Shown here one piece after another: positions 1 to 36,697 of a DNA stretch of 36,697 nt. This DNA is from an uncultured Geobacteraceae bacterium (lineage in GTDB: Bacteria > Desulfobacterota > Desulfuromonadia > Geobacterales > Pseudopelobacteraceae). The first letter of the stretch is position 1. Each line of letters begins with the position of its first letter. Below the pieces are notes generated by a model. The model made no database searches and was not told the DNA's origin. It was given only the letters and a program-made list of their open reading frames with translations. The stretch lies in assembly GCA_903845365.1 (NCBI GenBank), contig CAIMXI010000270.1, forward strand, positions 1 to 36,697, read 5' to 3'. Both the position numbers and the translations under genes were made by a program.

Positions 1-1
1 C

Positions 2-187
2 TCACCACTATTGGACGATCCTTCTCTCAGTCGCATTACCGATGAGGAAATAAAACGGCTTATGATCGAGGCGTCAGGAAGACTGGAAGCGCTTCTTCGA
101 CTACGAGAAACATCTCCAGAAGAATACAAGCGAACCATTATTGATTGTGCGCTCCGTTATTGTCTAAAATGGCAGCGGAGCGTATAA
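2..187 (+). CDS. C-terminal part of an unrecognised protein
   Basis: An open frame enters from the left edge in the second base phase and ends at a TAA at 185-187, giving 61 residues. The peptide is charged and helical (for example TDEEIKRLMIEASGRLEALL) and ends in KWQRSV. Composition and codon use look like real coding sequence, but no family is recognised. It is the only gene in the left 25 kb on the + strand, so it converges with the polysaccharide operon. The start lies outside the window. Confidence 0.5.
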   Translation, partial: SPLLDDPSLSRITDEEIKRLMIEASGRLEALLRLRETSPEEYKRTIIDCALRYCLKWQRSV

Positions 188-446
188 CCAGAAAAATGCA
201 ATCTGGCTTCACAGCAGACACTTCAACATGCTATGCTCTATGGAAATCATGAAAAAACCCGTCTAAGTCGGTTGGGGGTTCTGAGGCACCTCAAGGCAAC
301 GCTGAACCATCTGCTCATAGTAACTCTTATCGGTATCAATAATCGGCCTTTGGGGGTCATCTGGTGATTCACGTGTTTGAGCGCAGCCGAATCATCGAAC
401 AGTTTGATTCCAATTCAAAACTCAAAATCCAAAATTGCCTCCAGAA
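188..446. other. Intergenic stretch with a gene-tail-like minus-strand frame
   Basis: No convincing complete gene. On the minus strand an open frame runs from 391 to a TAG at 263-265. Its last residues (PIIDTDKSYYEQMVQRCL) look protein-like, but the frame has no start codon with a ribosome site before a stop at 392-394. It may be the remnant tail of a degraded gene. The right end holds the first heptad repeat block. Confidence 0.3.
412..439 (+). repeat. Heptanucleotide repeat block 1
   Basis: Four 7-bp units read AATTCAA, AACTCAA, AATCCAA and AATTGCC. The block lies just downstream of the stop of the small membrane protein at 447-560. Confidence 0.75.
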
Positions 447-560
447 CTATCCCCATATCACCCATCCGATAATAATTCCAATTAGAAAACCAAAAAATGC
501 ACCGATTGTCAGTACAATTAGCCCGAAACCATTTGGTTTATCCTCAGGATGTCCAACCAT
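447..560 (-). CDS. Small glycine-rich membrane protein (37 aa)
   Basis: The gene is short and has a clear ribosome site: AGAGGGG stands 5-6 bases before the ATG. The product has a polar N-terminus (MVGHPEDKPNG). One hydrophobic helix follows at about residues 12-37, rich in GxxxG-type spacing and ending in IGWVIWG. That ending is shared with the next gene upstream (628-756), so the two are tandem paralogues. They are the last genes of the polysaccharide operon. The function is unknown; a helix-packing accessory subunit or regulator of a membrane enzyme is conceivable. The shared tail and ribosome site are seen in the sequence; any role is inference. Confidence 0.6.
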   Translation of the reverse strand: MVGHPEDKPNGFGLIVLTIGAFFGFLIGIIIGWVIWG

Positions 561-590
561 AATTCCCCTCTTTCGACTGCCTTTGACCTT

Positions 591-625
591 AATTCAAAAC
601 TCAAAACTCAAAATCCAAAATTGAT
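591..625 (+). repeat. Heptanucleotide repeat block 2
   Basis: Five units: AATTCAA, AACTCAA, AACTCAA, AATCCAA and AATTGAT. The block separates the two small membrane-protein genes. Confidence 0.75.
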
Positions 626-627
626 CT

Positions 628-756
628 TCAACCCCAGATAACCCACCCAATCAAAATTCCGCTGAAACCGCCAAAAATTGCACCTACCATAAGTCCTATC
701 AAGCCACTACTGGCACCTGGGCGTTCGTTAGAGTCTCTCGCTTCGATTATTTTCAT
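628..756 (-). CDS. Small glycine-rich membrane protein (42 aa), paralogue of the 447-560 product
   Basis: The ATG is preceded by AGAAGGAT about 9 bases upstream. The product starts with a charged stretch (MKIIEARDSNERPG) followed by a single membrane helix at about residues 18-42. The helix has repeated G residues and the ending GILIGWVIWG, nearly identical to the end of its downstream neighbour. Two such genes in tandem, each with its own ribosome site, argue that both are expressed. They follow the DegT aminotransferase at 787-2010, with only a heptad repeat between. No family is recognised. Confidence 0.6.
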   Translation of the reverse strand: MKIIEARDSNERPGASSGLIGLMVGAIFGGFSGILIGWVIWG

Positions 757-776
757 TTTATGGATATCCTTCTAGT

Positions 777-811
777 AACCCAAAATTCAAAACTCAAAAT
801 CCAAAACTGCT
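777..811 (+). repeat. Heptanucleotide repeat block 3, overlapping a gene end
   Basis: Five units (AACCCAA, AATTCAA, AACTCAA, AATCCAA, AACTGCT). On the minus strand this block supplies the last codons (ending LDFEF) and the TGA stop of the aminotransferase at 787-2010. Confidence 0.75.
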
Positions 812-2010
812 CTAAAAACTTTCTCCACCGCCCGACAAGTATCGTACATATCCTCATCCGTCAAGGTTGGATGCACCAGAAACATAAGGCTGGTTTCCCC
901 CAGTGCTTTAGCAACAGGCAGGCGTTCAGTCGGGCCATATCCTGCGTCAACAAAGGCTTTCTCAAGATATATTTCACTACAACTGCCGCTGAAGCATGGT
1001 ATGCCTTCCGCGTTTATAGCATTCATGACCATGTCTCTATCCCAACCAGACGCAAGCATCTCTGGTCTGACAAAGACATAATACTTGTACATGGCGTGAC
1101 TTTTTTCAGAGGGGACCGGAGTTAGCCGAAGGGCTGGAATCCGGGAGAATGATTCCGTGAGAATAGCCGCATGTCGTTGTCGCGCTGCCGTCCACTCCGG
1201 CAGCTTGCGTAACTGCACTCTTCCAATAGCAGACTGCATCTCCGTCAACCGCATGTTGGTGCCAAACGAATCATGCAGCCAGCGAAATCCAGGTTCATGG
1301 TGGCGATTATATACTGCGTCATAACTTTTCCCATGGTCTTTAAACTCCCAAGCTTTCCGCCAAAGCACTTCGTCATTGGTAGTCAGCATGCCACCCTCAC
1401 CCCCGGTGGTCATGATCTTGTCCTGACAGAACGAAAAGGCGGCAACATCCGCCAGCGACCCAACTGGCTTTCCTTTGTAAGTAGCACCATGCGCTTGAGC
1501 ACAATCCTCAATAACCTTCAATCCATGCTCCCGAGCAAGTTCCAAAATAGGATCCATGGCGCACGGCCAGCCGGCCAGATGAACACAGATGATCGCTTTG
1601 GTGCGGGGGGTTATATGAGGCCGAATTGTGTCAGCCGTAATATTTTGGCTGGTCGGATCAACATCAACCACAATCGGGATCGCTCCTCGCATGACAATAC
1701 AACTGGCCGAGGCGATAAAGGTGCGACAGGTAGTTATAACTTCGTCACCCGGTCCGATCCCTAGGGCATAAAGGGCAAGTTCCAGCGCGACGGTGCCGTT
1801 GGCAAGGGCTATGGCGTGATTGCAGCAGGCGAATGCGGCAAATTCCTTCTCGAACTCTCGCCCTTCTACGCCGGGCCAATAGTTAACCTTGCCGGATGAA
1901 AGGCATGCCGTGGCGGCAGCTATTTCGTCTTGTGCAAAAAACGGCCAGGGGGCGAAAGGGATGGTGCGAACAGGCTCGCCGCCATTTATTGCGAGATTAT
2001 TAGAAGTCAT
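787..2010 (-). CDS. DegT/DnrJ/EryC1/StrS family PLP-dependent sugar aminotransferase
   Basis: The 407-residue protein has the family's usual length and order. The substrate loop SGKVNYWPG lies near residue 40 and the phosphate-binding ANGTVALELAL near 70. VIEDCAQAHGA at about 167 carries the PLP-ring aspartate D169. SFCQDKIMTTGGEGG carries the likely Schiff-base lysine K198. Such enzymes transfer an amino group from glutamate or glutamine to a keto-sugar nucleotide in the cytoplasm. With the NeuD-like acyltransferase upstream and the PglC-type transferase, it could make a 4-amino, then 4-acylamino, UDP-sugar for priming (PglE-PglD-PglC logic). The matching 4,6-dehydratase is not in the window. 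The ATG has AAAGGGGAAATC in front. The final residues come from an inserted heptad repeat, so the original C-terminus may be altered. Confidence 0.88.
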   Translation of the reverse strand: MTSNNLAINGGEPVRTIPFAPWPFFAQDEIAAATACLSSGKVNYWPGVEGREFEKEFAAFACCNHAIALANGTVALELALYALGIGPGDEVITTCRTFIASASCIVMRGAIPIVVDVDPTSQNITADTIRPHITPRTKAIICVHLAGWPCAMDPILELAREHGLKVIEDCAQAHGATYKGKPVGSLADVAAFSFCQDKIMTTGGEGGMLTTNDEVLWRKAWEFKDHGKSYDAVYNRHHEPGFRWLHDSFGTNMRLTEMQSAIGRVQLRKLPEWTAARQRHAAILTESFSRIPALRLTPVPSEKSHAMYKYYVFVRPEMLASGWDRDMVMNAINAEGIPCFSGSCSEIYLEKAFVDAGYGPTERLPVAKALGETSLMFLVHPTLTDEDMYDTCRAVEKVFRAVLDFEF

Positions 2011-2022
2011 GATTTCCCCTTT

Positions 2023-2050
2023 AATTCAAAACTCAAAACTTATAACTTTT
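2023..2050 (+). repeat. Heptanucleotide repeat block 4
   Basis: Units AATTCAA, AACTCAA, AACTTAT and AACTTTT, decaying to one side. The block lies in the leader just upstream of the aminotransferase ribosome site. Confidence 0.65.
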
Positions 2051-2137
2051 TTCAGCCCGTTGCCTTCTTCTGCAAAACTCTGCGACCTTGCCTAGAGACA
2101 CCTACTTCTAACTGCGAGAGACCGCCTTTGCCGATAC

Positions 2138-2172
2138 AATTCAAAATCCAAAATTCAACATTCAACATTGCC
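2138..2172 (+). repeat. Heptanucleotide repeat block 5
   Basis: Five units: AATTCAA, AATCCAA, AATTCAA, CATTCAA and CATTGCC. The block lies between the NeuD-like gene and the aminotransferase. I see no gene in the roughly 90 bp between blocks 4 and 5. Confidence 0.7.
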
Positions 2173-2247
2173 TTTACAATTGCCTCAGAATTTACGAAGG
2201 GCTTCCCTCCACCGTCACCCCCATCCAGAACATTCCAGATAAACTAA

Positions 2248-2898
2248 TCAAAACGCCTCCAATGTTTTTATTTGTCGAGCTGGACAGCCAACAACAAGGA
2301 CATTGGGAGGGACATCTTTTGACACGACTGCCCCTGCACCTACAAAACTGCCTTGACCCAATGAAATTCCTTGGATAATGGTTGATCCGGTTCCAACTTC
2401 AACCCCATGACCAAATGTTACATTGCCAGAAACAGCAACTTGTGGCGCTAAATTACAAAAATCTCCAGCCACAACATCATGACCAATAGTACAAGCTAGA
2501 TTTATGATAGAGTGTTGGCCTAGTGTAATTTGTGTGGTCAAAATGCAACCTGCCGTAATTATACTTCCCTCGCCAATTTCAACATAATCTGATTTGAGCA
2601 CGGAATTATGAATCAACGTTGCAAAGCGCACACTACCAGAAGAGATCATTCTGTTTACAATTGCCCTACGTGTGCGAGGCGTACCTACGGCTACCACAAA
2701 GCTATCATCAGGATAATTTGCACAATCCGCAATGCTACCTAGTACCTTGATGCCACAAAACATCTGTCCACACATACTTGGATTATCATCTAATATGCCG
2801 ATAATATCCCATTTTTCTGAACACTCACGTGCCAACCAGATCACTTCTCGAGAAAAACCGCCACCACCAACTATTATCAGTTTATTCGTCTTTGTCAT
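2248..2898 (-). CDS. NeuD/PglD-type sugar acyltransferase (left-handed beta-helix)
   Basis: The 216-residue protein starts with a Rossmann-like nucleotide-sugar domain (KLIIVGGGGFSREVIWLARE). From about residue 90 it continues as hexapeptide repeats (IGEGSIITAGCILT, LGQHSIINLACTIGHD, FGHGVEVGTGSTII, and so on), ending in NVLVVGCPARQIKTL. Known members N- or O-acylate nucleotide amino sugars (PglD, PerB, NeuD). The conserved H in ACTIGHD matches the catalytic position. The gene starts 2 bp after the dehydrogenase stop, with GAGGGTAAAG as ribosome site, so the two are co-translated. That pairing suggests the acyl donor might be a 3-hydroxyacyl-CoA rather than acetyl-CoA, which is inference. Confidence 0.88.
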   Translation of the reverse strand: MTKTNKLIIVGGGGFSREVIWLARECSEKWDIIGILDDNPSMCGQMFCGIKVLGSIADCANYPDDSFVVAVGTPRTRRAIVNRMISSGSVRFATLIHNSVLKSDYVEIGEGSIITAGCILTTQITLGQHSIINLACTIGHDVVAGDFCNLAPQVAVSGNVTFGHGVEVGTGSTIIQGISLGQGSFVGAGAVVSKDVPPNVLVVGCPARQIKTLEAF

Positions 2899-2900
2899 CT

Positions 2901-3755
2901 TTACCCTCGCTTTCGGTAGTTATAAAATCCCGCTCCTGTCTTTCTACCAAGTTTACCAGCACGGACATATTTTTTCAGTAAGTGAGCAGGCCGATACTTC
3001 GCATCTCCAGTCTCTTCTACAAGTGTTTCCAAAATACTAAGACATACATCCAACCCAATAAAGTCAGCCAGTTCAAGTGGTCCCATCGGATGGTTTGCCC
3101 CAAGCTGCATACAGCTATCAATGGTTTTTTCGTCGGATATCCCTTCAGATAACAGAAAAATAGCCTCGTTAATCATGGGGAAAAGCAATCTATTCACCAC
3201 AAATCCTGGAGTCTCAGGCAATACTACCGGATGTTTATCCAACAAATTCAGAAATTTTAATGCAGCTTCAACCGTATCGTCATTTGTGAATTCTCCTCTG
3301 ACGACTTCAACCAGCCTCATTGTCATTGGTGGATTAAAAAAATGAATCCCTACAAAATTGGCAGAACACGCTGTTTTGGACGCCAACTCAGTTATGCTGA
3401 GGGTAGAGGTGTTTGTAGCAACAATGGTACCATCACAAATATAAGCTTTTGTCTTCATGAGGATGCCGGACTTCACGCTCATATTCTCTTTCGCGGTCTC
3501 CATTATGAAATTACAGTCGGATATCTGTTGCAGATCGTCCACATATGTAACATTTGCTAAAATGGTTTCAATCGCTTCCTTTGAAATGACTCCAAGTTTT
3601 GACTGAATGATTGCCAATCGTCCAAACTCCTTAACAAAATCGTCATGAAGACGATGATTCCACAAAACTACTGGAATACCGCGTGATGCGCACAAAAGAG
3701 CAAGCTGTTTACCCATTGTTCCCGCGCCCAATATTCCGATTCTAAGGTTCTGCAA
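2901..3755 (-). CDS. 3-hydroxyacyl-CoA dehydrogenase (3-hydroxybutyryl-CoA dehydrogenase type)
   Basis: I choose the TTG at 3755: GGAGG stands 5 bases before it, and the protein then begins directly at the NAD fold (QNLRIGILGAGTMG, GxGxxG at residues 10-15). This gives 284 residues, the family's usual size. A longer in-frame start at 3815 would add 20 unlikely residues. NTSTLSI (about 115-121), HFFNPP with H138 and VEVVRG with E150 match the catalytic Ser/His/Glu region. GFVVNRLLFPMINEA and the C-terminal dimer domain (NHPMGPLELADFIGLD) follow. The reaction is NAD(P)-dependent interconversion of acetoacetyl- and 3-hydroxybutyryl-CoA. It sits between the priming transferase and the NeuD-like acyltransferase, which suggests supply of a 3-hydroxyacyl group for an amino sugar; that link is inference. 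Confidence 0.85.
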   Translation of the reverse strand: MQNLRIGILGAGTMGKQLALLCASRGIPVVLWNHRLHDDFVKEFGRLAIIQSKLGVISKEAIETILANVTYVDDLQQISDCNFIMETAKENMSVKSGILMKTKAYICDGTIVATNTSTLSITELASKTACSANFVGIHFFNPPMTMRLVEVVRGEFTNDDTVEAALKFLNLLDKHPVVLPETPGFVVNRLLFPMINEAIFLLSEGISDEKTIDSCMQLGANHPMGPLELADFIGLDVCLSILETLVEETGDAKYRPAHLLKKYVRAGKLGRKTGAGFYNYRKRG

Positions 3756-3827
3756 TATTACCTCCAAAATATTTTGGTGATGTCCCCAAAAAAGCTTCAA
3801 TCGCCGCGTGTCCATCCATTGTACTTC

Positions 3828-3859
3828 AATTTTTAATGCTGGGTTTTGAGTTTTGAATT
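3828..3859 (-). repeat. Heptanucleotide repeat block 6 (inverted)
   Basis: Read on the minus strand the units are AATTCAA, AACTCAA, AACCCAG and CATTAAA, so this copy is inverted relative to the other eight. It lies in the leader of the dehydrogenase gene. Confidence 0.6.
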
Positions 3860-3910
3860 ATTCCTGCAAGATCAACTGATCTAAAATCAAGAATTGTTTT
3901 CAAACTTTTC

Positions 3911-3945
3911 AATCTAAAATCTAAAATTCATAATTCAAAATTGCC
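3911..3945 (+). repeat. Heptanucleotide repeat block 7, forming a gene end
   Basis: Units AATCTAA, AATCTAA, AATTCAT, AATTCAA and AATTGCC. On the minus strand it encodes the terminal NFEL and stop of the winged-helix fragment at 3928-4134. Confidence 0.7.
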
Positions 3946-4209
3946 TTTCAGTCTGTACTTCTGCAATCGACTGTTCGGTGACTCTGGCCGTGTCATACTA
4001 ATATTACCTTCTGCCAGCAATTTACGAATACCCAGATTAAGGTGGCCTGTAACTCCACGCATTCCAAGAGCCGCAGCAATTTCAGACTTGCTTGGTCGCC
4101 TAGTGTGTAATGCAGCGACTATGCGTCCATTCAACGACTCTGCCTATGACCCTGCCTTTATCTGGAGAGCAAAATCATAACTCTTCTGCTGAATAAGGTT
4201 ATCTTTCAT
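3928..4209 (-). pseudogene. Chimeric gene relic: four-helix-bundle N-terminus plus winged-helix C-terminus
   Basis: From an ATG at 4209 (AGGA upstream) the frame reads MKDNLIQQKSYDFALQIK and hits TAG at 4144-4146. This start resembles the N-terminus of 23S rRNA intervening-sequence/S23 four-helix-bundle proteins. The same frame then continues as a 68-residue winged helix: RRPSKSEIAAALGMRG, a recognition-helix region, and PNSRLQKYRL near the end. That pattern is typical of the C-terminal domain of RecG-like/AlbA or Fic-type ATP-binding regulators. The last residues (GNFEL) come from a heptad repeat. Neither half is complete, so this is best read as debris from recombination. A TTG at 4134 could start a stand-alone 68-aa DNA-binding peptide. 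Family assignments are from motif memory only. Confidence 0.45.
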
Positions 4210-4218
4210 TACAGTCCT

Positions 4219-4253
4219 AATTCAAAATCTAAAATCCAAAACTCAAAATTGCT
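4219..4253 (+). repeat. Heptanucleotide repeat block 8, forming a gene end
   Basis: Units AATTCAA, AATCTAA, AATCCAA, AACTCAA and AATTGCT. On the minus strand it encodes the terminal KQF and the stop of the PglC-type transferase. Confidence 0.75.
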
Positions 4254-4842
4254 TCTCTGAACCTTTGAATTCTGACATCGTAGCCTGCCCTTCTTGACTG
4301 ATTCCTTCTCGTTTAAATACCTTGTTAAAGGTCATCCAGAGAATCTTCAGATCGAGCCAAAATGATTGATGATCAACATACCACACATCCAGCTTGAATT
4401 TTTCTTCCCAGCTGATGGCATTGCGGCCATTAACCTGTGCCCAGCCGGTGATGCCGGGTCGTACCTCGTGACGCCGAGCTTGCACTGGAGAGTAGAGCGG
4501 CAAATATTGCATCAGCAGGGGGCGTGGACCGACCAGGCTCATTTCTCCCTTCAGCACATTGATCAATTCCGGTAGCTCATCCAGGCTGCTGCTGCGTAGA
4601 AATTTGCCGAAACGCATCAAACGTAGCTCGTCAGGCAACAGATTGCCGTCAGCATTTCGTTCATCCGTCATTGTGCGGAACTTGTACATCATAAAAGACT
4701 GACCACGCAGACCTGGACGTAGTTGGCGAAACAGTACCGGGCTTCCCAACAGTACTTTCACGAGTAAACCAATTACCAGCAAGAACGGTGCAAAAACACA
4801 CAAGCCGACAAAAACAGCAAAAAAGTCGAAAGCTCGCTTCAT
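4243..4842 (-). CDS. PglC/WcaJ-type phosphoglycosyl transferase (priming enzyme)
   Basis: The 199-residue monotopic transferase moves a sugar-1-phosphate from a UDP-sugar to undecaprenyl phosphate on the inner membrane, starting repeat-unit synthesis. The N-terminal reentrant hydrophobic helix is at about residues 5-32. It is followed by [12 protein letters not shown] and [15 protein letters not shown]. The catalytic Asp-Glu dyad is D88-E89 in [10 protein letters not shown], then MSLVGPRPL and [15 protein letters not shown]. The length is that of a minimal PglC, without the WbaP N-terminal membrane domain. The ATG overlaps the stop of a truncated paralogue by 4 bases (ATGA) and has no strong ribosome site of its own, so translation is probably coupled to that fragment. 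The terminal KQF comes from a heptad repeat. Confidence 0.93.
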
Positions 4843-5102
4843 ATAACACCAGCCGCAGAGTTCAATTCAAAATTCATAACCCAAAATGCAAAATTGCCAT
4901 TCGCATCCCGCTGATCGGTCATAGTTCGGAATTTATATACATAAAACGGTTGCGTATGCAACCCCGGGCGCCGCTGTTTGAACAAAACCGGCGAACCTAG
5001 TTTGATGCGCACCAAAATTGCAACAACAACTATCAGGGGAGAAACAATCAAACATCCAAGAGAAGCTGAAAAGATATCGAAAAGACGTTTTCCAAATGTC
5101 AT
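4839..5102 (-). pseudogene. Truncated PglC-type transferase paralogue
   Basis: The first 70 or so residues ([44 protein letters not shown]) align with the start of the intact transferase directly downstream. The frame then runs into a heptad repeat (residues [11 protein letters not shown]) and stops at 4839. The catalytic Asp-Glu dyad and the whole C-terminal half are missing, so it cannot be active. It looks like a tandem duplication or a recombination scar at the repeat. The reading frame survives to an ATGA overlap with the intact copy, so it may serve as a translated leader for that gene. Confidence 0.8.
4864..4898 (+). repeat. Heptanucleotide repeat block 9, inside a truncated gene
   Basis: Units AATTCAA, AATTCAT, AACCCAA, AATGCAA and AATTGCC. 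The block sits exactly where homology between the truncated and intact PglC-type genes stops. Confidence 0.75.
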
Positions 5103-5116
5103 TTAATGTCCTTCCG

Positions 5117-6307
5117 TTACCCTATCAGTTCATACTTATTGAGTGCATCAATATATTGTCCCGTGTTGCGCCTAGAAAAATATTGTTCAGCATTTTCGCG
5201 CGCAGCGACCTTATACTGTTTCAGCAATTCCACATCGTTCGCAAGAGTAAGTATTGCACTTTTTAACTTATCAATATTTCCACTGCGGACAGACATACCA
5301 CAGCAGTTTTCAACTAACATGCGTGACAGATCTGTATCCTTCCCAGAAACCACTAGTGGGACAAGACCAGCCGCCATGTAATAATAAGTTTTACTTGGCA
5401 CAATGCAAGCCTCTGTTCCAGGTTGGTAAGCAACAATGCCAATATCACCAGTAGCCATGGAGTGTGAAAGTACCTCTTCAGGTTGAAATGGTAAAAGAGT
5501 GATGTTATGAAGTCCTTCATTTGCTTTAGTTTTCTCTACGAGAGACCATTTTGCTCCTTCGCCGATAAACAAAAATCGAATAGTTCCATGATCTTTCAAT
5601 TCACGAGCTACATCAAGGATACTTTCTATATCGTGAGTGTTACCCATGTTTCCAGAGTAAAGAACCGTTATCTTCCCTACTTGGTTATGTTCAATAGCAA
5701 ATGGATTTTCCCGTTTAGCAAGCGGCTTGATTGTTTCAACGTCACACCAGTTATGTATAACTACAGCATGTCCAGGGGCTGTACGGCTCAAGTCGTAGCT
5801 ATTTTCAAGTAAATGAGCCATATCTTCGCCAATAGTAAAGACCAAGCTTGCCTGTTCCAGCACGATCCGGTTCATTTCTGACCATATCTTTGAAATCATA
5901 CCTTTGCGAAGAGTTCCCATTTCAACCAAAAGGTCGGGGTAGATGTCATAAACGAGAAGCACATACCGCTGCCTCCTAACTAATTTGAATAGAAGACCAA
6001 GTAAACCAAGAAACGGCGGGTTGGACACAATGAAGAGTAGTGCACTACAAGGCTGCCTAAGCGTCACCCATAAAGAACTGAAAAAATAGCAGACCCAAGA
6101 TAAAAGCCTTTTAGGGTTACTACGTCGGTCATAGCCAGGAGCAGCCTTGGTGGTGAGAGCTACGCTTGCTGTAGACAGCAATGTATCGGAGTGCCCAGTG
6201 TACAAGAATGCCGGAAACCAGACTTTAGACAAGTCCTCAGCAAGCTCACGAAAGAGCGGACCAGCGACCTGGTTTAGCAACACTATTTTGGTATTCTGCT
6301 CACTCAT
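5117..6307 (-). CDS. GT4-family glycosyltransferase (WbuB-like)
   Basis: GT-B fold enzyme of about 396 residues that adds a sugar to the lipid-linked repeat unit in the cytoplasm. The N-terminal domain begins at KIVLLNQVAGPLFRELAEDLS. The C-terminal donor domain begins near VLYSGNMGNTHDIESIL and contains LFIGEGAKW and VPSKTYYYMAAGLVPLV, the usual nucleotide-sugar site, followed by the Rossmann end. I start at the ATG at 6307, which puts the first beta strand at the N-terminus. An in-frame TTG at 6343, 4 nt after the stop of the upstream gene, would add 12 residues. Neither start has a strong ribosome site. Donor and acceptor cannot be read from sequence. Confidence 0.85.
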   Translation of the reverse strand: MSEQNTKIVLLNQVAGPLFRELAEDLSKVWFPAFLYTGHSDTLLSTASVALTTKAAPGYDRRSNPKRLLSWVCYFFSSLWVTLRQPCSALLFIVSNPPFLGLLGLLFKLVRRQRYVLLVYDIYPDLLVEMGTLRKGMISKIWSEMNRIVLEQASLVFTIGEDMAHLLENSYDLSRTAPGHAVVIHNWCDVETIKPLAKRENPFAIEHNQVGKITVLYSGNMGNTHDIESILDVARELKDHGTIRFLFIGEGAKWSLVEKTKANEGLHNITLLPFQPEEVLSHSMATGDIGIVAYQPGTEACIVPSKTYYYMAAGLVPLVVSGKDTDLSRMLVENCCGMSVRSGNIDKLKSAILTLANDVELLKQYKVAARENAEQYFSRRNTGQYIDALNKYELIG

Positions 6308-6347
6308 AACCTTAGCCAATGTAGATTGAAAAATATGAGTCAATTAG

Positions 6348-7565
6348 TCAGACAACATCTTTCGTAAGGCTCTTGTACAATTCAACATATTCAGCGAAAC
6401 GACTGTTTTTATCGAATAGATCATTCGCACGTTTACGGCAATTTGTAGTGTAATGTTCCTTACTTTTTTTTCTCACCGTCTCAATAGCTAATGCCAAACC
6501 AGGTAAATCGCAGCGTTCAACTACTAACCCGCAAGTATTGTCCAAACATTCCGGACTACCACCGGTATTAAATGTGACGACCGGAGTTCCGCAAGCTAAT
6601 GCCTCAAGGTTAGTTGTGGGAAAATTATCTTCAAGCGTCGGATTTACAAAAAGATCAACCGCGCTATAAATTTCCGCAAGTGCTTTTGTATCATGAGTTT
6701 TAGTAATACCAATGATCTCAGGCGGTAGTTCTTTTCTTTGCTCTTCAGTGACTCCAACCAGAACTATTTTTTCATCCGTGCGCAGTTGCTTAGCGAGATC
6801 AATGAAGTATTGATATCCTTTGTTTTCGCCGAAAACAGTAGCAACTCCCAGTATTAGGAAATTACCTTGCAATTGATAACGGTTGCGAAAATCGCTTGAA
6901 GTTGGCTTAAACACGGTCAAGTCAATTCCATTATTGATAACCACAACCAGATATTCTTGAAGAAACGACAGATGAACCAGGCCTGCGAGCCATTTTGAAG
7001 GGGTAACTATTGTCAACTGCTTAATACCAGTAAATAATCTCTTTTTCCGGATGTAATTCTGCTTAGAATTGTCAACCAAAAGGCTTTTCGGGTATTCTCT
7101 TTTCAAAGGACAATCATAACACTGACTTTTCCAACGAGCGCAACCAACAAGTTCAAAATGCGAACAATGCCCGGTAAACGTCCAGCAATCGTGCAGTGTC
7201 CAAATAACCGGTTTATTAGCTTGTTTTAGATATTCAAAGAGTAAACCGATGTGAAGATAATATCCATGCAGGTTGTGCAGATGAATAACATCCGGATTTA
7301 ATGCTCTTATTTGCGTGATCAATTTTATTGTAGCATTCTTTGAGCCAAATCCATGTTCGTCAAAAAGTCTTGTTCGTGCAACATGAAGATAGTTGTCTAA
7401 ACTGCTTCCGATGCGAATTGTCTGTTCGCAGCTTTTGGCAATATCGCGACCAAATGCCACTGTACTTTGATACCCTTTAGAAACTAAAAGAGAGTGTAAA
7501 TCAGTTACAATCCGCCCGGTGCTTCCAATACCACAGACTGAATTTATTTGTAGAATGTGAATCAT
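6348..7565 (-). CDS. GT4-family glycosyltransferase
   Basis: The 405-residue protein begins MIHILQINSVCGIGSTGRIVTDLHSLL, a typical glycine-rich acceptor-domain start of the WcaC/WbaZ kind. The donor domain carries ILGVATVFGENKGYQYFI. LEDNFPTTNLEALACGTPVV follows, with the E-x(8)-E pair that binds the nucleotide diphosphate, and then TGGSPE. A cysteine-rich stretch (CWTFTGHCSHFELVGCARWKSQCYDC) in the middle is common in this subfamily. Its ATG at 7565 overlaps the stop of the polymerase gene as ATGA, so the genes are translationally coupled; an upstream in-frame start at 7598 is less likely. Confidence 0.88.
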   Translation of the reverse strand: MIHILQINSVCGIGSTGRIVTDLHSLLVSKGYQSTVAFGRDIAKSCEQTIRIGSSLDNYLHVARTRLFDEHGFGSKNATIKLITQIRALNPDVIHLHNLHGYYLHIGLLFEYLKQANKPVIWTLHDCWTFTGHCSHFELVGCARWKSQCYDCPLKREYPKSLLVDNSKQNYIRKKRLFTGIKQLTIVTPSKWLAGLVHLSFLQEYLVVVINNGIDLTVFKPTSSDFRNRYQLQGNFLILGVATVFGENKGYQYFIDLAKQLRTDEKIVLVGVTEEQRKELPPEIIGITKTHDTKALAEIYSAVDLFVNPTLEDNFPTTNLEALACGTPVVTFNTGGSPECLDNTCGLVVERCDLPGLALAIETVRKKSKEHYTTNCRKRANDLFDKNSRFAEYVELYKSLTKDVV

Positions 7566-8950
7566 GGATTTGCAGGTACTTTTAATGGTTCCGCACAATA
7601 TTCTTTCGACCCATCCACATCACTGTAACAATTTGTTCCTAACGATACTTTGCGCGAACTTGAAAGCCTCATTTTAAGTATTTGCAAGCCAATATACAAA
7701 AATATTGAAGGATACAAAGACGCCTTCAAAAGATTCATGAAGTCAGAGCGAAGCGAATTTAACGCACCAAAAAGTAAACCGACCCCTAACGCTAAAAAAA
7801 ATATTTTACTCTTCGCAATGCCGTTTAAAACAGAAGCCACCACAAACCCATAAATTAGATGAAGCAAAACAACCGCAATCATACCGCCAGAATAAATTGC
7901 TTCTGCAAGAAAACCAAAGTCTTGACCATACCAGCCAAAACGTTCATGCAAAACTGATACAAGAGGGTCACCAAATAAATACCATCCAAATAGAAATCTG
8001 GGAAATAAAGTATTGCCAACTGCGTAAAAATAATACCAATATCCCTGCGGGCCATTGATATCTATAAATTCGGCCATTTGCGTGTTTACATGCAAAGTTG
8101 ACGTTGGCGCAAGAATAAATGTGACTAAATCAGGGAAATACTCCAAAATAGCTACATCAACTGAGAACATCTTCCAACCCACATCAAAGTTTCGGTTCAA
8201 ACCTAAAAAACTGGTTGTCACCATAAAGACTAAAATAATCGCAACTATCCTTAAATATGGCAGTTTTGGGCTTTTACCGCTTGCCCATGCAAAAAAAGTT
8301 GAAGCGGCTAAAATCATAATTGGCGGTAATGCAGACCGACGACTGCCTTCGAATCCTACAAGCAGGAGATGAAAAAATAACAGCATTAAAACAATATATG
8401 TTGAACCAGTTATACGATTTTCAATATTCTTAAAATTAAATATGATTAGTACACATAACAAAACCGCATTTACTGGCACCAGCGTTGTGTACCAAAATGG
8501 CCTAATATAATCCATAAATTCGGTTTTATCACTTATTCCGATTTGACCCGAGGCAGTGGAAAATGAATAAATATCAATTATTACTATAATAGAAACAAGT
8601 AAAAGTTCAATGCCCTTTATCTTGGGCAATTGTTTTATTGGATTTAAGAGAGATCTAAATTCAATGCTCTTATTTTTTCGTTTTTTTAAAAAAAATAACG
8701 CTGATGAATAAAAGGAAATGGCTGCTATCAAGGAATATTTTAATACTGCAATAAATTGGTTCTCTATGATATTGGTTGGCAAGTTGAGTTTAAAATAATA
8801 GTGGATAGGTATATAAGCCCAATAACTTTGAGAAAAGATAAAAGATAAAATGAAAATATAATACCGATTGAATCCTTTTAATATAAAAGGAGGCGTAAGC
8901 CATAGAATTAAATTGGCAATTATCAATAAATCTATAGTAGTATCATCCAT
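7562..8950 (-). CDS. O-antigen/polysaccharide polymerase, Wzy-like membrane protein
   Basis: The 462-residue protein is very hydrophobic and has about ten to twelve predicted membrane helices. It has a large loop between helices at about residues 255-330 (FDVGWKMFSVD to GDPLVSVLHERFGWYGQDFG), as in Wzy polymerases and the O-antigen ligase fold. A short soluble tail (SSSRKVSLGTNCYSD and onward) follows the last helix. Wzy polymerases join undecaprenyl-linked repeat units on the periplasmic face. Sequence identity in this family is low, so the call rests on topology and on being the only such protein in a locus that also has Wzx. No ribosome site precedes the ATG. The gene is more AT-rich than its neighbours, as is usual for wzy. 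Confidence 0.75.
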   Translation of the reverse strand: MDDTTIDLLIIANLILWLTPPFILKGFNRYYIFILSFIFSQSYWAYIPIHYYFKLNLPTNIIENQFIAVLKYSLIAAISFYSSALFFLKKRKNKSIEFRSLLNPIKQLPKIKGIELLLVSIIVIIDIYSFSTASGQIGISDKTEFMDYIRPFWYTTLVPVNAVLLCVLIIFNFKNIENRITGSTYIVLMLLFFHLLLVGFEGSRRSALPPIMILAASTFFAWASGKSPKLPYLRIVAIILVFMVTTSFLGLNRNFDVGWKMFSVDVAILEYFPDLVTFILAPTSTLHVNTQMAEFIDINGPQGYWYYFYAVGNTLFPRFLFGWYLFGDPLVSVLHERFGWYGQDFGFLAEAIYSGGMIAVVLLHLIYGFVVASVLNGIAKSKIFFLALGVGLLFGALNSLRSDFMNLLKASLYPSIFLYIGLQILKMRLSSSRKVSLGTNCYSDVDGSKEYCAEPLKVPANP

Positions 8951-8967
8951 AAAGGTAGTTATAGTTT

Positions 8968-10086
8968 TTACTTATAATTGTAGAAAGTGATAATTTTGTT
9001 AACAACCTTCTCAACTTCCATATCTGTCATACGTGGATGAATAGGGATACTCAAAGCATCGGAATTTAGTTGTTCTGAGTTTGGCAAGCGGATATCCATC
9101 TGCCCATACAATGCATTCAAATGAAGTGGATGATAACGCAAGGTTGTATAGATCTGTTCACCCAATAGATAATGCGCTAATTCGTTACGCTTTGGGACAC
9201 GAATACAATAGGTGAAATATGAGTGCTTATTTCCTGATTCAGCTTCTGCTGGAGTAATTAACCCAGGAACAGTAGAAAGCTCTTTTTGATAATTATTCCA
9301 TATTTCATTACGCCGGGCTTGTAAATCATCAATCCGATCAAGTTGAGCTATACCAATACCGGCAGCCATGTTAGTGGGCAGCATCTTGATAAAAGGCTCC
9401 TGAATACAGTATTCCCACCAATTGGCTTTTGTTCCGGCATTACTCACGGCAGAATCAAAACCGGACTTGCCTATTCCGCAGTAGCGCATCACTTTGGCTC
9501 GTTCAATGCGTTCTGACCGTCTTGCAGTAATCCCCCCTCCTTCGCCTACGGTAAGATTTTTCACAGCATCGTAACTAAAGATACCGACATCACCAATTGT
9601 TCCACATGGTTGACCTTTGTATGTACTATCCACTGCATGTGCGGCATCCTCAATCACAGGCAAACCAATATCTAAAATTGGATCCATGTCAACGGCGAGA
9701 CCGGCGTAATGCACCACCATAATCGCAGCGGTTTTTTCTGTAATTTTCGATTCTATGTCCTCACGTCTGACATTCATGGTGGTCAGATCAACATCGCAGA
9801 AAACAGGCCTATGACCTGCTAAAATTACAGCCTGAGCACACGAAACCCAAGTGAAACTCGGCAGGATAACCTCAGAGTTGGGAGGCAGCTCAAGCAGCTT
9901 GACTGCCATGAACAAAGCATTTGAACCACTATCTACCATGGCAAAAGTCTTTAATCCGAACTTTTCCATATATTTATTTTCAAACAGATCGACATTCTTG
10001 CCAAAGCCCATCCACTGGCTACGCATACAAGCTGCAACATTGGCAATTTCCTCTTCGCCGACAAGTGAACCAAATACTGATATCAT
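8968..10086 (-). CDS. DegT/DnrJ/EryC1/StrS aminotransferase (FdtB/QdtB-like)
   Basis: I start at the ATG at 10086, which has a perfect AAGGAG 7 bases upstream, giving 372 residues. The longer frame to 10176 has no support. Motifs are VDSGSNALFMAVKLL (cofactor phosphate site), SFTWVSCAQAVI, VIEDAAHAVDSTYKG (PLP aspartate) and FSYDAVKNLTVGEGGG with the Schiff-base lysine K176. It stands 19 bp after the formyltransferase gene and close to a WxcM/FdtA-like isomerase and RmlC. That set matches the known FdtA-FdtB or QdtA-QdtB route to dTDP-3-amino-3,6-dideoxyhexose, so a 3-keto sugar is the likely substrate. The choice of FdtB over other DegT enzymes is inference from neighbours. Confidence 0.88.
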   Translation of the reverse strand: MISVFGSLVGEEEIANVAACMRSQWMGFGKNVDLFENKYMEKFGLKTFAMVDSGSNALFMAVKLLELPPNSEVILPSFTWVSCAQAVILAGHRPVFCDVDLTTMNVRREDIESKITEKTAAIMVVHYAGLAVDMDPILDIGLPVIEDAAHAVDSTYKGQPCGTIGDVGIFSYDAVKNLTVGEGGGITARRSERIERAKVMRYCGIGKSGFDSAVSNAGTKANWWEYCIQEPFIKMLPTNMAAGIGIAQLDRIDDLQARRNEIWNNYQKELSTVPGLITPAEAESGNKHSYFTYCIRVPKRNELAHYLLGEQIYTTLRYHPLHLNALYGQMDIRLPNSEQLNSDALSIPIHPRMTDMEVEKVVNKIITFYNYK

Positions 10087-10105
10087 TGTAAATCTCCTTT
10101 TAATT

Positions 10106-10918
10106 TTAATATGAAATTTTGAATGGTGTAAAAAACGGTACATCTTCAGCGCAAATGGAAAGTACTTGATCACCAATTTTAATTTTAGGACCTATAAATC
10201 CTGGGAAAGAAATAGCTCGGATAAATCGATTTTGGGTTTCTTTATCCCACGACAAATCCAATATTCCATCGTTTGGCAAACTCTTCGGATAATATGTCTT
10301 GCGTGATTTGTCTTGTTCTGACCCTAGAACTCGATTTTCTAAGATCCTATGTATGTTTGCTTTAAGCATCGAGAAACAATGTGCTGTACTTTTATCATAA
10401 AGGCTTTTTCTTGATTCTAACGGATCAATGTCAAAGAATGATTGAGCGATAATACACCCCGAATCTATACCTTCTTCAACATAATGCATAGTTACTGCAA
10501 ACTCCTTTTCATCATTCCATATGGCCCACATTTCTGGCCAATAACCACCATACCTTGGTAGTGGGGCGTAATGAACATTTACAATTCCAAGTTTGTTATC
10601 AAAAATGTGCAGCCAATCACTCTTGAAGATCATGTTATTCTGTAGACTTAGTACAATATCAGCATCAAACTGTATTACACTGGACAATACCTTAGGTGTA
10701 TTCAGCTTAAGAGTTTGAAGTGTAGGTATGTCGTATTTCCTTGCTCTGGCTAATAGTGATGGGAAAATAGTGTCTTGACCTTTGTCATCTTGCCTAGCTA
10801 TACACATTACAACATCAAATTCGTTTTCAATTAAATAGTCAAGCATCATACAAGCCTGTTCATGGCCTCCGACTATAATTATTTTCTTATTTCTCAAGTT
10901 TTCACTTAATTTGTCCAT
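10106..10918 (-). CDS. Sugar N-formyltransferase (methionyl-tRNA formyltransferase fold)
   Basis: In the 270-residue protein, KKIIIVGGHEQACMMLDYL opens the fold. The catalytic triad of the family is visible as N114 and H116 in NVHYAPLPRYGGYWP and D152 in GIDSGCII. This is the Asn-His-Asp arrangement that transfers formyl from N10-formyltetrahydrofolate to an amine. A C-terminal domain (about 200-270) replaces the tRNA-binding domain of Fmt. Known relatives formylate dTDP-Qui3N, dTDP-Fuc3N or dTDP-Qui4N. The ATG lies inside the end of the upstream gene (17-bp overlap) with AGGGG about 8 bases upstream. Next to an FdtB-like aminotransferase, the likely product is a dTDP-3-formamido-3,6-dideoxyhexose. 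Confidence 0.85.
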   Translation of the reverse strand: MDKLSENLRNKKIIIVGGHEQACMMLDYLIENEFDVVMCIARQDDKGQDTIFPSLLARARKYDIPTLQTLKLNTPKVLSSVIQFDADIVLSLQNNMIFKSDWLHIFDNKLGIVNVHYAPLPRYGGYWPEMWAIWNDEKEFAVTMHYVEEGIDSGCIIAQSFFDIDPLESRKSLYDKSTAHCFSMLKANIHRILENRVLGSEQDKSRKTYYPKSLPNDGILDLSWDKETQNRFIRAISFPGFIGPKIKIGDQVLSICAEDVPFFTPFKISY

Positions 10919-12065
10919 TCATTTTCCCCTTTGTGAATTGATTGTGCTTGTTTACTTCAGTTATCCAATATTTCATTCTTGAATCAACATCATGCCCATC
11001 TGCATAAACTCTGCTATAAGCTGCCTTTGCCACAGATCCTCTCAATTCCTGGTTATCTATCAGCAATTTAAGTTTGTTCAATAATTCGTTTTTGTCTCTA
11101 AAGAACATGGCTTCTTCATCTGATTTGAAGAGAGCAGCCAGATCATCGGTATACTGACTAAGCATGGCTGTTTTCATAGCCGGAATCTGGAAGTTACGTC
11201 TTGTATACGTATCATGGTTAAGTGTTGACAAAAAACAAAGAGCAACTTTTGCCCCACATACAGCATATCGGTAATTATCGCCAGTAGCGGGGCTCACTGG
11301 ATACATTGCCCGCAAGGGGCTTGTGGCTGAAAGCTTTGGTAATGCACGATCCCATCCACCACCATATAACCTCAAACCATAGCCGGCATTTAAGATCGCT
11401 TCCAGCAGTTCTATGCGGCCATCTTCTTCATAATGACCTGCAAAAACCACATCACACTTAAATTTATCAGGTATATTTTCTGCCAGCTCTTGATAGTCGG
11501 AATCAGGAATAAAATAAGACCTCAGTAGATGTACATTTTTTGCTCCGTACTTTCTATACTCTACAATATTAGTTTGCCGATAAGAAAAATGGATATCAAA
11601 GTAGGGTATGCTGGCTAAAAAATTTCGCCATAACCCCCGGATAGCACTTTCACTGAATGGATTATCATTTGCATATTGGCAAAAAATAGTATCTGGCAAA
11701 AGTTGTTGCAACTTCTTAACTGTATTCGGTGAAATTATCTGTACATTATAAAACCAAACAATATCTGGCTTAAAATGCTCACAAACTGCTACAAGTCTAC
11801 GATTTACTTTCCAGACAACCGGGCCAGAAAGAAGTCGAAACTGAATACGGTGAAACAACGAGTGATAAAATGGTTCAGTATACCCGGGCTTCCAGTACTT
11901 AAAATCATCAAGCCATCCAAATCGCTCAACTTCACAACCTTGCTTTTCAAGTGCTATAGCACAAGCTTCCTGGTACCAAGGCCATATAAAGTCACCAAGC
12001 AGAAGAATACGATGTACTGATTGGATGTTATTTTGAATTTCAAGACTTCCTGACATCTGCTTCAT
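10902..12065 (-). CDS. CgeB-like glycosyltransferase (DUF3880 plus GT1-like C-terminal domain)
   Basis: The 387-residue GT-B protein begins its first strand at HRILLLGDFIWPWYQEACAIALEKQG. FKPDIVWFYNVQIISPNTV and CQYANDNPF are typical of the DUF3880/CgeB group. The C-terminal half has CDVVFAGHYEEDGRIELLEAI, LRLYGGGWD, LNHDTYTRRNFQIPAMKTAML and the closing helix. This matches Glyco_trans_1_2, in which the protein recognises a nucleotide sugar. The ATG overlaps the stop of the cupin gene (ATGA), and the end overlaps the formyltransferase start, so the three are one translationally coupled block. It may transfer the formamido sugar made by its neighbours, which is inference. Confidence 0.8.
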   Translation of the reverse strand: MKQMSGSLEIQNNIQSVHRILLLGDFIWPWYQEACAIALEKQGCEVERFGWLDDFKYWKPGYTEPFYHSLFHRIQFRLLSGPVVWKVNRRLVAVCEHFKPDIVWFYNVQIISPNTVKKLQQLLPDTIFCQYANDNPFSESAIRGLWRNFLASIPYFDIHFSYRQTNIVEYRKYGAKNVHLLRSYFIPDSDYQELAENIPDKFKCDVVFAGHYEEDGRIELLEAILNAGYGLRLYGGGWDRALPKLSATSPLRAMYPVSPATGDNYRYAVCGAKVALCFLSTLNHDTYTRRNFQIPAMKTAMLSQYTDDLAALFKSDEEAMFFRDKNELLNKLKLLIDNQELRGSVAKAAYSRVYADGHDVDSRMKYWITEVNKHNQFTKGKMNGQIK

Positions 12066-12502
12066 TCGGCTTGAAAATCAAAGTCACTGAAATCAGCGGT
12101 GTATTCATCGTTCATGGTCGGTGTCCAGGCAGGGTTCGGCATATTTAGAACATACGCATCCTCATCTCCCAGATTCTGTAACGAGGCAGGAACGCCTATG
12201 GGTACTATCACAGACCGGTATTCATAATCTTCGCCACTGTAAAAAACTTGATAGCCGTCGGCAGTTTTTAACACAAACCGGGCATTGCCTTTAATGCAGG
12301 TGAAGCAACCGGTGCGAATAAAGTGCAAATGTGGTCCTTTGATCTGTTGCGGGGCAATGACTGTAAGGTAAACCTGTTGCGGTTCTTTTCCGGGCGAAAA
12401 AAAACCATCGTGAATATTGTAAAGAGGAACAAGAAAACCATTTAGTTGATTCGTATGGTCTTTTGTGATGAATTTGTTGTTGGTTTTAGTTTGTATAATC
12501 AT
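12062..12502 (-). CDS. WxcM/FdtA-like cupin, probable dTDP-sugar 3,4-ketoisomerase
   Basis: The 146-residue single-domain cupin has LNGFLVPLYNIHDGFF, VYLTVIAPQQIKGPHLHFIRTG, FTCIKGNARFVLKT, YEYRSVIVPIGVPASLQNLGDEDAYVLNMPN. The histidine pair in GPHLHF lies where FdtA/QdtA enzymes carry their catalytic histidines. These isomerases turn dTDP-4-keto-6-deoxyglucose into a 3-keto sugar for a 3-aminotransferase. A related group (WxcM C-terminal domains) has other sugar-modifying roles. The ribosome site TTGGAG precedes the ATG. The nearby DegT aminotransferase and formyltransferase favour the ketoisomerase reading; the length agrees with FdtA (about 140 residues). Confidence 0.75.
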   Translation of the reverse strand: MIIQTKTNNKFITKDHTNQLNGFLVPLYNIHDGFFSPGKEPQQVYLTVIAPQQIKGPHLHFIRTGCFTCIKGNARFVLKTADGYQVFYSGEDYEYRSVIVPIGVPASLQNLGDEDAYVLNMPNPAWTPTMNDEYTADFSDFDFQAE

Positions 12503-12530
12503 AATGACTCCAACCTATTCCTATGTATTT

Positions 12531-13073
12531 TCAATCAAAAAACGCAGCATCGTTTATAGTTACAGCAGTAGCATCTTTATCTGATAGTATGGGTGCGCTC
12601 CCCTGAATTGGCCAATCAATCCCTAAAGCAGGATCAGACCATAGCAGAGTTCTTTCATGTTCAGCATATCTGTAATCGGTAACACTGTAATAAACGTCTG
12701 CATAATCGCTGGTAACATAGAATCCATGGGCGTACCCTGGTGGTATCCAAAGCATATCTCTACTTTCAGAGTTCAGCGAAAAGCCGACAAATTTCAAAAA
12801 ATTCGGAGACGATCTTCTCAAATCAACCACTACATCAAAGATGGCACCAGAAAGAACGCTTATCAGTTTCCCCTGAGGATGCTGAATCTGGTAATGCAAC
12901 CCACGCAAAACATTCTTAGCTGACCGAGACTGGTTATTTTGTACAAATTTGGATTTTATCCCGATGATAGAAAGATCCTGGTCAGACCAACTTGTGTCTT
13001 CACCCAACTCTGTAGATATCAAGTTTGGTTCCAACAACAATACATCGGATAACCGCGTAGAAATTATTTTCAT
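12531..13073 (-). CDS. rmlC: dTDP-4-dehydrorhamnose 3,5-epimerase (RmlC family)
   Basis: The 180-residue cupin has the full RmlC signature. FVQNNQSRSAKNVLRGLHYQ holds the catalytic H60, followed by QGKLISVLSGAIFDVVVDLRRSSP, MLWIPPGYAHGFYV, and VYYSVTDYRYAEHE with the active-site Tyr. LLWSDPALGIDWPI closes the core. It epimerises C3 and C5 of dTDP-4-keto-6-deoxyglucose. RmlA, RmlB and RmlD are not in the window, so the substrate must come from genes elsewhere and the final sugar may be L-rhamnose or another L-6-deoxyhexose. GAGGTGA precedes the ATG. The segment around residues 23-40 (LGEDTSWSDQDLSIIG) is somewhat unlike the standard DERGFF region. Confidence 0.9.
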   Translation of the reverse strand: MKIISTRLSDVLLLEPNLISTELGEDTSWSDQDLSIIGIKSKFVQNNQSRSAKNVLRGLHYQIQHPQGKLISVLSGAIFDVVVDLRRSSPNFLKFVGFSLNSESRDMLWIPPGYAHGFYVTSDYADVYYSVTDYRYAEHERTLLWSDPALGIDWPIQGSAPILSDKDATAVTINDAAFFD

Positions 13074-13091
13074 AGGAGCATCACCTCAAGA

Positions 13092-14192
13092 TTAAATAGC
13101 GTTTTCTACTAAAATTTTTACACCTCGGCTTGGTGGCCATTGCAGAGCGGTTTTACGTGCCTCTTCACCCATACTTTTTCGCAGTGCTGGGTTTTGATAA
13201 AGCAACGTGATAAAGTTTGCAAGTGTCTGAATATCCTCCGAATCATAGAGGAATCCATTACGCCCTTGTGCAATTCGATCAAGAGCTGCACCAGCTTGAT
13301 ATGAGCCAATGACCGGCACTCCAAGTGCCATAGCCAGGGTGGTCCCACCATATGAATCCAGTCTGGCCGGATGAACAAACACATCGCTGTTGGCAATCAG
13401 TGCCTTAAAATCATTAATCGCAAGCCACTTTTCGAGTATGATTTGCTCGGTTAATTTCAGATCATCGATTAAACGCGCAATTTTAGGCAGGTCTGAACCA
13501 CTGCCGACGATAACAACTTTTATATGCTTTCGTATTTTATCATCAATTAAAGTAATCGACTTAACTAGCAGATCAAACCCTTTTTCGTAAATAATGCGAC
13601 TGCCAGCTGATATTAAAAAAACATCTGAGTCAATTGCAAAATTTGCCCTTATTTGCTCATTCTGGGAAATGTAATACTGTGTATTTTCTTCGGTATCAAC
13701 AAAAATAGGAAGGTTTACGAGCCGACTTTCCTTAAAACCCTTATTACGAAAATAGGTTATGCAGGCAATACCAACGCAGAAAATCTTTGATTTACTGTGC
13801 TTCAATATTTTATGCGCCAGCCAACGTACCAGTTTCTTTTTAATAGTTAGATGTTGCGTACTAGTATTCGGCATATCAGTCCAGTGATTGAAAGGACGGC
13901 GCAATAACAAGAAAAGCAAATGAATTAACCGTGTATTATTATTTGCCCACCCAACAATAACATACTTCTCATCTTTGTGAGTTAAACAGTATTTTATGAA
14001 GTCCCAATTAATAGCCTTACCGTAAATTTCAGCAGTGAAATGCTCATGGGAAATACTGTTTTTCCATTGATAAAGGCTTGAATCCTGATCGAGAGCATAC
14101 CAAAGCTTAATGCCGGTTTCAGGCATATTCTTAAACTGGGCTATCAACACATTGTTGTGTGGAGTTGCGACATCTTGAATAAGGTTAATCAT
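13092..14192 (-). CDS. GT4-family glycosyltransferase
   Basis: The 366-residue GT-B enzyme has a short acceptor domain with WYALDQDSSLYQW and VIVGWANNNTRLIHLLF. The donor domain starts at FLISAGSRIIYEKGFDLLVKSI and includes VVIVGSGSDLPKI and HPARLDSYGGTTLAMALGVPVI. The second acidic residue of the usual E-x7-E pair is replaced (TLAMALG), a variant seen in some GT4 subgroups. The start follows the AsnB stop by 6 bp with only a weak GGA, so translation is probably coupled. No specificity can be assigned. Confidence 0.85.
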   Translation of the reverse strand: MINLIQDVATPHNNVLIAQFKNMPETGIKLWYALDQDSSLYQWKNSISHEHFTAEIYGKAINWDFIKYCLTHKDEKYVIVGWANNNTRLIHLLFLLLRRPFNHWTDMPNTSTQHLTIKKKLVRWLAHKILKHSKSKIFCVGIACITYFRNKGFKESRLVNLPIFVDTEENTQYYISQNEQIRANFAIDSDVFLISAGSRIIYEKGFDLLVKSITLIDDKIRKHIKVVIVGSGSDLPKIARLIDDLKLTEQIILEKWLAINDFKALIANSDVFVHPARLDSYGGTTLAMALGVPVIGSYQAGAALDRIAQGRNGFLYDSEDIQTLANFITLLYQNPALRKSMGEEARKTALQWPPSRGVKILVENAI

Positions 14193-14198
14193 AACTTA

Positions 14199-16064
14199 TC
14201 ATGTCCATCCATTATTTTTCATAGCTATCCCAAGCATAATCAAAGCAAACAATCGGGCTCCATTAGCCCTTCCCCTCATCTCTCCGATTATCAGATTTTC
14301 AATTTCCTTACGCTCAATACACAGTGGCAGGTATGGTGCATACTCCCTAACTTTATTACAGTTGTCAGCACGCAGCCAGACATCCATCGGGATGGAAAAC
14401 CCCTGTTTACGGTTTGTATCCAAATCTGGTGGAAGCATTCGTTGTGCAAGGATTCGCTGGATTCGCCTTGTTTCTCCTCCAGAGACTTTCCATCTACTTG
14501 GGATGGCTCTAAAAGCAAACTCAATAAGCCTATAATCCAAAAATGGAGTGCGCATCTCAAGGCTATGTGACATGCTTGCTCGATCTACTTTAAAAAGAAA
14601 ATCATCTGAAAGAACGCTTCCAAAATGTGTTCTTGTCATAGAATCTACAGGATCCTTTCCACGCTTGAAAAGATCGAGTAAAAAAAGTTCGGGCGCAAAT
14701 AGTTTCGATTCAGGTTCGGTCAATATCGCACTGTTTAGAATTCGATTTCGCAAAGCCGTGTCAAAATACGGTGACCCCCAAATAATCTGCTGTAAAGGAC
14801 TGTTTCTAAATGACGCTAAGCGGTTTCGTCCATAAATACCTGCTGGTAACAACTCCGCTAATTTAGCAACCATATTAAGCACCTTAGAAGGTACCCAACG
14901 CAAATCGGTTTGATCGGCTATTGATGTAGCATATATCGGATATCCACCGAAAAGCTCATCTCCACCATCGCCACCGAGAGCAACCGTCACATGCTGACGT
15001 GTAAGTCGCGATACCATGAATGTTGGTAAGATGGAAGAGTCGGCAATCGGCTCGTCCACAAAGGGAGCCAACTCATCCACAATAGCTATGGAAGGATGGT
15101 TAGCCTCCAGAACATGATGATCGGTGCCAAAATAATCTGCCACGCACCGTGCGTAGCCAGATTCGTCAAGCTTTGATCCTGGCAAAGAGATAGTAAATGT
15201 CTTGATTGGACGGTTGGTTTGCCGTGCAGCAGCGGCGACAATTAGGCTTGAATCAAGACCGCCGCTCAATAAAACACCAAGTGGCACGTCGCTTCTCATA
15301 CGAAGGCGCACTGCATCGGTAAGCAACGTCTCAACTCGGTCGGCAAGTTCCTCACCATTTGCATGAGGATCGGGATCGTTTTCCGGGAGTTGCCAATAAC
15401 GCCAAATTTTGAGTGTAAAGCTATTCAAGTCAAGTCTGGCAGCATGAGCAGGTGGAAGCTTCTTTACTCCGGCGGCAAGGCAGTGGTCACCGGGAATGTA
15501 CCCAAGAGCCAGATAGTAGTTCAAAGCAATCGGATCAACACCACTGCGTGAATCTATGGCTTTCAACTCAGACGCAAACTGAAAACGTTCATTTTCATGA
15601 CAGTAATAGAGCGGTTTCTTACCAGCTCGATCACGGGCTAGAAAAACGGAGGGTGGACGTTTACCTACACCTTCGTCATATATCGCCAGCGCAAACATAC
15701 CGTTAAAACGGTTTATGCACTCTTCACCCCAAGCTCGGTAGGCAGCAAGGACAACCTCTGAATCACTTCCACCGTTAAAATGGAAACCGAGCTTTTCAAG
15801 GTCTGCGCGCAATTCACCAAAATTGTATACTTCTCCATTATAGACAATGGTGAAGAGACCATCGCCACTCACCATTGGCTGGTGTCCGGCAGGAGTCAAG
15901 TCGATAATGGAAAGACGGCGATGGGCTAGACCAACACGACCAGAAGGAGATATCCACACGCCACTGTCATCGGGGCCACGATGGGTAAGCCGGTCACGTT
16001 GTTTTTCAAGTAGATCCTGATTTACCGGTTCTGAGTTATTGATGATGCCTATTATGCCGCACAT
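14199..16064 (-). CDS. asnB: Asparagine synthase-like glutamine amidotransferase (AsnB/WbpS type)
   Basis: The 621-residue protein has two domains. The N-terminal Ntn glutaminase has its nucleophile at Cys2 after Met removal (MCGIIGI), plus RGPDDSG, RLSIID and YNGEVYN. The ATP-pyrophosphatase synthetase carries SGGLDSS at 267-273, then GGDGGDELFGGY and KVDRASMSHSLEMRTPFLD. It moves ammonia from glutamine to a carboxylate activated by AMP. In sugar loci such enzymes amidate uronic acids, as WbpS is proposed to do. With the UDP-glucuronate 4-epimerase-like gene in this operon, a galacturonamide is a reasonable guess. It starts 8 bp after gmhA and carries no strong ribosome site, so coupling is likely. 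Confidence 0.92.
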   Translation of the reverse strand: MCGIIGIINNSEPVNQDLLEKQRDRLTHRGPDDSGVWISPSGRVGLAHRRLSIIDLTPAGHQPMVSGDGLFTIVYNGEVYNFGELRADLEKLGFHFNGGSDSEVVLAAYRAWGEECINRFNGMFALAIYDEGVGKRPPSVFLARDRAGKKPLYYCHENERFQFASELKAIDSRSGVDPIALNYYLALGYIPGDHCLAAGVKKLPPAHAARLDLNSFTLKIWRYWQLPENDPDPHANGEELADRVETLLTDAVRLRMRSDVPLGVLLSGGLDSSLIVAAAARQTNRPIKTFTISLPGSKLDESGYARCVADYFGTDHHVLEANHPSIAIVDELAPFVDEPIADSSILPTFMVSRLTRQHVTVALGGDGGDELFGGYPIYATSIADQTDLRWVPSKVLNMVAKLAELLPAGIYGRNRLASFRNSPLQQIIWGSPYFDTALRNRILNSAILTEPESKLFAPELFLLDLFKRGKDPVDSMTRTHFGSVLSDDFLFKVDRASMSHSLEMRTPFLDYRLIEFAFRAIPSRWKVSGGETRRIQRILAQRMLPPDLDTNRKQGFSIPMDVWLRADNCNKVREYAPYLPLCIERKEIENLIIGEMRGRANGARLFALIMLGIAMKNNGWT

Positions 16065-16072
16065 TAAGTGAT

Positions 16073-16654
16073 TTAGTCCTTATCTATGCAACCGCATAGG
16101 CTTTGCATAACTATATGACCAAAGATGGAGTGTATATCTTCTGATATTTGCATATCATCTACATTTGCCCACACATTATGCTGCGCGATATTTTTAAGTT
16201 TGCCACCATTGTAACCAGATAACCCCAAGGTCACCGCACAATTCTCGTTAGCATAATTCACAGCTCTCACTACATTCTCAGAGTTGCCACTCCCCGAAAT
16301 TGCAATGACGAGATCACATGGCTCGAGAATATTTTTAAGCTGTTCAATAAAAATATCCTGAAATGAAATATCGTTACCGTATGCCATTACCAGGCCAATA
16401 TTGTCGACAAGGCAGCGACCACGAAACGGACGCTTTCCTGCTATGAAAACACTTTTGTTCCAATCGGTAATAAAATGAAGGGCTGTAATAGAACTTCCGC
16501 CATTGCCTAAAGTAATTATCTGCTTGCCATTAAACCATGCGTTGCGTATCAAACCTATAGCACTATCTATGCTCTGCATATCAAGCGAGGCTAATACGCC
16601 TGACAAACGATCAAAGTATTTAGAAGATACGCCGCAAAATTGTTTGGTATTCAA
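16073..16654 (-). CDS. gmhA: Sedoheptulose-7-phosphate isomerase (GmhA-like SIS protein)
   Basis: The 193-residue SIS-domain isomerase has TLGNGGSSITALHFITDWNK (phosphate loop), VMAYGNDISFQDIFIEQL and AISGSGNSENVVRAVNYA. The C-terminal SEDIHSIFGHIVMQSLCG helix holds the usual catalytic His region. GmhA converts sedoheptulose 7-phosphate to D-glycero-D-manno-heptose 7-phosphate. The start codon is TTG at 16654, supported by AAGGAG six bases upstream. It is followed by AsnB and preceded by HddA and the HddC-GmhB fusion, so the whole GDP-heptose pathway is contiguous. Confidence 0.9.
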   Translation of the reverse strand: MNTKQFCGVSSKYFDRLSGVLASLDMQSIDSAIGLIRNAWFNGKQIITLGNGGSSITALHFITDWNKSVFIAGKRPFRGRCLVDNIGLVMAYGNDISFQDIFIEQLKNILEPCDLVIAISGSGNSENVVRAVNYANENCAVTLGLSGYNGGKLKNIAQHNVWANVDDMQISEDIHSIFGHIVMQSLCGCIDKD

Positions 16655-16664
16655 TGCTGACTCC

Positions 16665-17648
16665 TTATTGATGATAGAAAATTATACGGCTTCCAAGAGG
16701 TTCAAACTTAATCTCTATAGGACGCAAAATTGAAAGTGATTCTCTAATTGCAGCGTGCGTTGAAAGTGGTGCATAAAACATTAAAAAGCCACCAGCACCG
16801 GCACCTAATATTTTTCCGCCTATTGCCCCTGCCTTAATCGCCGATTCGTACCATTCATCTATCTCTGATGTGCTAATCGCTTCGCTCAGGCTCTTCTTTA
16901 GAATCCAGTTTTCGTGAAGAATCTCCCCAAATACATGAGTGTTGTCCTTCTGAATCTCGCGTTTAAGATCGTATGTGAAGCTAACCATACGCTTTAAAAC
17001 TTCCTGTTTTAGCTCATCATTAGATACCTCTTCTGACTGACGGGCTAATAGAGTAGATGCATTTCGAGATATGCCTGTATAAAACACTAAAATATTTTGC
17101 TCAATCTCTAAAAGGGTTTCTCGTTTGCAAATAATTGGCGATACTTCTACTGTATCATCACGATTAAACTCAATCAGGTTGAAACCACCGAATGCTGCGG
17201 CGTACTGATCCTGCTTGCCAATTGGCGCTTCGCACCGCTCAATTTCGATGTAACAACTGTCTGCACCGAGCTGTTCGCTTGATACATAGCGCCCCATAAA
17301 CGCACTAAGAGCATGAAGCAATCCGACTGTAAAGGAACTGGATGATCCCAAACCTGTACCCTTTGAAGGAATATCTGCAATAGTAGTGATCTCAATACCA
17401 CCGGAAAGACCCAGATGTTCCATTGAAGCACGCACTAAACGATGCTCAATCTCTGCCACGCAATTTACTTCTTCTGTCTTTGAGTAAGCAATACGAATTC
17501 CATCATCAAACTTTTTATTAACGTTTACGAATACGTACTTATCAATTGCAGTGCTTATCACAGCCCCACCATATTTTTGGTAAAAGGCCGGCATATCACT
17601 ACCACCACCAGTAAAACTCATTCTTAGAGGTGTTCTGCTGATAATCAT
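16665..17648 (-). CDS. hddA: D-glycero-D-manno-heptose 7-phosphate kinase (HddA)
   Basis: I start at the ATG at 17648, because MIISRTPLRMSFTGGGSDMP is the standard N-terminus of this GHMP kinase family; the frame extends further upstream without support. The ATP loop is PSKGTGLGSSSS at residues 94-105. APIGKQDQYAAAFGGFN and LGAGAGGFLMFY are the other GHMP motifs. The 327-residue length fits HddA. The enzyme phosphorylates heptose 7-phosphate at the anomeric carbon to the 1,7-bisphosphate in the GDP-D-alpha-heptose branch. It is 17 bp downstream of the HddC-GmhB fusion gene and 10 bp upstream of gmhA. Confidence 0.92.
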   Translation of the reverse strand: MIISRTPLRMSFTGGGSDMPAFYQKYGGAVISTAIDKYVFVNVNKKFDDGIRIAYSKTEEVNCVAEIEHRLVRASMEHLGLSGGIEITTIADIPSKGTGLGSSSSFTVGLLHALSAFMGRYVSSEQLGADSCYIEIERCEAPIGKQDQYAAAFGGFNLIEFNRDDTVEVSPIICKRETLLEIEQNILVFYTGISRNASTLLARQSEEVSNDELKQEVLKRMVSFTYDLKREIQKDNTHVFGEILHENWILKKSLSEAISTSEIDEWYESAIKAGAIGGKILGAGAGGFLMFYAPLSTHAAIRESLSILRPIEIKFEPLGSRIIFYHQ

Positions 17649-17665
17649 AAATTCTCGCTTTTGTC

Positions 17666-19576
17666 TTACGCAGTAGATTTTGAAGGAAATAACACCCTTA
17701 CAGAGTTGCTCCCCGTCGCAGCAATCCAAGGCACTTCCTCTGTCAGGCGTTCCAGATACACTGATTCCGAGGCTTCCAAAGAAAAACCGCGCATTATGTA
17801 TTCACTAATCACACGCTGTTTGCGAACATTTTCATCAATTTCTACAAAAAATTTATGACGATTAGAGTATAACTCGGCAAAGTGAAGTGCTACAACACCC
17901 TCAAAAATCACAATATCATCAGGAGAAATATCCAACGCTTGGACATTTGGTATATGCTCCCGACATGATTTTCTATAACTTGGCAAGCTTAGTTGAGTAA
18001 CTTTCGATTGTGGCTTGTTTATGGATATTATTGCATCGTTAAGGTGCGTCACATCATGGCGTTCCAGAACACAAGTACCACGATCAACCTCATTCAGTAG
18101 CCAGCGATCAGTTGCTATAATATGGCAATTCAAACCCTGATCTTCAAAAATGTCACGCATAACGCTGGCACAGGAACTCTTGCCGCTACGAGATTGCCCA
18201 CCGATAAAAACCATATCACCAGGATGTATGTCATGAATCATTGATTTAATGCTTTGAATAAGTATCGGGTATGTATCCAGTATTAAGGAAACTCCCGCAG
18301 CAAGATCCGGCACAATGAAATCTGGTATAACCCAGTGTTTTTCATCTAAACCTCCATAGCCAGTTTCAACGAGAATAGATTTGAGACCTGCGTTACGTGC
18401 AGTTTGAATATCAACGGTTGAATCACCAATCATCCATGATCGTTCAGGTGCAATATTAAGTTCCTCAATAGCAGTATTGATCATGCCTGTACTAGGCTTG
18501 CGACAATTACATTTTATTTTCAGTTCCGGTACTTCCCCATGAAAACCTTTATCCGGATGATGGGGGCAATAATAGATGCGATCAACAAAGGCTCCGTTAC
18601 GGCCAAGCAGTGTCTCAAGCTTATTATGTATCTGCCGCATCGATTGTAATGAACACTCGCCTCTGGCAATTACCGGCTGATTCGTAACAATGCACACACG
18701 ATATTCCGATTGATTCAGTCTTCGGATTGCAGGTTCCACCCCAGGAAAGAGTTCCAACTGATCAACCGAGTTCAAATGATTCACTTCTCGGTTGATAGTT
18801 CCGTCACGATCTATGAAAACAGCCATTTGTTTGTGATTAAGTGTTGCTCTCTCGATTTTACCCGATTCAAAATCAGCACAAACCTTATCAATGCGTGTCG
18901 GAGTGCCGCAGTCCTTAATATATTCCGGGCTGTTATATCCTCTCAGTGCAAACCCTTTTTTAATCATTTCGGGGAAAAGATGTTTCGCAAAATCAAGTAC
19001 TCCACCGGAAAAACCGCGCCAAGGCTCAAGGTTTGATTTTTGAATCCAGTAAAGTGCCGCATTTACAAGGTTTGGGTAATACAAGTCTGAATCATGTGGA
19101 TAAGGATAAAAGCCGGTTACGTACCCTCGATCATCAATTTCTACCAAATCCGAGTCATGTGGGTGGTCGTTAGGGTGTAAAAAGAGTGTTCCTGCTATTC
19201 CATCAACAGCAGAATGGTAGTTATAGAAGCGCTGGAGGTCAACATCCAGCATTGTATCACCGTACATCAGGAGAAACTCGGGCTCAAGGTGATCAAGTAT
19301 CTGTAAGACTGCGCCTGCGGTACCACACGGCTCACCATCGTCAATGCACTGGATATCGAGTCCCCAGTTATTCTTGCTGCGGCAAAACTCAACAATTGCA
19401 TCTGCCCGATAGTTTACAAGAATAATTACCTGCTCAAAACCATAGCGTTTGGCAAGCAAAATCTGTCTTTCGAGTAACGGCACGCCGCACACATCAATTA
19501 GTGGTTTGGGCAGATTACCCAAACGTTCACGAAGGCGTGTACCTTTACCGCCGGCAAGAATAACGAGCTGTTTCAT
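17666..19576 (-). CDS. Three-domain fusion: HddC nucleotidyltransferase, GmhB phosphatase and a P-loop kinase-like domain
   Basis: This 636-residue protein joins two pathway enzymes and an extra domain. Residues 1-240 are a sugar-1-phosphate nucleotidyltransferase (LAGGKGTRLRERLGNLPKPL, MYGDTMLDVD, CGTAGAV), matching HddC. Residues 250-430 are a HAD phosphatase of the GmhB type: FIDRDGT with D256 and D258, TNQPVIARG, GDSTVDIQTARNAG, and the zinc knuckle CPHH/CNCRK (C337, H339, C356, C358). Residues 450-636 form a P-loop domain with GQSRSGKSS (Walker A, G460-S467) and IVIFEGVVALHF as probable Walker B, resembling uridine/nucleoside kinases. The first two domains would perform the phosphatase and guanylyltransferase steps of GDP-heptose synthesis. 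The role of the third is unknown. The ATG overlaps the upstream SDR stop by 4 bases. Confidence 0.9.
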   Translation of the reverse strand: MKQLVILAGGKGTRLRERLGNLPKPLIDVCGVPLLERQILLAKRYGFEQVIILVNYRADAIVEFCRSKNNWGLDIQCIDDGEPCGTAGAVLQILDHLEPEFLLMYGDTMLDVDLQRFYNYHSAVDGIAGTLFLHPNDHPHDSDLVEIDDRGYVTGFYPYPHDSDLYYPNLVNAALYWIQKSNLEPWRGFSGGVLDFAKHLFPEMIKKGFALRGYNSPEYIKDCGTPTRIDKVCADFESGKIERATLNHKQMAVFIDRDGTINREVNHLNSVDQLELFPGVEPAIRRLNQSEYRVCIVTNQPVIARGECSLQSMRQIHNKLETLLGRNGAFVDRIYYCPHHPDKGFHGEVPELKIKCNCRKPSTGMINTAIEELNIAPERSWMIGDSTVDIQTARNAGLKSILVETGYGGLDEKHWVIPDFIVPDLAAGVSLILDTYPILIQSIKSMIHDIHPGDMVFIGGQSRSGKSSCASVMRDIFEDQGLNCHIIATDRWLLNEVDRGTCVLERHDVTHLNDAIISINKPQSKVTQLSLPSYRKSCREHIPNVQALDISPDDIVIFEGVVALHFAELYSNRHKFFVEIDENVRKQRVISEYIMRGFSLEASESVYLERLTEEVPWIAATGSNSVRVLFPSKSTA

Positions 19577-20559
19577 TGTTTAGCCGCTTCCTGCGCTACA
19601 ATCTGGCGAATGGCCTTACGAACAGCATCTTGCGAACCAAGCCTGGGTGCCCAGCCAAGCGCTTTCAACTTATCCACAGAATAGGAAAAGCGTGGCACAT
19701 CACCGACCCACCCTTTATCGCCTTCACCATAGCTTATCGATGCACCAGTCGAAGTTGCCTGGACTATTTCTTCAGCAATATAACGAACAGTGACACCTTC
19801 GTCACCAGCCCCAATATTAAATACTGAACGCTTTTCCTCAGAGTGTTCACGAATAAAGAGCATTGCATCGATAAGGTCTTCGGCATGCAGATAGCCCTTC
19901 TGCTGAGTACCATTTCCAAGTACATCAAGATTATCGGGCGTTTTTTTCAGTTTCCGGACGAAGTCGAGCATAACTCCATGAGTAGCAGGAATGCCAATTA
20001 CATTCGGGAAGCGGAAAATAAAAGCACGGTGCAGATTATTCTCGGCAGCCGCACTGATCGCAGCTTCTGATGCAAGTTTCATTGCCCCATAATTGGAGAT
20101 TGGCAATAGCGGGCCTATGTTTTCAACGAGCAATTGCTCACCAAGATCCCCATAAATTGCAGAGCTTGAGGCAAACGCCAAAACCTTAACACCTAACTCC
20201 TTCATGACTTCTAAGGTGTTAAAGGTGGTCATGAAGGTATCTTGCAGATCAACGTTCGCATTATACACGCCAGCGGGAATATCCGAATTAGCGGCCAAAT
20301 GCCAAACTTCCGTGATTGGCTCTCGTGCGTGAAAAGCTGCAAATACCTCCTGGTATTCAGTCAAATTGGTCATTTCTACCGTGCTGAAGGAGAAATGTGG
20401 ATTATCACTCAGTCCTGACAAGTTATCGAGTCTTCCACGGCAAAGATTATCAACTCCAAAAACCGTATTTCCACGATTGAGCAGTACTTCGGCAAGATTG
20501 CAACCTATGAATCCGGCAACTCCTGTAATTAAAATAGAAATGGGTGTACCCCCTAACAT
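19573..20559 (-). CDS. NAD-dependent sugar epimerase/dehydratase (extended SDR)
   Basis: The 328-residue extended SDR has ITGVAGFIGCN (NAD-binding GxxGxxG), HLAANSDIP, FASSSAIYG, and YGAMK with Y157 and K161 of the YxxxK dyad. FRFPNVIGIP, GYLHAEDLIDAM and NIGAGDEGVTVRYIAEEI also match the UDP-glucose 4-epimerase-like group. In HddA/HddC loci similar SDRs act on GDP- or UDP-sugars, so it may modify the heptose or a hexose. The annotated ATG at 20559 has no ribosome site. A strong AGGGGGT lies just inside the gene, upstream of an ATT codon at 20541 that begins the first beta strand, so an unusual AUU start cannot be excluded. Confidence 0.85.
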   Translation of the reverse strand: MLGGTPISILITGVAGFIGCNLAEVLLNRGNTVFGVDNLCRGRLDNLSGLSDNPHFSFSTVEMTNLTEYQEVFAAFHAREPITEVWHLAANSDIPAGVYNANVDLQDTFMTTFNTLEVMKELGVKVLAFASSSAIYGDLGEQLLVENIGPLLPISNYGAMKLASEAAISAAAENNLHRAFIFRFPNVIGIPATHGVMLDFVRKLKKTPDNLDVLGNGTQQKGYLHAEDLIDAMLFIREHSEEKRSVFNIGAGDEGVTVRYIAEEIVQATSTGASISYGEGDKGWVGDVPRFSYSVDKLKALGWAPRLGSQDAVRKAIRQIVAQEAAKQ

Positions 20560-20600
20560 AATTTAATGAAATCAGTATACACAGCCATTAACAAAAGAAT

Positions 20601-21797
20601 TTAGCCGTCATTATCTCGTTTCTTTTTTTCTATCAATCGGCACACAAGGTCAATAAAGTTTGTGCAGTAAACCGATATATCCCACTTATGAGCAGTTTCC
20701 TTGCAGTAAGAGCCCATTACTAGAAGATTATCCTTGTCTTCGATCGAACTAGCAATAGCTTTAGCAATATCCAGAGCATTGCTATCCACTAAGAAACCAT
20801 TTATTCCGTTTTCAATCATCTCAGATGGACCAGATGGACAGTCTACGCTAATAACAGGACATCCTAAAGCCATTGACTCCATAATCGTTACTGGCATACC
20901 TTCCCATATCGAAGTTAAGCAAAAAACTTTTGCAATTCTAAAAATAGGATACGGATTTTCTATAAAGCCCGTTAGAAGTACTCTATCAGAAACACCAAGC
21001 TGTCTCGCCAACTCTGTTAATAGGTCAAATTGCGAACCTTCCCCCACAATAATCAACTTTAGGGTTGGGTTGTTCCGATACGCTAAGGCAAATGCTTCCA
21101 GCAACAGACAAAAGTTTTTTTGATTTTCTAGGCGACCAAGCGAAAAGACGACATTATCTTCCTCACTTGCGAAGTCTATGACATTTGGCGGCAATTCCCC
21201 TTCGCTAAGTTCTTGAAGTTTACTGATAACAATCGGTGGGTTCATTACTTCCAATTTATTGGCAGCCAATGCCCAGTTTTTCTCAAAATCTAATTTAGAT
21301 GATGTGCTGACTAACTTAATTACATCTGCCGCTGTATATAAAAACAAAAGATATTTATAAAAAAATTTCATCACCCAATGATGTGATGAGTTATCATTAT
21401 TAATTGAAGTCGTTAGATGCTGATGTTCTTCTATAATTGTTGTTGGGCGATTTTTCTTAAGACCACAAAGTGAAACTAGTAATAACAAATTCATAATAGG
21501 CGCAATCGATAAAATGATATCTGGTCGATGCTCCAAAATAATTTTTCTTAGCCTGTAAACGCTTATAAGAGTATCAAGTTTTGATAACACCCCATTATTA
21601 ATTTTCTTAAGCGCAGTAAAATTAGGAAGCATTCGTATTCTGGAAACACCCTCTGATCGATTTGATAAAAGTACAAGTTCAATATCAAACAAGTCATTAT
21701 CGCAAAGTGAGTCAAGTAGCGATAGACACATTTTCTGTGCGCCAATCAACGCTGTATTTGGCATCAGTGCCATTAGTTTAATCTTACTACATTCCAT
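20601..21797 (-). CDS. GT4-family glycosyltransferase
   Basis: I use the ATG at 21797, which places KIKLMALMPNTALIGAQKMCLSLL at the start, the usual G(G)AxK acceptor loop of GT4 enzymes; this gives 398 residues. In-frame starts at 21809 (ATG) and 21872 (GTG, overlapping the methyltransferase) are possible. The donor domain contains VVFSLGRLENQKNFCLLLEAFA, LIIVGEGSQFDLLTEL and IWEGMPVTIMESMALGCPVIS with the E-x7-E pair, then CPSGPSEMI. These residues bind the diphosphate and sugar of a retaining donor. Confidence 0.9.
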   Translation of the reverse strand: MECSKIKLMALMPNTALIGAQKMCLSLLDSLCDNDLFDIELVLLSNRSEGVSRIRMLPNFTALKKINNGVLSKLDTLISVYRLRKIILEHRPDIILSIAPIMNLLLLVSLCGLKKNRPTTIIEEHQHLTTSINNDNSSHHWVMKFFYKYLLFLYTAADVIKLVSTSSKLDFEKNWALAANKLEVMNPPIVISKLQELSEGELPPNVIDFASEEDNVVFSLGRLENQKNFCLLLEAFALAYRNNPTLKLIIVGEGSQFDLLTELARQLGVSDRVLLTGFIENPYPIFRIAKVFCLTSIWEGMPVTIMESMALGCPVISVDCPSGPSEMIENGINGFLVDSNALDIAKAIASSIEDKDNLLVMGSYCKETAHKWDISVYCTNFIDLVCRLIEKKKRDNDG

Positions 21798-21856
21798 ATG
21801 TAATTCCATGAACCGTGAGTATTTTGAATTTAACACGAAGCATCGACGATGCAAAC

Positions 21857-22639
21857 TTATACCATTCGGCACACCCCTATTTGAATTGATGCGCCACTTA
21901 AATCATCTGGAATAATACGGACGGAGTTATTAACTTGCTCGATCTTATTATTAAGTAGTAGATTTGTTATTGGGCGTCTTATCATATTTGGCAAAAGTCG
22001 ATGAGCCCCTGAACGAACTATTCCTCCTAAAGACAGTCCTGGTAAAATTGGTTTTGCTAATGTTTCAGATACTGAATTCCATTGACCAAACCACCGCTCA
22101 ACTTTAAAACCATTCACTTCTAACTTACGTGCAAATTCTTTTTCATTATATTCACGCAAATGATAAGGCGTCGTATTAATTCGATGTTTCAAGCTGAATC
22201 TATTAAGAGGGGTTGAAATTATCAATGTCCCGTCACTACTCAGTGAAGAATGTAAGTCTTGCAAAAACTTATCACCGTCTTTTTCACTCATATGTTCAAT
22301 TGTCTCAAAAGAGATAATTACGTCGAACTTGCTTTCACTTATTTTAGAAGCATGACGAAAAGACAAATTTGGTCGGCTAAAGTATTTTGAAGCGTGAGCT
22401 AATGCCTCTTCAGAAATATCAAACCCCATAACACTTTTCGCGTCATCACCAAGCATGAATGATCCGTACCCCGCACCGCAGGCAATATCAGCGATATCTT
22501 TCCCACGGACATAATTTTTTGCAAATTCATAACGTTGGCGATGATCAGGGAATTCAGAAAGATATTCATCAATGGTTTCTTGAGTTATCCAGAGGCGCTC
22601 GCCATTAAATTTGTTAGGTGAACTACCGTCATGTTGCAT
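21857..22639 (-). CDS. Class I SAM-dependent methyltransferase
   Basis: The 260-residue protein shows motif I as DIADIACGAGYGSFML (residues 48-63), then VMGFDISEEALAHASKYF (motif II region), KFDVIISFETIEHM (motif IV) and LSSDGTLIISTPLNRFSLKHR (post-motif). This is the UbiE/Methyltransf_11 type, common in polysaccharide loci where it methylates a terminal sugar or a side group. The ATG follows AAAGGAG by about 8 bases. The function of the C-terminal 80 residues is unclear. It lies between Wzx and a GT4. Methylation as a chain-stop signal is possible but not shown. Confidence 0.85.
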   Translation of the reverse strand: MQHDGSSPNKFNGERLWITQETIDEYLSEFPDHRQRYEFAKNYVRGKDIADIACGAGYGSFMLGDDAKSVMGFDISEEALAHASKYFSRPNLSFRHASKISESKFDVIISFETIEHMSEKDGDKFLQDLHSSLSSDGTLIISTPLNRFSLKHRINTTPYHLREYNEKEFARKLEVNGFKVERWFGQWNSVSETLAKPILPGLSLGGIVRSGAHRLLPNMIRRPITNLLLNNKIEQVNNSVRIIPDDLSGASIQIGVCRMV

Positions 22640-22667
22640 TGTATTTTTACTCCTTTTACCTTGTAAA

Positions 22668-23921
22668 CTACTGGATTTTTGGATATTCTTTTTTGATTAT
22701 TGGAAATGTTAGAAATATTATTGTTAGTGCAAAAAGTAATACACCGATGCATACGCCAATAATTTTTATTGTTGTAAAAGCTAGAAAAAAGAACATCACA
22801 GAAAAGCTTACAATGATAGACGCTAATATTACTCGCATGTATTTATTGAAATAGCCAAATGCAAGGAGATAAAAGTTGCAGTTTATTGTAGCTGTCAGGG
22901 CTAAAAAAGGTAAAAAAGACAGCATTCTTATTACTATAATACTTCCCTCAAATTTGCTCCCAAATATCAAATTACTGATCTGCCCTGCGAAAATTAACAG
23001 GAGCAACGATAATATGAATACGGGTGGTAAAGTCTTTTTTGATATTTTTTGAATGAATAACAATGCTTCTTTCTTATCAAGAGAAGCAAGCCTGCTTACG
23101 TGTGGATTAACAGCCTGTGCCAATGTCCCGGACAAACCGCTTTCTATTGCTCTAACAAGTTTAGACCCTGTCGCATAATAGCCAACCGTAATTGGATCCG
23201 TGAATATTCCTAATAAAAAAACATCCGCTAAATTATAAAAACTTATCATTACAGATGATATAAACACATGCCATCCATTGATTATTTGCGATCTAATCTC
23301 GGAAACAGATGGTATTTTAATCTGTAACTTATATAATCTTGCTGCCATTAGGGTGCTGATCAAACCAACAACAATGCATGCTATTGAATTAATAAGAGGG
23401 ACATAAATGTAGTCGCTAGTATTTTTAATTACTGTAATTATTAGAATAACAGACATCAATTTTGATATCAGGTTCAAAATAGCTATATGCTTCATATTCT
23501 CCATTCCCTGAAAAAACCATATAGGGAATAGTAAATTTCCAATAATCGTACCAAAGCTAAATATATATATAATATAGTCTTTGTGTAGCACTTCAAAAGA
23601 AAAAACAGCAATAAGCAGTATAATAAAGCAAACGAACATAAGGACTGTTTTCACTATCATTACTGATGAAAATATTTCAGATGTTTTGTTAAAATCATCT
23701 CTATAAATAGATATCTCTCTTGTTGCCGATAAGTTAAATCCATAGTCGGTAACAAGATTAAAATACTGAACGACAGCTTGTGCGAAAAAAATTATCCCCA
23801 ACTTTTCCGGGCCAAGAACCCTAGCTAAATAAGGAGCCGTGACAAAAGTCAGCAAGATATTAACCACATTGATACTTGATAGAGACAAGAAATTAGAAAT
23901 TAGTTTGCGTTTTTGAGTCAC
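22668..23921 (-). CDS. wzx: Wzx-type lipid-linked oligosaccharide flippase
   Basis: The 417-residue polytopic protein has about twelve membrane helices and the MATE-like Wzx/RfbX start: KRKLISNFLSLSSINVVNILLTFV, APYLARVLGPEKLGIIFFAQAV, YGFNLSATREIS. It moves undecaprenyl-diphosphate repeat units to the periplasmic face. The start codon is GTG at 23921, with a weak AGGCGA upstream. The gene is strongly AT-rich, as is common for wzx. It stands 75 bp downstream of the epimerase and pairs with the Wzy-like protein at 7562-8950 as the export and polymerisation machinery. Confidence 0.9.
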   Translation of the reverse strand: MTQKRKLISNFLSLSSINVVNILLTFVTAPYLARVLGPEKLGIIFFAQAVVQYFNLVTDYGFNLSATREISIYRDDFNKTSEIFSSVMIVKTVLMFVCFIILLIAVFSFEVLHKDYIIYIFSFGTIIGNLLFPIWFFQGMENMKHIAILNLISKLMSVILIITVIKNTSDYIYVPLINSIACIVVGLISTLMAARLYKLQIKIPSVSEIRSQIINGWHVFISSVMISFYNLADVFLLGIFTDPITVGYYATGSKLVRAIESGLSGTLAQAVNPHVSRLASLDKKEALLFIQKISKKTLPPVFILSLLLLIFAGQISNLIFGSKFEGSIIVIRMLSFLPFLALTATINCNFYLLAFGYFNKYMRVILASIIVSFSVMFFFLAFTTIKIIGVCIGVLLFALTIIFLTFPIIKKEYPKIQ

Positions 23922-23996
23922 TTGTCGCCTGAATGAATTTTTTAAATATAGTATTTAGTGTTCGATTCACTCTAAACACCATCCAGCGAGTTTTCC

Positions 23997-25013
23997 CTAT
24001 TTATTTCGCGTAAGGTAATAGCCCTTGAACCACTCAACAAAATTATTAATACCATCTTCAATAGTTGTATTCGGTCTAAAGCCGACATCTGTAACCAAAT
24101 CATCCACATCGGCATAAGTTGCTGTCACATCACCGGCTTGCATTGGCAAAAGGTTATTAATTGCATTTTTACCCAGACACTTTTCTAACGTTTCAATAAA
24201 GAGCATTAACTCCACCGGTCTGTTGTTACCAATGTTGTAAATTCTATACGGCGCATAGCTTGTTGCAGGATCTGGGTTAGCACTATTCCAATTTGAGTTG
24301 GGTTGCGGAATGTTATTAACAACACGAACCAAGCCTTCGACAATATCGTCGATATAGGTAAAATCGCGCTTCATTATTCCGTTATTGAACACATCAATGG
24401 GTTTGCCTTCAACAATCGACTTGGTGAATGAAAAGTAAGCCATATCAGGTCGCCCCCAAGGCCCATAAACGGTGAAAAAACGGAGGCCAGTTGTAGGAAT
24501 GCTGTAGAGGCTCGAATAGGTGTGAGCCATAAGTTCATTTGCTTTTTTAGTTGCGGCGTAAAGGGAAACAGGATGATCCACACTTTGATGCACTGAAAAC
24601 GGCATAGTAGTATTGGTGCCGTAAACCGAACTTGAAGAGGCGTACACAAGATGTTTTACCATGTTGTGCCGGCACCCCTCAAGAATGTTCATAAAACCGA
24701 CGATATTGCTGTTGATGTAGGCGTGCGGATTCTGAATTGAGTAACGTACACCAGCCTGAGCTGCCAAGTTGACTACCTTATCAAAAAGTTCACCGGTAAA
24801 CAGGCGAGCTATCCCGTCCTGGTCACACAAGTCCATCTTGATGAATCTGAATGAGGGATAAATTTCAAGTTGTCTAAGACGAGCAGCTTTCAACGTGACG
24901 TCATAATAGTCGTTTAGGTTATCAATTCCTATAACCTCGTCGCCACGCTCCAGTAAGCGTTTAGCAAGATGAAATCCTATAAAACCAGCAGCACCTGTCA
25001 CCAAAATTTTCAT
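23997..25013 (-). CDS. UDP-glucuronate 4-epimerase-like SDR
   Basis: The 338-residue extended SDR has [37 protein letters not shown], the classic GAE/WbnF/LpsL N-terminus. [39 protein letters not shown] (Y152, K156), [13 protein letters not shown] and [12 protein letters not shown] follow. These match bacterial UDP-GlcA 4-epimerases closely, so the product is probably UDP-galacturonate. UDP-glucose dehydrogenase, which would supply the substrate, is not in the window. It is the first gene of the polysaccharide operon; the promoter should lie in the 226 bp upstream. The ATG has only a weak GATGAGAT in front. Confidence 0.9.
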
Positions 25014-25106
25014 GTTATCTCATCACTCTATGTCATTATCATTTTCTTTTTGTGGAATCTAAGGGGGCAGGCTACTTTACATTTATGAAGCAAGAACTAA
25101 ACATAT

Positions 25107-25142
25107 CTTTGGAGCCAGCTCAAGCCAACTATCCAATGTCTA
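25107..25142 (+). repeat. REP-like motif, copy A
   Basis: This 36-bp stretch matches 26400-26435 at 29 of 36 positions by hand alignment, with shared CAAG-CAACTA and TCTA blocks. Elements beginning GGGGTCAGACC are often REP-type sequences spread by RAYT transposases. Confidence 0.5.
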
Positions 25143-25150
25143 AAGATTTA

Positions 25151-25170
25151 AGTGCCGGTACACCGGCACT
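25151..25170 (-). terminator. Perfect hairpin downstream of the ParB-like gene
   Basis: AGTGCCGG, loop TACA, CCGGCACT: an 8-bp perfect GC-rich stem. It lies 70 bp past the ParB-like stop and ahead of the polysaccharide operon. No long T-run follows on either strand, so it may be a weak terminator or an mRNA-stabilising hairpin. Confidence 0.45.
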
Positions 25171-25239
25171 CGTAACGCCATAATATCATTTGCGAATACG
25201 GACATCATCAAAAGTTTTACCCTTCAACCAAGCCACAAT

Positions 25240-26022
25240 TTACGGTGTCAGCGTGGGTATCATAGAGTTCTCAATCGCACTTTTGAGGCCAAGCAGAGCA
25301 GCCTCGAAAAGAGAGGCATCATCCAGACTCCATGCAGTTTTGTCAACACTTTTGATCTTCTCAATTATCTTATTGATGGCATCAATCAAAGCCGCTGGAT
25401 CGTTTATATCTTTCTTTTGCCTGGTACCCTTAACCTTCTGTTGTTTCGCCTTGTAGCTGTTATATGCGGTCATCATCCCGCGTACCTGCTTCTTACGGGC
25501 AATGTCAATCAGAGTTGATCTGGATATCTGACGATCACCACGACATTCATCCCGAATCTCCTGCGGAAGCTTATTGAGCGTTAAAATATCACCAACAGTC
25601 GTGCGAGCCTTGCCGACAATAACACCCAACTGTTCTTGTGTATAACTCTGTTCCATCATCAGCCGCTGGAGTGCTTCAGCCTCTTCAACAGCAGTCAGAT
25701 CCTGACGCAACAGGTTTTCCACCAGCGCAACTTCAGCATAGTTGGTATCAGCAATATATACTGCTGGAACTGTAACCAGACCAGCAGCGCGGGCAGCAGT
25801 AACGCGGCGTTCGCCTGCAACAATTATCAGATTTCCTTCAGCATCAGCCCTAAAAAGTATAGGCTGCAGCACACCAAGTTTGGCAACCGAAGCTGTGATA
25901 TCTTCCAGACCCACGGCATCAATAACCTTGCGCGGCTGCGCTGGATCAGCCTGCAGATCGTTAGGAGAAAGTTCGTAAAGTTTCCCTTTTTCGTAGATGA
26001 CGCTTGTTTCTGTGGCTGCCAT
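25240..26022 (-). CDS. ParB/Spo0J-like DNA-binding protein (solitary)
   Basis: The 260-residue protein has a ParB N-terminal domain: LSPNDLQADPAQPRKV, then VLQPILFRADAEGNLIIVAGERRVTAARAAG. The arginine box is GERRVTAARAAG at 70-81, the CTP-binding signature of the family. ENLLRQDLTAVEEAEALQRL follows. A helix-turn-helix at about 127-150 is YTQEQLGVIVGKARTTVGDIL. The C-terminal region from 195 (KGTRQKKDINDPAAL) does not look like the ParB dimer domain. No parA and no parS-like palindrome is seen nearby, so a chromosomal or plasmid partition role is not supported; an accessory regulator is possible. GAGGGG precedes the ATG. After the TAA the same frame stays open for 17 sense codons (IVAWLKGKTFDDVRIRK) to a TGA at 25186, suggesting a recent premature stop. 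Confidence 0.82.
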   Translation of the reverse strand: MAATETSVIYEKGKLYELSPNDLQADPAQPRKVIDAVGLEDITASVAKLGVLQPILFRADAEGNLIIVAGERRVTAARAAGLVTVPAVYIADTNYAEVALVENLLRQDLTAVEEAEALQRLMMEQSYTQEQLGVIVGKARTTVGDILTLNKLPQEIRDECRGDRQISRSTLIDIARKKQVRGMMTAYNSYKAKQQKVKGTRQKKDINDPAALIDAINKIIEKIKSVDKTAWSLDDASLFEAALLGLKSAIENSMIPTLTP

Positions 26023-26088
26023 TACAAAACCCCTCTACAAATAATTTCACCAACAAAGTTGCTATTTGATTGTTTATTGGTTATTCGG

Positions 26089-26122
26089 TCTTTCTCTTCT
26101 GCTATAAGATCTTTCTCTTCTG
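26089..26122 (-). promoter_or_regulatory. Two 13-bp direct repeats upstream of the ParB-like gene
   Basis: TCTTTCTCTTCTG occurs at 26089-26101 and again at 26110-26122, start to start 21 bp, about two helical turns. The repeats lie 67-100 bp upstream of the ParB-like start, where an operator for autoregulation would be expected. Confidence 0.4.
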
Positions 26123-26227
26123 AGGTAGACATGAGGGGACGTTGTTTGTTAATTTGTTATTGGCGTTGAAAGTGGTCAAAACTAAACCCCACCCAGCAAC
26201 ACTTCCACACTCACCCCAGCAACCTCT

Positions 26228-26407
26228 TTAATCCACCCCGCTCGGTATGGCAATATTCTCTTCATCCAACGTTTCACGATAGAACCAGGTTAAAGCTTCC
26301 ATCGGGGTTTTCACAGAAACTTCATCGAGCGAATCAAAAGATAAATCTTCGCTGATTATACAGACAGAAGCGTCTCTTAGGCAGCGAGTTGCAAGAAGAC
26401 TTTGGGG
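26228..26407 (-). pseudogene. Unrecognised gene remnant (59-codon tail)
   Basis: An open minus-strand frame ends at TAA 26228-26230 with residues such as VKTPMEALTWFYRETLDEEN, which look like genuine protein. Upstream the frame hits a stop at 26408-26410, exactly in REP-like copy B, and has no start codon with a ribosome site. It reads as a 3' gene fragment truncated by the repeat. No family is recognised. Confidence 0.4.
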
Positions 26408-26489
26408 TCAGACCAAGCTAACTATTCAATATCTATGGGTTTATGTCCCCAAAACAGCTGTTTTCTGACTTTAAAAGCCCCTTTTGGGG
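26400..26489 (+). repeat. REP-like element copy B with nested palindromes
   Basis: The 36-bp motif at 26400-26435 is related to 25107-25142. It is followed by AAAACAGCTGTTTT at 26451-26464 (perfect palindrome) and by CCCC-TTTT-GGGG at 26478-26489. Arms TTTGGGG (26401), CCCCAAAA (26447) and TTTTGGGG (26482) can pair in alternative ways, as in REP/BIME elements. Confidence 0.5.
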
Positions 26490-26636
26490 GTCAAAACAGT
26501 ATTGTAAGCGACAGGTTCTTCACTTGGCACATTTTTGATGTCAGCGTGTTAGCAGTAGACAGTCAATATTAAGCTTAAGTAAATACCATATCGGTGGACA
26601 TTAGTCACTAAATTTTATTTTTTTGCTGTCGCCACT

Positions 26637-26660
26637 GAGAGAGAGAGAGAGAGAGAGAGA
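26637..26660. repeat. (GA)12 dinucleotide microsatellite
   Basis: Twelve uninterrupted GA units, followed 33 bp later by eight G residues at 26694-26701. Long perfect simple repeats are rare in bacteria and prone to slippage. No gene clearly overlaps this run. Confidence 0.85.
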
Positions 26661-26705
26661 GCAAGCTTTCTAGTATGTTACGCGACTGGAGCTGGGGGGG
26701 GTAAA

Positions 26706-27053
26706 TTAAGCTGAAGCCATTTTCAGCAGTGGATGACTGTAATTCTTGGATTGAGTCGGCGGTGAAGTCGCCAAGATGACCATCAGACTCCTCTTACCAC
26801 TTCTTGCTGACACTCTCAAAATCCATGTCACCGACGAACTTGCCTTTCTCAAGACTATTTCTTGCATCATCTCAAAGAAGCGCTCCTCGCAAGTTTCGTC
26901 CTTAATGTCGATAAATTTGTTACAAATTTCCGTTACCATATTGACCACCTCCTCACACAATCGAGTTTCTACCGCATTTTTAACAACTTCCAGTTCATTT
27001 TTTACTGTTAAAAAAATCGAGTATGACTTAGACTGCTTTTCAGACAGAAACAT
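26706..27053 (-). pseudogene. Probable frameshifted small gene
   Basis: The minus-strand frame from the ATG at 27053 encodes a helical, charged N-terminus (KSYSIFLTVKNELEVVKNAV and onward to DETCEERFFEMM). Its second half changes character to a Ser/Arg-rich stretch. In the neighbouring frame, between a stop at 26872-26874 and TAA at 26794-26796, the sequence reads ARNSLEKGKFVGDMDFESVS, which looks more like a real C-terminus. A one-base indel near 26875 would join the two. No ribosome site precedes the ATG. No family is recognised; the antisense frame is a shadow. Confidence 0.35.
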
Positions 27054-27060
27054 GTTTTAA

Positions 27061-27885
27061 TTCGGTATGTTACTATGAGCAATTGAGCAAAGTGCTTGAT
27101 TGTCTTCTTACCGTTAGATATTAATTTGGACAAAGAATAGGACACAGAACAAGACAAATAATTGGACATAATAGTCGAAATATCAGGCTATTAGCAAACA
27201 ACTACACACAACGAAAGGGTAATAATTACAAACATATGCGGCTTAATCTTGTTTGTATATAAGAAGTCAATCAAGAAGCCTAAGCGATTGAGTTTGCTTG
27301 GGCTCTGCAGCTAGAACAGGAATTCCAGTGTACGGGAACTTGTGCGTTAAGCAGAAACGCTGAAGCATTATATCAACCTCAGCGACGAGATTTCAGCAGC
27401 TTTTGTTGTCATCGATTTTTCCTCTAATCAGAAATTTGCCGGGGTCTATGCCGCCGCGATTGGGGGCTTGTAATTCCACGGCCTGATTAATGTATCAAGA
27501 GGAGTCGCTTCGAACACAATTTATTTTCGGTTATTTTCTTCGAACTATTTTTATTGCGTTGGTGAGAGGTGAAGTTACAAGCCTGCGTACTCTGGCTATG
27601 AACACTCTATGTGAAAATCAAGCTCCCAGGGTCTCTCCGAATCAACTCGATTCACGTCGTCAATACAAACACTCGTCACGCAACCGTCATCCCTCCAGGG
27701 AACTCCAGGCTTGTCGAGGTACACCTTTGACACTGGGAGATCTTTTGATCGCCGAACTTGAACAAGTTGAAACCTACATGGCTGCAAACTGATCCGCTTT
27801 TAGATTTGTATATCTGTTTGAAGTTACTGTAATGCATCGTACAAATATGCTATATAGAATCCGTCAAATTGGCAGGGTAGTATAG
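27061..27885. other. Gene-poor stretch with degraded coding traces
   Basis: It contains four tandem 12-bp repeats near its left end (listed separately). At about 27267-27490 the minus strand shows two protein-like pieces in different frames (NQAVELQAPNRGGIDPGKFL, then VDIMLQRFCLTHKFPYTGIP), which suggests a frameshifted gene relic. At 27596-27787 a minus-strand frame ending VDSERPWELDFHIECS has no ribosome site. I see no intact gene here. Confidence 0.4.
27126..27173 (+). repeat. Four tandem imperfect 12-bp repeats
   Basis: The units are TTGGACAAAGAA, TAGGACACAGAA, CAAGACAAATAA and TTGGACATAATA, with the GACA core in exact 12-bp register. Iteron-like protein binding sites or transposon-end repeats would look like this. 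Confidence 0.6.
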
Positions 27886-29220
27886 GTGGAATATGACCAC
27901 TGGAGTCGTAAAAGGGTAAATTACGTGCGTTCAAAGAAGAAAACGAATAAACACCAGACGATCGGACGCACTGCATCGGCTACCATCACTGGCATAACTG
28001 AATCGGAAGCGGTTTTATACCGCTATCTTTTTAAAGTTTTGCCGGAAAAGAGCTCCGTTGCAGAATTTCAAGATAAAGCAAGAAGGTGGATGGAACCGGA
28101 ATACCGAAGGAATTTTCACAGTTATTTCATTACATCACCGTTCGGTGCTGAGAGAAGTGATGCCTTCAAAACGTACGCGAAGCTTGGATCGAGTATTTAC
28201 GTCGGTTTAAGATGTAATCGTGCAAATTTATTGCTCCGTACGATGCAAGACAACCGCACGCAGCTGGATAATTTTCTAAAATTAAGCCGATCGTTACAAT
28301 TAGCTCTGTTAGAAATTATTACATCACTCGACCATCTTGAACATCAACAAGAATATTCAGTCCTAACGACTTCAACGGATAAACTTCATGCTCTCGGTAA
28401 GCAGCTTGATACACCGATGTCTGCGATACATCTGAGCACTGACGAGGTCGCTGATTTACTCAACTTTGCAATTAAATGCCCGAAAGAGTTTGACACTGAA
28501 TTGGTTTTCAAGACACTTGGCAACTTCGATCTTTCTGTAAACGCAAAATTTAGTTGGTTACATCCTATTTCTGAATATGCGGAATTGTATACGAGCCTGT
28601 TGAACGACGCATTTACAACTGTTGATGAATTCAAAGCGTTCTATACTAGCCTTGTAATGAACACGAACGAAAATGCGGTTGCTTGGCATTACACAACAGG
28701 CGAGAAATTTCTGGGTATATTAGCCGACAGCGTCATCAAACCTTCAGTTATAAGTGCTGTCGAGCGATTACATGAACGTCCTATTACTTGGTTTACGGTC
28801 GACCAATTTTGGGAACCGACAACGGCTTACGTTTTTATAGGCGACGAATCTGACCAGTCGAAACTATTTACACTCGAAGAAACGTGTCTTCATGGATGTG
28901 GGCTACTACGCTTAGGGCTTCCGTCATCAGCACGACGGGATGGAACTTTAACCCCGTGGTCTGAACTTTGGCAAGCTGCCGGTGTCAAGCCTGATGTCAA
29001 AGCTTCTTTAGAACATGAAGGCATTTGTAGAGGATCTGACCCTGAAGATTGGTACGGCAGTTTCGAATCAGTACCGTTACAAAACCTTATAATTGAATAC
29101 GTATCTCAGCATACGAATAATTATGCATGGGTTAGAATGGATACCGACGAGAAAGTAAAGTCAATGATTGACGAGATCGAAGTGCGCGTTGCAGAAGAGA
29201 AAGAGCGAAGAGGATGGTGA
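27886..29220 (+). CDS. Unrecognised 444-aa protein with an ART-like HYTT motif
   Basis: No family is recognised with confidence. The N-terminus is basic (RKRVNYVRSKKKTNKH). The middle (40-250) is helical. Residues 265-320 read AVAWHYTTGEKFLGILADSV, IKP, then RPITWFTVDQFWEPTTAYVF. The H-Y-T...ILxxG/S-x-IKP...WF pattern resembles the first strands of ADP-ribosyltransferase-fold proteins such as DarT or Tpt1, with H268 as a candidate NAD-binding histidine; this is an analogy only. Starts are uncertain: GTG at 27886 lacks a ribosome site, while GTG at 27925 has AAAGGG about 9 bases upstream. It is followed 6 bp later by a DUF2164 gene, and both face away from the ParB-like gene. Confidence 0.75.
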   Translation: MEYDHWSRKRVNYVRSKKKTNKHQTIGRTASATITGITESEAVLYRYLFKVLPEKSSVAEFQDKARRWMEPEYRRNFHSYFITSPFGAERSDAFKTYAKLGSSIYVGLRCNRANLLLRTMQDNRTQLDNFLKLSRSLQLALLEIITSLDHLEHQQEYSVLTTSTDKLHALGKQLDTPMSAIHLSTDEVADLLNFAIKCPKEFDTELVFKTLGNFDLSVNAKFSWLHPISEYAELYTSLLNDAFTTVDEFKAFYTSLVMNTNENAVAWHYTTGEKFLGILADSVIKPSVISAVERLHERPITWFTVDQFWEPTTAYVFIGDESDQSKLFTLEETCLHGCGLLRLGLPSSARRDGTLTPWSELWQAAGVKPDVKASLEHEGICRGSDPEDWYGSFESVPLQNLIIEYVSQHTNNYAWVRMDTDEKVKSMIDEIEVRVAEEKERRGW

Positions 29221-29226
29221 GCCGTT

Positions 29227-29520
29227 TTGGAAATTAAGCTTGAAAAAGATGCTGAAAAGAAGCTTGTTACCTCCATCAAGCGCTACGTAAGCGAAAACCT
29301 TGATATCGAAATTGGAGAATTGCAGTCTTCTCTCTTTCTGCAGTTTTGTCTTGAGGAGATTGGTCCCGTGATTTACAACCGTGCAATTTCCGATGCTCAA
29401 ACGTATATGCAGGAAAAAGCAATGGATATTGAGAATACCTGTTTCGCAGCTGACTCAACGTATTGGGCGAAACAAGACAAAAAGACTGCTCAACGTCGAC
29501 CTGGAACTGGTAAACGCTAA
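29227..29520 (+). CDS. DUF2164 family protein
   Basis: The 97-residue protein matches the DUF2164 pattern: IKLEKDAEKKLVTSIKRYVS, ENLDIEIGELQSSLFLQFCL, EEIGPVIYNRAISDAQTYMQ and a final EKAMDIENTCFA. The domain covers the first 75 residues; a basic tail (KKTAQRRPGTGKR) follows. Function in the family is unknown. It starts at TTG 29227, 6 bp after the upstream stop, with GGTGAG as a possible ribosome site, so the two genes look coupled. The stop codon lies inside a perfect hairpin. Confidence 0.85.
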   Translation: MEIKLEKDAEKKLVTSIKRYVSENLDIEIGELQSSLFLQFCLEEIGPVIYNRAISDAQTYMQEKAMDIENTCFAADSTYWAKQDKKTAQRRPGTGKR

Positions 29521-29531
29521 AGAGCGTTTAC
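29510..29531 (+). terminator. Hairpin overlapping the DUF2164 stop codon
   Basis: GTAAACGCT, loop AAAG, AGCGTTTAC form a perfect 9-bp stem. There is no T-run after it, so intrinsic termination is uncertain; it may protect the 3' end. Confidence 0.45.
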
Positions 29532-29590
29532 GGTGATCGAGTTAAGCAGTCCTGTCAATTTTACGAACCAAAAATCAGCCGGATTGCGGT

Positions 29591-29857
29591 TTAAAGCCCC
29601 TTCAAATCCTTGCCTGCGGTAAACTTGCCGCTTTTTGATGCTGCGATCTGAATCTCAGCACCAGTCTGCGGGTTGCGACCTTTGCGAGCAGCACGTTCTG
29701 ATACACAGAAAGTGCCGAAACCGGGGAAAGTGATCTTGTCACCGGCTTTCAACAACTTTGTCGTTACTGAAATAAACGCTTCTACGTTATCTGCTGCTAC
29801 GGTTTTTGGTACGTTCAGTTCCTCTGCTACTGCTGCCACAAATTCTGCTGTAGTCAT
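29591..29857 (-). CDS. HU/IHF-family DNA-binding protein, left copy lacking expression signals
   Basis: The 88-residue histone-like protein has TTAEFVAAVAEELNVPKTVA (dimerisation helices), GDKITFPGFGTF, the DNA-binding arm ARKGRNPQTGAEI and a KDLKGL end. It differs from the right copy (35141-35407) at five residues: T3K, N15D, C51G, A56S and R61S. Upstream of its ATG only GTTGT is shared with the right copy, then homology ends. The ribosome site and promoter seen at the right copy are missing, and an 11-G tract lies 55 bp upstream. It may be expressed only by readthrough from the NACHT gene, or not at all. The protein itself is intact and keeps the standard Arg in the arm. Confidence 0.88.
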   Translation of the reverse strand: MTTAEFVAAVAEELNVPKTVAADNVEAFISVTTKLLKAGDKITFPGFGTFCVSERAARKGRNPQTGAEIQIAASKSGKFTAGKDLKGL

Positions 29858-29911
29858 GTTGTCTGAACCATATCGTCAGCGGTGAAACTGCTTCGGCCTG
29901 TCATTGCATCC

Positions 29912-29922
29912 GGGGGGGGGGG
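29912..29922. repeat. Tract of eleven G residues
   Basis: An uninterrupted G11 run lies between the metallophosphoesterase-NACHT stop and the left HU start. Such tracts are slippage-prone. Confidence 0.85.
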
Positions 29923-29947
29923 TACATTTCGATTGATTCTGTAGAAT

Positions 29948-32900
29948 TCAGTTTATTTGAGTCTTTACAGTTTCTTTTAGTCTTTTTAATGTCAATTCTT
30001 TTCTCACGTCACTTGCAAAAGTATCACGTGCAATTCCGGGTATTTTTGCATGGGTTTCAGCATATTTACCTCTAATTTGTTCTAAAAGAGCAATTGCCTG
30101 ATCCAAAGAATCACTGCCAAGTTTATTCTCGTAACAATAAACCCGTATATATGTGAAAATAATATAATCAACTATTGAGGAATGAGAATCTATAATAAGT
30201 TGCTTTACGATATCTCTGGATGCTGCAAAGTCTAGTTTCATTAGGAGCATTGACAAGAAACATTTTTTAAGCGTGTCTTTCTCAATTTGAGCTAAATCTT
30301 TAACGGTATTTTTTAGCTTTGCGTTACCCATATGATCCGACATATGAAGAATTACCGAAACAGGGAGTACCCGGTAAATAATTTCTTGCGATTTCTTGAC
30401 TAGTTGTTCCGTTCGTTCGTTTTTGATTTCTTCTATTCTCTCTCCTAGCAGAATTTCATAAATTTCACGAATAGATATATCATGAATAAAAAGCTTGAAG
30501 TCTTCAATGGAAGCCCACATTGTACCTATATAATAATCAACGCATTTACTAATATATACTTTCCTATCCTCTGCGGTTAATTCTCTTGTGTTTCTTAATA
30601 TGTCAGCCTCTAACGTTATAAGTCTTATAGCTTTTTCTAGATCATCGTCAGCATCTTTACTCATAGAAGTATTCTCAAGTATGTCAACATTTTGTAAATA
30701 TATTTGATCGGAAACTTCATCTTTTATCTCAACGTGATTTTTTTCTCTGATTTCACTTTTTACTTGTTTTGTTAACAATACTATTGATTCCTGGAAATGA
30801 TTCATATCGTGAATCGACTCGTGCTGTTGACCTAAAATTTCGCGCATTGCAAATGACGTGCGCCGATCAATTTCAGCAAGCAATAGATGATCGTCACGGA
30901 GCAAACCGGCCTTATATGCTATGGCCGTTGAAAATTTGAGGTAGTCTTCTCTTGACATTAGCATCGTATCAAATACTTTATCTTTTTGCATACCCCTTGC
31001 TATGAAATAATTTAACCAAAATCTGAATTTGAATGTAATTTTTCTGTTGGTATTTGCAAGAATCTGTTTCGAGAAAAATGGATTAAATGTAGATTCCCGT
31101 GGCATATCTTCATCAAACCGCTTAAAATAATGCAATTTAGCTTCCTCATATTTATCTATCGTCCACTCATAGGTATCACTTTCGACCATGGTTTTAGCGA
31201 TGTAAATTAGAAAGCTCTCTTTTTCTTTAAAATCCAGTTCGTGGTCAATTTCTTCATCTGAGAGTTTTTCAAGTATTTCTTCGAAGTAGTTTTCTATAAG
31301 GTATGCTTCATTTCGGATATTCTTCTGACTTTTATCTCTAAACAATACACCGATAAATAACGTCACGGTCATTGGTGTGACTGGCACTTGTAACTGCTTG
31401 AAATAATACACTATTTGTTTGAGCATCTTATCAACGTCATATTTGCCAAATATGTTCCATTTATGAAGTAGCTCCCTAATTTTTCCTGTATTCATAGGCT
31501 GAATATAATAGTTGTTAGCGCCTAACGTTTCATTAAGTGATATAGATTCCTGCTTAAATGCTTGTGATATACGGTCCGATACCGTTATAATATATCTGCA
31601 AGTTGGATATAATTTATAAATTTCCGTAAGTACGATCTTTCTTTTTTCACGTGAAGTATCATCAACGTCGTCATAATCATCAATCAAGAATAATACATTT
31701 CCTTCTTTTAGATATTTTTCCATTTCAGGTCTTGTCACAAGACTATCAATTGCTTTACTAGCTACAACCGATATCGATGAAGGATTATTTTTAGGAATTT
31801 CTCTAAAATTTATAAATACCGGTAATTTGCTGGCTAAATTACCATCATTATTTAACACTTGTTCCTTGATATAATTAAGAAGTGTAGTCTTGCCAAATTC
31901 TTTCCCGCCAAAAAACAATATGTTTTCCAATGTCGCTAATAGATCCGTTAACTTAAATGTTTCGAGTTTTGGTTCACTTTTATCATATCTTGATTTATTT
32001 GTTATAACTGGTTCGACAAATATCTCGCTCAGTTTAACTGAATCGATATTTGTGAGAGGAACGATTACTTTATCGCTTTTTCCGGTGTCTATTCTCAATA
32101 CAGATCTAATTTTACTAAGATCTATTAATTTATGCGTCTCAGGATTTGAGCAAATAAAATTATTGCATTTAACAATGCCACTTTCACATTTCTCCGTTTC
32201 TTGGTCAAACTCTCCTCTTATCTCGTACCATTTTCTCAAATACACAGTTAGGTCTAATTCTTTCAGATCAATGCTGAGTAACGAGTATCCGTTCTTAACC
32301 CGACCAGAGTACATTGATGCGCAAGTTGATATGTATAGACTGCCGAGCAATGATTGGACATAATTAAAATTTGAATCGTGAATATGCCCGTGACAAAATA
32401 GGTTGAATTTTTTTGCCATTACACTTTGTAACTGCTGCTTATCCCATTCAGCGAACATGTCATAACCATGATGAGATAGTACGATCTTAATATCACATGT
32501 CGATATTCCTTTTGATGCTTCTTCAAGGATTTCACTACCTATGACTATCATGCCTTGATCGTTACGGTGATCTGCTGATCTCCAAGCGCTATTTAAGGCA
32601 ACAATTCCAACCTTTAAATTATTCTTAATAACTATATATGTATCATAAAAATATGTCGAAATAATCCTGTTATTATTTTGAAGAACGTTTTTAAAATTAT
32701 CAAATGCAGATAGTTTTTGAGTTAGCATTCTATAACTAAGTCCAGTTTTATTACTTTCAACATCTAATATAAACCTGTGTAACGCATCTACATCGTTCAA
32801 CTGTGCATCAAGTCCGGTTTCATATGTTCTATCTATATATGTTCGGTCAACTTCGTGATTCCCTGCAACATAAATAAAGTCCGATTCAGCCAATTCGTAC

Positions 32901-33130
32901 TTTTCTAGCAATGGAATAATAAATTCTGACAAAGCAAGGTCATATTCGCAGACGGAGTTTTCACCTTTTTTAATCAAATCACCTGTAAATAAGACCAAAT
33001 CTAGCGTTAGGGCATTGTCAAGTATCAATTTGTCAACATCCTTGAAAAAAGCTTCTCTTACTTTTTGTATTCTTTTAAGGTCGCTTGTATTCATATGTAA
33101 ATCTGCAATATGCAGAGCATTTATTCGCAT
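29948..33130 (-). CDS. Metallophosphoesterase-NACHT (STAND) NTPase fusion
   Basis: The protein is 1060 residues long. Residues 1-300 are a calcineurin-like phosphoesterase with all metal-binding motifs: HIADLHMN (D10, H12), FTGDL (D51), AGNHE (N91, H92), LSHHG (H220, H221) and CHGHIH (H247, H249). Residues 395-560 are a NACHT-type P-loop ATPase: FFGGKEFGKTTLL (Walker A, G408-T415), VLFLIDDYDDVDD (Walker B, D484/D485) and YIITVSDR (sensor). The rest, 560-1060, is helical and may be a sensor region. STAND proteins use the C-terminal part to detect a trigger and then oligomerise; here the phosphoesterase would be the effector, cutting nucleic acid or nucleotides. GGAGG precedes the ATG. It is the last gene of the caspase cassette, 19 bp after the small membrane protein. 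An antiphage role is inferred from architecture. Confidence 0.88.
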   Translation of the reverse strand: MRINALHIADLHMNTSDLKRIQKVREAFFKDVDKLILDNALTLDLVLFTGDLIKKGENSVCEYDLALSEFIIPLLEKYELAESDFIYVAGNHEVDRTYIDRTYETGLDAQLNDVDALHRFILDVESNKTGLSYRMLTQKLSAFDNFKNVLQNNNRIISTYFYDTYIVIKNNLKVGIVALNSAWRSADHRNDQGMIVIGSEILEEASKGISTCDIKIVLSHHGYDMFAEWDKQQLQSVMAKKFNLFCHGHIHDSNFNYVQSLLGSLYISTCASMYSGRVKNGYSLLSIDLKELDLTVYLRKWYEIRGEFDQETEKCESGIVKCNNFICSNPETHKLIDLSKIRSVLRIDTGKSDKVIVPLTNIDSVKLSEIFVEPVITNKSRYDKSEPKLETFKLTDLLATLENILFFGGKEFGKTTLLNYIKEQVLNNDGNLASKLPVFINFREIPKNNPSSISVVASKAIDSLVTRPEMEKYLKEGNVLFLIDDYDDVDDTSREKRKIVLTEIYKLYPTCRYIITVSDRISQAFKQESISLNETLGANNYYIQPMNTGKIRELLHKWNIFGKYDVDKMLKQIVYYFKQLQVPVTPMTVTLFIGVLFRDKSQKNIRNEAYLIENYFEEILEKLSDEEIDHELDFKEKESFLIYIAKTMVESDTYEWTIDKYEEAKLHYFKRFDEDMPRESTFNPFFSKQILANTNRKITFKFRFWLNYFIARGMQKDKVFDTMLMSREDYLKFSTAIAYKAGLLRDDHLLLAEIDRRTSFAMREILGQQHESIHDMNHFQESIVLLTKQVKSEIREKNHVEIKDEVSDQIYLQNVDILENTSMSKDADDDLEKAIRLITLEADILRNTRELTAEDRKVYISKCVDYYIGTMWASIEDFKLFIHDISIREIYEILLGERIEEIKNERTEQLVKKSQEIIYRVLPVSVILHMSDHMGNAKLKNTVKDLAQIEKDTLKKCFLSMLLMKLDFAASRDIVKQLIIDSHSSIVDYIIFTYIRVYCYENKLGSDSLDQAIALLEQIRGKYAETHAKIPGIARDTFASDVRKELTLKRLKETVKTQIN

Positions 33131-33149
33131 TTATCCTCCGGAAGATATG

Positions 33150-33365
33150 TTAGCATGTCACTATGTTTTCCTGAACATTATGCCAGATGATTGATTCTGT
33201 TGTCAGAATGATGATTAAAAAGCCAATTACGCCTGCCGTCAGGGTGTGATCTTCTCTTGCCATGGGATTCTTCCATGTAGTTGCCAAAACCACACCTACG
33301 CTATTGAGCAATTCAAAGACCCAGTAGCTCCAATATACTGAGTCATAGAGGTTTTTACTAATCAA
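33150..33365 (-). CDS. Small membrane protein of the caspase-NACHT cassette
   Basis: The 71-residue protein has two hydrophobic stretches: YWVFELLNSVGVVLATTW (about 14-31) and LTAGVIGFLIIILTTESIIW (about 42-61), joined by a short charged loop (KNPMAREDHT). The start is uncertain: TTG at 33365 has no clear ribosome site, and the frame is open further upstream to a stop but without ATG or GTG. The gene lies between the four-helix membrane protein and the NACHT gene, on the same strand. Size and topology resemble holin-like or pore-forming effectors, but no family is recognised. Confidence 0.55.
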   Translation of the reverse strand: MISKNLYDSVYWSYWVFELLNSVGVVLATTWKNPMAREDHTLTAGVIGFLIIILTTESIIWHNVQENIVTC

Positions 33366-33476
33366 GTCAATTCTATTAACTTTACCTTTAAAATATGCTG
33401 TTTTTTTAGTTTGTACTTTCTTTCCGCGCTGACAATCACTTGTCTAATCGGCTGGTTTTGGGCCGGTCTACTTTTT

Positions 33477-34265
33477 TTATTCCTCTTTTTTTTTGTGGCT
33501 CTTTTCTAGCTTCGCTAATATAGATGGTGCGAATCGTTCACTCATACCAGCTACAAAACCTAAAGCAATTAATGCAATTTCTTTCTGATCTATTCTAGAA
33601 AACACTGGTAAGAACAATTCAGCTCGAACTAACATCGAAACTAAAAGAGCGGAAAGAGCTCCCGCAATTACTCGATATGAACTCTCAATTTCATGTAACG
33701 CTTTACCGCTTAAGCAGTTTAGATTCTCTTTTCCCATACGGAATATAATTGACATGAGAGCGCCTAGTGCGCCTGTTACCATGCATAGACAGGTGTTGAA
33801 AAAGACGGCACCAAAAATATTAGTGCTGATGTCTCGGAAAGTCCAAAGGATAATCCCCACGCTTAATATCAAAGCTGCTGTTTGACCTGCTCTAGCCAGA
33901 TACCACTGGCGTGACAACTCTTTTCCTCTATCTATGAGGTAGCTTTCAGCGTGATTAAGGATTTCAGCAGCTTTTTTGTAGTCATGTGCCAAACTGCGCG
34001 CAAGGGATTCCCCCAATAACCTCTTAAAGCTTAGCAGGCTTGTTTCTGAAAGATGAGTTGTTGGCTTACATTCCTGAAGTGCTACACCATTAAGTATTTC
34101 TTTATGTTTTTCGGGTTTTTCATGACCCTTTTCGTCATATTCTGCGGTGGTAATCCAATCCAAATCGTTTTCGTTGTCTATAAATACGATAAAACCCTGA
34201 CTATCTAAAATTAAATGCCTAAGGTTGAGAACACCCCATTTTTCTTGATCATAGTCAACGCTCAT
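33477..34265 (-). CDS. Four-helix membrane protein of the caspase-NACHT cassette
   Basis: The 262-residue protein has a soluble N-terminal domain of about 125 residues (WGVLNLRHLILDSQGFIVF and onward to a helical HDYKKAAEILNHAESYL). Four predicted helices follow at about 127-144, 150-175, 198-213 and 230-247, and a lysine-rich tail ends the protein. GFVAGMSERFAPSIL in the last helix is a motif seen in several bacterial membrane proteins of unknown role. It starts 11 bp after the caspase stop with AGAGGT as ribosome site, so the two are tightly coupled. It could be the membrane target cleaved by the protease, or its anchor. No function is established. Confidence 0.8.
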   Translation of the reverse strand: MSVDYDQEKWGVLNLRHLILDSQGFIVFIDNENDLDWITTAEYDEKGHEKPEKHKEILNGVALQECKPTTHLSETSLLSFKRLLGESLARSLAHDYKKAAEILNHAESYLIDRGKELSRQWYLARAGQTAALILSVGIILWTFRDISTNIFGAVFFNTCLCMVTGALGALMSIIFRMGKENLNCLSGKALHEIESSYRVIAGALSALLVSMLVRAELFLPVFSRIDQKEIALIALGFVAGMSERFAPSILAKLEKSHKKKEE

Positions 34266-34276
34266 AGATTACCTCT

Positions 34277-35011
34277 TCAAATAATAGCAAATGGATAAAA
34301 GTGCATTCGCCTCCCTGCATTAAATACAGGCAGTTGCGGAGCATTTCTTTTGTATGTCATATCCTTAGCTCGCTCAAAAGCTTTGTCTATTTTGACTATT
34401 CCGTACCCGCAGCTATTTGAGTGTGAGAAGTTGCTGGGGGCCTTTAAAAGCTCTTGTGTAAAAACGCCTCCGGTCCCATCATCACCAGCTGATTGGTCAA
34501 TACTACAGGAGTAGGCAACAATTCTTCCCTCAGGGTTTGACATAACGCAATCATCAAAAATTTTTCTATAGTCGATGTGTGCTTTTTTTGCACTTTCGCA
34601 TACTGCCGCTTTCTTCATTTCGCGCATTTCATCTTTGTGGATAAGCACTAAGTTCCTGCAAATATCTGCGATCACTAAATGTCTTTTATTTTTAGGATTT
34701 ATGCTGCTTATAGAAATTTTTTCTTTTTCACTTAAATACATAAGCGTCTCGTCAATTCCCTTTCCTCTAACGTGCTCTCCATGCCCCGAACAAGTAATGA
34801 GAATATAATCAATATTACTGGTCATTTCTAATTGACGATAAATTTCTGTCGAATTCTGATCAATAATTGTAATAATCTCATTTGGTCTCCAAGCACCACC
34901 GCAATCTGAGAGAAGGAAGTTGCGGATGTCGTTTATGTCCGTAACGACTCCAGGCAGGGCTGGTGTGACACCTGGTGCTCCAATAAGAATTGCTTTTCTT
35001 GTAATGGCCAT
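34277..35011 (-). CDS. Caspase-like cysteine protease (peptidase C14 family)
   Basis: The 244-residue protein matches the caspase/metacaspase p20 fold. RKAILIGAPGVTPALPGVVTDINDI is strand 1 and the linker. DYILITCSGHGEH carries the catalytic His77. RHLVIADICRN carries the catalytic Cys118 after the strand, where metacaspases have D-x-C. RIVAYSCSIDQSAGDDGTGGVFTQELL provides the S1-pocket region and the last strands. It lacks a prodomain or separate sensor domain, so it must be activated by a partner, plausibly the NACHT protein in the same operon. AGGAG stands about 10 bases before the ATG. Family knowledge: caspase-like proteases act in several antiphage systems by cutting proteins or membrane effectors. 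Confidence 0.88.
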   Translation of the reverse strand: MAITRKAILIGAPGVTPALPGVVTDINDIRNFLLSDCGGAWRPNEIITIIDQNSTEIYRQLEMTSNIDYILITCSGHGEHVRGKGIDETLMYLSEKEKISISSINPKNKRHLVIADICRNLVLIHKDEMREMKKAAVCESAKKAHIDYRKIFDDCVMSNPEGRIVAYSCSIDQSAGDDGTGGVFTQELLKAPSNFSHSNSCGYGIVKIDKAFERAKDMTYKRNAPQLPVFNAGRRMHFYPFAII

Positions 35012-35036
35012 TTTTCATAATCTCCTTATTTCTGTG

Positions 35037-35155
35037 CTAATTAGTACCGAGTTGTGCATATGGAGAAAATTGCTCGACAATCACCCACCATTTGCCGTCG
35101 TCTTTCACAAAGACGAGCAGCAATCCTAATCTCGTCTTTATTACAAGCCTTTCAA
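35037..35155 (-). pseudogene. Tail of an NTF2-like (SnoaL/DUF4440-type) gene downstream of HU
   Basis: In a frame offset from the HU gene the minus strand reads LGLLLVFVKDDGKWWVIVEQ then FSPYAQLGTN and stops at 35037-35039. The VFVKxDGKWWVxxEQFSP pattern is the typical last strand of NTF2-like DUF4440/SnoaL proteins. It has no start and merges with the end of the HU gene, so it is a 3' remnant at a recombination junction. The apparent alternative hairpins here (AAGACGAG, CTCGTCTT, AAAGACG) fall in this relic. Confidence 0.35.
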
Positions 35156-35407
35156 ATCTTTGCCAGCCGTAAACTTGCCGCTTTTTGACGCTGCGATCTG
35201 AATCTCAGCACCAGTCTGCGGGTTGCTACCTTTACGTGCTGATCGTTCTGAAACACCAAAAGTGCCGAAACCGGGGAAAGTAATCTTGTCTCCGGCTTTC
35301 AACAACTTTGTCGTAACCGAGATAAACGCTTCTACGTTATCTGCTGCTACGGTTTTTGGTACGTCCAGTTCCTCTGCTACTGCTGCCACAAATTCTGCTT
35401 TCGTCAT
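35141..35407 (-). CDS. HU/IHF-family DNA-binding protein, right (intact) copy
   Basis: The 88-residue protein uses the ATG at 35407, which has AGGAGA 6-7 bases upstream; the frame extends upstream without support. The sequence carries TKAEFVAAVAEELDVPKTVA, GDKITFPGFGTF, the arm SARKGSNPQTGAEI and KDLKGL. Ser61 replaces the Arg that HU arms usually have (GRNP), which could weaken DNA contact. A sigma-70-like promoter lies just upstream. It is transcribed toward the caspase gene 129 bp away, with no strong terminator between, so the cassette may be co-expressed with it. It is about 91% identical in DNA to the left copy. Confidence 0.92.
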   Translation of the reverse strand: MTKAEFVAAVAEELDVPKTVAADNVEAFISVTTKLLKAGDKITFPGFGTFGVSERSARKGSNPQTGAEIQIAASKSGKFTAGKDLKGL

Positions 35408-35443
35408 GTTGTATCTCCTTTTTAGTTTGTGCCGTTTTCCGCA

Positions 35444-35472
35444 CTGATACCACATCGACTATTTCTGGTCAA
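35444..35472 (-). promoter_or_regulatory. Sigma-70-like promoter of the right HU gene
   Basis: On the minus strand TTGACC (35472-35467) and TATCAG (35449-35444) are spaced by exactly 17 bp, 37 bp upstream of the HU start codon. The left HU copy has nothing like it. Confidence 0.5.
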
Positions 35473-35593
35473 CGCCCAACACGCGGTCTCGGACATCTTC
35501 TCGGGTGTCCAGAATTAAACGAGAGGGATTCTTTTTTACTGTCAAAAACAGGTCGTATCGATTAGAATAATTTAAACTAAATGATAAGCATTG

Positions 35594-35622
35594 GTACACA
35601 TATTAGTACACTGTTGGTACAC
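35594..35622. promoter_or_regulatory. Three phased GTACAC repeats
   Basis: GTACAC occurs at 35594-35599, 35606-35611 and 35617-35622, about one helical turn apart. The first and third share the longer TTGGTACACA. This suggests cooperative binding of a regulator or a recombinase arm-site cluster. Confidence 0.45.
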
Positions 35623-35867
35623 AACGTTGGAGTTTAAGCTCCATGTGCCGGAGATTATAAATTAAATGCTGCTCAATAAGCGAGAATAATTAGGTGGTTA
35701 AGGCGTAAATGAAATAATTCCGGAAGCTATCGTCGCAACTGTAACATAATCGCATAATTAGCTAAATTAGCTAGTATTTTTCACGTTACACAAGCTCAGT
35801 TCTTTATCAAACACACCAGCGGACACATACTTTGGGCCAGTCTAAAAAACCAAGTTGTATCGGTTAC

Positions 35868-36389
35868 TTACAAGCTGCGACTGTTTTCGTGTGAGTTAGT
35901 ATAATCCATGATCAACTGCTTGATTGCGACGTTCTTTCCTCTTACTGTATTGCAGAGGTATCCGCCGTTAAATACTTCTGTCAGCGGCTCCGGGCCGATT
36001 TTAGCCAATAACGGCAGTTGGTGGGGATCGCCGGTAAACCAGGTAACGATGCCGAATTTGCGTGGATCGTGAAAGCGGAGTAGCAGGGTGTCATCAAAGA
36101 AAAAATCGAGATGATCATGCTTTTCCGGCGGCGAGAAAACTCGGAGTAGCCGCAAAAAACCGGTCATCCCCAGATGCATCAGTAGCGAGCCGCTGCCGCA
36201 GTCGAACAACAGGTACTTGCCGCGCCGGGTAATGGCTCGCAGAGTCAGCCCAGGCAGTATCTCCGCAAGTTCAGGTGGCACCGGAAGCCTCAGTTTAGCG
36301 ACTCTCAGTACCACCTGCGTGAAGCGTTTCCCCACTAAATCCCGCTCAAGCCGACGACGGGTTACTTCTACTTCCGGAAGTTCCGGCAC
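35868..36389 (-). pseudogene. mutM: Truncated formamidopyrimidine-DNA glycosylase (mutM/fpg)
   Basis: The GTG at 36389 has GGAGG 5 bases upstream and places Pro2 and Glu3 (PELPEVEVTRRRLE) correctly; these are the catalytic residues of Fpg. RAITRRGKYLLFDCGSGSLL, HLGMTGFLR, HDHLDFFFDD, LRFHDPRKFG and KIGPEPL all match the N-terminal and early H2TH regions. At VAIKQLIMD, where the family continues through the H2TH motif (GVGNIYANE) to a zinc finger, the frame switches to unrelated YTNSHENSRSL and stops. The product would be 173 residues instead of about 270 and lacks the DNA-binding H2TH and zinc finger, so it is inactive. The break at about 35900 marks the right edge of the accessory region. 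Confidence 0.88.
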
Positions 36390-36429
36390 GGTAGCCTCCA
36401 AGAGGTCGGATTTGGTACGGATTGGGAAT

Positions 36430-36613
36430 AAACCTGGGATAAGCTGTTAACAAGTCCTTTTGGCAGATCTGTTGAGCCGTGAATCGGAATTGGGACTGAC
36501 CGACTGCCTTCCCGGATCATGATGTGGTGACTGCCAGAGATGCGATCAAGCAGCCTTGTTCTTCCAGAAGTTTTTTGGGGAGTGCCCATATTTAATGCCG
36601 TTGACGGCTGCAC
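36430..36613 (-). pseudogene. Frameshifted HicA-like toxin remnant
   Basis: One minus-strand frame contains LLDRISGSHHIMIREGSRSV then PIPIHGSTDLPKGLVNSL, the HicA/YcfA double-stranded-RNA-binding core with its catalytic His in GSHHIM. The expected N-terminus (PKKLLEEQGC) is in another frame just upstream, so one frameshift separates them. After GLVNSL the C-terminus diverges into mutM. No HicB antitoxin is visible in the window. A further frame at 36694-36610 with AGGAGG upstream is not recognised. Confidence 0.5.
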
Positions 36614-36697
36614 AGATGACAGTCAGTCGCACGTCATTCCGCCCTGAATCCAGGCGTTGACCTCTTTCTTCCACTGTTTTATCCCTCCTTGTATCAG

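Follow-up and report, generated by a model that had tools for sequence, protein, structure and literature searches.

Introduction

The routes to GDP- and ADP-heptose are usually treated as closed, starting from sedoheptulose 7-phosphate. As the canonical GDP-heptose route is outlined in PMC10680097, GmhA converts sedoheptulose 7-phosphate to heptose 7-phosphate, HddA makes the 1,7-bisphosphate, GmhB leaves the 1-phosphate, and HddC forms GDP-heptose. The 36,697-nucleotide stretch of an uncultured Geobacteraceae bacterium analysed here (the whole stretch is called the window) encodes a protein in which domains resembling the last two of these enzymes are followed by a third, kinase-like domain, raising the question of what a further kinase does there. 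Such a domain might mean that a textbook pathway, which activates heptose for surface polysaccharides, has a step so far overlooked.

The fusion gene and its operon

The fusion gene is open throughout, from an ATG start, and lies on the minus strand, a detail that the first-pass annotation leaves out. Pfam search with the whole protein placed PF00483 (NTP_transferase) on residues 5–180 (3.6e-18, 66.5 bits, cut-off 21.2) and several HAD families within residues 256–426 (Hydrolase_like, 4.3e-18 at 358–426). With NCBIfam, residues 3–184 come near HddC (NF049965) at 69.5 bits, below the equivalog cut-off of 300; the nearest model for residues 250–431 is heptose-bisphosphate 7-phosphatase NF006506 (156.3 bits, below its cut-off of 178), the GmhB model TIGR00213 gives 115.4 bits against 149.6, and TIGR01662 (HAD-IIIA) passes its cut-off of 44.6 with 123.2 bits. 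Because the HddC and GmhB equivalog scores fall under their cut-offs, the domains are named HddC-like and GmhB-like. The HAD catalytic Asp pair, the zinc-type Cys/His residues and CRKP are all present in the phosphatase domain, where D256, D258, C337, H339, C356, C358, R359, K360 and D385 do not vary across the 33 aligned rows. The predicted full-chain model is compact (pLDDT 93.6, pTM 0.92) and matches Yersinia pseudotuberculosis HddC (5xhw) with a TM score of 0.86 and E. coli GmhB (2gmw) with up to 0.90, both normalised to the target. The first-pass annotation had read the frame as three domains in one chain with HddC and GmhB activities fused; the open reading frame, Pfam, NCBIfam and AlphaFold2 bear out the three domains, and families and fold the HddC-like and GmhB-like character of the first two. 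That annotation also expected the fusion to channel the phosphatase and nucleotidyl-transfer steps; the compactness of the predicted chain speaks neither for nor against such channelling.

Table 1. Location of the fusion gene, its domains and motifs, and the adjoining operon genes in the window
Feature	Residues	Coordinates	Strand	Basis
Three-domain fusion gene	1–636	17666..19576	−	636 aa + stop; ORF, Pfam, NCBIfam
Nucleotidyltransferase domain, HddC-like	1–240	18857..19576	−	PF00483; GGKGTR and PKP motifs; fold match HddC 5xhw
HAD-IIIA phosphatase domain, GmhB-like	250–434	18275..18829	−	NCBIfam; conserved residues; fold match GmhB 2gmw
C-terminal domain of PRK/uridine-kinase fold, with linker	436–636	17669..18271	−	Pfam, profile, AlphaFold2, structure comparison
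Walker A, GQSRSGKS	460–467	18176..18199	−	GxxxxGK[ST] in 25/25 three-domain proteins
D-x-W motif	490–492	18101..18109	−	D and W invariant in 24/24 aligned domains (L029 excluded)
SDR (epimerase/dehydratase) gene		19573..20559	−	PF01370, 145.9 bits; ATGA overlap with fusion start
GHMP kinase gene, HddA-like		16665..17648	−	NF049969, 169.3 bits (cut-off 600); likely ATG start 17648
SIS-domain isomerase gene, GmhA-like		16073..16654	−	NF010546, 84.5 bits (cut-off 276); TIGR00441, 79.1 bits (cut-off 209.45)

The operon runs SDR, fusion, GHMP kinase, isomerase, with the start codon of the fusion gene inside the SDR stop. HddA is the best match of the GHMP kinase gene, yet below its equivalog cut-off; the longest frame of this gene begins at 17729, upstream of the likely start. 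Isomerase, GHMP kinase, phosphatase and nucleotidyltransferase are thereby encoded together, a complete operon of the GDP-heptose type that is also found in relatives. The likeness to the canonical system lies in these four activities (isomerase, GHMP 1-kinase, 7-phosphatase, nucleotidyltransferase) predicted in one operon; the differences are the fusion of phosphatase with nucleotidyltransferase, the extra kinase domain, and scores below the curated equivalog cut-off for every component, so that nucleotide and sugar are not fixed by the scores. The surrounding cluster is one for surface polysaccharide, with flippase, glycosyltransferases, aminotransferases, formyltransferase and initiating sugar transferase. 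An Rfam scan of the window gave no matches.

The third domain

The remaining part of the protein had been described as an unexplained P-loop domain with a uridine-kinase-like Walker A. Pfam, fold and motifs now establish it as a real P-loop domain belonging to the uridine kinase superfamily, one that we agree is unexplained. PF00485 (PRK/uridine kinase) matches residues 458–619 of the whole protein at 23.2 bits and the domain alone at 28.1 bits (2.1e-6), both above the cut-off of 22, and 22 of 24 family members match it at E up to 0.1. The AlphaFold2 model of the domain, built on an alignment of 20 sequences, has pLDDT 93.4 and pTM 0.90, the kinase fold proper covering about residues 441–636. 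Its nearest structural matches are close together in score: Mycobacterium tuberculosis pantothenate kinase (Z 19.9, 2.6 Å, 194 residues), human uridine-cytidine kinase 2 (UCK2; Z 19.2, 2.6 Å, 174 residues) and 3c8u, a putative fructose-transport-system kinase (Z 18.8, 2.6 Å, 187 residues). As modelled, this is a kinase-fold domain beyond chance.

The kinase motifs are kept almost throughout the family. All 25 three-domain proteins have Walker A and [E/D]G, and 24 of the 25 have D-x-W; G460, G465, K466, D490, W492, Y534, G560, R588, R610 and E614 are invariant in the 24 aligned domains (all but L029, a shortened copy treated below). From HMMER alignments and the general features of the family, we take the D-x-W position to correspond to the catalytic Asp in uridine kinases. 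The conserved R499, considered as a phosphate-binding residue, was dropped, a uridine kinase having Arg at the aligned place.

One role that the family name suggests is a nucleoside kinase, acting on uridine, cytidine or guanosine and supplying nucleotide to the transferase. Uridine kinases are indeed the NCBIfam models with the widest reach in the family, all 24 members matching at E up to 0.1, and UCK2 is among the nearest folds. However, the window domain scores 28.6 bits with the uridine kinase models TIGR00235 and NF004018, against cut-offs of 220.3 and 180, and the motifs N[FY]DxP and YDFxxH, presumably those of the nucleoside site in uridine kinases, occur in none of the 25 three-domain proteins, as against 5 of 5 stand-alone uridine kinase outgroups (and 0 of 3 other outgroups). 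The domain also branches apart from the uridine kinases used in the tree, and it is kept where the nucleotidyltransferase signatures have been lost (both below). A nucleoside kinase is accordingly very unlikely; by these tests of score and motif the third domain is a member of the PF00485 superfamily that is not a uridine kinase.

With the uridine-cytidine kinase/phosphoribulokinase/type I pantothenate kinase superfamily the domain shares the fold (best Z 17–20), Walker A, the catalytic-Asp position and [E/D]G, while differing as a separate clade that does without the nucleoside-binding motifs. The best PDB sequence match to the third-domain profile (2.2e-17, 66.3 bits) is 1rz3, a possible uridine kinase of Bacillus (Geobacillus) stearothermophilus that likewise has SRSGK in its Walker A; it differs in being a stand-alone protein of 201 aa, and its score is far under the 182–235 bits of the third-domain family members.

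Distribution of the architecture

We found at least 589 confirmed loci in a scan of named genomes and kept the best 80, under a ranking that favours three-domain proteins. The third domain is present in 20 of these best 80 of at least 589 loci, which is not a frequency: 10 from Pseudomonadota and 10 from Bacteroidota. The other 60 of the best 80 are nucleotidyltransferase-GmhB fusions with no third domain, an architecture that, to judge by these predicted proteins, is common. These two-domain fusions share the domain order of residues 1–434, many with the same operon partners, and differ from the window protein in having no C-terminal kinase; in four (L042, L050, L051, L060) the frame stops 13–18 aa past the HAD part. 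One of them, L027, has the operon as in the window and is 64% identical over residues 1–434. Such relatives with the same operon show that the core pathway should be able to do without the kinase.

Among the 20 three-domain loci (again among the best 80 of at least 589), the fetched locus holds a GHMP kinase in 17 and GmhA in 15, and an SDR of the operon type adjoins the fusion in 9 (9 of 10 in Pseudomonadota, 0 of 10 in Bacteroidota); these counts are lowered by two loci, L039 and L045, that stop at contig ends. The genome of L037 has a GHMP kinase elsewhere, 63% identical to that of L040. Beyond the operon partners the neighbours vary, and reading the substrate from the gene neighbourhood was given up on that account.

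Third-domain matches were also found in 56 of 72,556 plasmid records, 55 from Rhizobium and one from Methylovirgula, and the 12 of the 56 copies that were read are all full-length three-domain frames. In the annotated plasmid records that were read, such proteins bear only the name "HAD-IIIA family hydrolase", so that two of their three domains go unnoticed. Nearer the window the architecture is rare: the three-domain protein occurs in 1 of 277 genomes of its class and 1 of 117 relatives compared, each time the window's own genome. In its phylum, a 3-sequence profile at 1e-6 matched 11 of 395 genomes, of which 3 (the own genome included) have three-domain proteins and the other 8 have other uridine kinase/PRK-like proteins. 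The window copy was probably acquired, given how few genomes share the architecture: one in the class, the window's own (1/277), and 3 of the 395 sampled from the phylum. G+C content is 41.0% in the window and 43–56% in seven other stretches of the same genome.

A stand-alone member of the third-domain subfamily was found neither in the window's phylum nor in that of the L040 genome, with 8–11 candidates scored per genome. In the former the profile matched 3 of 395 genomes (two three-domain proteins and one uridine-kinase-like frame of 68.6 bits) and in the latter 5 of 296 (L040's own and four at 68–74 bits, in frames of 212–556 aa); all matches of at least 180 bits in the genome surveys lie in frames of 617–737 aa, none of them stand-alone. 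Viral contigs gave 109 pattern matches, none confirmed, and phage records 20 matches, none covering 80% of the fusion protein, though four of the ten records listed span the nucleotidyltransferase part as well as the HAD part. A search of the open-licence PMC literature found no paper on the three-domain architecture among the titles and abstract openings listed.

Evolutionary history

All 24 intact third domains group in a single clade, apart from 8 uridine kinase/PRK outgroups (support 98/94; recovered in 96% of 200 bootstrap trees), the outgroup set being small and drawn from weaker matches of the same searches. L029 was left out of the alignments and the kinase tree, and the four two-domain frames named above out of the nucleotidyltransferase-HAD tree. 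The groups of the two trees agree: the window protein falls with Pseudomonadota, and L012 and L013 with Bacteroidota. The Rhizobium protein L010, on a very long branch, lies on the Bacteroidota side in the kinase tree and belongs to neither group in the nucleotidyltransferase-HAD tree. Mapped onto the latter tree, the label "three domains" takes 8 changes, at least 7 of them forced by well supported branches. As the trees stand, the simplest reading would be a single ancient fusion, passed down for the most part together with its partners, followed by several losses (L027, L034, L035 and others); exchange of the third domain between lineages is an admissible alternative to inheritance and loss.

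These results bear on whether the fusion is an accident or an annotation artefact with no selected function. Within the window's class and relatives the counts of 1/277 and 1/117, both its own genome, would fit that. Against it stand the recurrence of one domain order across Pseudomonadota and Bacteroidota, the single clade, purifying selection, and third-domain motifs retained after decay of the first domain (both below); recurrence by itself already contradicts it, and we find it scarcely credible. A random fusion found once, which the first-pass annotation had named as the outcome that would undo its reading, is excluded by the recurrence of the same order in genomes and plasmids with a single kinase clade. 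On the other such outcome, a P-loop domain that binds no nucleotide, the sequences show a Walker A in 25 of 25 domains. The third domain is a recurrent, selected addition to a known enzyme pair. That annotation had remarked neither on the complete operon, nor on how common the two-domain fusion is, nor on the lineages without the third domain.

Selection and natural dissection

Median dN/dS in Rhizobium (11 sequences, 55 pairs) is 0.110 for the nucleotidyltransferase, 0.101 for the HAD domain and 0.186 for the kinase, as compared with 0.042 for the GHMP kinase (10 sequences, 45 pairs). These substitution ratios show purifying selection on the predicted kinase domain, which is the fastest-evolving of the three.

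A natural dissection of the protein is found around Nitrospirillum. A search of the family to which the Nitrospirillum amazonense locus belongs gave 11 places in 10 of 82 genomes. In six of these genomes (L143–L148) the nucleotidyltransferase signatures GGxGTR and PK[PA] are gone, PK[PA] being scored within the first 40 residues. All six retain DxDG, CRKP, Walker A, D-x-W and EG. For L054, the same gene as L143, a PK[PA] count over the whole nucleotidyltransferase-HAD part is uninformative; it has no nucleotidyltransferase family match at 1e-10, and GmhB still scores 163 bits. A seventh copy, L149, has intact phosphatase and kinase motifs and is not counted among the six, because it begins at residue 35 at a contig end, with the first signatures beyond. 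The GGxGTR pattern by itself is also missed in L040, L046 and 4 of 56 two-domain rows.

Among the six, identity is 0.67 in the nucleotidyltransferase, 0.82 in the HAD domain and 0.76 in the kinase, and median dN/dS (15 pairs) is 0.526, 0.284 and 0.331. A control of three intact but more distant family members gave 0.493, 0.407 and 0.589 (3 pairs, dS 1.1–1.2), so 0.526 alone is no proof of relaxation, and what counts is the lost signatures and the order of the rates. The kinase is the fastest domain where all are intact, and the nucleotidyltransferase where its signatures are lost. The six genes have conserved surroundings, and the stretches read around them contain no SDR or GHMP gene; GmhA adjoins one. 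One genome (G1025) has a signature-less copy as well as an intact copy in a full operon (L153, L157). Another (G656) has HldE and HldD over their family cut-offs 11–13 kb from the fusion gene, which is its single GmhB-type place; searches there gave no match to HddA and one weak match (29.7 bits) to GmhA. The phosphatase of that fusion may serve the ADP-heptose route, and the kinase has stayed alongside it.

Because the kinase is kept where the nucleotidyltransferase signatures are lost, its predicted role seems independent of nucleotidyl transfer. The reverse case is L029, in which the kinase domain is shortened and without D-x-W and the nucleotidyltransferase keeps GGxGTR. Orthologues with a decayed nucleotidyltransferase, and this one locus with a decayed kinase, make it possible to study the role of each domain apart from the others.

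The two chief rival roles can be weighed here. The third domain could be non-catalytic, an ATP-binding sensor or a structural part that stabilises or regulates the phosphatase. The compact full-chain model, its dispensability in two-domain relatives and the decayed copy L029 all agree with this, as does its being kept jointly with the phosphatase where the nucleotidyltransferase decays, which could mean that it only stabilises the phosphatase; but near-universal Walker A, D-x-W and [E/D]G, with ten invariant residues, go beyond the needs of a scaffold, and we hold such a role to be unlikely. Alternatively, an active kinase could modify a product or co-substrate of the same glycan, for example by phosphorylating an activated or free sugar and so leaving phosphate on the polysaccharide, and not feed the heptose pathway. 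The patchy presence of the domain among otherwise alike operons would suit an optional decoration, and the surface-polysaccharide cluster of the window suits glycan modification. Against this, the kinase persists in the six genomes around Nitrospirillum, with neither SDR nor GHMP genes in the stretches read, where a chain without nucleotidyltransferase signatures should make no GDP-heptose; we give this role, too, a low probability.

Possible function

The four pathway activities are predicted without the third domain, and therefore the kinase would add something. A conserved kinase fused to phosphatase and nucleotidyltransferase in Pseudomonadota and Bacteroidota implies that heptose activation has a further step, be it an input, an output or a control. 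That it is an active kinase of heptose metabolism is fairly probable. Our preferred reading, plausible though tentative and built on sequence comparison, is a catalytically active kinase of small molecules, connected with heptose phosphates, that may convert free heptose or sedoheptulose to the 7-phosphate. Enzymes of the PF00485 superfamily phosphorylate mainly primary hydroxyls, and for this reason we infer such a target, on a metabolite linked to heptose phosphates. The candidate primary hydroxyls in the pathway would be O7 of heptose and O1 or O7 of sedoheptulose; as a substrate, O7 of free D-glycero-D-manno-heptose or of sedoheptulose is our best single guess, though a doubtful one.

A 7-kinase would turn free sugars into entry compounds of the pathway, and its 7-phosphate product could then be used by GmhA and HddA (or HldE), as salvage or a side entry, with GmhB later taking off the 7-phosphate. 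In its fullest form, which we regard as rather improbable, the proposal is of a dedicated PRK-fold heptose or sedoheptulose kinase that would give bacterial heptose metabolism an overlooked entry or salvage step, would be physically linked to the phosphatase that later takes off the phosphate it adds, and would work for the GDP- and the ADP-heptose route alike; both are included because around Nitrospirillum the proteins have retained phosphatase and kinase despite loss of the nucleotidyltransferase signatures. Against a 7-kinase, if one chain held a kinase and a phosphatase for the same position, a futile cycle would result unless the two were separated or regulated.

Precedents for a sugar kinase joined to a nucleotidyltransferase are FKP (L-fucokinase/GDP-fucose pyrophosphorylase) and, according to its family description, HldE. 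The kinases of FKP and HldE are of the GHMP and PfkB types, respectively, and not of the PRK fold; for HldE, PfkB-type matches were seen.

Variants of the fusion

The nucleotidyltransferase signatures of the three-domain fusion are gone from its orthologues in genomes around Nitrospirillum (L143–L148), where the phosphatase and kinase motifs are intact; one genome of this family, G1025, carries an intact fusion copy (L153) besides the copy without these signatures. Another, G656 (the genome of L054, which is the same gene as L143), encodes both HldE and HldD of the ADP-heptose route, has no strong match to GmhA or HddA, and has the fusion itself as its single GmhB-type place. In a Methylocystis MAG protein it is the third domain that is shortened, to 160 aa, without the D-x-W found at the position of the catalytic Asp of the uridine kinase family. 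The three-domain operon of L022 groups with that of the window. L022 is a metagenome-assembled genome, Bordetella parapertussis by record title only.

Neighborhood of the fusion

In the sugar cluster of the window, a DegT aminotransferase gene and a formyltransferase-domain gene are adjacent, which suggests that the cluster's polysaccharide includes an N-formylated sugar. A PglD-like gene adjoins the 3-hydroxyacyl-CoA dehydrogenase-type gene, also within this cluster. Beyond a ParB-like gene, the metallophosphoesterase-NACHT and caspase-like C14 peptidase genes, adjoined by an unassigned gene, possibly form an anti-phage defence island flanking the polysaccharide cluster; the metallophosphoesterase-NACHT protein scores 334 bits against PDC-S60, a candidate defence model of PADLOC.

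Coordinates of features in the window and at L029
Feature	Location	Strand	Remarks
3-Hydroxyacyl-CoA dehydrogenase-type gene	window 2901-3815	-	PF02737, PF00725
DegT aminotransferase and formyltransferase-domain genes	window 8968-10918	-	
ParB-like gene	window 25240-26022	-	separates polysaccharide cluster from possible defence genes
Metallophosphoesterase-NACHT protein	window 29948-33130	-	
Unassigned gene	window 33477-34265	-	
Caspase-like C14 peptidase	window 34277-35011	-	
Methylocystis MAG protein	L029:5894-7672		shortened third domain
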